Part shown: piece by piece, positions 1 to 43,616 of the stretch
How the letters are laid out: every line of letters begins with the position of its first letter
Numbering within the stretch: position 1 is the first letter of the stretch
Notes under the pieces: model-generated
The model's database searches: none
What the model was told of the DNA's origin: nothing
What the model saw: the letters and a program-made list of their open reading frames with translations, nothing else
Position numbers and translations under genes: made by a program
Assembly (NCBI GenBank): GCA_019348495.1
Contig: JAHWJI010000009.1
Location: 1-43,616 of the forward strand
Length of the DNA: 43,616 nucleotides
Source of the DNA: Actinomycetota bacterium
Lineage (GTDB): Bacteria; Actinomycetota; Acidimicrobiia; Acidimicrobiales; CADCSY01
Reading direction: 5' to 3'

Positions 1-1227
1 CCGATCTTCGGGGTAGAGCTCGGGCAACAGCGGCAGCACCTCGCCCACGGTCAGCTCGTCGTAGTCCTCGATGGGGAAGAAGTCGTCGTCGGCCCGGGCC
101 TCGTCCTCGTCGCCGGCGTCGACCGCGGCGACGCCACTGTCGGCGCCCTCGCGCAGCTCGGCCAGGCGAGCGAGGACCACGGGGCGAGCCCTGGTGGCCC
201 GCTCCCGCTCTTCCACGACGTCGAGCTCGTCGGGGTAGAGCTCGGGCAACAGCGGCAGCACCTCGCCCACGGTCAGCTCGTCGTAGTCCTCGATGGGGAA
301 GAAGTCGTCCTCGGCCAGGGCTCCGACCGGCCCGTCCACCTCACCCTCGTCCTCGCCGCCGGCAAGGGGTGCGGCGCCGGCCTCATCCATGGCACCGGTC
401 TGGCGCAGTTCGGCGATCCCGTTGATGATCGCCACCCGGCCCCTGCCGGCCCGCTCGCGTCGCTCGACCACGTCGAGCTCGTCGGGGTAGAGCTCGGGCA
501 ACAGCGGCATGATCTCGCCCACGGTCAGCTCGTCGTAGTCCTCGATGGGAAACACGTCGTCGTCTTCCTCGCTCACGGTCGTTGACTCCTCCATCGGCAC
601 AGCCTCCATCGGCACAGCTCCAACCAGCACGACGTCACCCTGTTCGGGCACGGCGGTCTCCGTTGCCGTGTCCCCCATGCGCCGGCGCACCTCATCGATG
701 CGGTTGAGCACGGTTATCCGACCCTTGGTCGCCCGCTCGCGCGCTTCGACCATGTCCAGCTCATCGGGATAGAGCTCAGGCACGAGGGGGAGGATCTCGG
801 ACACCTTGAGCTCGTCGTAGTCCTCTATGGGGAAGAAGTCGTCGTCACTGTCGCTCCCAGGCGCTGGAGCCCCCACCGTGGCCAATGCCGGGCGCCTGGC
901 CGCGGGTGTGTACGTCGGTGACGCGGCCACGGGCACGGGTGCGGTGGGTTCGTCGGCAGGTTCGGACGCCGCCGACACGGGCGCGTAGGAGATGGTGGGC
1001 GCCTCTTGGCCTTGGCGCTCCTGCACGGGCGATGGCGCAGGTGCCGCCGCCGGCCGGGTCTCTTCGTCAGGCCGCCGGGTCACTGTCGACACCAACAGCA
1101 CGATGCCGGCCAACACACTCGAGACGATGGAGGCGATGATGAGGCCGAGACCGGAGCCGGAGATCAACCCGAGCACCAACAACACGAGCGCCACCAACAA
1201 CAGTCCAAAGCTGATCAGTACAAGCAC
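1..1227 (-). CDS. Membrane protein with four tandem PIEDYDELTVGE modules (partial)
   Basis: Partial: the frame is open to the left edge, so the C-terminus is outside the window; 409 codons are visible. The GTG at 1227 is the only plausible start after an in-frame TGA upstream, and a GGTGAGGGA ribosome site precedes it. Residues 1-19 and about 25-44 are two hydrophobic segments, so the protein is anchored at its N-terminus. A proline/alanine-rich linker follows, then four copies of an acidic module of about 50 residues with core FFPIEDYDELTVGEVLPLLP, then ELYPDELDVVE and a basic helix. The conserved Ile of PIEDY falls at residues 134, 228, 312 and 386. Similar single modules occur in actinobacterial proteins of unknown function (recollection, not searched). 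It lies downstream of divIVA on the same strand. The function is unknown; an envelope or division scaffold is only a guess from its neighbours. Confidence 0.85.
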   Translation of the reverse strand, partial: MLVLISFGLLLVALVLLVLGLISGSGLGLIIASIVSSVLAGIVLLVSTVTRRPDEETRPAAAPAPSPVQERQGQEAPTISYAPVSAASEPADEPTAPVPVAASPTYTPAARRPALATVGAPAPGSDSDDDFFPIEDYDELKVSEILPLVPELYPDELDMVEARERATKGRITVLNRIDEVRRRMGDTATETAVPEQGDVVLVGAVPMEAVPMEESTTVSEEDDDVFPIEDYDELTVGEIMPLLPELYPDELDVVERRERAGRGRVAIINGIAELRQTGAMDEAGAAPLAGGEDEGEVDGPVGALAEDDFFPIEDYDELTVGEVLPLLPELYPDELDVVEERERATRARPVVLARLAELREGADSGVAAVDAGDEDEARADDDFFPIEDYDELTVGEVLPLLPELYPEDR

Positions 1228-1424
1228 CTGTCCCTCACCGTCCCGAGTCCATGGCCGAACCGCATCCTTCGCTCACTCGTGGTGCCCATTCCTGCCGTTC
1301 CACTCGAGTCGTCACTCAACGAGCTCATTGCCCTACCGCAGCCTGCCGCGAAGCATTGCATCCTAGACAGCAGCGCCACCGGCCGTCTCATTCGCGCCCT
1401 ACGGCACCACTCGTCGCGAGCTCC

Positions 1425-2507
1425 TCAGCGCTGTCGTCGGCGCCGGAAACGAGCTGACCTCTTGTCCCCGTCGTAGATGTCGCCGTCGCGGCCCCAGGCG
1501 TCGAGGTCCGCTCGGTCGTCGCGGGGACCGAGTGGCTCGGGGTCGTCCACGGCCCGACGCAGCTCGGCCATGAAAGGGTCGTCCACCGTCTCGACCGGCA
1601 ACCGAGGTTCGATCCTCGCCACCGCGTCGGGTGCCTCCACTGCGGCCGTCTCGTCCTCGTCGTCGGCGCCGTGGTTGCCGGCGCCGTCATCGTCGTTGGT
1701 GGCGTCGGTGGCGTCGTCGTTGGCGGCGTCACCGCCGTCGGAACGACGCCACGGGACCTCCACGTCGTCGAGGAAGCTGTCGTCGCCCGACCCGTCGTGG
1801 GTGCCGCCTGCGTCGAGCAGGGCCTCGGCATCTGGGGCTGGCTCGTGGGGTGGCTCGCCGGAGAGGTCGACGGGCTCGGAGGCGGGATCGCTCTGGGCCG
1901 CGACCTGGGGCGGCGGGGGGGTAGGGAGGGCCTGAGTGGCCTGAGTGGCCTGAGGGGCCGCCGCCGCCGCCGCCGAAGGCGACAGCGAATCGAGGTGCCC
2001 GGGTTGCTCCAGCCACGCCAGCTGCCCCCGGAGCTCGTCCGCCAACCGGCGTCGCTCGTGCTCCACGAACGAGACCAGGGATGCCACGTCGCGCTCGAGC
2101 ATCGCCCGACGATCGGCGACCTCGCCCAGCTCGGCCTGTCGACGAGACTCGAGCTCCTCGTCCACGCGTGCACGATGGGCTTCCGCCTCCTCCACGAGCA
2201 GGCGGGCCCGCTCCTCAGCGTCGCGCACCAAGCGAGCGGCCTCGGCCTGGGCCTCTCGTCTCGCCGCGTCAGCCGTCCGCTGGGCCAGGACCAGCGTGCG
2301 GGTCAGCTCCTCGTCGGCACCGCGTTCGAGCAGCCGTCGCTCTACCTCCGCCGCCCGGGCCGACGACTCGCGCACCCGGGCTTCGAGCTGGTCGAAGGCT
2401 ACGGCCACCTGCTCGACGAAGTCGTCGACCTCGTCGGTCCGGTACCCCCGCCACTGCTCGGCGAAGCGAACCTCACGGACACGCTCGGGGGACACGCCGA
2501 GAGCCAT
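1425..2507 (-). CDS. DivIVA-domain protein (Wag31-like)
   Basis: 360 aa. The N-terminus matches the DivIVA membrane-curvature and polar-targeting domain: a VREVRFAEQWRGYRTDEVDD segment at residues 10-29, where the family has its F/R-G-Y pattern, followed by VDDFVEQVA. Residues about 30-190 are a long Ala/Glu/Arg-rich coiled coil. The C-terminal half is acidic and low in complexity (Pro, Asp, Ala) and ends in a basic RFRRRRQR. DivIVA/Wag31 proteins mark the pole and the septum and recruit wall synthesis enzymes in actinobacteria. This fits its place after sepF and yggT, the usual actinobacterial order. The start is ATG with no strong ribosome site; a TAGCAT hexamer lies 6 bases upstream, so a leaderless transcript is possible. 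It is longer than typical Wag31 (about 260 aa) because of the disordered tail. Confidence 0.9.
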   Translation of the reverse strand: MALGVSPERVREVRFAEQWRGYRTDEVDDFVEQVAVAFDQLEARVRESSARAAEVERRLLERGADEELTRTLVLAQRTADAARREAQAEAARLVRDAEERARLLVEEAEAHRARVDEELESRRQAELGEVADRRAMLERDVASLVSFVEHERRRLADELRGQLAWLEQPGHLDSLSPSAAAAAAPQATQATQALPTPPPPQVAAQSDPASEPVDLSGEPPHEPAPDAEALLDAGGTHDGSGDDSFLDDVEVPWRRSDGGDAANDDATDATNDDDGAGNHGADDEDETAAVEAPDAVARIEPRLPVETVDDPFMAELRRAVDDPEPLGPRDDRADLDAWGRDGDIYDGDKRSARFRRRRQR

Positions 2508-2520
2508 GCGACCATGCTAA

Positions 2521-2537
2521 CGAGCGGGTACCGCTCG
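2521..2537. promoter_or_regulatory. Perfect inverted repeat upstream of divIVA
   Basis: CGAGCGG and CCGCTCG flank a 3-base centre, 13 to 30 bases before the divIVA start and inside the yggT-divIVA gap. It could be an operator at a divIVA promoter or an RNA hairpin after yggT. There is no T-tract, so an intrinsic terminator is less likely. Confidence 0.35.
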
Positions 2538-2582
2538 AACGCGGATGCTGCGGCGGGCCTCGGTGGCCCAGGCCAGGTCGGC

Positions 2583-2852
2583 TCAGGCGAGCCCGCACAG
2601 CAGCGGCACGATGAAGAGTTGCAGGGCGAAGATCACGATGATGGGCGACAGGTCGAGGCCCATGCCGCCCATGGCCACCGGCGGCAGAGCCCGCCGGATG
2701 GGCCCCAGGACGGGCTCGGTGATGGTGTAGAGGACAGAGAACACCGACGCCACGAAGCCGTCCGGAGGGATCGGGAACCAGCTCAAGAGGATGCGTCCAA
2801 AGACCGCGATCAGATAGATCGTCGGCAGCCAGCACAACAGGGTGCCCAGCAC
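2583..2852 (-). CDS. YggT-family membrane protein
   Basis: 89 aa. It starts at a GTG that shares one base with the sepF stop codon (TAGTG); longer reading frames upstream overlap sepF and are not needed. The protein has two hydrophobic segments (about residues 2-20 and 60-85) around a loop with RILLSWFPIPPDG and an EPVLGPIRRALPP motif, which is characteristic of YggT. YggT proteins are small integral membrane proteins beside sepF and divIVA in Gram-positive division clusters. Their molecular role is poorly defined; links to division and to osmotic tolerance are reported for the family. Tight coupling to sepF suggests co-translation. Confidence 0.9.
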   Translation of the reverse strand: MLGTLLCWLPTIYLIAVFGRILLSWFPIPPDGFVASVFSVLYTITEPVLGPIRRALPPVAMGGMGLDLSPIIVIFALQLFIVPLLCGLA

Positions 2853-3376
2853 TACGAGCTCCGCTCCTGGAGGCGGCGACGGTCCTCGTCGGAGACCTGC
2901 ACATCGGAGGGGGTGAGCAGGTAGACCTGCGTGGTCACGCGCTCCATCTGACCCTTGAGGCCGTAGCACAGGCCGCTGGCAAAATCGACGAGTCGCCGTG
3001 AGAGCTCGCGCTCGACGCCTTGGAGGTTGACGATCACCGGGACACCGGCCATGAACTTGTCGGCGACCTCCTGGGCCTCGTTGAACGACGAGGGGGACAT
3101 GGCGTGGGGCTTGGGGCTGGGCTGGGTCACGATGGGGCGGACCACCGCCCCTCTGGGTCGCAGCGGCGACTGCTGGGGCAGGGGTTCGGGCTCACGTTCG
3201 CGGGCCGGCATCGGGCGCACGGCACCGACGGCCGGTTCGGGAGGGACCGGTTCGGGGGCGTAGCGCGCGGCCGGCCGAGCCGGGGGCTCGGCCGCCACCT
3301 CGTAGTCGTAGTCGTCGTACTCATCGTCGGGTCCGAGGCCGAGGTACATCATCGCCCGTCGCCACATGGTTGCCAT
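2852..3376 (-). CDS. sepF: Cell division protein SepF
   Basis: 174 aa. It begins with an amphipathic membrane-binding helix (MWRRAMMYLGLG), followed by an acidic Asp/Tyr stretch and a Pro/Arg-rich linker to about residue 95. The C-terminal SepF core (about 95-165) contains SFNEAQEVADKF, VIVNL and RRLVDFASGLCYGL, typical of the domain that dimerises and binds the FtsZ C-terminus. SepF anchors and bundles FtsZ in organisms without FtsA, consistent with the absence of ftsA here. A strong AGGAGG ribosome site lies 7 bases before the ATG. It sits between yggS and yggT in the standard actinobacterial order. Confidence 0.95.
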   Translation of the reverse strand: MATMWRRAMMYLGLGPDDEYDDYDYEVAAEPPARPAARYAPEPVPPEPAVGAVRPMPAREREPEPLPQQSPLRPRGAVVRPIVTQPSPKPHAMSPSSFNEAQEVADKFMAGVPVIVNLQGVERELSRRLVDFASGLCYGLKGQMERVTTQVYLLTPSDVQVSDEDRRRLQERSS

Positions 3377-3402
3377 CGCGCGTCCTCCTGAGTTCGCCGA
3401 GG

Positions 3403-4104
3403 TTAGTTGCGTACACCGGAGGCGGCGTGCCCGCTCCGGTTGCGCACCGTTCGAGGGCCGAACAGGGCCCGTCCCACGCGCACCATGGTGGACCCCTCCT
3501 CCACCGCCACCTCGAGGTCGGCGCTCATGCCCATCGAGCGCTCGACCAGCCCGAGATCATCGGCCAGGGAGGCCAATAGGCGAAAGCCGGCACGGGATCC
3601 CTCGGGTGGTCCGGGTGGGCCCACCGCCATGAGCCCGGAGACCTCGAGGCCACCCCGGCGCGCTTCGGCCACCAGGGGCGCCACCTCGCTCGGCGTGCAC
3701 CCACCCCGGCCCGACGCGCCGGTGAGGTCCACCTGCACGAGCACCCGTGCTGACGGCGCCCGGCGGGCAAGGTGGCCGATCAGCTCGATGCGGTCGACGC
3801 TCTGCCAGAGCTCGACCAACGACGCCACCCGGGCGACCTTGTTCGACTGCAGGCGGCCGACGAAGTGCCAGCGCGGGATCGGGGCGTGCACAGCCGCCGG
3901 CAGCGCCGCCGCCTTGGCCACCAACTCCTGGGCGTAGCTCTCGGCCACGTCGACCACACCCGCGCCCAGGGCCGCACCCACGACCTCGGGGCCGAAGCCC
4001 TTGGTCACGGCCACCAGCGCGACGGCCCGTCCATCGCCGCCGGCGCCGGCGATGCGGGTCCGCACCTGCGCCACCCGCTCGGCCACGTCCTCGTCGAGGC
4101 TCAC
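3403..4104 (-). CDS. YggS/PROSC-family pyridoxal phosphate homeostasis protein
   Basis: 233 aa from the GTG at 4104, which overlaps the pgeF stop by 4 bases (GTGA); this overlap fixes the start. VALVAVTK places the pyridoxal phosphate lysine at about residue 35, and WHFVGRLQSNKV and GLMAVGP are family hallmarks. The C-terminal part has SMGMSADLEVAVEEGSTMVR and VGRALFG, the phosphate-binding region. The fold is a single TIM barrel like the N-domain of alanine racemase. The family buffers PLP and affects amino-acid balance; no enzymatic reaction is established. It lies between pgeF and sepF, as in many Gram-positive ftsZ clusters. Confidence 0.93.
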   Translation of the reverse strand: MSLDEDVAERVAQVRTRIAGAGGDGRAVALVAVTKGFGPEVVGAALGAGVVDVAESYAQELVAKAAALPAAVHAPIPRWHFVGRLQSNKVARVASLVELWQSVDRIELIGHLARRAPSARVLVQVDLTGASGRGGCTPSEVAPLVAEARRGGLEVSGLMAVGPPGPPEGSRAGFRLLASLADDLGLVERSMGMSADLEVAVEEGSTMVRVGRALFGPRTVRNRSGHAASGVRN

Positions 4105-4763
4105 GGACCCACCCTGGCGACGAGCGCCTGGCGGGAGGTGGTGGCGCTGCGCCGGTGGGACCAGTGCTCGTGGGAGCAGGCCGTGCACACGCCCAGGGCC
4201 TCGCACTGCTCGACGCCGGCTGCGGCCAACCCGGATCGGACGCCGGCGACGAGGTCGAGCGCGGGCCGGCCCTCCCGGGAGCGAGCGGCCACATCGGGCC
4301 CGAGGACCGACTGCAGCGTCTCGAGGTCGTCGGCACCGAACTCATAGCACGAGGGACCGATGCAGGGGCCCACCACCGCTCGCAGCGGTCCGGCGCCCAA
4401 TCGGGCCAGCGCCTCGACGGCAGCACCGAGTACGCCGGCGACCAGTCCTCTCCACCCGGCGTGCACCACCCCCACGGCGCCGTCACCGAGAAGGGCGACC
4501 GGTGCGCAGTCGGCCACGGTCACGCACAACACCGCCCCGGTCGTGGTCGTGACCGCGGCATCGCCCCGGGCGCCGACGTAGGCGCCAGGTTCGTCGACGA
4601 CCACCACCTCGGCACCGTGGACCTGGTGCAGCCACGTCCAGGGCATGGGGGCCAGAGCGTGGCGGCGCTCGTCCACGCCGAGGGCGCCCGGCGCCAGATC
4701 CCCCTCGGCCCGCCCGGTGAAGCGGTACCTGGGCACCAGGGCCTCACGGCTGGCGTCGTCCAC
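4101..4763 (-). CDS. pgeF: Purine nucleoside phosphorylase/laccase-fold protein (PgeF/YfiH family)
   Basis: 220 aa, starting at GTG 4763, 7 bases after the ftsZ stop. The family's zinc ligand motifs are present: WLHQVHGAEV (His), VTVADCAPVAL (Cys) and GVVHAGWRGLV (His), followed by GPCIGPSCYEFG and a C-terminal CTACSHEHWSHRR. Members were called polyphenol oxidases. Characterised ones act on purine nucleosides or, as PgeF, hydrolyse wrongly built UDP-MurNAc with L-Ser. The second activity would suit a place next to ftsZ and the mur genes, but which substrate applies here cannot be told from sequence. It is translationally coupled to yggS. Confidence 0.92.
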   Translation of the reverse strand: MDDASREALVPRYRFTGRAEGDLAPGALGVDERRHALAPMPWTWLHQVHGAEVVVVDEPGAYVGARGDAAVTTTTGAVLCVTVADCAPVALLGDGAVGVVHAGWRGLVAGVLGAAVEALARLGAGPLRAVVGPCIGPSCYEFGADDLETLQSVLGPDVAARSREGRPALDLVAGVRSGLAAAGVEQCEALGVCTACSHEHWSHRRSATTSRQALVARVGP

Positions 4764-4770
4764 GTCGGTG

Positions 4771-5925
4771 CTACTTGAGGAACGATGGCACGTCGAAGTC
4801 GTCGTCGCCCTCGAGGTCGAGATCGAGGTCCTCCTCGGCGGCGAACACATCCCGAGGACGCTCACGTGCACGCTCCCGGTCGCGTTCGGGGGGCCGTCGA
4901 ACCTCGCGCTCGGGCCGAGGCGACACCGACGCCCGAGCCTCTCGCCGCTCACCCCGATCGGCAGTGCGACCTTCCTCCCAACGGTCGAAGCCGGCGGCGA
5001 TGACCGTGACCCTCACCTCGTCGCCCATCGTCTCGTCGATGACGGCTCCGAAGATGATGTTGGCGTCGGGGTGGGCCACTCCGTGGATGACCTCGGCGGC
5101 CTCGTTGATCTCGAACAGCCCGAGGTCGTTGCCGCCCGAAACGCTGAGCAGCACGCCCCGGGCTCCCTCGATCGACGCCTCCAACAACGGGCTGGAGATG
5201 GCGGCTCGAGCGGCGTTGAGCGCCCGACCGTCACCCGAGCCGTACCCGATGCCCATCAGCGCCGAGCCCGCGTTGGTCATGATCATCTTCACGTCGGCGA
5301 AGTCGGTGTTGATGAGCCCGGGCGTGGTGATGAGCTCGGTGATCCCCTGCACGCCCTGCAGCAGCACCTCGTCGGCCATCTTGAAGGCGTTGACCACCGA
5401 GGTCTTGTCGTTCGACACCGTCAACAAACGGTCGTTGGGGATGACGATGAGGGTGTCCACGCGCTCCTTGAGCTTCTGGATCCCCTGTTCGGCCTGGACC
5501 GCCCGCCGCCGACCCTCGAAGCCGAAGGGTCGGGTCACCACGCCGATGGTCAGCGCACCCACGCCCTTGGCGATCTCGGCCACCACGGGGGCGCCGCCGG
5601 TGCCGGTTCCCCCGCCCTTGCCGGCGGTGATGAACACCATGTCGGCACCCTGGAGGGCGGCCTCGATCTCCGCCCGATGGTCCTCGGCGGCGACGGAACC
5701 CACATCGGGGTCGCTCCCGGCACCGAGGCCACGGGTGACGTCCTGGCCGATGTCGAGCTTGAGCTCGGCGTCGCTCATCAACAGCGCCTGGGCGTCGGTG
5801 TTGATGGCGATGAACTCGACGCCCTTGAGCCCGGCCTCGATCATGCGGTTGACGGCGTTGACACCTCCTCCTCCTATGCCGACCACTTTGATCACTGCCA
5901 GATAGTTCTGGGGGTTCCCGGCCAT
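4771..5925 (-). CDS. ftsZ: Cell division GTPase FtsZ
   Basis: 384 aa. The tubulin signature GGGTGTG is at residues 104-110, and the N-terminal nucleotide-binding loop [15 protein letters not shown] is intact. The T7 loop region ([11 protein letters not shown]) and a basic/acidic linker (Arg/Glu/Pro-rich, about 315-370) precede the conserved C-terminal peptide [10 protein letters not shown], which binds SepF and FtsW in actinobacteria. The ATG at 5925 is chosen over upstream codons because homologues start at this point and GAGAGGAC lies upstream. It follows ftsQ directly with no ftsA, as in actinobacteria. It has its own promoter in the end of ftsQ (see 6002-6031). Confidence 0.98.
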
Positions 5926-6001
5926 TGTCGGTTGTCCTCTCCTCAGCGTCTCAACCTCAACTGGAGGCTGAGAGTTATGTAAACCTCTTGTAGCGGTCGA
6001 G

Positions 6002-6031
6002 AGCATAGGAGCAGCCCCGCCCGCAGGTCAA
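6002..6031 (-). promoter_or_regulatory. Putative ftsZ promoter
   Basis: On the minus strand, TTGACC (6031-6026) and TATGCT (6007-6002) are separated by 18 bases, a good match to a sigma-70/SigA promoter. The -35 box overlaps the ftsQ stop. The leader of about 70 bases holds an imperfect inverted repeat near 5950-5975. This would allow ftsZ to be expressed independently of the upstream mur genes, as known in other bacteria. Confidence 0.6.
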
Positions 6032-6912
6032 GGCCCCGTCCGGCTCATCACCGGGGCCTCTGGCACCCGCACGTCGATCACCACCGGAAGTCGCGGCGAC
6101 CCCACCTCGCCGCGCTCGGGCAGTGACTCACCGTCGCCGCCTGACGGGCCGTCGACCACCACCCCGCTCTCGAGCAAGGCGGCAAGCGCCCTCACCTTGT
6201 GGTCGAGGTCGGTCGGTCGACCGAAGCGGACCTGAACCTCGGAGCCGTCGAGGGTGAGCGCGACATCCAGCGCACCGTCCTCGCCGACGACGATCTCCGG
6301 AGCGCCCGTGCCCGCGACACCATCGGTGGCAGGGCCAATGACGCCGTCAAGGCGGCCAGCCAGCTCCAGGGCCGCGGAGGTCGTGTCGTCGAGTCCGGCG
6401 CCGGGGCGGGCCTCGGCCAGGGCGTTGACCACACGGGGGAGGCCGCCGAGCTCGTCGTCGTCGACGACCGCCAACTGGCGATCGTGGTCGACCAGCACCC
6501 ACCCGCCACCGAGGAGACGAGCCCCGGCCACCGGAGTGCGCTCGCTCACCGAGATCAGCACCGAGCCCGGCAGCGAACGTGACACGGTGGCGGTGTGCAC
6601 CCAGGCCACGGCCTCTGTTGCGGCCCGCACCCGGTCGGGGTCCAGCGTGGCCAACGGCGAACCCACCTCCACGGCGGCCGCCCGCTCGACCCCCACGGCG
6701 CGGCTCGCATCCACGCCTCGCACGATCACCCGATCGACATCGAGCAGGGGGGACATCGCCGCCGCCCAGGCCAACCCCCCGGCGGCCACCACCGCTCCGC
6801 CGGCCTGCACCCGACGGAGCCGCTGGCGACCCTTTTGGCGCAGCACGTCCTGGCGTCGGGCCCGGAGGCGGGGATCGACGCCCAGCCTACGCTCACCGGT
6901 GGGCGCCGTCAT
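6028..6912 (-). CDS. ftsQ: Cell division protein FtsQ (POTRA domain)
   Basis: 294 aa. The start ATG at 6912 overlaps the murB stop by 4 bases. A basic cytoplasmic N-terminus (about 1-35) is followed by one membrane helix (AGGAVVAAGGLAWAAAMSPL, about 38-57), a POTRA domain starting at LLDVDRVIVRGVD (about 57-125) and an FtsQ-type beta domain with GGWVLVDHDRQLAVV. FtsQ links the cytoplasmic Z-ring to septal FtsW/FtsI through FtsL/FtsB-type partners. Sequence conservation is low, as usual; the identification rests on topology, POTRA pattern and the murC-murB-ftsQ-ftsZ order. Confidence 0.9.
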   Translation of the reverse strand: MTAPTGERRLGVDPRLRARRQDVLRQKGRQRLRRVQAGGAVVAAGGLAWAAAMSPLLDVDRVIVRGVDASRAVGVERAAAVEVGSPLATLDPDRVRAATEAVAWVHTATVSRSLPGSVLISVSERTPVAGARLLGGGWVLVDHDRQLAVVDDDELGGLPRVVNALAEARPGAGLDDTTSAALELAGRLDGVIGPATDGVAGTGAPEIVVGEDGALDVALTLDGSEVQVRFGRPTDLDHKVRALAALLESGVVVDGPSGGDGESLPERGEVGSPRLPVVIDVRVPEAPVMSRTGP

Positions 6913-7847
6913 GGTGACCCGACTCCGTACCCGCTGCCGCCAGGACCGACGAGGCGCACCTCGGGCTCGAGCACGACGCCCGTGGCCGCCGCCACCCGAC
7001 GGCGGACCTCGGCGATGAGCGCGACCACGTCGTCGGCCGATCCGCCGGGTTCGGACTGGATGAAGTTGGCGTGCTTGGTCGACACCTGGGCGGTCCCGAG
7101 TCGCAGCCCGCGGCAACCGGCGAGCTCGACGAGGCGACCGGCGGAGTCGTCGGGTGGGTTGGTGAAGACCGAGCCGGCGTTCTGCCCGCCGGGTTGATGG
7201 GCCCGGCGCCAGCGCACCACCTCGGCCACCTCCGACCGAGCCTCCTCGGCGTCGCCCGGCTCGAGCTCGAACTCCGCCCACACCACCACCTGGCTCGGGG
7301 TCAGCGACGACCGCCTGTAGCCGAGGCGGAGGTCGTCGGCGGCCATGACCCCATCCTGGCCTGTGGCCAGGTCGAGGACGCGGACCCTGCGCAGGTGAGC
7401 CGCCACATCCGAGCCGTGGCCCCCGGCGTTCATGCGCACCCCGCCCCCCACCGACCCGGGCACCCCCACCGCCCACTCCAGCCCCCGCAGCCCTGCCGCC
7501 GCGGTACGTCGGGCGACGACAGGAAGATCCACCGCCCCGCCACAGCGCACCCGCGACCCGTCAGGCTCCAGATCGACGCCGCTGAACGCGCCACCCAGGA
7601 CCACGGCCAACCCGGAGAAGCCGGCGTCGGCCACGAGCAGGTTCGACCCTTTGCCCACCACCAGCACCGCCACCCCGCTGGCCTCCACGGCCCGGGTGGC
7701 CAGGACCAGATCGTCGTCGTCTTCGGCCACGAGCAACAGCGAGGCACAGCCTCCGACCCGGTAGGTGGTGCGCGCCCCCAGGGGAGCATCGGGCACAGCG
7801 CGGGGGCCGAGGACCCCGGCGGCACGGCGAAGGGCGGTCGAGCTCAC
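6909..7847 (-). CDS. murB: UDP-N-acetylenolpyruvoylglucosamine reductase MurB
   Basis: 312 aa from GTG 7847, which overlaps the murC stop (GTGA). It reduces the enolpyruvyl group of UDP-GlcNAc to give UDP-MurNAc, using FAD and NADPH. FAD-domain motifs: TTYRVGG near the N-terminus, VVGKGSNLLVAD, and GVPGSVGGGVRMNAGGHG. The catalytic serine is at about 226 in NAGSVFTNP. The C-terminal substrate domain has KHANFIQSE and ends with a Gly-rich tail. The lack of a type I insertion suggests the type II form common in Gram-positive bacteria. Confidence 0.95.
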   Translation of the reverse strand: MSSTALRRAAGVLGPRAVPDAPLGARTTYRVGGCASLLLVAEDDDDLVLATRAVEASGVAVLVVGKGSNLLVADAGFSGLAVVLGGAFSGVDLEPDGSRVRCGGAVDLPVVARRTAAAGLRGLEWAVGVPGSVGGGVRMNAGGHGSDVAAHLRRVRVLDLATGQDGVMAADDLRLGYRRSSLTPSQVVVWAEFELEPGDAEEARSEVAEVVRWRRAHQPGGQNAGSVFTNPPDDSAGRLVELAGCRGLRLGTAQVSTKHANFIQSEPGGSADDVVALIAEVRRRVAAATGVVLEPEVRLVGPGGSGYGVGSP

Positions 7848-9235
7848 CTCCTGGTGGCCAGAACCTCGTCGGGGACGGTCGTGAGGTCGCCGGCGCCGAG
7901 CGTGAGGCACAGGTCCCCGGGACGCAGCTCGGTGGCCAGCCAGGCCAGGACGTCGGCTCGCGACGGGAGCCACGCCACCCGCTTGAAGGGAGACGAGTCG
8001 AGCACGGCATCGACGATCAACTTCCCCGTCACGCCAGGAAGCGGCGTCTGGCCCGCGGGGTAGACGTCGGTGACCGCGAGCACGTCGGCGTCGTGGAAGG
8101 CACCGGCGAAATCGCGCCACAGCGCGGCGGTGCGCGTGTAGCGGTGGGGCTGGAAGACGCAGACGATGCGTCGCCAACCGCCGTGTCGGGCCGCGGCCAG
8201 CACTGCCGACACCTCGCCGGGCAGGTGGTCGTAGCTGTCGACGAAGCTGACCCCTCCGGCCTCACCCCGCCACTCGAAGCGACGTCCCACCCCGGCGAAG
8301 TCGGACAGACCCTGTCTCGTCGCGTCGAACGTCGCCCCCAGCGCCAGGGCAGCCACGGCGGCGGCGGCGGCGTTGCGGGCGTTGTGCAGTCCGGGCACGG
8401 GGACCTGCAAGCGACCCACCTCCATGCCCCCGTGGCCATCGACCAGGGTGAAGGCGACCTGACGTCGTCCCAGCTCGACGTCGGTCAACCGGAAGCGCGA
8501 ACCCTCGGCGGTGCCGTAGGTCAGGCACTCGGTCTCGGCAGCCAGCCCGGCGGCCACGGGGTCGTCGGCACAGACGACCCGTGGGGCGTCAGCCGAACCG
8601 AGGAAGCGGGCGAAGCCATCGCGCAGGACATCGAAGCTGCCGTGGTGGTCGAGGTGGTCGGGCTCCACGCCGGTGAGCACCACCGCCTCGGCACCGAGGT
8701 CGAGGAAGGTGCCGTCGCTCTCGTCGGCCTCGATCACGAACCACTCGCCGTCATCCCAGGCGGCGCTGCCGCCCGGGCCGGCCACGTCGCCGCCGACCAG
8801 GTACGACGGCGCCATTCCCGCCTCCACCAACACGGTGGCGAGCATGGCGGTTGTCGTGGTCTTGCCGTGAGTGCCGCCCACGGCGAGGGTGCGACGCAGC
8901 GCGCACAGCGCGGCCAGGGCATCAGCCCGTCGAGCCACGACGGCACCGGCGCCACGGGCGGCGACCAGCTCGGGGTTGTCGCCGGCCACGGCCGTCGACG
9001 CCACCACCACCTCGGCGCCAACGACGTGACGAGCGTCGTGGCCCACGTGCACCTCGACCCCGAGGTGGGCCAGCCGTTCGAGGCGGGTTGAGCCCTGCAG
9101 GTCGCTGCCCGAGACGGTGTGGCCCAAAGAGACCAGGATGGTGGCGAGGGGCGCCATCCCCGAGCCCCCGGCGCCGACGACGTGGACGCGTCGGGGCCGG
9201 GTGAGGTCCAGCGGGGGCCCGGCCACGTCGACCAA
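7844..9235 (-). CDS. murC: UDP-N-acetylmuramate--L-alanine ligase MurC
   Basis: 463 aa. It adds L-Ala to UDP-MurNAc in the cytoplasm with ATP. Motifs: N-terminal Rossmann VHVVGAGGSGMAPLA, the ATP loop GGTHGKTTTTAML, EADESDGTFL, the DHLDHHGSFD region, and a C-terminal Mur ligase domain with SYDHLPGEVSAVL and FQPHRYTRTAAL. The first start candidate is a TTG at 9235; a GTG nine bases further in (9226) is an alternative, and AGAGGTGG lies about 20 bases upstream. It heads the murC-murB-ftsQ-ftsZ run and diverges from murG across 122 bases. Normally murG precedes it on the same strand. Confidence 0.95.
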   Translation of the reverse strand: MVDVAGPPLDLTRPRRVHVVGAGGSGMAPLATILVSLGHTVSGSDLQGSTRLERLAHLGVEVHVGHDARHVVGAEVVVASTAVAGDNPELVAARGAGAVVARRADALAALCALRRTLAVGGTHGKTTTTAMLATVLVEAGMAPSYLVGGDVAGPGGSAAWDDGEWFVIEADESDGTFLDLGAEAVVLTGVEPDHLDHHGSFDVLRDGFARFLGSADAPRVVCADDPVAAGLAAETECLTYGTAEGSRFRLTDVELGRRQVAFTLVDGHGGMEVGRLQVPVPGLHNARNAAAAAVAALALGATFDATRQGLSDFAGVGRRFEWRGEAGGVSFVDSYDHLPGEVSAVLAAARHGGWRRIVCVFQPHRYTRTAALWRDFAGAFHDADVLAVTDVYPAGQTPLPGVTGKLIVDAVLDSSPFKRVAWLPSRADVLAWLATELRPGDLCLTLGAGDLTTVPDEVLATRR

Positions 9236-9281
9236 CGATACGACGCCGCCGCCACGCCACCTCTGATAGGTACGTTCGGTG

Positions 9282-9319
9282 CCCGCTGGGCCGGATCGCT
9301 CACCCGCTGGGCCGGATCG
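9282..9319. repeat. 17-bp direct repeat between murC and murG
   Basis: Two identical 17-base copies (CCCGCTGGGCCGGATCG) at 9282-9298 and 9303-9319, 21 bases apart, lie in the gap between the divergent murC and murG genes. The spacing is two helical turns, so a shared regulator site is possible. A small duplication at a rearrangement joint is equally possible. Confidence 0.6.
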
Positions 9320-9357
9320 TCACCCCCAGGGCGGCAAAGGCGTACGCTGCTCCCGCA

Positions 9358-10485
9358 ATGCCCGCCAGCGTCGCCCCCGCCAGCGTCGTCATCGCCGCCG
9401 GCGGTACCGGTGGCCACATCTATCCGGGGCTGGCCGTGGCCGAAGCGCTCCGCCGCCGGGAGCCGGCCACGCGCATCTCCTTTCTCGGCACCCCCCGGGG
9501 CCTCGAGCGCACCATCGTCGTCGAGGCCGGCTTCGCCCTCCACCTCGTGGACATGGTGCCCTTCGCCGGCCGGACCGCCGCCCTCCTGCCCATCGCACTG
9601 GTGCGAGCCACCGTCCAGGCCCGGCGCATCCTCCGTCGGGAACGAGCCGACGTGGCCGTGGGCATGGGCGCCTACGTCGGCGTCCCCCTGATCGTGGCCG
9701 CTCGCCTGACGGGGCTGCCCTGCCTCATCCACGAGTCGGGGGCGGTGCCCGGCCGGGCCAACCTGTGGACCGCCCGCCTCAGCGGCAACGTGGCCACTGC
9801 CTTCGCCGAAGCAGGCGGAGCCTTCCCCTCCTCGGCGACGGTGCGCACCGTGGGCATGCCCCTGGGACCGGAGCTCAACGCCTTCGACCGCGCCGAGCTG
9901 CGGGCCAAGGCCAGGGCGGCTTACGGCATCGACGACACGACCCTGTTCCTGCTGGTCAACGGAGGCAGCCAGGGCGCCGCCTCCCTCAACCGGCTGACCG
10001 TGGGTCTGGCCGAGCGCTGGCGCCACCGCCACGACGTCCGCATCCTGCTCAAGGCCGGGCGCCGTGACCACGACCAGACGGCATCGGCGCTGCAGCGCTC
10101 CGGCGGCGCCCACCTGGTGGAGCTGACCCGCTTCATCGAGCGCATGGACCACGCCTACGCCGCCGCCGACGTGACCCTGTGCCGGCCAGGGGCGGGAACC
10201 GTCGCCGAGCTGGCCGTGGTCGGCCTGCCGGCGGTGCTGGTGCCCTATCCCCACGCCCCCTTCGACCACCAGGCACGCAACGCCACCGCGCTGGTCGAGG
10301 CCGGAGCAGCCCTCATGGTGCGTGACCACGAGGCCACGCCCGAGGTTGTCGGGCCCCTGCTCGAGCGCATGCTCGACGACCGTGGTGAGCTCGAGCGCAT
10401 GCGCGCCGGCCTGCGTGACCTGGCCCGCCCCCACGCCGCCGACGAGATGGCCGCGTGGGTGCTCGACCTGGCGAGGGCATCGTGA
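9358..10485 (+). CDS. murG: UDP-GlcNAc:lipid I transferase MurG
   Basis: 375 aa. It transfers GlcNAc to lipid I on the inner membrane face, giving lipid II. GT-B fold motifs are present: AAGGTGGHIYPGLAVAE (residues 13-29), HESGAVPGRAN, a NGGSQGAASLN loop, and the C-terminal CRPGAGTVAELAVVGLPAVL with VPYPHAPFDHQ, which binds UDP-GlcNAc. It lies on the opposite strand from every other dcw gene here, diverging from murC and facing ftsW at a distance, instead of between ftsW and murC in the same direction. Its stop overlaps the next gene by 4 bases, so it now forms an operon with sugar-nucleotide genes. It is the only murG seen in the window, and all motifs are intact. Confidence 0.96.
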   Translation: MPASVAPASVVIAAGGTGGHIYPGLAVAEALRRREPATRISFLGTPRGLERTIVVEAGFALHLVDMVPFAGRTAALLPIALVRATVQARRILRRERADVAVGMGAYVGVPLIVAARLTGLPCLIHESGAVPGRANLWTARLSGNVATAFAEAGGAFPSSATVRTVGMPLGPELNAFDRAELRAKARAAYGIDDTTLFLLVNGGSQGAASLNRLTVGLAERWRHRHDVRILLKAGRRDHDQTASALQRSGGAHLVELTRFIERMDHAYAAADVTLCRPGAGTVAELAVVGLPAVLVPYPHAPFDHQARNATALVEAGAALMVRDHEATPEVVGPLLERMLDDRGELERMRAGLRDLARPHAADEMAAWVLDLARAS

Positions 10486-11528
10486 GCCCGCCCATGGGTT
10501 TGACGGTCCGCCACGACGACCAGGTGGGTGACGCACTGGCCCAGATGCAACTCGGCGGCAACGGCATCGCTGTCGTGACCGACGACCAGGGCCGGGTCGT
10601 CGGCACCGTCAGCGACGGTGACATCCGCCGGGCTGCCCTGGCCGGGATGGACATGGCCACACCGGTGGCCGACATCGTGGGCGACGAACCGGTCGTCGTT
10701 GCTCCCGGTGCGCCCGACGATGAGGTACGCCGGCTCCTGGAGCGGTGTCACCTCCCCGCTGCCGCCGTCGTAGACGACGGCCGTCTCCTCGGCCTGCGTC
10801 ACCTGAGCGACGTCGGGGGCGAGCATCCGTCCACGATTGCCGTCATCCTCGCAGGAGGTCGGGGCCAGCGTCTGCGACCGCTGACCGACAAGGTGCCCAA
10901 ACCGTTCCTCACTGTCGGTCGCACCACCATCATCGAGCGCCTGCTCGAGCAGCTCTCGTCGGCAGGCATCACCGACGTCTACCTGGCGGTCAACTACAAG
11001 GCCGAGGTGTTCGAGCAACGCCTGGGCGACGGCCAAGGCTACGGGGTGAACCTCACCTACCTGCGGGAGCACAAGCGTCTCGACACCGCCGGCCCGCTGT
11101 CATTGCTCCCCGAGCGCCCGCAGGGTCCGGTGCTGGTGATGAACGCCGATCAGGTCACCGCCCTCAACTTCTCCCGCCTGGTCGACTTCCACCACCAACA
11201 GGCTGCGGCCATGACCGTGGGTGCCTTCGTCCACGAGGTGGCCATCCCCTACGGCGTGCTCAGGCTCGATGGCGGGAGCGTCCTCGGCATCGACGAGAAG
11301 CCCACCTTGCGCCATCAGTGCAATGCCGGGATCTACGCGCTCGAGCCCGACGTCGTCGAGCTGGTGCCCCGCAACACCTTCTTCGGGATGCCGTCTCTGG
11401 CCGAGGCCGTGCTGTTGGCTGGGAACCAGGTGGCGGCCTTCCCCATCCTGGAGAAGTTCATCGACATAGGCACGCCCGAGGAGCTCGAGGCTGCCCTGCT
11501 CTACTTCGCCACCGGTGAGGAGATGTGA
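10482..11528 (+). CDS. CBS-domain sugar-1-phosphate nucleotidyltransferase (PtmE-like)
   Basis: 348 aa from GTG 10482, which overlaps the murG stop (GTGA). Residues about 5-115 form a CBS pair (VTDDQGRVVGTVSDGDIRRA is the first repeat; VVDDGRLLGL is in the second). The nucleotidyltransferase domain follows, with LAGGRGQRLRPLTDKVPKP at 123-141 (nucleotide-binding loop and Lys) and MNADQVT in place of the usual NGD. The CBS-plus-transferase layout is that of PtmE-type guanylyltransferases, which make GDP-glucosamine for legionaminic acid in Campylobacter, and of related GDP-mannose-type enzymes. The adjacent LegB-like gene supports that route, but the nucleotide and sugar cannot be fixed from sequence. 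The stop is 3 bases before the next gene. Confidence 0.85.
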   Translation: MSPPMGLTVRHDDQVGDALAQMQLGGNGIAVVTDDQGRVVGTVSDGDIRRAALAGMDMATPVADIVGDEPVVVAPGAPDDEVRRLLERCHLPAAAVVDDGRLLGLRHLSDVGGEHPSTIAVILAGGRGQRLRPLTDKVPKPFLTVGRTTIIERLLEQLSSAGITDVYLAVNYKAEVFEQRLGDGQGYGVNLTYLREHKRLDTAGPLSLLPERPQGPVLVMNADQVTALNFSRLVDFHHQQAAAMTVGAFVHEVAIPYGVLRLDGGSVLGIDEKPTLRHQCNAGIYALEPDVVELVPRNTFFGMPSLAEAVLLAGNQVAAFPILEKFIDIGTPEELEAALLYFATGEEM

Positions 11529-11531
11529 AGC

Positions 11532-12515
11532 GTGGCTGAGTGGCAGGGACGGACCGTCCTGGTGACCGGAGGCGAGGGGTTCATCGGCAGCACACTCGTC
11601 GAGCGCCTGGTGCGGGAGGGGGCCGAGGTGCGGGCCCTGGTCCACTACAACCCCTTCGGTCGGGCCGGCTGGCTCGACCCCGAGGTGCACGCCGACGTGG
11701 CGGTGCTGCCCGGTGATGTCCGCGACGCCGAGCGGGTCTTCACCGCCGTCGAGGGTTGCGACGTGGTGTTCCACCTGGCCGCCCTCATCGGCATCCCCTA
11801 CAGCTACCTCGCCCCCGAGAGCTACGTGCAGGTCAACGTCACCGGCACCCACAACGTGGCCCGGGCCTGCCTGCGGGCAGGGGCCCGCATGGTCCACACC
11901 TCCACCAGCGAGACCTACGGCACCGCCCGGAGCGTCCCCATCGCCGAGGACCACCCCCTTCAGCCCCAGTCGCCCTATTCGGCGTCGAAGATCGGCGGCG
12001 ACATGATGGCCCTGTCGTTCTTCCACGCCTTCGAGCTGCCGGTGTCGGTGGTGCGACCGTTCAACACCTACGGGCCGCGCCAGTCCACCCGGGCGGTCAT
12101 CCCCACCATCCTCTCCCAGCTCCACGCCGGGGCCAGCGAGATCGCCCTCGGCTCCACCTCCCCGACCCGGGACTTCAACTACGTCGACGACACCGTCGCC
12201 GGCTTCCTGGCCGTGGCCGGGTGCGAGCGGGCCGTGGGCGACGTGGTCAACATCGGCTCCGGCCGGGAGATCTCCATCGGCGACCTGGTGGCCCTCCTGG
12301 TCGACATCACCGGTGGGAAGGCACGCATCGTCACCGACCCCGAGCGGCTGCGCCCGCCGGGCAGCGAGGTGGAGCGCCTGTTGTGCGACAACTCCCGGGC
12401 CCGGGAGTGGGCCGGATGGGCGCCCGAGGTGTCCCTGGAAGAGGGCCTGGCCCGTACCTCTACCTGGGTGGCCGAGCACAGGCATGTGCTCGGCACCGGC
12501 GGCTACGCCGTCTGA
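11532..12515 (+). CDS. NAD-dependent nucleotide-sugar 4,6-dehydratase (LegB-like)
   Basis: 327 aa, GTG start with GGTGAGGAG about 8 bases upstream. An extended short-chain dehydrogenase: VTGGEGFIGS binds NAD (residues 11-20), HLAALIGIPYSY and STSETYG form the catalytic region, and SPYSASK carries the Tyr149/Lys153 pair. RPFNTYGPRQS and TPTRDFNYVDDT are strongly reminiscent of LegB-type 4,6-dehydratases of legionaminic acid synthesis. It would make a 4-keto-6-deoxy sugar nucleotide from the product of the preceding transferase. The next pathway genes (aminotransferase, acetyltransferase, NeuB-type synthase) are not found downstream; decayed sequence follows instead. Confidence 0.88.
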   Translation: MAEWQGRTVLVTGGEGFIGSTLVERLVREGAEVRALVHYNPFGRAGWLDPEVHADVAVLPGDVRDAERVFTAVEGCDVVFHLAALIGIPYSYLAPESYVQVNVTGTHNVARACLRAGARMVHTSTSETYGTARSVPIAEDHPLQPQSPYSASKIGGDMMALSFFHAFELPVSVVRPFNTYGPRQSTRAVIPTILSQLHAGASEIALGSTSPTRDFNYVDDTVAGFLAVAGCERAVGDVVNIGSGREISIGDLVALLVDITGGKARIVTDPERLRPPGSEVERLLCDNSRAREWAGWAPEVSLEEGLARTSTWVAEHRHVLGTGGYAV

Positions 12516-13510
12516 CACCGAGCACGGGGTGGTGGGGTCTGCTTCTCGGATGAAGGTCGAGAGCCCGCGAGACTCGTGGAGGTCCTCCCACCACTCGATT
12601 AGCTCGGTGGCTGCCGTGCCCTGGTGCGCCGTTTCATCAGGTAAGCAGTCTGGCCGCTCTTCCTCTGTCTGGCTGGTGGAGTGACGTGTACGGGCGGGAC
12701 AAGTTCCCCCGGGTCGGGCCGGCTGACGTTCCCAGTCGGGAAGCCGGTCGTGGCGGCCCGATCCTGGAGCTAGGCAGGCAGCGGTGGGCGAAGTCGTCCC
12801 CCGAAGCGGCCGACAACAGGGTCAGATCCGCCCACTCCGGCCGAGGACCCCCGGCTCAGGCCGCCGCTGTGGCTGAAAGCACCCGCGAGGGGTAGGGGTG
12901 TCGGTGATCAGGCCGCTGCAACCGCCACGTTGGTGTGGGCGGCCAGGACGATCTCCCGGTGGCGGTCACCAGCGACTGCCCGGTCTCGCCATGTCGTGAC
13001 GCCGTGGCCGTCCACCCGGAGCAACGGCGTCCCGGTGGCCGCCACTACGGGCACTTTCGCCAAGCGTGTGGCGACGGCCCACAGGATCGCCGTAGAGGCT
13101 CCGCAAGATGAAAGCCGGGGGGTGGTGCCCGAGATTTGGTGGATCCACGGGGGACTTCCCGGTGGTGAAGGCAACAGGACGTTCCCTACTCTCCCGGTCG
13201 TGCAGCATCCATTCAGGCCCGAGGGCGTTCCCGCTCTGCGCCGCTCCGTGGCCATGCTCGGCTCACACGAGCCAGCGGGCCTTGACCGGGAGACGCTGGC
13301 AAAGCGGCCTGTTCGAGAATCGAAGATACTGGCTCCGACGAGGCAGCCACTGACACCATGTCCGACAAGTACGGTGGTGTCTTTGAAGGACCCTTCTTCG
13401 TCGGTGCTGCCCAGTCGGCGTTCTGCCCGGAGGACCGTAATGGCATCCATACGAGGTATATTGAAGCATACCGATGTGGGGAACGGCCTGTAAAGGATGG
13501 CGTTTCGAAA
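12516..13510. other. About 1 kb without a confident gene; gene-decay zone
   Basis: No frame here has a good start, ribosome site and recognisable family. Two minus-strand stretches look protein-like. Around 12518-12680 an open frame contains TELIEWWEDLHESRGLSTF. The C-terminal part of the minus frame at about 12908-13120 reads TPLLRVDGHGVTTWRDRAVA then EIVLAAHTN, with mostly G/C third bases, and ends at a TGA near 12908. Both lose coding character upstream. I read them as remnants of lost genes. The segment near 13300-13510 is visibly poorer in G+C than the dcw genes. No tRNA was recognised. Confidence 0.4.
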
Positions 13511-13960
13511 ATGAGCTTAACTGCTAAAGGAGCACCAGGCTCCGGTACTCTGACGGTCGACGACACCGCTGTCACCATTAGTCGGACCCGCTGGCAGTCG
13601 CTAGGGCCGAAGGCTCGGGGCGACAAGCGCATTCCCATCAGCAGTATCGGGGCCGTACAATGGCGCGACGCCACGAATGTCACTAGTGGTTACATTCAGT
13701 TCACCATCGCAGGCGCAGTCGAACGCGGCGGGGGTGCGTTCAAGGCCGCGAACGACGAGAACAGTGTGCTCTTCACTAAGAAGCAGCAGCCCGAATTCGA
13801 GGCGATACGTTCCTTTATCGAGGCCAGGCTAGGGCGTTCTCAAGCGGGTGCCCCCACCGCCAGCGTTGCCGAGCAGTTAACTCAGCTTGCTCAACTCCAT
13901 CAGCAAGGTCTTCTCACCGCTGAGGAGTTTGCTGGGCAGAAGGCAAGACTTCTCAGCTAG
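13511..13960 (+). CDS. DUF4429-like PH-domain protein with C-terminal SHOCT motif
   Basis: 149 aa from ATG 13511 (AAAGGA about 13 bases upstream; a longer frame begins at 13358 but its first 51 codons look non-coding). Residues about 1-105 match the DUF4429 pattern: LTAKGAPGSGTLTVDDTAVT, KRIPISSIGAVQWRDA, GYIQFTIAG, then ENSVLFTKKQQPEFEAI. These are PH-like folds of unknown ligand. The last about 30 residues (LTQLAQLHQQGLLTAEEFAG then QKARLLS) form a SHOCT helix pair, often found at the ends of phage-borne or oligomerising proteins. Base composition is lower in G+C, with more A/T third positions than its neighbours, suggesting transfer. It appears intact, alone in a decayed region. Confidence 0.75.
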   Translation: MSLTAKGAPGSGTLTVDDTAVTISRTRWQSLGPKARGDKRIPISSIGAVQWRDATNVTSGYIQFTIAGAVERGGGAFKAANDENSVLFTKKQQPEFEAIRSFIEARLGRSQAGAPTASVAEQLTQLAQLHQQGLLTAEEFAGQKARLLS

Positions 13961-13969
13961 GCCCCTTGT

Positions 13970-14500
13970 CTTCTAGGGAGGTCACGCGCTGCATCAAGGT
14001 CGTTCCGGCCTCGGTGATCGACCTCGTGGCTGGGCCGCCCGACTCCACGGGCTGCTGTCGATGCCTTTCGGACGACGACGTTAGGCAGCTGGTCCAGGCA
14101 CTGCCTGCAGGCGGCGACATGGCCGAATACACCTTCCGTCGCGGCTACCGTGTTGACCCTCGACTGCTCGAGAGGCACCGATGCCTGAACTGCCCGAACA
14201 TGAAGCGCGATCCGTCCGCGACTACGTCAACACGCAGTCACCCCAGCATGACCAGGCGAGACTCGTCCAGAAAATCGGCTCACGGCGGATCATGGGCGAC
14301 CTCCGAGGGGGCCGGTTGCGGCGGTTACCCGCGCCGAGAACCAGAGGTCTTCGAGGTCTTGTGGAGAGCGTACGGTCCGACGAAGGCGCTCGCCGAGTCA
14401 CTGTCGCTCGAGCGGCGCTGAGCTGCGGCACGACCTTCGTCAGCTGCGACGAGACCTCTCGCACAAGCCATGGCCGTGCGCCAAGTGCGTCCGCACCTGA
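13970..14500 (+). pseudogene. Overlapping ORF fragments in three frames, probably frameshifted remnants
   Basis: Three protein-like pieces lie head to tail in different frames. The first frame, to about 14170, includes GGDMAEYTFRRGYRVDPRLL. A frame from ATG 14181 reads MPELPEHEARSVRDYVNTQS, then ARLVQKIGSRRIMGDL, resembling the N-terminus of small uncharacterised actinobacterial proteins, and then becomes Arg-rich noise. A piece at about 14345-14415 (VFEVLWRAYGPTKALAESLS) continues after a shift into ELRHDLRQLRRDLSHKPWPC then AKCVRT, stopping at 14500. I infer decay by frameshift of one or two genes; sequencing error is an alternative. The last piece overlaps the annotated start of the next gene. 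Confidence 0.35.
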
Positions 14501-16029
14501 TCGTCTTGGGTACGCGGCGGCCTGAGTTGGCCGCGCGGGTGAGCGGCGTCTGCGGCCGGGCCTCTTTGGCCGCGTTCGGCGCCGGAGCCGGTGCGTTTGC
14601 CGCGTGGGCCACCCACCGGGGCCTCATCGACGACAGCTACATCACGCTGTCCTACGCCCGAAACCTAGCTGAACACGGCCACTGGGGCCTGATCGCCAGT
14701 GAGACCGCCAACTCGGCGACGTCGCCGCTGAACGTCTTCCTCTTGGCCGGCTCAATGCGGGTGGTGTCCCCGTTCGGTGGCGCCTCGGGCGCGGTGGTCG
14801 CCCTGGGGCTGCTAACCCTGCTGCTAGGCGCGCTCTTGGGCTGGTGGCTGGCCCAAGCAACCACCCGGCTCGGGATCTCCCGCTTTTGGGCGGCCGTCGG
14901 TATCGCGGTCGTCCTCGCCAACCCCTTCGTGCTGTCGTCCCTAGGTCTCGAGGTCGTCCTGCTCTCCTCGCTGCTGGGAGGGCTGGTGGCCGCCGGGCTG
15001 CGGGGGCGGCCCGTCGGCTTCGGCGTCCTCAGCGGACTGGCGGTGCTAGCCCGGCTCGACATGATCATCTTCGTCCTGGCCGTGGCGCTCCTCGCGCCGC
15101 TGGTGCGGCGCCGCTTGCTCTTGGTCGCCGCCATCGCGACAGCGGTCAGCCTGCCGTGGTTTGCCTGGAGCTGGTGGGTGCTGGGCTCGGCGATCCCCGA
15201 CACCTTTGTCATCAAGACCTTGCAGCGCTCCTTCGAGGGAAGGGTCTACCTCTCAGGCCTGTGGACGTACTACAAGCCGATGAACGCGGTCGCAGTGTGG
15301 GTACACGTCGTTCCAGCCCTGGTCGGCCTTGGGGTGGCGGTTGCCCTGGCCGTGCGCTGGGTGCGCCGTCCGGCCTCCCGCGAGCACGGAGCCCTGCTCG
15401 GCCTCGCCTTCGGTAGCGTCGTGTACTACGCCGCCTACAGCGTCATTGGCGCGCCGCCCTACCAGTGGTACTACGTGCCGCCGCAGGTCGCCCTCGCGCT
15501 CGTCGGTGTCCTGGGCGGAGGGCTGCTGCTGCGGGACGCCGCGTCCCCACAGCTGCAACCGGCGGTGGCCCTCGGCGTCCTCGTCCTGGCACCGCTGGGG
15601 CTGTTGGCCTCGCTCGGCGGGCACTCGCTGCCGTGGCCCTACCCGCCGATCTTCGGCAACTTCGCCACGCCCGCCGATTACCGGGCCGTGGGCCACTGGC
15701 TGGCCGAGGCGGTGGGACAGGAGCGCGTCGCTGCGCCGCCGGAGATCGGCACCCTCGCGTTCGCCTGCGAGTGCTCGATCGTCGACCCCTTCGCCGACCC
15801 AGCCCTCATGACGCCGCTGATCTCACAGCGCGTCGAGCAGGCCGGCCCGCTCATGCGGTGGCTGCTCCGGGTGAACTATGCCCGCCGGGACACCAGCGCC
15901 GAGCCGGACCCTGTCGCGTACCGACTGCTGTGGGTCAAGGCGACCGACCCCGCGAAAACGGCGGGGCCCTCCTGGCCCACGAATAGCCCACTCCTGGGCC
16001 CCGGCTGGCTGGTCCTCCACGACGCGTAG
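14470..16029 (+). CDS. GT-C fold integral membrane glycosyltransferase
   Basis: 519 aa with about ten hydrophobic helices up to about residue 390 and a soluble C-terminal part. The DDSYITLSYARNLAEHGHWG segment (Asp54-Asp55) in the first outer loop is the usual polyprenyl-phosphate-sugar-dependent GT-C motif (compare the DDAY/DDAF motif in actinobacterial arabinosyl- and mannosyltransferases). SATSPLNVFLLAG after it also fits this group. It would move a sugar from a polyprenyl phosphate donor to a glycan or protein outside the membrane; the acceptor is unknown. The start is uncertain: ATG 14470 overlaps a broken ORF and lacks a clear ribosome site; TTG 14527 and GTG 14539 are alternatives. It is next to the sugar-nucleotide genes, so a shared surface glycan is plausible. 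Confidence 0.8.
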   Translation: MAVRQVRPHLIVLGTRRPELAARVSGVCGRASLAAFGAGAGAFAAWATHRGLIDDSYITLSYARNLAEHGHWGLIASETANSATSPLNVFLLAGSMRVVSPFGGASGAVVALGLLTLLLGALLGWWLAQATTRLGISRFWAAVGIAVVLANPFVLSSLGLEVVLLSSLLGGLVAAGLRGRPVGFGVLSGLAVLARLDMIIFVLAVALLAPLVRRRLLLVAAIATAVSLPWFAWSWWVLGSAIPDTFVIKTLQRSFEGRVYLSGLWTYYKPMNAVAVWVHVVPALVGLGVAVALAVRWVRRPASREHGALLGLAFGSVVYYAAYSVIGAPPYQWYYVPPQVALALVGVLGGGLLLRDAASPQLQPAVALGVLVLAPLGLLASLGGHSLPWPYPPIFGNFATPADYRAVGHWLAEAVGQERVAAPPEIGTLAFACECSIVDPFADPALMTPLISQRVEQAGPLMRWLLRVNYARRDTSAEPDPVAYRLLWVKATDPAKTAGPSWPTNSPLLGPGWLVLHDA

Positions 16030-16118
16030 GACGCCACGACCGACAGCGCGCACCACCGGCTGCATGAGGTCACGGTGTCGCCCCTGCGCCCACCCGCTCC
16101 GCAACTGGACACCGGCAC

Positions 16119-16240
16119 ATTGTAGCCGTAGTACCCCCCGCCCTTGCGGACAGAGATCGAGGAACGGCGCCCCCAGGAAGCGTCAGGGTCGGAGAACCGC
16201 TTGCGGCATTCGCAGGTCGGTCTGATCCCGGTGAGGCGCG
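16119..16240 (-). pseudogene. Transposase fragment (DDE type), insertion sequence remnant
   Basis: About 40 codons on the minus strand read CECRKRFSDPDASWGRRSSI, then SVRKGGGYYGY. This strongly resembles the core of a widespread actinobacterial DDE transposase (SDPDASWGxRSAxSxRKGGGxYGYK). The frame loses similarity immediately after GYYGY, and nothing transposase-like follows in other frames, so only an internal scrap remains. No inverted repeats were recognised. The family assignment is from memory of the motif, not from a search. Confidence 0.55.
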
Positions 16241-16624
16241 GAGTCCTCTCCGTAGGCCTCTGCCCCCGGCTCCGCTGCTGCTCGCGAACTTCGGCGCCGC
16301 GGCCGGTTGACGGTCGCAGACCTCCCCGGGCCGATAGCACCACCGAGCACCGGGCCAGGGTGCCAGGTCTGCGGCTGCTCCACAGCCAAGCGTGCTGAAC
16401 GGGTGAGCGAGCCATGGGCGGCCGGGATGGGCGTGCTGGCCGTTGCGGCCGCCGACCTGATGATGTCCCGAGCCTCGCCGCGGGGGTCGCGGTTCGCAAA
16501 ACATATCCCGGAGACCTGCCTGCCCGGCGCCCGTAGCCCGTCATTCACCGCCCTTCCTGGAGGACCGCCCAAGGCTCGTCGACATGCGGTTTGGCTTTTG
16601 CCGGGCGATGACGTGGGCGGTTCC
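16241..16624. other. Non-coding or decayed DNA before the ftsW stop
   Basis: Together with 16030-16118 this makes a gap of almost 600 bases between two convergent genes, the GT-C enzyme (+) and ftsW (-). Apart from the transposase scrap I see no credible gene. The frames crossing it are Arg/Pro/Gly-rich and lack starts with ribosome sites. No clear intrinsic terminator with a T-tract was seen. Confidence 0.4.
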
Positions 16625-17857
16625 TCAGCGCCTGACCGGCTGGCGGCGGCGGCCCGTCTGACCGCCGCCGGAAGCGTTGACGGCACGGTTTCGGGGGCCC
16701 ACCGTCGGCGACGCCGGTGCTGGGGCGTCGGGCCCACGGGAGGGCTCCCGGCTCCGGGCGGCGACGTTGAGGAGGATGCCGGTGGCGGCCATGGTGACCA
16801 CCAACGATGAGCCGCCGAAGGAGATGAAGGGCAGCGTGAGGCCGGTGATGGGCAGCAGGCCGAGGACACCGCCGATGTTGACCAGCGCCTGGGCCAGCAC
16901 CCAGGCGGTGATCCCTCCGGCCACGAGCATGCCGAAGCGATCGGGGGCATGCAGGGCGGTGCGCACGCCGAGGACGGTGAAGCCCAGGAACAGGCCTATT
17001 ACCAGCACAGCTCCCATCAGGCCGAGCTCCTCGCCGATGATGGCGAAGATGAAGTCGGTGTGCGCGTTGGGCAGGAAGCCGTACTTGGCCCGGCTCTGGC
17101 CCAGACCCACCCCGAACAGGCCGCCAGAGGCCACGCCGGTGAGCGACTGGGTGATCTGGTAGCCGGTGTCGAGCGCGTCGCCGGTGGGGTCGAGGAACAC
17201 GAGCAGCCGGTCGCGCCGGTAGCCCTCACGTAGGGCCAGGACCAGGAACCCGGCCGTGGCCAAGCCGAACACGCCGGCCAGACGGGCCAGCGGCACCCCG
17301 GCCAGAAAGAGCACCGAGGCCACGATGGCCCCGACCACGATGGCCGCCCCAAGGTCGGACTGGGCCAGGATGAGGCCGGTCACCACCCCCCCCACCAGCA
17401 CCACCGGGCGAAGGGTGAGCCGGCTGTCGTCGACGCGGTGCGCACGGCGGGCCAACAGGTCGGCGCTGAACAGCAGCAGGGCCAACTTGCCCAGCTCCGA
17501 GGGCTGCAGGCGGGCCGGGCCCAGGTCGAACCAGCTCCGGGCACCGTTCACCTCCGTGCCCACCGCCGGGTGGAGCACGGCCAACAGCAACAGCGTCGAC
17601 AGGACCAGCAGGGGCAGGGCCAGCCGGCGCCAGGCCCGGTAGTCGACCCGCAGGGTGCAGACGAGGGCAATGGTGGCCAGCCCCAGCCACGTGGCCTGGC
17701 GCAAGAAGTAGCTCCAGGTGGAGCCCGACTCCTGGAGTGACTGCACCGACGACGCCGACAGCACCATCACCAAGCCGATGATGTTGAGCACGGCCACCAC
17801 CACGGCCAACAACACGAACCCGGAAGGGCGGGGACGAGGTACGGCGCGGGAGGTCAT
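16625..17857 (-). CDS. ftsW: Septal peptidoglycan polymerase FtsW (SEDS)
   Basis: 410 aa. ATG 17857 overlaps the murD stop by 4 bases. About ten membrane helices. SEDS motifs: NGARSWFDLGPARLQPSELG then KLALLLF, TDFIFAIIGEELGLMGA, and PFISFGGSSLV near the end. The enzyme polymerises lipid II into glycan strands together with the class B PBP FtsI. The C-terminal cytoplasmic tail of about 50 residues is Pro/Arg-rich. It is the last gene of the uninterrupted rsmH-to-ftsW run; murG, its usual follower, is absent on this strand. RodA is a possible alternative name by sequence, but the location favours FtsW. Confidence 0.94.
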   Translation of the reverse strand: MTSRAVPRPRPSGFVLLAVVVAVLNIIGLVMVLSASSVQSLQESGSTWSYFLRQATWLGLATIALVCTLRVDYRAWRRLALPLLVLSTLLLLAVLHPAVGTEVNGARSWFDLGPARLQPSELGKLALLLFSADLLARRAHRVDDSRLTLRPVVLVGGVVTGLILAQSDLGAAIVVGAIVASVLFLAGVPLARLAGVFGLATAGFLVLALREGYRRDRLLVFLDPTGDALDTGYQITQSLTGVASGGLFGVGLGQSRAKYGFLPNAHTDFIFAIIGEELGLMGAVLVIGLFLGFTVLGVRTALHAPDRFGMLVAGGITAWVLAQALVNIGGVLGLLPITGLTLPFISFGGSSLVVTMAATGILLNVAARSREPSRGPDAPAPASPTVGPRNRAVNASGGGQTGRRRQPVRR

Positions 17858-19221
17858 GTCCCGCCTCCGACCAGCTCGGCGACGGCACGGGCGAAGTCGT
17901 CGCCCCGCTCGCCGTAGGAGGAGTACCAGTCGAACGAGGCGCACCCGGGTGACAACAGCACGGCGTCGCCGGCTCTGGCCGCCGCCCGGGACGCAGCCAC
18001 GGCCTCGTCCATGGAGGTGGCGACGGTGACGGGGACGAGGCCGGCGAAGACACGTTCGATCTCACCGCCGGCCTCGCCGATGGCCACCACCGCCCGGATC
18101 CGGTCGGCCAGGGCCGCCAGCGGCGACAGGTCGAGGCCCTTGTTGCGTCCTCCGGCGATGAGCACCACCGAGGCGAAGCCGGCCACGGCGGCGGCGGCGG
18201 CGTGGGGATCAGTGGCCTTGGAGTCGTCGTAGTAGGCGACGCCCTGGTGCTCGACCAAGAAGCTGAGCCGGTGAGGTAGACCCCGGAAGGACCTGAGGGT
18301 GGTGCGCACGGCGTCGATGGATGCGCCCGCGGCCAGCGCGGTGGCGGCCGCGGCCAGCGCGTTGGCGAGGTCGTGGGGCAACGAGCGCCACATGGCACCC
18401 ACCCGCAGCAGCGTGGCGCCGTCGGGCATCACCAGCCGGTCCCCCTCCACCCGCCAGTCGCCGGTGCGCAGCCCGAAGGTCACGAGGCGCGAGCGCACGG
18501 TGGATGCCAACGCCGACACCACAGGGTCCTCGGCGTTGGCTATCGCCACCTCGTCGGGGCCCTGGGCCGTCCACACCCGGGACTTGGCCAAGGCGTAGTG
18601 CTCCATCGTCGGGTGCCAGTCGAGGTGGTCCTCGGCCTGGTTGAGCCAGGTCCCCACCGCCGGGCAGAAGCGCTCGGTGAACTGGAGCCGGAACGACGAC
18701 GCCTCCACCACGACCAGGTCGAGATCGGCTTCGCCGTCCAGGGCTTCGATCAGGGGCAGGTCGTTGTTGCCGGCCGACACCGTGCGTAGGCCGCTGGCTG
18801 CCAGCATGCGCTCGACGAGGGTGGTCACCGTGGTCTTCCCGTTGGTGCCGGTGATGGCCACCAACGGGAGCGACGACCATCGGGCGGCAAGCTCGAACTC
18901 GCTCCACACGGGCACCCCCGTGGCCAGGGCGAGGGCGACGCCAGGGTGGGAGGGAGGTACCGGCGGGCTGGGGACGACCAGGTCGCAGCCGGCCACCAGT
19001 CCGGCCAGCTCGTCGGAGCGGGGCCGTTCGTGGGTGACGACACCCTTGGCCGCCAGCGACGCCGATCGCAACCGGCTGGCATCGCCGGGGTGGTCCTCCA
19101 CAACCACCACCGACCAGCCCCGTTCGCGCAGGCGGTGGGCGGCGGCCTCGCCGGCGACTCCCAGGCCCACCACCAGCGCCCGCCCACTCTGGTCGCCCCC
19201 GGCGCTCTGGCCACCGGTCAT
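17854..19221 (-). CDS. murD: UDP-MurNAc-L-Ala--D-Glu ligase MurD
   Basis: 455 aa. ATG 19221 overlaps the mraY stop (ATGA). It adds D-Glu to UDP-MurNAc-L-Ala with ATP. Motifs: N-terminal ALVVGLGVAGEAAA, ATP loop ITGTNGKTTVTTLVERML, VVEASSFRLQF, the NQAEDHLDWH metal region, LPHRLSF, and YYDDSKATDPHAAAAAV in the C-terminal domain, ending with LSPGCASFDWYSSYGERGDD. All catalytic motifs are intact. The 0-base gaps on both sides imply translational coupling within the cluster. Confidence 0.96.
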   Translation of the reverse strand: MTGGQSAGGDQSGRALVVGLGVAGEAAAHRLRERGWSVVVVEDHPGDASRLRSASLAAKGVVTHERPRSDELAGLVAGCDLVVPSPPVPPSHPGVALALATGVPVWSEFELAARWSSLPLVAITGTNGKTTVTTLVERMLAASGLRTVSAGNNDLPLIEALDGEADLDLVVVEASSFRLQFTERFCPAVGTWLNQAEDHLDWHPTMEHYALAKSRVWTAQGPDEVAIANAEDPVVSALASTVRSRLVTFGLRTGDWRVEGDRLVMPDGATLLRVGAMWRSLPHDLANALAAAATALAAGASIDAVRTTLRSFRGLPHRLSFLVEHQGVAYYDDSKATDPHAAAAAVAGFASVVLIAGGRNKGLDLSPLAALADRIRAVVAIGEAGGEIERVFAGLVPVTVATSMDEAVAASRAAARAGDAVLLSPGCASFDWYSSYGERGDDFARAVAELVGGGT

Positions 19222-20252
19222 GCGGCCGCGGCCGTCGAGAGATAGTCGGCGTAGTACACAGCCATGGCCAGGGCGGTCAACATGCCAGCGAGGATCCAGA
19301 AGCGGATGATCACTGTCGTCTCCGGCCACCCCGCCAGCTCGAAGTGGTGGTGGATGGGCGCCATGCGCAGAGCCCGGCGCTGGAACAGCCGGAACGAGAC
19401 CACCTGGATGATGACCGACAGCGTCTCGACCACGAACAGCCCACCGATGATGGGCAGCAGGAGCTGGGTGTTGGTGGCCAGGGCGAGGGTGGCCAACCCG
19501 GCGCCGATGGCCAGGGAGCCGGTGTCACCCATGAAGATGCGGGCGGGAGCGGCGTTCCACCACAGGAAACCCGCACAGGCGCCCATCATCGACGCCGCCA
19601 CCAGGGCGAGGTCCAGAGGCTGGGTGTAGGTGTAGACCTCAGGGTGGCGCAGGGCCCAGAAGGCGATGATCACGAAGGCGGAGAAGGAGAAGGTGGACGA
19701 GCCCGCGGCCAGGCCGTCGAGCCCATCGGTCAGGTTCACGGCGTTGGTCGTCCCGAGGATCAACAACACCGCCCACAACGACCACAGCACCGGTCCCAGA
19801 TCGAGGCCGACGGTGCCGAGCCGTGTGAACGACAACTCGGTGGAGGCGTTGGCCAGGTGCAGGCTGAGCACGCAGTAGAGCGCGGCCACCATGAGCAAAC
19901 CGGCCAACTTGGTGCGCTTGGTGAGGCCCAGGTTGCGAGCGCGCGTGACCTTGATCCAGTCGTCGAGGAGCCCGACGAAGCCGGCGGCGGCGATGGCCAC
20001 GACGGTGAGGATGCCGGCCCAGGTGAAGACCGCACCCCCTTGGGTGTGGGCGACCAGGTAGCCGAGCAGGGCGCCGACCACGATGATGACTCCCCCCATG
20101 GTGGGGGTCCCCGCCTTGGTGAAGTGGCCCTGGGGGCCGTCCTCCCTGATGGGCTGGCCGATGCCCCGGGCCCGTAACCAGCGGATGAGCACGGGCGTGC
20201 CCACCAGGGCCACGCCGAAGGCCACGCCGGCTGCCAGCAGCAGCGGGATCAT
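19218..20252 (-). CDS. mraY: Phospho-MurNAc-pentapeptide transferase MraY
   Basis: 344 aa, ten predicted membrane helices. It transfers phospho-MurNAc-pentapeptide to undecaprenyl phosphate, giving lipid I. Motifs: GTPTMGGVI, LLDDWIK (catalytic Asp pair), TTNAVNLTDGLDGLAAGSS, FMGDTGSLAIGAGLA and the loop MAPIHHHFELAGWPE. The ATG overlaps the murE stop by 4 bases. In most bacteria murF lies between murE and mraY; here there is no room for it. Confidence 0.97.
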   Translation of the reverse strand: MIPLLLAAGVAFGVALVGTPVLIRWLRARGIGQPIREDGPQGHFTKAGTPTMGGVIIVVGALLGYLVAHTQGGAVFTWAGILTVVAIAAAGFVGLLDDWIKVTRARNLGLTKRTKLAGLLMVAALYCVLSLHLANASTELSFTRLGTVGLDLGPVLWSLWAVLLILGTTNAVNLTDGLDGLAAGSSTFSFSAFVIIAFWALRHPEVYTYTQPLDLALVAASMMGACAGFLWWNAAPARIFMGDTGSLAIGAGLATLALATNTQLLLPIIGGLFVVETLSVIIQVVSFRLFQRRALRMAPIHHHFELAGWPETTVIIRFWILAGMLTALAMAVYYADYLSTAAAA

Positions 20253-21685
20253 GAGGTGCCGCGGGAGCTGAACCCGAGGGCGACCAGCGCTTCGGCGACC
20301 ACCGCCTGATCGGAGAACTCGTCGCTGCGCCGGCCGACGACCTGGGTGGTCTCGTGGCCCTTGCCGGCGACAAGGACCACGTCACCGGGACCGGCGGTGG
20401 ACAAGGCGAGGTGGATGGCGGCCCGCCGATCGAGCTCCACCTGGACGGAGCCGGGTCCGTCGGCCCCGGCGACCACCTCGTCGGCTATGGCAACCGGATC
20501 CTCGGCTCTCGGGTTGTCGCTGGTGATGATGATCACGTCGGCCAGTGTTGCCGCGACCCGCCCCATCAGGGGGCGCTTCTGCCGATCGCGCTCGCCGCCG
20601 CAGCCGAAGACCACGACCACCCGACCGCCTGCGCTGGAGCGGGCCGCCACCAACAGCTGCTCGAGCGCATCGGGGGTGTGGGCGTAGTCGACCACCACGT
20701 CGAAGGGCTGTCCTGCCGTAACGTGCTCGTAGCGGCCCGGCACCGGGGGCACCGACGCCAGCCCCTGGACGACGTCCCCCTCGTCGACACCCAGGGCCAC
20801 CGCAGCCGTGGCCGCGGCCAGGGCGTTGGCCAGGTTGGCGCTGCCTCCGAGGGGAACCCGCAGGCGCCGGCCTCTCCAGGTGCCCACGGAGGCGTCCAGG
20901 CCGATCTTCACGTCGGTGACCTCGGCCAGGGAGAACGACCGTGTGGGCACCTGGGCGGTCTCGAGGAGAAGCCGCCCGTGGGGGTCGTCGACGTTGACCA
21001 CGGCCGCCGCCGTGCGCCCCGGTTCGAAGAGACGAGCTTTGACCGAGAAGTAGTCCTCCATGGAGGCGTGAAAGTCGAGGTGGTCCCGACTGAGGTTGGT
21101 GAAGATGGCCAGGGCGAACGACGTCGCCTCCACCCTGGCCTGGGCCAGGGCGTGGGAGGAGACCTCCATGGCCACTGCCGACAACCCGGCGTCGACCATC
21201 GACGCCAGGCTGGCCTGGAGCTCAGTCGACTCGGGTGTGGTCAAGGCGCCGCCGAGGGTCCCGATGAGGCCGGTCGGTCGACCGGCCGCCTCCAGGATGG
21301 CCCGCAGCAGCCACGTCGTCGTCGTCTTGCCGTTGGTGCCGGTCACGCCCACCACGTCGAGCCGATTCGACGGGTGGTCCCAGAAGGCGGCAGCCGCCCG
21401 GGCCATCTCCCGACGCGTGTCGGCGACGAGGATGCGGGGCACCCCCACGTCGACCGACTGCTCGCACAGCACGGCCACCGCACCTCGGCTCGCAGCCTCG
21501 GCCGCGTGGCGGTGACCGTCGCTGCGACGACCGGAGAGGCAGCAGAACAGCGCCCCGGGCTCGACCAGGCGGGAGTCGTGGGTGACCGAGGCGATCTCGA
21601 TGTCGGCGGGGTCGCCGCCGGGTCCCAGTTCGAGATCGGCCACGTCGATCTCGGCGAGGAGCTGATCGAGACGCGTGACCCTCAT
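20249..21685 (-). CDS. murE: UDP-MurNAc-tripeptide synthetase MurE (meso-DAP type)
   Basis: 478 aa. Motifs: VTHDSRLVEPGALFCCLSG in the N-terminal UDP-binding domain, ATP loop GVTGTNGKTTTTWLLRAIL, the substrate loop TTPESTELQ, NLSRDHLDFHASMEDYF with the carbamylatable Lys in VKARLFEP, DYAHTPDALEQ and, decisively, SDNPRAEDP. The DNPR motif indicates meso-diaminopimelate rather than lysine as the third residue, which fits dapB in the same window. It starts 36 bases after the ftsI stop, the only real gap in the rsmH-to-ftsW run. Confidence 0.96.
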   Translation of the reverse strand: MRVTRLDQLLAEIDVADLELGPGGDPADIEIASVTHDSRLVEPGALFCCLSGRRSDGHRHAAEAASRGAVAVLCEQSVDVGVPRILVADTRREMARAAAAFWDHPSNRLDVVGVTGTNGKTTTTWLLRAILEAAGRPTGLIGTLGGALTTPESTELQASLASMVDAGLSAVAMEVSSHALAQARVEATSFALAIFTNLSRDHLDFHASMEDYFSVKARLFEPGRTAAAVVNVDDPHGRLLLETAQVPTRSFSLAEVTDVKIGLDASVGTWRGRRLRVPLGGSANLANALAAATAAVALGVDEGDVVQGLASVPPVPGRYEHVTAGQPFDVVVDYAHTPDALEQLLVAARSSAGGRVVVVFGCGGERDRQKRPLMGRVAATLADVIIITSDNPRAEDPVAIADEVVAGADGPGSVQVELDRRAAIHLALSTAGPGDVVLVAGKGHETTQVVGRRSDEFSDQAVVAEALVALGFSSRGTS

Positions 21686-21721
21686 GCGTGGAGGGCGGAC
21701 ACCACTACGAACGACACCGGA

Positions 21722-23692
21722 TCAGTCTCGCGGCGTGACGGGGCTGGTTGGTGGACTGGTCGGCACCGACGCCTCGGGAAGCGGAGCCGTGGGGGCCACG
21801 CCCAGGAGACGCAGGCCGTACTCGGCGATCTCCGAGAACACGGGCGCAGCCACCACGCCGCCGTAGTAGGGGTGCGGTTCGTCGAGCGCCACGATGATCG
21901 ACAGCCGGGGGTCCTCCACCGGTGCGAAGCCGGCGAACACTCCCATGTACGCACCCGATTCGTAGCCCCGGACCTCTGTCGACGGCTTGCGGGCCGTGCC
22001 CGTCTTGCCCGCCACGGTGTAGCCGTCGACCTGGGCGTTGACACCGGTCCCGTCCGACACCGCCGAGGCCAGCATCGACGTCATCTCCGCCGCCGTCTCC
22101 GCCGAGACCACCCGCTCGCCCCCCGGGCTTGCGACCGGGCGCTCCTTCCCGTCGGCCCCGATGACCGAGCGGACCAGGCGGGGCGGGACGGAGACGCCAC
22201 CGTTGGCCAAGGTGTTGAGGGCGCCGAGCATCTGGACGGCGTTGACGGCGACGCCCTGGCCGATGGCGATCGAGCCGATCGACGTACTGGCCCAGTCGTC
22301 GACGGGGAGCAGGAGCCCGGCGCTCTCTCCCGGGAAGCCGAGTCCGGTCGGGCGTCCGAAGCCGAAGCGACGGAGGTACTGGTCGACGCCCTGTGGCCCC
22401 AACCGCTGGGCCAGGGTGATGGTACCCACGTTGGACGACTGGGCCAGCACCTCGGTCACCGACATCCGCTGCGTGGGGTGGGAACTGCTGTCGGTGAAGC
22501 GCTTGGGACCGACCTGGAGGGAGTCGGGGACGACCATCACGTTTTCGGGCTCGGCCACGCCCTCCTCGAGGACGCCGGACATGGTGACGACCTTGCTGGC
22601 CGAGCCCGGCTCGAAGACCGAGGTGAGCGGGGCGTTGTTCCTGGTGGGCTGGGGCTCGCCCCCCCCGCCCGGCGCCTCGACGCTGGCCATGGCCAGGACC
22701 GCACCGCTGCGGGGATCCATGACCACGGCCATGCCGCCATCGGCCTCCGTGGCCTGCACCTGCTCGGACAGGGCACGCTCGACCTCGTACTGCAGCGAGC
22801 GGTCGAGGTGCAACACCACGTCCTCACCCCTGGCCGCCGGCCGAAGGGCGTGCTGGCCGCCGGCGATCGTTCCCCCATCGCGCGCCCGCTCCACCAGCAG
22901 CTCACCGGGCTGGCCCGACAGCACGCCGTCGAGTTGGCGCTCGATGCCCGACAGCCCCTGGTCGTCGACGTCTACGTCGCCGAGGACGGCCAGGGCCAGG
23001 TCGTCGGCGGGGCGGACACGACGGGGCTCGTCCCGCAGCCCGATGCCACTGAGGTCCAGAGCCTCGACGGCGTCGGCCCGGTCGTCGTCGATCTGGCGGG
23101 CGAGGTAGACGAAGCGGGAGCCCTTCCCGGTCAGGCGGTCCCGCAAGTAGGACTGGTCCATGTCGAGCACCGGTGCCAGCGCGGCTGCCGTCGCCGCCGC
23201 GTCCTCCACGAGGAGCGGGTCGGCCCACACCGTCTGCCGGCGCACGGAGATGGCCAGCTCGTTGCCGTTGCGGTCGAAGATCGAACCGCGGGGAGCGGGC
23301 AGCTCGACGGTCCGCAGGCGCTGAGCCATGCCCCGCTCGGCGTAGGCCTCGGGCGCCACCACCTGGAGGTGGGCCAGGCGGACGGTGACGCCGCCGAGGG
23401 CGACCACCACGGCGAGGAACAGCACCTGGCAGCGGCGCCGGGGAGCACCAGGTCGCCCGGTGCGCCGTCGGCGCCGCTCGGGGGGAGAGGCCCGCCGTGG
23501 CCGTGGCTGAGGGCGGGCCCCGGTCCGGGCTGGAGGACGGGCCACCCGGCGGGCACGGGCGGTCCGGACCGGTCCCCGGGGTGAAGGGTCAGCGGCACGG
23601 CTGCGGTTGCGCGGTCGCCTCCGCACCGGGGCCGCAACTCCAGTGGCACGGGAGCGGTTGCTCCCGAGCGGGCGCCGTCCACTGGCGCTCAT
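21722..23692 (-). CDS. ftsI: Class B penicillin-binding protein FtsI (PBP3)
   Basis: 656 aa from ATG 23692, which overlaps the ftsL-like stop. A basic Pro/Arg-rich cytoplasmic tail (about 1-85) precedes a single membrane helix (VLFLAVVVALGGVTVRLA), a dimerisation domain beginning near RGSIFDRNGNELA, and the transpeptidase domain. Catalytic motifs: S364-A-S-K367 (EPGSASK), S419-S-N421 (QSSNVG) and K563-T-G (AGKTGTARK). It cross-links septal peptidoglycan with FtsW. The cytoplasmic tail is longer than in most FtsI proteins, a feature shared with actinobacteria. No PASTA domains are visible. Confidence 0.95.
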   Translation of the reverse strand: MSASGRRPLGSNRSRATGVAAPVRRRPRNRSRAADPSPRGPVRTARARRVARPPARTGARPQPRPRRASPPERRRRRTGRPGAPRRRCQVLFLAVVVALGGVTVRLAHLQVVAPEAYAERGMAQRLRTVELPAPRGSIFDRNGNELAISVRRQTVWADPLLVEDAAATAAALAPVLDMDQSYLRDRLTGKGSRFVYLARQIDDDRADAVEALDLSGIGLRDEPRRVRPADDLALAVLGDVDVDDQGLSGIERQLDGVLSGQPGELLVERARDGGTIAGGQHALRPAARGEDVVLHLDRSLQYEVERALSEQVQATEADGGMAVVMDPRSGAVLAMASVEAPGGGGEPQPTRNNAPLTSVFEPGSASKVVTMSGVLEEGVAEPENVMVVPDSLQVGPKRFTDSSSHPTQRMSVTEVLAQSSNVGTITLAQRLGPQGVDQYLRRFGFGRPTGLGFPGESAGLLLPVDDWASTSIGSIAIGQGVAVNAVQMLGALNTLANGGVSVPPRLVRSVIGADGKERPVASPGGERVVSAETAAEMTSMLASAVSDGTGVNAQVDGYTVAGKTGTARKPSTEVRGYESGAYMGVFAGFAPVEDPRLSIIVALDEPHPYYGGVVAAPVFSEIAEYGLRLLGVAPTAPLPEASVPTSPPTSPVTPRD

Positions 23693-24249
23693 CGGGACAG
23701 GTAGGGCTTGACCGTCCCCCACGAGGGGACAGTGGCGGTGCCCACCGGCACCTCCGAGCTGGTCGAGCCCGGCGACGGTGCCAGCCCCTCGGCGGAGCTC
23801 GGGGCGTCAACCGGTGACGGCTGCACGTAGGTGATCCTCTCGGGAGTGACCATGCCGAGGCGGTCGGTGGCGGTCGACACCACCCGGGCGGGCGCCTCCA
23901 GCGTGGCCACCTCCAGGCGCAGCGCCTGGTGCCGAGCCTGGGCCTCGACCACCTGCTGCTCCAACTCGTCCAGGCGGACCTGGTTGGACACCAACACGGC
24001 GTTGACGCCGGCCAGGGCCAGCAGGGCGGCGACCGCCAGCACACCCGCCACCACCAGTGACCGACGGGCCCGTCGGCGCCGCGCCGCGATCTCGAGGCGG
24101 GTGTTGTCGACCAGACGGAGCCGGGGTCGGGTGGCATCGGGCCGCGCCGGCGTCGAGCGGGGGGTGCTCGGCCGGGCGGGGGTGGCGTCGGTCCGGGACG
24201 GCCCCGGAGCACGAGAGGGCAGACGGGCAGGGGCGGGAACGGGGCTCAT
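23689..24249 (-). CDS. FtsL-like septum protein (bitopic, coiled coil)
   Basis: 186 aa. A disordered Pro/Thr/Arg-rich cytoplasmic region (about 1-60) is followed by one membrane helix (SLVVAGVLAVAALLALAGVN), then an extracytoplasmic heptad-like helix (QVRLDELEQQVVEAQARHQA) and a DRLGMVTPERITYVQP segment typical of FtsL/FtsB-type proteins. It would bridge FtsQ to FtsW/FtsI and activate them. Assignment rests on topology and position between rsmH and ftsI, since this family is poorly conserved. Both ends overlap their neighbours by 4 bases. A Ser/Pro-rich extension of about 40 residues follows the conserved part. Confidence 0.85.
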   Translation of the reverse strand: MSPVPAPARLPSRAPGPSRTDATPARPSTPRSTPARPDATRPRLRLVDNTRLEIAARRRRARRSLVVAGVLAVAALLALAGVNAVLVSNQVRLDELEQQVVEAQARHQALRLEVATLEAPARVVSTATDRLGMVTPERITYVQPSPVDAPSSAEGLAPSPGSTSSEVPVGTATVPSWGTVKPYLSR

Positions 24250-25262
24250 CGATCACCTCTCGCATCGGCTTCGCTCTCGTGGAGGGCACCGTGCTCGCGT
24301 GCCGTGCCGAGGTGGCCAGGCGCCAAGCGCTCCACGGCCCGCAGTCGGGCGCTGGCCGCCCGGGGGTTGGCGGCCGTCTCCTCCGGCGACGGGGTACGGG
24401 ATCCGGCGTGCACCAGCCGTACGGTGGGGATGGCGCCACAACCGCAGGGCAGGTGGGCGGGACAGGTGCAGCCCCCGGTGGCAGCCAGGCGGAAACGGGA
24501 CTTGACGATGCGGTCCTCGCCGGAGTGGTACGCCAGCGCCACACAGCGACCGCCGGGCACGAGGAGCTCGATGGCCTGGTCGAGGGCGCCAGGTAGGATC
24601 GCCAGCTCGTCGTTCACGGCGATGCGCAGGGCCTGGAAGGTCCGGGTGGCGGGATGGCGACCACGGCGCCGGGCGGGCGCGGGGATGGCGTCACGGACCA
24701 CCTCGGCCAGCTCGGTGGTGGTGGCCAGGGGACGAGCGGCGACGATGGCCCGGGCGATGCGAGCGGCGTAGCGCTCGTCGCCGAGCTCCCGGACCAGGCG
24801 GGCGAGCTCGGCCTCGGACTCGTGGTTGACCAGCTCGGCCGCGGTGCGGCTCCCGCTGGTTGTGCTGGTGTTCATCCTCATGTCAAGGGGTCCCTCGCGG
24901 CGATGGCTGAAGCCCCGTTCGGCCCGGTCGAGCTGCGGTGAGCTGACACCGAGGTCGAACAGCACCCCACTGGCGCCCTGGTGGCCGAGTTCGGACATCA
25001 CGTTGGCGAGATCGTCGAAGCGGGCGTGGTGCACCTGCGCTCGTGCCCCGAAGACGGACAGCCGCTCGGCGGCCGCGGCCACGGCGTCGAGGTCCCTGTC
25101 GATGCCCACCACCGTCAGGTGGGACCAGGCCTCGAGCAGCGCCTCGGCGTGGCCGCCGCCGCCGACGGTGGCGTCGACCACGGTCCCGGGGGGAACGGAA
25201 CCGAACAGGTCGACGACGTCGTGGACCATCACCGGCAGGTGGTGGTAGGAGGCCTCGCTCAT
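24246..25262 (-). CDS. rsmH: 16S rRNA (cytosine1402-N4)-methyltransferase RsmH
   Basis: 338 aa. ATG 25262 is preferred over TTG 25268 because the G-rich ribosome site (GGGGGG) lies 6 bases before the ATG. Motifs: YHHLPVMVHDVV at the N-terminus, the SAM loop VDATVGGGGHAEALL, VLFDLGVSSPQLD, and RGFSHRREGPLDMRM. It methylates N4 of C1402 in the ribosomal P site. It is the second dcw gene after mraZ, as is standard. The stop overlaps the ftsL-like start. Confidence 0.96.
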   Translation of the reverse strand: MSEASYHHLPVMVHDVVDLFGSVPPGTVVDATVGGGGHAEALLEAWSHLTVVGIDRDLDAVAAAAERLSVFGARAQVHHARFDDLANVMSELGHQGASGVLFDLGVSSPQLDRAERGFSHRREGPLDMRMNTSTTSGSRTAAELVNHESEAELARLVRELGDERYAARIARAIVAARPLATTTELAEVVRDAIPAPARRRGRHPATRTFQALRIAVNDELAILPGALDQAIELLVPGGRCVALAYHSGEDRIVKSRFRLAATGGCTCPAHLPCGCGAIPTVRLVHAGSRTPSPEETAANPRAASARLRAVERLAPGHLGTAREHGALHESEADARGDR

Positions 25263-25425
25263 CTGCAACCCCCCGACCGACGGCGTCCGTCGGGATGTCT
25301 CCCCGATCGAGCTAGATGGCAGCGGGCGGAGTAGGGGCTGTCCATCTCGGCGGTCGGAGGGCTGCGGATGAGCGACGAGCTCCTACAGGGGCCGTCGCAT
25401 CGCTTCTGGTCTCGCTCTCCTTTCC

Positions 25426-25452
25426 CTGGTGGTCGTTTCTCTGGTGGTCGTT
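25426..25452. repeat. 12-bp direct repeat in the mraZ-rsmH gap
   Basis: CTGGTGGTCGTT occurs at 25426-25437 and 25441-25452 (period 15) just after the mraZ stop on the minus strand. The 199-base gap between mraZ and rsmH holds nothing else clear. It might be a small slippage duplication or a leader element for rsmH. Confidence 0.5.
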
Positions 25453-25461
25453 GTGGTCTGA

Positions 25462-25893
25462 TCAGACGCCGAGGGCGGCCAGGGCCTGGTCGGAGGCGTC
25501 GAACCCCTCGTCATCGGGGGGATGGGTCTCGTGCCAGCGCTGGGGATCCCAGATCTCGATGCGGACGTTGCCGCCCACGACCTTGACGTCGCTGGTCAGC
25601 CCGGCGTACTCGCGCAGGTTGGCCGGGATGGCGATGCGGCCCTGCTTGTCGGGGATGACGAGGTGCGCGCCGGCGGTGAACTGGGTGGCGACACGACGCT
25701 GCTGTGGGCCCTGGCGGGCGTACTGCTCCATCCTGGCCGTCACCTCCTTGAACTCCGCGGGGTGGAAGACCGCCAGGCACTTGTCGAGCGCCTTGGTGAG
25801 GTAGCCCCGCTCCCCCAGCTCCTCCCGGTGATCGGCAGGCAGGACGACCCGCCCTTTGGGATCGAGGGAGCGATCGAACTCCCCGAGGAACAC
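25462..25893 (-). CDS. mraZ: Transcriptional regulator MraZ
   Basis: 143 aa, GTG start with GGAAAGG 7 bases upstream. Two AbrB-like swapped-hairpin repeats: FDRSLDPKGRVVLPADHREE at 7-26, and HLVIPDKQGRIAIPANLREY in the second half. MraZ forms rings that bind repeated TGGGN boxes in its own promoter and represses the dcw operon. The boxes are visible directly upstream (see 25933-25989). It opens the cluster, as in most bacteria. Confidence 0.96.
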   Translation of the reverse strand: MFLGEFDRSLDPKGRVVLPADHREELGERGYLTKALDKCLAVFHPAEFKEVTARMEQYARQGPQQRRVATQFTAGAHLVIPDKQGRIAIPANLREYAGLTSDVKVVGGNVRIEIWDPQRWHETHPPDDEGFDASDQALAALGV

Positions 25894-25932
25894 GGCTTGG
25901 CCTTTCCATGGTGGTGGGTTGGGACACGGAGG

Positions 25933-25989
25933 ACCCTACGCCCCACTTTCCCTCCCGTCAACCCCACTTCTCCCCACTCGCCCCCCCAC
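25933..25989 (-). promoter_or_regulatory. mraZ/dcw promoter with MraZ boxes
   Basis: On the minus strand TTGACG (25961-25956) and TAGGGT (25938-25933) are 17 bases apart, an excellent promoter shape. Four GTGGGG boxes lie at 25989-25984, 25977-25972, 25967-25962 and 25946-25941. Two are exactly one helical turn apart, next to the -35, and one lies inside the spacer. Known MraZ operators are tandem TGGGN repeats with 5-base spacers, so this is a probable autorepressed promoter for the dcw operon. The predicted leader is about 30 bases. Confidence 0.75.
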
Positions 25990-26016
25990 ATCCCCTTGCC
26001 GGCCGGGGCGTGACCG

Positions 26017-26673
26017 TCAGCGGGGAGGGAGGTGGGCCAACAGGGCGTCCACGATCAGCGGGAAGGCCAGGTCGAGGCCGGTAGCCGCTGCCGCCAGCTC
26101 CTCCCCGGCCCGGGCCCGGTCCTCATGAGCGAGGCCGAGCAGCCCGAGCAGGGTGGCGGGCTCCCAGCGACGGCTCAGGGTGCACTGGAAGCGGGCGCCG
26201 GCCCGGCTCCGGCGCTGCGCCATGCCCAACAGCTTGCGCCCGTCCACCTGGACCTCCCCGGGGCCCAGCCCGGCGAAGCAGACGAGCGACGACCACCGGC
26301 TGGCGACCAGGGCCCCGGTGTGCACGGTGGCGCCGCCGACGCCGAGCTCGTGCAGGGCCGCCTGCCAGGCCCGCCCCAGCCAATGGGCCGCCCTACCCAC
26401 GTCGTCGTCCCACAGCGGGTCGTCACGGGGCACCACCACGTCGACCCACAGCGACTCCCCAGGGACGAGGAGCACCGCTCCTCCCCCGCTGCGTCGGCGC
26501 ACCAGGGCGACCCCGGCTCTGGCCAACGCAGCCCCGTCGGCATGGTGATCGGGTTGGGTGCTGCCCAGCACCAGGGCCGGACGCAGGACCTCCAGCACCG
26601 ACACGCGGCGCGCCACCGGCTCGCTCAGTGTCCGGGCGTGGAAGTCGGCCGCCTCCCCCGCCGCCCGCTCCAC
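26017..26673 (-). CDS. Lipoate/octanoate protein ligase or transferase (LplA/LipM-like)
   Basis: About 218 aa from GTG 26673, chosen because GGAGGTGGGTGG lies upstream; the frame also has GTG 26691 and GTG 26727, the last of which would overlap the divergent selD start. Motifs of the BPL_LplA_LipB fold: LVLGSTQPDH, VRRRSGGGAVLLVPG, VDVVVPRDDPLWDDDVGRA and VDGRKLLGMAQRRS with the acyl-adenylate/octanoyl-binding Lys (about 147). A Cys at about 132 (SSLVCFAGLG) sits where LipM octanoyltransferases have their catalytic Cys. The usual HG after the Lys region is replaced by QC. The acceptor would be an E2 or GcvH lipoyl domain. It is not clear whether it is a ligase, a transferase or a degenerate paralogue. 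Confidence 0.7.
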   Translation of the reverse strand: MERAAGEAADFHARTLSEPVARRVSVLEVLRPALVLGSTQPDHHADGAALARAGVALVRRRSGGGAVLLVPGESLWVDVVVPRDDPLWDDDVGRAAHWLGRAWQAALHELGVGGATVHTGALVASRWSSLVCFAGLGPGEVQVDGRKLLGMAQRRSRAGARFQCTLSRRWEPATLLGLLGLAHEDRARAGEELAAAATGLDLAFPLIVDALLAHLPPR

Positions 26674-26714
26674 CGTCCATGTTCCACCCACCTCCTCAGT
26701 AGACTGCCCCGGGC

Positions 26715-27758
26715 ATGGCGTCTCCACCGTCCCTCCGCCGGCTGACCCAGTTCAGCCACGGCGCCGGTTGAGCCTGCAAGCTCGCCCCCGGCGAGCTGGC
26801 GCAGGTCCTGCGCCGACTGGCACCCGTGAGCCATCCCGACCTGCTGGTCGGCTCGGCCACCGGCGACGACGCCGCCGTGTGGCGCCTCGACGCCGAACGG
26901 GCGCTGGTGGTCACGACCGACTTCATCACCCCCGTGGTCGACGACGCCCGCACCTGGGGCCGCATCGCCGCCGCCAACGCCGTCTCCGATGTCTACGCCA
27001 TGGGTGGTCGACCCCTGCTGGCACTCAACCTGGTGGGTTGGAACACTGAGGAACTGCCCACCGAGCTGCTGAGCGAGGTGCTGCTCGGTGCCGCCGACGT
27101 AGCCGCCGACTGCGGCTTCGTCACCGTCGGGGGGCACACCGTCGACGATCCCGAGCCCAAGTTCGGCCTCGCCGTGGTGGGCGAGGTCCATCCCGACCGT
27201 CTGCTCACCAACACCGGGTTGCGCCCGGGCGATGCGCTGGTGCTGACCAAGCCCCTCGGGGTGGGGATCATCGTCACCGCCATCAAGCGCGACCTGGCCC
27301 CAGCCGAGGCGACCACCGCCGCGGTGGCGTCGATGACCCGGAGCAACGCCGAGGCGGCGACGGTGGCCCTGGCCGCGGGCGCCACCGGCGCCACCGACGT
27401 CACCGGCTTCGGGCTGCTCGGCCACCTGGGCCGCATGGCCGAGGAGTCGGCCGTCGACGTCAGCGTCGACGTCGAGGCCGTACCCCTGCTCCCGGGCGCC
27501 CGCTCCCTGGCCGAGGACGGCTGCATCCCCGGCGGCAGCCGTCGCAACCTCGAGTGGGTAGGTCCCCGACTCGACACCGGCAGCGTCGACGAGCTCAGCG
27601 TCGTGGTGCTGGCCGATGCCCAGACCTCGGGGGGCCTGGTCTTCGGCTGCGAGCCCGACGCCGCCCAGCGGGCCGTCGAGCAGCTCGTGGCCACCGGCCA
27701 CCAGGCCGCCGTGGTGGGCCAGGTCCGCTCGGGGAGCGGCCGGATACAGCTGCGGTGA
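26715..27758 (+). CDS. selD: Selenide, water dikinase SelD with in-frame TGA (selenocysteine)
   Basis: 347 aa if the TGA at 26769-26771 is read as selenocysteine. SelD makes selenophosphate from selenide and ATP. The N-terminus is MASPPSLRRLTQFSHGAG-U19, then A-C21-K22. U19 and K22 align with Cys17 and Lys20 of the Escherichia coli enzyme (SHGAGCGCK). Downstream motifs are intact: GSATGDDAAVW (ATP), TTDFITPVVDD, VSDVYAMGGRP, VGGHTVDDPEPKFGL, and TGFGLLGHLG. Total length equals the usual 347. Treating TGA as stop would leave an 18-codon stub and a protein lacking its catalytic loop. A strong hairpin starts right after TGA (26772-26805). Some bacterial SelD enzymes are known selenoproteins. The ribosome site is weak; an in-frame TAG at 26700 limits the start to this ATG. 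The stop overlaps the next gene (GTGA). Confidence 0.88.
26772..26805 (+). promoter_or_regulatory. SECIS-like hairpin directly after the selD TGA
   Basis: CCTGC (26773-26777) pairs with GCAGG (26801-26805), and AGCTCGCC (26779-26786) pairs perfectly with GGCGAGCT (26790-26797), with an A/GGC internal loop and a 3-base apex. Bacterial SECIS elements are hairpins inside the coding region, just 3' of UGA, recognised by SelB. Position and strength fit. The tight CCC apex lacks the typical loop G-U, so SelB recognition needs testing. Confidence 0.65.
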
Positions 27759-28483
27759 GCCTGCCCCCGACCGAGCGGCGTCGCATCCCGCTGGCGATCC
27801 TGTTGACGCCCATCGTCATCCTGGCCGTGCTCGGGACGGTGGCCGACGTCATCGGCCCGGGGCTCATCACCGAACGGCCCCTGCTGCAGATGTTCCTCAA
27901 TCCCCGGAACCGCTACCTGCTGCTGGCCTCGCCCCAGGTCGACACCGTGGCGTTCCTCCTCGTGGGCTTCGTGCGCCTGGTGCTGACCGACCCGCTGTTC
28001 TACCTGCTCGGCGTGCAGTACGGCGACGCCGCCCTGCGCTGGGCCGAGCGCAAGGCCGGCGACGACATCGGCTTCATCCGCGCCGCCGAGCGCTTCTTCG
28101 CCCGCTTCGGGTCGGTCGTCATCCTCATCGCCCCGAGCGGCTACCTCTGTCTCCTGGCCGGCGCCACCGGCATGCGTGCCCGGCGCTTCATCACCCTCGA
28201 CGTGGTGGGCACCGTCGGCCGCCTGGTGCTGTTCCGGGTGCTGGGAGAGACGTTCAAAGACGAGCTGCTGGGCGTGCTCGGGTTCATCCAGCGCTACCAG
28301 TGGTGGCTGATCGGCCTCTCGCTGGTGGTGGTGGCCATCCAGTCCCGGCGCAAGGCCTCGTCGGCCACCTTGCAGTCCCCGTCGAAGCTCGAAGAGGAGA
28401 TCGAGGCCGCGGAACAGGAGTTGGTCGCCGAGCGCCACCCGCCGCCGGCGAATGCGCCGACGCCCCCTGAGAGGGACCCATGA
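27755..28483 (+). CDS. DedA/VTT-like integral membrane protein
   Basis: 242 aa from GTG 27755, overlapping the selD stop by 4 bases. Hydrophobic segments lie at about 12-33, 62-80, 117-140, 150-165 and 180-200. A central FFARFGSVVILIAPSGYLCL then LAGATGM stretch resembles the F-x-R-x-G and G-x-x-x-M elements of DedA (VTT/SNARE-associated Golgi) proteins, which are thought to move lipids across the membrane. The canonical arginine of the re-entrant loop is not obvious (APSG in place of RFxPxxR), so it may be a divergent member. The C-terminal 45 residues are a charged cytoplasmic helix. Coupling to selD looks fortuitous in function, although the gene pair is co-translated. Confidence 0.7.
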   Translation: MSLPPTERRRIPLAILLTPIVILAVLGTVADVIGPGLITERPLLQMFLNPRNRYLLLASPQVDTVAFLLVGFVRLVLTDPLFYLLGVQYGDAALRWAERKAGDDIGFIRAAERFFARFGSVVILIAPSGYLCLLAGATGMRARRFITLDVVGTVGRLVLFRVLGETFKDELLGVLGFIQRYQWWLIGLSLVVVAIQSRRKASSATLQSPSKLEEEIEAAEQELVAERHPPPANAPTPPERDP

Positions 28484-30237
28484 CCACCTACAGGGGCGAG
28501 CTCGACCGCATCGGTGCCGGCCGGGGTCAGGTGCCCGAGGCCGAGCGGCTGCACGCCCTGTTCGACTTGACGTGGCGCCACTTCATGCTCGAACGGCCCG
28601 ACGCCGCCACCTTCCTCGGCTGGACCGAGGGCAACGACCGTCTGCCCGACGTATCCCTCGACGCCCTACAGCGGCGGCGGAACGAGGCCGGTGAGCCCCT
28701 CCGGGTGCTGGCCACCTTCGACGTCGACGAGCTGGGGCCCGTCGACCGCCTCAGCCACGACGTGTTCGCGTGGCAGCAGCGCAGCGAGGCCGCGGCCGCG
28801 GCCTTCCCCGGCGAGCTCCTGGCCCTCACCCAGCTCGAGGGGCCCCAGACGGACCTCTCCCTGCTCTTCGGGGCCATGCCCACCGCCACCGCCCGCCACC
28901 GCCAGGACCTCCTGGACCGCCTACGGGCGGTCCCCACCCTCATCGACCAGACCATCGAGGTGCTCGAGGAGGGCCGACGCCGAGGCGTGACCCCGCCCCG
29001 GGTCACGTTGCGCGACGTGCCCGCCCAGGTCGAGGGCCACCTGGTCGACGATCCCCGGGCGAGCCCCCTGCTGGCCCCCCTCTGGTGCCTGTCGCCGTCG
29101 GCGCCCACCGCCGAGGTGGCCGAGCTGCGCGGGGAGGCCGGAGCCGTCCTGGCGGCTGAGGTCACCCCCGCCTTCGCCCGCCTTCACGCCTACCTGGTCG
29201 AGGCTTACCTACCCGGCGCACGGGAGACGACGGCGCTGGCCGACCTCCCCGACGGACGGGACTGGTACGACGAGCGGGTCCACCACTTCACCACCACCGA
29301 CCTCACCGCCGGGGAGGTGCACGAGATGGGCCTGGCCGAGGTGGCTCGCATCGGCGCCGAGATGGAGCGGGTGCGGGCCACCACCGACTACACGGGCCCG
29401 GCCGAGGGCTTCGCCGACCACCTCGGCCACGACCGCCGCTTCTTCTACGAGACGCCCGACGCCCTGCTGGCCGGCTACCGCGACATCGCCAAGCGCATCG
29501 ACCCCGAGGTCGTCCGCCTCTTCGGCCGCCTGCCCCGGCTGCCCTTCGGCATCGTCGCCGTACCCGCCGAGATGGCGCCCTCGGCCCCGGCGGCGTTCTA
29601 CCTCGAGGGTTCGCTGGAGATGGCCCGCCCCGGCCGCTTCTTCGCCAACACCCACGACCTCTCGGCCCGCCCGTCGTGGAACATGGAGTCGCTGTGCCTG
29701 CACGAGGCCGTGCCCGGTCACCACTTCCAGATCTCCCTGGCCCAGGAGCTCGAGGGCCTGCCCGAGTTCCGTCGGCGAGGCCTGTGCACGGCCTACGTCG
29801 AGGGCTGGGGGCTCTACTGCGAGAGCCTTGGCCCCGAGCTCGGGCTCTACCAGGACCCCTACCAGCGCTTCGGGGCGCTCGACGCCGAGTTGCTGCGCGC
29901 CATCCGCCTGGTCGTCGACACCGGCATGCACGTGCTGGGCTGGAGCCGGAACCGGGCCATCGCCTACTTCGCCGAGCACTCGGTCACCCCGCACCACGAC
30001 ATCGTGGTCGAGGTCGACCGCTACCTGGCGTTGCCGGGCCAGGCCCTGGCCTACAAGGTCGGAGAGCGCAAGATCGCCGCCCTGCGGGCCTGGGCCGCCG
30101 AGCAGCTGGGCGACGACTTCGACGTACGAGCGTTCCACGACGAGGTGCTCGGCCACGGCGCGCTGCCCCTCGACGTGCTCGACACCCTGGTGCATGCCTG
30201 GGTCCGCGACCGGATGGAGCCCGGGACCGCCCGTTGA
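28480..30237 (+). CDS. DUF885-family zinc metallopeptidase-like protein
   Basis: 585 aa; ATG overlaps the preceding stop by 4 bases. The active-site helix reads SLCLHEAVPGHHFQ (His408, Glu409, His413/414), followed about 30 residues later by YVEGWGLYCESLG, which supplies the third ligand in this family. An N-terminal all-helical part covers about 1-270. No signal peptide is visible, so it should act in the cytoplasm. DUF885 proteins resemble M2/M3-like gluzincins; substrates are mostly unknown. The stop is only 19 bases from the convergent stop of the envelope operon, with no clear terminator between. Confidence 0.88.
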   Translation: MTTYRGELDRIGAGRGQVPEAERLHALFDLTWRHFMLERPDAATFLGWTEGNDRLPDVSLDALQRRRNEAGEPLRVLATFDVDELGPVDRLSHDVFAWQQRSEAAAAAFPGELLALTQLEGPQTDLSLLFGAMPTATARHRQDLLDRLRAVPTLIDQTIEVLEEGRRRGVTPPRVTLRDVPAQVEGHLVDDPRASPLLAPLWCLSPSAPTAEVAELRGEAGAVLAAEVTPAFARLHAYLVEAYLPGARETTALADLPDGRDWYDERVHHFTTTDLTAGEVHEMGLAEVARIGAEMERVRATTDYTGPAEGFADHLGHDRRFFYETPDALLAGYRDIAKRIDPEVVRLFGRLPRLPFGIVAVPAEMAPSAPAAFYLEGSLEMARPGRFFANTHDLSARPSWNMESLCLHEAVPGHHFQISLAQELEGLPEFRRRGLCTAYVEGWGLYCESLGPELGLYQDPYQRFGALDAELLRAIRLVVDTGMHVLGWSRNRAIAYFAEHSVTPHHDIVVEVDRYLALPGQALAYKVGERKIAALRAWAAEQLGDDFDVRAFHDEVLGHGALPLDVLDTLVHAWVRDRMEPGTAR

Positions 30238-30256
30238 CGGGCGGCTGGCCGCTCCG

Positions 30257-30844
30257 TCACCCGACAGTCCGTCCCCCCGGATCGGCCAGGCGGAGATGGA
30301 CGTGGGCCGCCAGCTCGTCGCGACCGAGAACGGCCCGAGCGCGAGGCACGACGTGGCCGGCCACGTGCTCGCGCACCGCTCGGGTGTCGCCGCCTGGCGC
30401 CACCTCGGCGGTCAAGGCCAGGCCCGGGGCCCCGTGGAAGCCCACGACCCGAACCTGGCCGGCAGCGACGTGTCCGCTGGCGGCGAGATCACGCGTCACC
30501 GCCTCGGCCAGCGCCCCGGTGTCGATCCACGTGCGCCCGCCCTGGCCGTCTCCCACCGGAATCCGGCGTAGGGGCGTCGAGGGCACCAGCTGCCGCCGGA
30601 GCCACCGCCATCCCAACCAGGCCACGACCAGCGCCACCAGGGTGGCCACTCCCGCCACCCACCCGGCGTACTCGGCGATGCCGGCCCGCAGCTCCTGGTC
30701 GAGCAAGGGCCGCAAGCGGGCGTCGGCGCCCATGCCCCCCAGGCCGCGGACCAGCCCGTAGCCGCCGGCCAGCACCAGCGTGAGCCCCAGGATGGAGGCC
30801 ACGACGCGATTCGAGGCGTCCAGGCCGGTACCGGCGTCACTCAT
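30257..30844 (-). CDS. Membrane protein of the Asp23 operon (AmaP-like)
   Basis: 195 aa from ATG 30844, overlapping the DUF6286 gene stop (ATGA). Two hydrophobic segments (about 13-34 and 58-82) form a hairpin, with a cytoplasmic alpha/beta domain after it that includes RTWIDTGALAEAVTRDL and VRVVGFHGAPGLALTAEV. The topology is that of AmaP, the membrane anchor of Asp23 in staphylococci: two helices plus a soluble domain. Sequence similarity is low, so the name is by analogy and operon position. It is the last gene of the run, facing the DUF885 gene. Confidence 0.7.
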   Translation of the reverse strand: MSDAGTGLDASNRVVASILGLTLVLAGGYGLVRGLGGMGADARLRPLLDQELRAGIAEYAGWVAGVATLVALVVAWLGWRWLRRQLVPSTPLRRIPVGDGQGGRTWIDTGALAEAVTRDLAASGHVAAGQVRVVGFHGAPGLALTAEVAPGGDTRAVREHVAGHVVPRARAVLGRDELAAHVHLRLADPGGRTVG

Positions 30845-31371
30845 GACACCCGCCTCGACCGCACGTCGACCTTGACCCGCAGCGGCCGGGCCAGGGCCAG
30901 CTCCTCCAGGTGGCGGCCCACAGCATCCCGGACGCGCTGCTCGACGACGCCCGCATCGCTGCCCACCGAGTCGGCCCGGATGTGCACCACCTTGGCCCCG
31001 GCTTCGGCTTGGGCCCCGGACACCCCCTCCACCCGCTCCACCCGATCGGCCAACCACCGCTCCATGCTCCGCCGGTCGAGCTCGGCGGCGACGTCCCCGG
31101 TGGCCGAGGCCAGCGGCAACGCCGGGGGCTTACGTCGCCACAACTCCAGGGCGAGCAGCGCCAAGCCGACGACGACGAGGGCGGCGAAGAGCACGCGGGC
31201 GCTGCGGGCCGACCAAGTGGTGACCGTGGCCCAGTTCCGCCAACCGTCGTGAGGCACGAGCCAGGGGCGCTGGCCCAGGCCAGCCAGGACGATCTCGACG
31301 GCGACCACCAGCCCACCGGCCAGCAGGGCCAGGGCCAGCACGGCGCACAGGACCCGGTTGGCGACGCGCAC
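30841..31371 (-). CDS. DUF6286-type membrane protein of the Asp23 operon
   Basis: 176 aa from GTG 31371 (a TTG one codon upstream is possible). Two membrane helices: VLCAVLALALLAGGLVVAVE near the N-terminus and LFAALVVVGLALLALELW at about 60-80, with WLVPHDGWRNWA between them. The cytoplasmic C-terminal part has RRSMERWLADRVERVEGV and ends with LARPLRVKVDV, a pattern I recognise from actinobacterial DUF6286 proteins beside Asp23 genes. It probably helps anchor Asp23 proteins at the membrane. The exact function is not known. Confidence 0.78.
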   Translation of the reverse strand: MRVANRVLCAVLALALLAGGLVVAVEIVLAGLGQRPWLVPHDGWRNWATVTTWSARSARVLFAALVVVGLALLALELWRRKPPALPLASATGDVAAELDRRSMERWLADRVERVEGVSGAQAEAGAKVVHIRADSVGSDAGVVEQRVRDAVGRHLEELALARPLRVKVDVRSRRVS

Positions 31372-31377
31372 CAACGC

Positions 31378-31773
31378 CTAGCTCACCCGCCCCGTCCGGC
31401 CCCCTCCGGCGGGGGGTAGGGCGTCCACCACGATGTCGACCTCGGTGACCGTGTAGCCGGTGAGCTCGCCCACCCGGTCCTGGACGTGGGCACGGGTGGC
31501 CGCCGCCACCTCGACCACCGGGCGGGGCCAGGACACGGCCAGGTGCAACTCGACGGCGGTGACCCCCTGGCCCACCTGGGCGGAGGCGCCGTCCGGGCCG
31601 GCACCGGGCCACAGGTCGGCCAGGAGACGGCGCACCCCCGACCGGCTGACCAACTCGACGCCGTCGATCTCCGTCGCCGCCTGGCCAGCGATGGCCACCA
31701 CAGCCCGAGGTGCGACGACCGTGCGCCCCTTGACCGGCGTGGGAGCCGTGGTGGCGCGGTCGAGCGTCGTCAT
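31378..31773 (-). CDS. Asp23/Gls24 family envelope protein
   Basis: 131 aa. ATG 31773 overlaps the stop of the small membrane protein upstream. The Asp23 pattern is visible: APRAVVAIAGQAATEIDGVE (residues 21-40), then VTAVELHLAVSWPRPVVEVA and a helix plus TVTEVDIVVDAL at the end. Asp23 proteins form membrane-associated layers on the cytoplasmic face and respond to cell wall stress. It is the second of three Asp23-like genes in the operon. Confidence 0.85.
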   Translation of the reverse strand: MTTLDRATTAPTPVKGRTVVAPRAVVAIAGQAATEIDGVELVSRSGVRRLLADLWPGAGPDGASAQVGQGVTAVELHLAVSWPRPVVEVAAATRAHVQDRVGELTGYTVTEVDIVVDALPPAGGGRTGRVS

Positions 31774-31958
31774 CGGGGAGGCTGGCGGCGAGCCCGCTCC
31801 ATGACGTCGCTCAGGTCGAGCTCGCCCTCGACCACCTTCATCACCAGGTAGCCCCCGGCGCCGAAGAGGGCCACGATCAGCATGTCGCCGAAGTCCGTCA
31901 GCACGAGCGTGAGGCCCAGGAGCAGCCCGGTGAACAGACCCACCACCGTCGGTTGCAT
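31770..31958 (-). CDS. Small membrane protein (DUF2273-like)
   Basis: 62 aa. Strong AAGGAGAAGG ribosome site 3 to 12 bases before ATG 31958, the best in the operon, which excludes longer frames. Two close hydrophobic segments (VVGLFTGLLLGLTLVLTDF and LIVALFGAGGYLVMKVV) are followed by the amphipathic tail EGELDLSDVMERAR. Short two-helix proteins of the DUF2273 type commonly accompany Asp23 and AmaP and are thought to be membrane partners. The stop overlaps the next Asp23 gene. Confidence 0.8.
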   Translation of the reverse strand: MQPTVVGLFTGLLLGLTLVLTDFGDMLIVALFGAGGYLVMKVVEGELDLSDVMERARRQPPR

Positions 31959-31998
31959 CAACCTTCTCCTTCTTCGTCTTCGTCGATGAACAGGAGTC

Positions 31999-32271
31999 CT
32001 AGGCCACCCGAGGGTGGCGGGTGCGCTCGGACCGGCGGTGCCACCACCGAAGGGCCAGCGCGGTCGGTCCCAGCCGCCGGACCAGCACCGGCGCCGACCG
32101 GATCTCGGCGAGGGGCGCCAGCCGCCGGAAAGCCTGCTCCACGACGATGAAGGCGGCCGGATCCCCACCGTGGTCGGGGTGGGTCTCCCGGGCCCGGCGG
32201 CGCCAGGCCCGGCGGAGCTCGGTGGCGTCGGCGGTCGGGTCCACGCCCAGGGCGGCGTAGGAATCGCTCAC
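31999..32271 (-). CDS. Minimal J-domain (DnaJ-like) protein
   Basis: 90 aa. GTG 32271 overlaps the preceding stop (GTGA). SYAALGVDPTADATELRRAW then RRRARETHPDHGGD is a compact J domain with the HPD motif at residues 31-33 and the basic helix II before it. There is no Gly/Phe region, zinc finger or substrate domain. The remaining about 40 residues form a basic helix (IRSAPVLVRRLGPTALALRW) that might bind a membrane or a partner. J domains stimulate the ATPase of DnaK. A J protein inside an Asp23 envelope operon suggests chaperone recruitment to this complex (inference). Confidence 0.82.
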   Translation of the reverse strand: MSDSYAALGVDPTADATELRRAWRRRARETHPDHGGDPAAFIVVEQAFRRLAPLAEIRSAPVLVRRLGPTALALRWWHRRSERTRHPRVA

Positions 32272-32639
32272 GATGCCGCGGCTCGGTGGCCCTCGGGGTC
32301 GGCATCGGCGTCGGCGTCGACGTCCAGGTCGGCGTCGACGTCCAGGTCGGCGTCGACGTCCAGGTCGTGGATCACGACCGACACCGCCGCGTCGCCGACG
32401 AGGGGACGCAGCTCACGGCGGATCTCCTCGGCCACCTGCGCCATGGTGGGACCGTAGTGGGCCACCACGTGCACCTCGAGGCCACCTTCGGCCACCCGCA
32501 CGCCCGGCACCCGGCGACCGGGCAGGTAGGACACGGCCTCGACCCCGGTCCCCGACGTGAGCCGGGCCACCGATGGGCACTGGGCCACCACGTGGACCAC
32601 GGCATCCACGTCGATCACCGCGACGCCCACCCGGGCCAC
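32268..32639 (-). CDS. Short Asp23-like protein with Asp-rich tandem repeat tail
   Basis: 123 aa, GTG start at 32639 (weak ribosome site; GTG 32630 is an alternative). Residues about 60-95 (EVHVVAHYGPTMAQVAEEIR then RELRPLV, then VSVVIHDLDVD) follow the Asp23 helix-strand pattern, but the protein is shorter. The C-terminus is a tandem DLDVDA repeat, three copies encoded by 18-base repeats at 32310-32363, followed by DADADPEGH. The acidic repeat could bind divalent cations or contact the basic J-domain protein encoded next to it, with which it overlaps by 4 bases. Confidence 0.7.
   Translation of the reverse strand: MARVGVAVIDVDAVVHVVAQCPSVARLTSGTGVEAVSYLPGRRVPGVRVAEGGLEVHVVAHYGPTMAQVAEEIRRELRPLVGDAAVSVVIHDLDVDADLDVDADLDVDADADADPEGHRAAAS
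32310..32363. repeat. Three perfect 18-bp tandem repeats inside a coding region
   Basis: GTCGGCGTCGACGTCCAG (plus strand) occurs three times without any change at 32310, 32328 and 32346, encoding DLDVDA units on the minus strand. The absence of synonymous differences points to recent slippage, so copy number is probably variable between strains. Confidence 0.9.
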
Positions 32640-32676
32640 CCACGGGACCGGTCCGCCGTGGCCCGGACCGGCGCCG

Positions 32677-33120
32677 TCACTGGACCCGCTCGGGCTGGGG
32701 CTCCTGCTTGTCCTCTCCGGTGTAGACGTCGTCGACGGCGATGTTGACCTCGGTGATCTCCAGTCCGGTCATGTTCTGCACCCGGTCGGTGATGTTGCGG
32801 CGCACCGCGTCGGCCACGTCCACGATGCGTACCCCGTACTCACAGACGATGTCGACGTCGACGGCCGCCTGGCGCTCGCCCACCTCCACCGCCACCCCCC
32901 GGGACACGTTGGTATGGGTGGCGCCGGGCAGTCGGTCGCGCAGCGCCCCCATGGTCCGGGCCGTCCCGGTGCCCATCTCGTGGACGCCGGGGATCTCCCG
33001 CGTGGCGATGCCGGCGATCTTGGCCACGACCGAGTCGGCGATCGTGGTGCGACCTCGCTCTGTCACCAACGCGCTGGAGGTGCCGCTGGTGGTCTCTGGG
33101 CTGGATGCGGTGTCGGTCAT
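32677..33120 (-). CDS. Asp23/Gls24 family envelope stress protein
   Basis: 147 aa. The start ATG 33120 has GGGGGAGGATG about 7 bases upstream. The full Asp23 domain is present: RGRTTIADSVVAKIAGIATR at about 22-41, then EIPGVHEMG, a variable loop, RGVAVEVGERQAAVDVDIVC, then EYGVRIVDVADAVRRNITDR, VQNMTGLEITEVNIAVDDV, and an acidic/basic tail. It is the most canonical of the three Asp23-type proteins here and is first in the operon, so it is the likely major structural component. Confidence 0.92.
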   Translation of the reverse strand: MTDTASSPETTSGTSSALVTERGRTTIADSVVAKIAGIATREIPGVHEMGTGTARTMGALRDRLPGATHTNVSRGVAVEVGERQAAVDVDIVCEYGVRIVDVADAVRRNITDRVQNMTGLEITEVNIAVDDVYTGEDKQEPQPERVQ

Positions 33121-33172
33121 GGCTTCATCCTCCCCCGCTGCCGCGAACGGAAACGCATCTCCGGGTGGCAGG

Positions 33173-33961
33173 TCACAGCTCCAACAGCGCGTCGAGGCCG
33201 ACGGTGAGGCCGGGGTGGTCGGCCACACCTCTGATGGCCAGCAGCACACCGGGCATGAACGAGCTTCGGTCGTAGGAGTCGTGGCGGATGGTGAGCGACT
33301 GCCCGGTGGTGCCCAACAACACCTCGTGGTGGGCCACCATCCCCCGTAGGCGAACCGAGTGGATGGGGATGCCGCCCGGCCCCTCGGCACCGCGAGCGCC
33401 GTCGAGCACCGGAGTGCTGGTGGCATCGGGCTCCCGATTGCTGGCCGCGGCAGCGAGGCGCCGGGCCAGGAGCAACGAGGTCCCCGAGGGAGCGTCGACC
33501 TTGGCGTCGTGGTGCAGCTCGATCACCTCCACAGAGGAGAACCAGGGCGCCGCCATCTCGGCCAGACGCATCATCACGACCGCACCGATGGCGAAGTTGG
33601 GCACCACCAGGCAGTTGCTGGATGTGAAGGCGGACCGCAGGTCGTCGAGATCGTCATCGCCGAGCCCGGTCGTGCCCACCACCGCGTGGATGCCGACGCC
33701 GGCGCACCACCGCAGGTTCTGCCGGGCGGCGGCGGCGGCGGTGAAGTCGACCACGACGTCGACGTCGAGCCCGTCCAGCGCCTCGGGTGCGGGCAGGATG
33801 GGCAGTTCGGCGTCGACACCGGTCACCGGACGCAGGTCGAGCCCGGCGTGGTGGGGGTCCACGGCTGCCACCAGCGTCAGCTCGGGGTCGTCCACCACGG
33901 CCTCGCACACGTTGCGTCCCATGCGCCCGACGGCCCCGAACACCGCCACCCGTATGGTCAC
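33173..33961 (-). CDS. dapB: 4-hydroxy-tetrahydrodipicolinate reductase DapB
   Basis: 262 aa from GTG 33961, overlapping the peptidase stop (GTGA). It reduces the dihydrodipicolinate precursor with NAD(P)H on the lysine/DAP path. Motifs: VAVFGAVGRMGRNV (nucleotide binding), VVDFTAAAAA, VGTTGL, VPNFAIGAVVMMRLA and the catalytic/substrate motif ELHHDAKVDAPSGTSLLLA. It supplies meso-DAP used by MurE of this window. The order pnp, M16 peptidase, dapB is common in actinobacteria. Confidence 0.96.
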   Translation of the reverse strand: MTIRVAVFGAVGRMGRNVCEAVVDDPELTLVAAVDPHHAGLDLRPVTGVDAELPILPAPEALDGLDVDVVVDFTAAAAARQNLRWCAGVGIHAVVGTTGLGDDDLDDLRSAFTSSNCLVVPNFAIGAVVMMRLAEMAAPWFSSVEVIELHHDAKVDAPSGTSLLLARRLAAAASNREPDATSTPVLDGARGAEGPGGIPIHSVRLRGMVAHHEVLLGTTGQSLTIRHDSYDRSSFMPGVLLAIRGVADHPGLTVGLDALLEL

Positions 33962-35211
33962 GCCACCCACCGCTCGACCTGGCCCCGTCGCAGCGGGCCG
34001 AGCACGGCCAGGCTGCGGGGACCGGCGGCAGCCACACGGGCCAGTGCCCGGGACACATCGTCGAGGGTGACGCGGCGGTAGCGGTCGAGCACCTCGGAGA
34101 GCTCCGGCACCTCGCCATGGACGAGGAGGGAGGTGGCGATGTGGCTCATGCAGCTCCCCGAGTCCTCCAGGGCCAGCGCGGTGGCGCCCTCGAGGTAGCC
34201 GGTGGCCACCGCCAGCTCTCGCCCACTGACCCCGCGCTCGAAGAGGTGGTCGATCTCGGCCCCGACCAGGGCCAGCACCTCGGCCAGCCGGCCGGGACCG
34301 GTGGCCGCCGCGGCCACCAGGGCCCCGGCATCGGCGTAGCCGACCTGATAGGAGTACACGGAGTAGGCCAGGCCCCGCTCCTCACGGATGGTGCGGAACA
34401 AGCGGCTCGACGTACCACCGCCGAGGACCTGGTTGGCCACGGCGAGGGCGTGGCGGTCGTCGTCGCGGCCGCTCAGCGCCGGCAGTCCCACCGCCACGTG
34501 GGCCTGCTCGCTGCGCTGGGTCAGGACCCGCAACGGCTGGGGCGACGCCGTCGGGGGCTGGCGCCGCGGCGGGGTACCGGGCTCGACCGCGGCCAAGTGG
34601 CGCTGGGCGGCGGTCACCACCACGTCGTGGTCGAGAGCCCCGGCCGCGGCCACGACCAGGTTCTCAGGGCGGTACCAACGGTGGTGGAAGGCGCTGATCT
34701 GGTCTCGGCCCATGGCCCCGATGCTCTCCCGAGACCCGAGCACCTCGGCGCCGAGGGGGTGGCCGGGGAACATGGCCTCACCCAGCAACGTCAACACCCG
34801 GTCCTCGTGGCAGTCCTCCTCCATGGCCAGCTCCTCGAGGATGACCTGGCGCTCGGCCTCGACCTCCCGGGGACGAAACGCCGGCCGGGTGAAGACCTCA
34901 CCGAGCAGGTCGAGGCCCATGAGCAGCTGGGAGGCCGGGAGGCGGGCGTGGTAGGCGGTGTACTCGTGGGTGGTGAAGGCGTTCATCTCACCACCCACCG
35001 CCTCGACCGCCTCGGCGATCTCCGAGGCGCTGCGGGACTCGGTGCCCTTGAACAGCAGGTGCTCGAGGAAGTGTGACGCACCGGCCAGCTCGGGGCCCTC
35101 GTCGCGGGCGCCCACCCCCACCCACAACCCGACGCTGACGGATCGCACCTGGGGCAGGTCCTCGGTGACGACCCTGGCCCCACAATCGAGGTGGGTGGTG
35201 CGGATGGGCAC
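33958..35211 (-). CDS. M16 family zinc metallopeptidase
   Basis: 417 aa, GTG start, 14 bases after pnp. The inverted zinc motif HFLEHLLFKGT (HxxEH) is at about residues 47-57, with the distal Glu in the ERQVILEELAMEED region. The second half contains a typical M16_C domain with GGGTSSRLFRTIREERGLAY, then SVYSY. Processing-peptidase-like proteins of this type lie beside pnp in many bacteria; natural substrates are not established. There is no signal sequence, so it is probably cytoplasmic. Confidence 0.93.
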   Translation of the reverse strand: MPIRTTHLDCGARVVTEDLPQVRSVSVGLWVGVGARDEGPELAGASHFLEHLLFKGTESRSASEIAEAVEAVGGEMNAFTTHEYTAYHARLPASQLLMGLDLLGEVFTRPAFRPREVEAERQVILEELAMEEDCHEDRVLTLLGEAMFPGHPLGAEVLGSRESIGAMGRDQISAFHHRWYRPENLVVAAAGALDHDVVVTAAQRHLAAVEPGTPPRRQPPTASPQPLRVLTQRSEQAHVAVGLPALSGRDDDRHALAVANQVLGGGTSSRLFRTIREERGLAYSVYSYQVGYADAGALVAAAATGPGRLAEVLALVGAEIDHLFERGVSGRELAVATGYLEGATALALEDSGSCMSHIATSLLVHGEVPELSEVLDRYRRVTLDDVSRALARVAAAGPRSLAVLGPLRRGQVERWVA

Positions 35212-35225
35212 CCTAGGAGGAGGCG

Positions 35226-37790
35226 TCAGCCACGGCGACGGGGTCGGCGCTCTTCCGTGCGCTCGTTGGTGGCCGGGCCCGGCCCTAGGTCGCCGAACTC
35301 GTTGCCGATCTCGGCGTCGAAGGCCTCCTCGAAGCTCACCGTGGCCACGCCGGACGGCGCCGGAGCCGGCGCCTCACCACCCCGACCGCCCCGGTCACGA
35401 CCCTCCCGGTCGCCCCGGCCACCGCCGTCGCCCCGGGCGGCGCCACGGTCACCCCGTCCCTCACGGTCACCACGACCCTCCCGGTCACCTCGCCGGGGGC
35501 GCTCGCCGCGACCGCGGTCGTCGCCACCGCCTCGTCGCTCACGACCCTCGCCGCCCGAGGAACGCTCTCGTGGCGCCGGTCGGGAGCCGCCACCGCCGCT
35601 TCCACCGCCTCCACCGTCGTCACCGTCGTCGCCTTCGGCGCCGACGGGCGTCAGCGAGACCTTGCCCTGGGGGTCGATGTCCTCGACTCGGACCTCGATG
35701 GGGTCGCCCAGGCTGACGACGTCCTCGACCCGGTCGATGCGCCGGCCACCACCGAGCTTGGAGATGTGCACCAGCCCGTCCCGCCCCGGGAGGATGTTGA
35801 CAAAGGCTCCGAACTTGGTGATGTTGACCACGCGGCCCTGGTAGAGCGCCCCGACCTCGGCGGCGGGCGGGTCCAGGAGCAGCTCGATGCGGCGCCGGGC
35901 CTCGGCCACCGCCTCGCCGTCCTTGGACCCGATGGTGACCGTGCCGATCACGCCGTCGTCGTCGACGGCGATGTCGGCGCCGGTCTCCTGTTGCATGGCG
36001 TTGATGACCTTGCCCTTGGGCCCGATCACCTCGCCGATCTTGTCGATGGGGATGGGGAAGGAGAGGATCTTGGGGGCGCTGGAGGCCACGTCGTCACGCG
36101 ACTCGCCGAGGGTGGCGTCCATGACCTCGAGGATCTTCAGCCGGGCTTGTTTGGCCTGACGGAGTGCCGCGCCCAGCACGTCGGCCGGCAGCCCCTCGAT
36201 CTTGGTGTCGAGCTGCAGGGCGGTGACGTAGGTGGCCGTGCCCGCCACCTTGAAGTCCATGTCACCAAAGGCGTCCTCGGCCCCCAGGATGTCGGTGAGG
36301 GTGGTGTAGGTGTCGTCCTCGTAGATGAGGCCCATGGCGATGCCGGCGACCGCGGCGGTGATGGGAACGCCACCGTCCATGAGGGACAGCGAGCTTGCGC
36401 ACACCGAGGCCATCGAGGTGGAGCCGTTGGAGGAGAGCACGTCGGAGACCAGGCGCACGGCGTAGGGCCAGTCGGCCTTGGAGGGCACGACGGGCAGCAG
36501 GGCCCGCTCGGCCAGCAGCCCGTGGCCGATCTCGCGACGCTTGGGGCTGCCCACCCGACCGGTCTCGCCGTTGGCCCAGGGCGGCATGTTGTAGTGGTGC
36601 ATGAAACGCTTCTTGTCGTCGACGCCCAGGGTGTCGATGAGCTGGTCCATGCGGGGCATGCCCAGGGTGAGCACGTTGAGCACCTGGGTCTCGCCCCGCT
36701 GGAACAGCGCCGAGCCGTGGGCGGTGGGCAACAGGCCGACCTCGGCTGACAGCTCCCGAAGATCGCCGGGGCCCCGGCCGTCGATGCGCACCCCCTCGGC
36801 GGTCACGCGGCGCCGGATCAGCTTCTTGGTCAGCGCCTTGACCGCGGCCTTGATCTCCCGCTCCCGCCCGGGCAGCTCGGTGGCCAACTCGGCGGAGATG
36901 GCGGCGGTGGCCTCGTCGGTTGCGGCGTTGCGCTCGGCCTTGGCCGAGATGCTCAGAGCCGGCGCCAGGCGCTCGGTGCCCACCGCCGAGACCCGCTCGA
37001 AGACATCGTCGCCGTAGTCGAGCTGACGCTCGTAGGCGAGGGGCGGGCGCACGCCGGCGGCGGCCACCAGCTCGTCCTGCAGCTCGATGGACGCCCGGAT
37101 CCACGTCTTGGCCGCCTCGAGGCCCTCGGCGATGACCTCCTCGGTCACGAGGGGGGCACCCTCGTCGTAGAACTGCGCCGCGCCCTCGGTGCCGCCGGCC
37201 TCGACCATCATGATGGCGATGTCGTCGCCGGCACGGCGACCGGCCACCACCAGCTCGAAGGTGCTCTCGTCACCCTCTTGATAGGTGGGGTGAGGGCGCC
37301 AGGCCCCGTCGAGACCGTAGGCGATGCGCACCGCGCCCACTGGGCCGTCGAAGGGGATGCCCGAGAGCATCAGGGCGGCCGAGGCCCCGTTGATGGCCAG
37401 GACGTCGTGGGGGTTCTCCTGGTCGGACCCGAGGACGGTGGCCACGACCTGCGTCTCGTTGCGGTACCCCTTGGCGAAGCTCGGCCGCAGGGGCCGGTCG
37501 ATGAGGCGGCACGTGAGCACGGCGTTCTCACCGGGACGCCCCTCACGGCGGAAGAACGAGCCCGGGATCTTCCCGGCGGCGTACATGCGCTCTTCGACGT
37601 CGACGGTGAGGGGGAAGAAGTCGACGCCCTCGCGCACGCCCTTGGCGCCGTTGGCGGTGACCAGGACGGTGGTGTCGCCGATGGTGGCCACCACCGCACC
37701 TTGCGACTGGGGGGCGAGCTTGCCGGTCTGGAGCGTGAGGGTCTTGTCGGTGCCCTCGACGGGCCCGGAAACGATGGTGGCGTCTGCCAT
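35226..37790 (-). CDS. pnp: Polyribonucleotide nucleotidyltransferase (PNPase) with RG-rich tail
   Basis: 854 aa from ATG 37790 (AGAGAGGC 6 bases upstream). It degrades RNA 3' to 5' by phosphorolysis. Two RNase PH domains (FFRREGRPGENAVLTCRLID then RPLRP in the first; ALFQRGETQVLNVLTLG, GEIGHGLLAERAL-like RREIGHG and ISLMDGG-like SLSLMDGGVPI in the second), then KH (IPIDKIGEVIGPKGKVINAM) and S1 (GALYQGRVVNITKFGAFVNI). After the S1 domain comes an extension of about 140 residues: a Gly/Ser stretch, many GDREGRGDRG-type RG repeats, and an acidic FEEAFDAEIGNEFGDL motif before a basic end. The family usually ends soon after S1; actinobacterial PNPases often have longer tails. Confidence 0.97.
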   Translation of the reverse strand: MADATIVSGPVEGTDKTLTLQTGKLAPQSQGAVVATIGDTTVLVTANGAKGVREGVDFFPLTVDVEERMYAAGKIPGSFFRREGRPGENAVLTCRLIDRPLRPSFAKGYRNETQVVATVLGSDQENPHDVLAINGASAALMLSGIPFDGPVGAVRIAYGLDGAWRPHPTYQEGDESTFELVVAGRRAGDDIAIMMVEAGGTEGAAQFYDEGAPLVTEEVIAEGLEAAKTWIRASIELQDELVAAAGVRPPLAYERQLDYGDDVFERVSAVGTERLAPALSISAKAERNAATDEATAAISAELATELPGREREIKAAVKALTKKLIRRRVTAEGVRIDGRGPGDLRELSAEVGLLPTAHGSALFQRGETQVLNVLTLGMPRMDQLIDTLGVDDKKRFMHHYNMPPWANGETGRVGSPKRREIGHGLLAERALLPVVPSKADWPYAVRLVSDVLSSNGSTSMASVCASSLSLMDGGVPITAAVAGIAMGLIYEDDTYTTLTDILGAEDAFGDMDFKVAGTATYVTALQLDTKIEGLPADVLGAALRQAKQARLKILEVMDATLGESRDDVASSAPKILSFPIPIDKIGEVIGPKGKVINAMQQETGADIAVDDDGVIGTVTIGSKDGEAVAEARRRIELLLDPPAAEVGALYQGRVVNITKFGAFVNILPGRDGLVHISKLGGGRRIDRVEDVVSLGDPIEVRVEDIDPQGKVSLTPVGAEGDDGDDGGGGGSGGGGSRPAPRERSSGGEGRERRGGGDDRGRGERPRRGDREGRGDREGRGDRGAARGDGGGRGDREGRDRGGRGGEAPAPAPSGVATVSFEEAFDAEIGNEFGDLGPGPATNERTEERRPRRRG

Positions 37791-37863
37791 GTGCTGCCTC
37801 TCTTGGTGGTGGCGGCGGCAGGCCAGTTCCCAGTCGTCGGGCACCCGGGGACCGAGGACCCGG

Positions 37864-37896
37864 CGACTGGCAGCTGACCGCTGCGGCCGCCAGTCG
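37864..37896 (-). promoter_or_regulatory. Stem-loop in the pnp leader
   Basis: CGACTGGC (37864-37871) and GCCAGTCG (37889-37896) form a perfect 8-bp stem with a 17-base loop, about 75 bases before the pnp start. In Escherichia coli pnp is autoregulated through RNase III cleavage of a leader hairpin between rpsO and pnp; this may be an analogue (inference). Confidence 0.45.
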
Positions 37897-37943
37897 ATGT
37901 GGTCGAAACGAACCTTGGTGGACTGGTGGAAAAGCGGAGACGA

Positions 37944-37959
37944 GCAGCCCTGGGGCTGC
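37944..37959 (-). terminator. Weak terminator-like hairpin after rpsO
   Basis: GCAGCCC and GGGCTGC form a 7-bp stem with a 2-base loop, 11 bases after the rpsO stop. A TTTT run follows only about 10 bases later, so termination is probably partial or the hairpin serves as a processing site. Confidence 0.35.
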
Positions 37960-37970
37960 CCGTCGATCGG

Positions 37971-38243
37971 TTAGCGGCGGAGACCGAGCCGGGCGTTGAT
38001 GGCCCGGTAGCGGTCGACGTCGTTGGTGCGAAGGTAGGCCTGGAGGCGCTTGCGCCGGCCGACGAGCTTCAGCAACCCCCGCCTGCTGTGGTGGTCCTTC
38101 TTGTGCTCCTTGAGGTGCTCGTTGAGGTGGTTGATGCGCTCGGTGAGCAGAGCGATCTGCACTTCGGGCGAACCCGTGTCGCCGTCGTGGAGCTTGTGGG
38201 CACCGATGGTGGTGGCCTTGTCGGGCATGGTCCTCGTGGGCAT
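37971..38243 (-). CDS. rpsO: 30S ribosomal protein S15
   Basis: 90 aa from ATG 38243, matching the usual 89-90 residues; an ATG at 38228 would give 85. [20 protein letters not shown], then [20 protein letters not shown], then [13 protein letters not shown] and NARLGLRR at the C-terminus are diagnostic. It binds 16S rRNA helices 20-22 early in 30S assembly. It lies upstream of pnp, the classical pairing, 82 bases after ribF. Confidence 0.96.
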
Positions 38244-38282
38244 AGGGGGTTGGCCGAGATCCTCGCTGGAGCGACACGTGGC

Positions 38283-38298
38283 CCCGGCCGAGGCCGGG
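38283..38298 (-). promoter_or_regulatory. GC hairpin in the rpsO leader
   Basis: CCCGGCC and GGCCGGG around a 2-base loop form a perfect 7-bp stem in the 82-base ribF-rpsO gap, downstream of a TATCCT box (about 38310). S15 controls its own mRNA in several bacteria through leader structures; whether this one does is untested. Confidence 0.35.
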
Positions 38299-38325
38299 AC
38301 CCGCCCAGGATAGCAGGCCGTTCCC

Positions 38326-39279
38326 TCAGCCCGAGGCCGGCACCAGCAGGGCACGGCTGGCGGCCACGTCACGATCCATCTGGGCGACCAGGGCCTCGAC
38401 CGACTCGAAGCGCTCCTCGTCGCGCAGCCGGGCGGAGAAGCGGATGGCCGCAGCCTCCCCGTAGAGGTCACCGTCGAAGTCGAGCACGTGGGCCTCCAGC
38501 AGTGGACGGTCGCTCGAACGGGCGAAGGTCGGCCGCCAGCCGAGCGAGATGGCAGCCGGCAGGGCAGCGCCATCCGGGCGCACGTACCACCCGGCGTAGA
38601 TGCCCGGGGCGGGAAGCTGGATCTCCGGGGGCACGGCCACGTTGGCGGTGGGATACCCGAGCAGGGTGGCCCCGCGCCGGTCGTTGCCCTCGACCACGCC
38701 CCGGACCTCGTGGTCGCGCCCGAGCATGGCGTTGGCCCCAGCCAGATCGCCCTCGGCCAGGGCCCGGCGGATGGCAGTGGAGGAGACGGCCACCGGCGTG
38801 GCCCCGAGCCCGGCCAACTCCAGCCCGTGGACGGTGAAACCGTGGCGCCGTCCCAGTGATCGCAACAGCTCCACGTTGCCTCCGCGCCGGTGGCCGAAGT
38901 GGAAGTCGGCGCCGACCACCACCGCCCGGGCGGACAGGCGCTCCGCCAGCACCTCGCCCACGAACTCCTCGGCCTCCTCCTGGGCCCGGGCCTCGTCGAA
39001 GGCCAGCACCAGGGTGAGATCCACCCCGAGGTCGGCCAGGCGCTCCAGACGCTGGTCGAGGTCGGTGAGCAACAGGGGCGCCGACGCAGGCCGGACCACC
39101 GTGGCCGGGTGGCGGTCGAAGGTGACGACCGCCGTGGGGACACCCAGCTCGGCCCCCCGACGGCGGGCGGCGCCGATCAGCGCCTGGTGGCCCAGGTGCA
39201 CACCGTCGAAGAAGCCGATGGTGACGGCCACGCCCTCCTCGGCGCCACGGCAGGCCTGGTCCGCCCTGATGACCTCCAT
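38326..39279 (-). CDS. ribF: Bifunctional riboflavin kinase/FAD synthetase RibF
   Basis: 317 aa from ATG 39279. The N-terminal FAD synthetase domain has [45 protein letters not shown] and [17 protein letters not shown]. The C-terminal kinase domain (about 185-310) has [12 protein letters not shown] and [15 protein letters not shown] with the catalytic Glu region. It converts riboflavin to FMN and FAD, the latter needed for example by MurB. It is placed between truB and rpsO, as in many Gram-positive bacteria. Confidence 0.96.
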
Positions 39280-39289
39280 CGAGGCGACG

Positions 39290-40225
39290 CTACCCGGGCG
39301 GTGGCGGCGCCGGCTGGGCGAGGACGACGGCGGGATGGGCCCGTGCCCCGCGGGCCTGATAGACGGCCAGGAGCGCTCCGGTGCTGGCGGCGGTGACCGC
39401 CCACGGGCCTTCGCCGGCGAAGTGGGCCGACTGGCCGGTGCGCACCAGGCGGGTCCCCCGGGCCACCAGCTCGGCCACCTCGTCGTCGACGGCCACCCTG
39501 GCCAGGTGGGTGACGGCGGCGAGGGGGGCGAGCACCTCGAGGTCGTCCGGGGCACAGGCCCGGTCCAAGGTGAAGCTTCCCACCGCCGTGCGGCACAGGT
39601 TGCGCAGGTGGGCCCCGCCACCCAACAGCCGGCCCAGCTCGGCAGCCAGCGATCGGACGTAGGTACCCGAGGAGCAGTCGACCTCGACGGCCAGGACCGG
39701 CCCGGCGGCAGGCACACCCCCCGTGTGCAGCGGCGACAGGGCCGTCACGTCGAAGCGGGTCACCGTCACCGGGCGGGCGGCCCGCTCGACCTCCACGCCG
39801 GCCCGGGCCAGCTCGTGGAGGCGACGGCCGCCGACCCTTATGGCCGACACCATGGGTGGGACCTGCTGGAGCTCGCCTACCAGGCTGGCCGCCGCCGCCC
39901 GGGCCTCGGACAGGGTCACCCCGGCCATGTCATGGGTGGCCACGACCCGGCCCGAGGCGTCCAGGGTGTCGGTGTCCACCCCCAACACCACCTCGCCCCG
40001 GTAGGACTTGGGCAGCACCGTCAGGTAGCGCAGCAGGCGGGTGGCCCGGCCCACCCCCAGCACCAGCACGCCGGAGGCGCCGGGGTCCAGGGTGCCGGCG
40101 TGACCCACACGACGGGTCCCGAGTCGGCGCCGGGCGCCGGCCACCACGTCGTGGGAGGTCGGGCCGGCCGGCTTGTCGACCACGCACACCCCGCCGGTGA
40201 CCTCGGGCTCCTCAGATCCGGCCAC
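39290..40225 (-). CDS. truB: tRNA pseudouridine(55) synthase TruB
   Basis: About 311 aa; GTG 40225, 11 bases after the rbfA stop, is the likely start. Motifs: VVDKPAGPTSHDVVAG, RVGHAGTLDPGASGVLVLGVG with the catalytic Asp in TLDP, SYRGEVVLGVDTDTLDASG, QVPPMVSAIRVGGRRLHELA and CSSGTYVRSLAAELG. It makes pseudouridine 55 in the T-loop of tRNA. The C-terminal part (about 230-311) corresponds to an actinobacterial PUA-like extension and ends in Pro-rich sequence. Confidence 0.95.
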   Translation of the reverse strand: MAGSEEPEVTGGVCVVDKPAGPTSHDVVAGARRRLGTRRVGHAGTLDPGASGVLVLGVGRATRLLRYLTVLPKSYRGEVVLGVDTDTLDASGRVVATHDMAGVTLSEARAAAASLVGELQQVPPMVSAIRVGGRRLHELARAGVEVERAARPVTVTRFDVTALSPLHTGGVPAAGPVLAVEVDCSSGTYVRSLAAELGRLLGGGAHLRNLCRTAVGSFTLDRACAPDDLEVLAPLAAVTHLARVAVDDEVAELVARGTRLVRTGQSAHFAGEGPWAVTAASTGALLAVYQARGARAHPAVVLAQPAPPPPG

Positions 40226-40236
40226 GGTGGGCGCGA

Positions 40237-40629
40237 TCAGTCGTCGGGATGGCTCGCGGGTCGGTCGCGCAACAGCTCCTCGATGCGGGCCCCGGCGACG
40301 ATGGCCCGGTCGAGGCGGAAGGCGAGCTCCGGCGTCCGCCGCAGCCGGGCCTGGCGGGCGATGGCGCCCTGCAGACGCACCCGGTGCTCGGCCAGGGCCT
40401 CGGCCGCGGCCTCCTCGCCCTGGCCCAGACGGGAGAAGTCCACCGTGGCGTGGCTCAGGTCGCGCACGACGTCGACGTGGGTGATGGTCACCATGACGAG
40501 CCGGTCGTCGTCGATGCGCTCCAGCTCGTCGGCCACGATCTCCCGGCACAGCTCGTTGACCCGGGCCACCCGCGGGTAGCGGCCGAGCTCGTCGGGCCGC
40601 CGGCGGCCGGTACGCCTACGCTTGGCCAT
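40237..40629 (-). CDS. rbfA: Ribosome-binding factor A
   Basis: 130 aa from ATG 40629, which overlaps the end of ylxP by 14 bases. The KH-like fold is recognised by YPRVARVNELCREIVADELE, THVDVVRDLSHATVDFS and RRTPELAFRLD. It helps late 30S maturation at the 16S 5' end and is important in the cold. The order infB-ylxP-rbfA-truB-ribF is conserved in Gram-positive bacteria. Confidence 0.95.
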   Translation of the reverse strand: MAKRRRTGRRRPDELGRYPRVARVNELCREIVADELERIDDDRLVMVTITHVDVVRDLSHATVDFSRLGQGEEAAAEALAEHRVRLQGAIARQARLRRTPELAFRLDRAIVAGARIEELLRDRPASHPDD

Positions 40630-40969
40630 CCTCACCACCGTGGTGGTCGGCGTGGTGATCGCCACCCTGATCCTCGTCGAGGTCGCGGTCGAGCCACATC
40701 CGGACGCTGGACAGGACCTGGACCTCGGGATGGGACCACACGAAGCGCTCGATCTCGTCGAGGACCTCGCCGACGTGGCCTGCGGTCGAGCCCACCGCGG
40801 CCACCCCTACGACCGTGCGCTGCCACTGCTGGTGGTAGCCGACCTCGGCCGCCGCCACCCGATAGCGCCGCTGCATTCCTTCCACGATGGGCTTCACCAC
40901 CGATCGCTTGGCCTTGAGCGACCGCGACTCGGGAATGTGCAGATCGAACTCCACCGCGGCCACGTGCAC
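40616..40969 (-). CDS. YlxP/DUF503 family protein
   Basis: 117 aa from GTG 40969 (GTG 40963 is also possible), 31 bases after infB. VAAVEFDLHIPESRSLKAKR, then SVVKPIVEGMQRRYRVAAAE, then VGYHQQWQRTVVGVAAVG is the full DUF503 signature. The last 25 residues are Asp/His-rich (DEDQGGDHHADHHGGEDG), an unusual potential metal-binding tail. The function is unknown; the gene always tracks with infB and rbfA. Confidence 0.93.
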   Translation of the reverse strand: MHVAAVEFDLHIPESRSLKAKRSVVKPIVEGMQRRYRVAAAEVGYHQQWQRTVVGVAAVGSTAGHVGEVLDEIERFVWSHPEVQVLSSVRMWLDRDLDEDQGGDHHADHHGGEDGQA

Positions 40970-41000
40970 ACGGCAAAGGTAGCGGCGGGGCCACCCCCGG

Positions 41001-43616
41001 TCAGGACCGCGGGATCTCCCGTCGGGCGAAGGTCTCGATGACGTCGCCGGGCTTGAGGTCCTGGAAGTCGGACAGCCCGATGCCACACTCGAAGCCGGCA
41101 GCCACCTCTCGCACGTCGTCTTTGAACCGGCGCAGGGAGTTGACGGTGCCCTTCCAGATGATGGTGCCCTCCCGCAGGAAGCGGACCCCGGCGTTGCGGG
41201 TGATGGTCCCGCTGCGCACGTAGCAGCCGGCCACCGCCCCGATCCGGGGCACCCGGAAGACCTCCCGGACCTCGGCCTCACCGGTGATGAGCTCTTCGTA
41301 CTCGGGGGCCAACAGACCGACCAGGGCGTTGCCGATGTCCTCGAGAACCTGGTAGATGATCTCGTAGGTCCGGATCTCGACGTCCTCGGTGTCGGCCAGA
41401 TCGCGGGACTTGCGATCGGGCCGGACGTTGAAGCCGATGATGGTCGCCCCGGTGGTGGCCGCCAGCTGCACGTCGTTCTCGGAGATGCCGCCGACCGCCC
41501 GGTGGACGAAGACGATCTTGACCTCCTCACGCTCGAGCTTGCGCAGCGAGTCGGTGAGGGCCTCGAGCGATCCGTTGACGTCGGCCTTGAGCACCAGGTT
41601 GAGGGTGGCGGCCTCGCCCTTTTGGATCTGTTCGAATATGTCCTCGAGCTTGACCCCGGTCGTGATGGCCGAGGAGTCGGCGGCGATGTTCTTGATGCGG
41701 GCGTACTGGCCCCGGGTCTCGCCCACCCGCCGGGCGGTGCGGTCGTCGGGGGCGATCACGAAGTCGTCACCGGCCTCGGCCACCTCCGACAGGCCGAGCA
41801 CCTGCACGGGCACGCTGGGACCGGCCTCTTTGACCTGGTCACCCCGGTCGTCGATGAGCGCACGCACCCGGCCCCAGGCGGCGCCGGCCACCATCGGGTC
41901 ACCCACCTTGAGCAGGCCCCGCTGGACCAGCACGGTCGCCACCGGGCCGCGACCCACGTCGAGCTTGGCCTCCAACACCACGCCGTAGGCCCGCCCCTCG
42001 GGGTTGGCCCGCAGGTCCTCCAGCTCGGCCACCACGAGCAGGTTGTCGAGCAGGTCGTCGATGCCGAGGTTCTGCAGGGCGGAGATCTCGACCATGATGG
42101 TGTCGCCGCCCCAGGCCTCGGGGACCAGGCCCTGCTCGGAGAGCTGCTGGCGGACGCGGTCGGGATCGGCGTTCTCCCGGTCGACCTTGTTGATGGCGAC
42201 CACGATGGGCACCTCGGCCGCCCTGGCGTGGGCCAGCGCCTCGACGGTCGTGGGCATCACGCCGTCGTCGGCCGCCACCACCAGGACCACGATGTCGGTG
42301 GCCTCGGCTCCGCGGGCCCGCATGGCGGTGAAGGCCTCGTGGCCCGGGGTGTCGATGAAGGTCAGCAGCCTGCCGTCCTTCTCCACCTGGTAGGCGCCGA
42401 TGTGCTGGGTGATGCCTCCTGCCTCGTCGCCGGCGACGTTGGCCGACCGGATGCGGTCGAGCAGGAGGGTCTTGCCGTGGTCGACGTGTCCGAGCACGGT
42501 GATGACCGGAGGCCGCAGCCGCAGGTCCTCTTCGTTCTCGTCCTCCTCGTCGAGCACGGCGAGAAGCTGCTGGAGGCCGACCTCCTGCTCCTGGCCGGGG
42601 TCGACCAGGCGCACGGCGGCCGCCACGTCGGCCGCGAACAGCTCGATCATGTCGTCGGACAGCGTCTGGGTGGCGGTGATCATCTCCCCCTGCTGGAGCA
42701 GGAAGCGCACGACGTCGGCGGCCGAGCGGTTGAGCTTGGGGCCGAGGTCCTTGGCCGTGCTGCCCCGCTCGATGACCACCTCGCCCTCGGGGACGGGGGC
42801 GTCCTGGGGGGTGTAGGTGGCGATGCCCTGGGGCTGGAGCTCCTCGCGGTTGCGACGTCGACGGCCCTTGCGACGGGGCCGGCGGGGGCCGCCGGGGCGC
42901 CCTCCGGGGCGCCCTCCTGCGCCCGGCACCTGGCCGGGACGCAGCGGCGGGGGACCGCCGGGCCGACCACTGGGGCCGGCGAAGCCGCCACCGGGGCGGG
43001 TGCCGGGACTGGCACTGGGACGGCTCACCGGTGCCGCCGGGCTGCGCGGTGGCGGGCGGCGGCCGCCGGCGCCCGGCGGGGGCGGGATCGCACGGCCGCT
43101 CTCGGACGTGGGGCGGGGTGGCGGCGGGATGGGCTTGCCCGTGTCGGAGCGGGGTGGGCCCCCCGGGGGCGGCGGGACGGCATGACCTCCCGGGACCCGG
43201 ATGCCAGGAGAGGCAGGCCGGGGGCCGCCGGCCATGGGCGCCTGGTCTTCGGGGGCAGGCGGCTGCTCGGGAGCCGTCGGCGGTGGTGGCGGCGGTGGTG
43301 GCGGGGCGGCGGCGGGAGCGGCGGCGGGAGGAGGGGGCATGGCCGGCCGGGGCGGAGGCGGCGGGATGGGGCGCAGGGCCCGATCCGACCGGGGCTGGTC
43401 CAGGTCGGGCTGCTCGCTGGCCTTGCCGCTGGTCACCAGGCGGGGCGGGGCCTCGCTCGGGGTTGGGGGAGCGACCCGGGTCGAAGGGGCAGCGGGGGCC
43501 ACCGGCGGAGGGGGTGGTATGCGCCGGGCGCCGGCAGGCGTGGCCGGGGTGGGGCGGGCCCCGCCCTGGTCACCAGGGGCCGGGGCCGGGGTCGGTGCAG
43601 CCGGCTCGGCGGCACA
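41001..43616 (-). CDS. infB: Translation initiation factor IF-2 (N-terminus cut)
   Basis: 871 residues visible; the frame is open to the right edge, so the true start lies outside. The visible N-terminal about 270 residues are Pro/Gly/Ala/Arg-rich and disordered, followed by a basic [15 protein letters not shown] patch, an IF2 N-domain ([20 protein letters not shown]), and the GTPase: G1 GHVDHGKT, G2 [11 protein letters not shown]3 DTPGHEAF, G4 NKVD. Domains II-IV follow, with the fMet-tRNA-binding C-terminal domain ending [20 protein letters not shown]. It delivers initiator tRNA to the 30S subunit. The length with a long disordered leader matches actinobacterial IF-2. Confidence 0.97.

Follow-up and report, generated by a model that had tools for sequence, protein, structure and literature searches.

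A selD gene with an in-frame UGA and a predicted canonical SECIS hairpin in an acidimicrobial genome bin

The DNA analysed here (the window) is a stretch of 43,616 nucleotides, positions 1 to 43,616 of contig JAHWJI010000009.1 in the Acidimicrobiia assembly GCA_019348495.1. Positions 16625–25893 are occupied by a cluster of division and cell-wall genes (mraZ, mraW, an ftsI-type transpeptidase, Mur ligases, mraY and ftsW), and selD, which is transcribed divergently, lies immediately upstream of mraZ and of a lipoate-ligase-like gene. As assigned, selD shares its first 13 bases (26715–26727) with the opposing lipoate-ligase-like ORF (26017–26727), which begins at a GTG, and one of these two starts probably lies further in; ATG 26715 is not proven as the start of selD, with homology running from about residue 7–9 on. 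Among the relatives examined, only the four closest loci (L049–L052, 79–82% identity) retain the mraW–mraZ–lipoate ligase neighbourhood beside selD; because of this restriction, the neighbours were rejected as a clue and say nothing on selD function. The features considered below are as follows.

26715–27758, forward strand: selD, selenide, water dikinase (selenophosphate synthetase), 347 residues with Sec at position 19; matched by TIGR00476, NF002098 and structure 3u0o.
26769–26771, forward strand: in-frame UGA, assigned as a selenocysteine codon at the catalytic Cys/Sec position from alignment to the Cys of 3u0o and the codons of 150 loci.
26779–26797, forward strand: hairpin H1, 8 bp with a CCC loop, directly abutting H2; possibly an accessory hairpin rather than the SelB-binding loop.
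26798–26814, forward strand: hairpin H2, predicted SECIS, a 6-bp stem GGCGCA/UGCGCC with the loop GGUCC at 26804–26808; assigned from conservation, covariation and the bSECIS model.

Read from ATG 26715, the frame gives MASPPSLRRLTQFSHGAG-TGA-ACKLAPGEL... and stays open to the terminal TGA at 27756–27758; it is intact apart from this one in-frame TGA, in agreement with the sequence-only reading, which had described a frame of SelD homology unbroken to 27758. The product matches the SelD family models TIGR00476 (381.6 bits; cut-off 125) and NF002098 (365.8 bits; cut-off 299) and resembles solved SelD structures, including 3u0o (E 5.4e-77). Its glycine-rich N-terminal segment carries the Cys/Sec position followed by the conserved Lys: TGA 26769–26771 aligns with the Cys of 3u0o (SHGAG-U-ACK versus SHGAGCGCK), which is known to be the catalytic Cys/Sec of the family. 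The same correspondence is seen across 150 related SelD loci, drawn from the same class, other actinobacteria and one record labelled Gemmatimonadota: the codon at this site is TGA in 116, TGC in 23 and TGT in 11, with no other residue represented, and all four of the closest loci have TGA. The proposal that selD encodes a selenoprotein with TGA in place of the catalytic Cys is thus upheld by homology, by alignment and by the 116 TGA-type loci.

The source genome (2.2 Mb, 161 contigs, 98% complete) encodes SelA, SelB and tRNA-Sec, all scoring above curated cut-offs, as had been predicted from selD alone. The selB gene (272.6–291.4 bits; cut-off 242) lies on contig C117 and encodes a GTPase domain, a SelB beta-barrel and a C-terminal SelB third wing; it is adjoined by selA (376 bits; cut-off 268). 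The tRNA-Sec gene, selC, is on contig C149 (67.8 bits; cut-off 47), and ARAGORN assigns it the anticodon TCA (UCA in the RNA). These genes and selD occupy different contigs of a metagenome-type bin in 161 pieces, which leaves a small chance of a binning error. A 2-selenouridine synthase (SelU/YbbB, TIGR03167) was not found in the genome, so use of selenophosphate by this enzyme is not indicated.

A further in-frame TGA occurs outside the window in fdhA (L131; C74:20719–22278, minus strand), which encodes a molybdopterin oxidoreductase of the formate dehydrogenase alpha type. This single TGA has the context NQARI-U-HSATVPG, the known position of Sec in the alpha subunits of formate dehydrogenases. 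It is followed by the hairpin GUCCCC-GGUCU-GGGGAC, with the loop GGUCU 18 nt after the UGA, although a different structure had the lowest energy when a 45-nt stretch was folded. Because fdhA has a TGA at the Sec site, selD is not the sole probable selenoprotein of this organism, and FdhA is probably the second.

Turning to the recoding signal, the bSECIS model set out in a 2026 review (PMC13188914) specifies a loop of 3–9 nt, an upper stem of 4–16 bp, a distance of 16–37 nt from the UGA and a minimum free energy of at most −7.5 kcal/mol, with a G in the first two loop positions and mostly the form N1-G-[G/U]-N-N2, in which N1 pairs with N2. H2 satisfies all of these terms: its stem has 6 bp, or 7 bp with the loop GUC when the loop ends pair as G-C, its loop GGUCC lies 32 nt after the UGA, and the hairpin folds at −11.3 kcal/mol. 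Among 102 distinct TGA-type genes, the outer six pairs are formed in 97.5% of cases; all are intact in 93 genes and at least one is broken in the other 9, and the loop is xGUxx in every gene, the GU being invariant. By comparison, 44% of cells pair in the 34 Cys-type genes, a single one of which has the hairpin intact. At three of the six pairs, two-sided changes turn G-C into C-G, A-U or U-A, and the pair that closes the loop also changes from G-C to C-G (CAG-GUC-CUG versus CAC-GUC-GUG). This compensation spans codons, matching Ala GCG with Arg CGC, GCC with Gly GGC and GCU with Ser AGC.

The covariation score of H2 in 55 diverse sequences is 0.259 versus 0.098 in shuffled alignments, none of 500 shuffles scoring as high; the shuffles leave shared ancestry in, a matter in which versions of the hairpin slid along the alignment (0.02–0.11) and the Cys-type controls help. 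Measured against synonymous recoding, H2 has a mean z of −2.66 in TGA-type genes and −0.07 in Cys-type genes. The hairpin also recurs at the same position in 24 TGA-type SelD genes from Gemmatimonadota, the phylum of the Gemmatimonadota-labelled record, with seven pairs in 20 of them and one mismatch in 4; it is broken in the single Cys-type SelD gene examined from that phylum. An Rfam scan of the window at gathering thresholds returned no match, a result that carries no information on the SECIS. Taken together, the fit to the model, the conservation in TGA-type as opposed to Cys-type genes, the covariation, the sharing with Gemmatimonadota and the comparable hairpin in fdhA identify H2 as the predicted SECIS of selD, and a canonical one.

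The sequence-only reading had placed the SECIS one hairpin too early, in a two-stage structure made of the 5'-proximal 8-bp hairpin with its CCC loop (H1) and an outer stem pairing approximately 26772–26777 with 26801–26806, and had suggested a lineage-specific element. Both stages exist, yet neither is supported as the SECIS; the 3' end given for that feature, 26810, falls inside H2, which had been missed. In the fold of 26769–26815 the best structure combines H1 and H2 (−27.1 kcal/mol), whereas the two-stage form, which excludes H2, reaches −23.9 kcal/mol. The outer stem does not covary (0.020 versus 0.038 in shuffles of the 55 aligned sequences) and has all six pairs intact in only 21 of the 102 TGA-type genes, on which grounds the two-stage hairpin was rejected as the SECIS. 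H1 has a better record: it is paired in 89% of cells in TGA-type genes versus 60% in Cys-type genes, its mean z against synonymous recoding is −1.32 versus +0.13, it shows some covariation and two-sided change, and it is also present in the Gemmatimonadota sequences. However, its loop contains no G and starts 15 nt after the UGA, contrary to the model in PMC13188914, its eight pairs are all intact in only 46 of the 102 genes, and its apex is variable and often unpaired, while the adjacent H2 fits the model in full. That H1, by itself or within the two-stage form, acts as a lineage-specific SECIS is accordingly very improbable, the canonical GGU-type loop of H2 being one that is shared across phyla. 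Instead, H1 may have an accessory role, or may arise in part simply because the stretch encodes KL(A/G)P(G/A)EL. A bipartite signal, in which H1 would itself be selected for spacing, pausing or stacking and so let the long 32-nt distance work in the SelD genes of Actinomycetota and Gemmatimonadota, is an idea we hold tentatively and consider rather unlikely. H1 is the only part of the system with some novelty.

Other explanations of the in-frame TGA fare less well still. The assembly is a draft and Cys-type homologues do exist (34 of 150), so a misread TGC or TGT codon, or a dead gene, might be imagined; but because TGA occurs in 116 independent loci, the closest four included, and a Cys codon in the other 34, we exclude chance, sequencing error and pseudogene formation for practical purposes, and the intact remainder of the frame and a conserved SECIS absent from the Cys-type genes argue the same way. 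Reading of the UGA as Trp or Cys by way of an altered genetic code or a suppressor tRNA has nothing specific in its favour. UGA serves as an ordinary stop in the window, ending selD itself and recognised genes such as those for IF-2, PNPase, FtsI and FtsW, and the genome carries a tRNA-Sec with the UCA anticodon together with selA and selB; with the recoding tied to a SECIS as well, such a reading has scarcely any probability. Finally, an ORF at 26826–27758 would permit initiation at GTG 26826, 3' of the TGA, and yield a SelD of 310 residues without the active-site segment. That product would miss the catalytic residue, which is held in the upstream segment, and this segment is conserved in frame in the relatives up to and including the TGA, leaving the shorter protein a negligible prospect.

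We consider it almost certain, then, that selD encodes a Sec-containing selenophosphate synthetase whose UGA at 26769–26771 is decoded as selenocysteine by way of SelB at H2. The codon, the reading frame, the homology, the Sec genes of the genome, and the conservation and covariation of H2 come from the sequences themselves. By analogy with known biology, which is the source of our assignments of Sec insertion, SelB binding and SelD catalysis, a ribosome reaching the UGA would insert selenocysteine from tRNA-Sec delivered by SelB, and SelB would be recruited by the GGUCC-loop hairpin within the coding sequence, 32 nt downstream. Selenophosphate produced by SelD would be used by SelA to make Sec-tRNA-Sec, in turn needed for synthesis of both SelD and FdhA. 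SelD would thereby depend on its own product, because the Sec-tRNA-Sec required to make it is itself made from selenophosphate.

In its features, H2 resembles the bSECIS consensus and the E. coli fdhF type: it is a coding-region stem-loop after the UGA, with an N1-G-U-N-N2 loop whose N1 and N2 can pair and a spacing within 16–37 nt. It differs in its long spacing of 32 nt and in having a second hairpin abutting its 5' side; in the fdhA gene of the same genome (C74) the corresponding loop is GGUCU at 18 nt, as against GGUCC at 32 nt. At the level of the protein, we see no essential difference from known Sec-containing bacterial SelD, which is of the same family, has its UGA at the same active-site position and is accompanied by SelA, SelB and tRNA-Sec; what is added is a further lineage, this Acidimicrobiia family. 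The gene is a Sec-type selD of the usual sort and its SECIS is canonical, an arrangement that is well known and common in the class.

Sec-type SelD has long been known as one of the two bacterial selenoproteins with the widest distribution (PMC1794560, PMC5029168). A 2006 survey places it in Actinobacteria too, listing Rubrobacter as well as Symbiobacterium, which was then classed there. Among the sampled genomes of the class, SelD is present in 206 of 296 and SelA in 200 of 296, and SelA accompanies SelD in 43 of the 44 SelD-bearing genomes of the same order (lists compared by hand). Given these counts and the co-occurrence of the two genes, Sec use is common in the class; the earlier suggestion that the trait is rare in Acidimicrobiia-like actinobacteria does not hold. 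Within the literature searched, no paper joining Acidimicrobi*, selenocysteine and selenoprotein was found. With SelA in about two thirds of the sample, this class of actinobacteria, most of them uncultured, can be counted as a whole among the users of selenium, and automatic annotation would truncate or split the selD and fdhA genes of these bacteria. The well-supported SECIS alignment, drawn from two phyla and with Cys-type homologues as a natural control, is usable for testing SECIS models.

Two observations concern the wider set of sequences. SelA in most genomes of the same order matches its family model only from about position 53–73 on, while in many other genomes of the class the match begins at position 1–3; the N-terminal domain thus seems to be divergent or short in most genomes of this order, to judge from the model matches (the SelA of the present genome is encoded at C117:36493–37611). 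Three SelD genes from other actinobacterial metagenome-assembled genomes (L106, L109 and L110) have the altered motif SHCAG-U-A(A/G)K, in which the Cys after Sec is gone and a new Cys stands three residues before Sec (CxxU).
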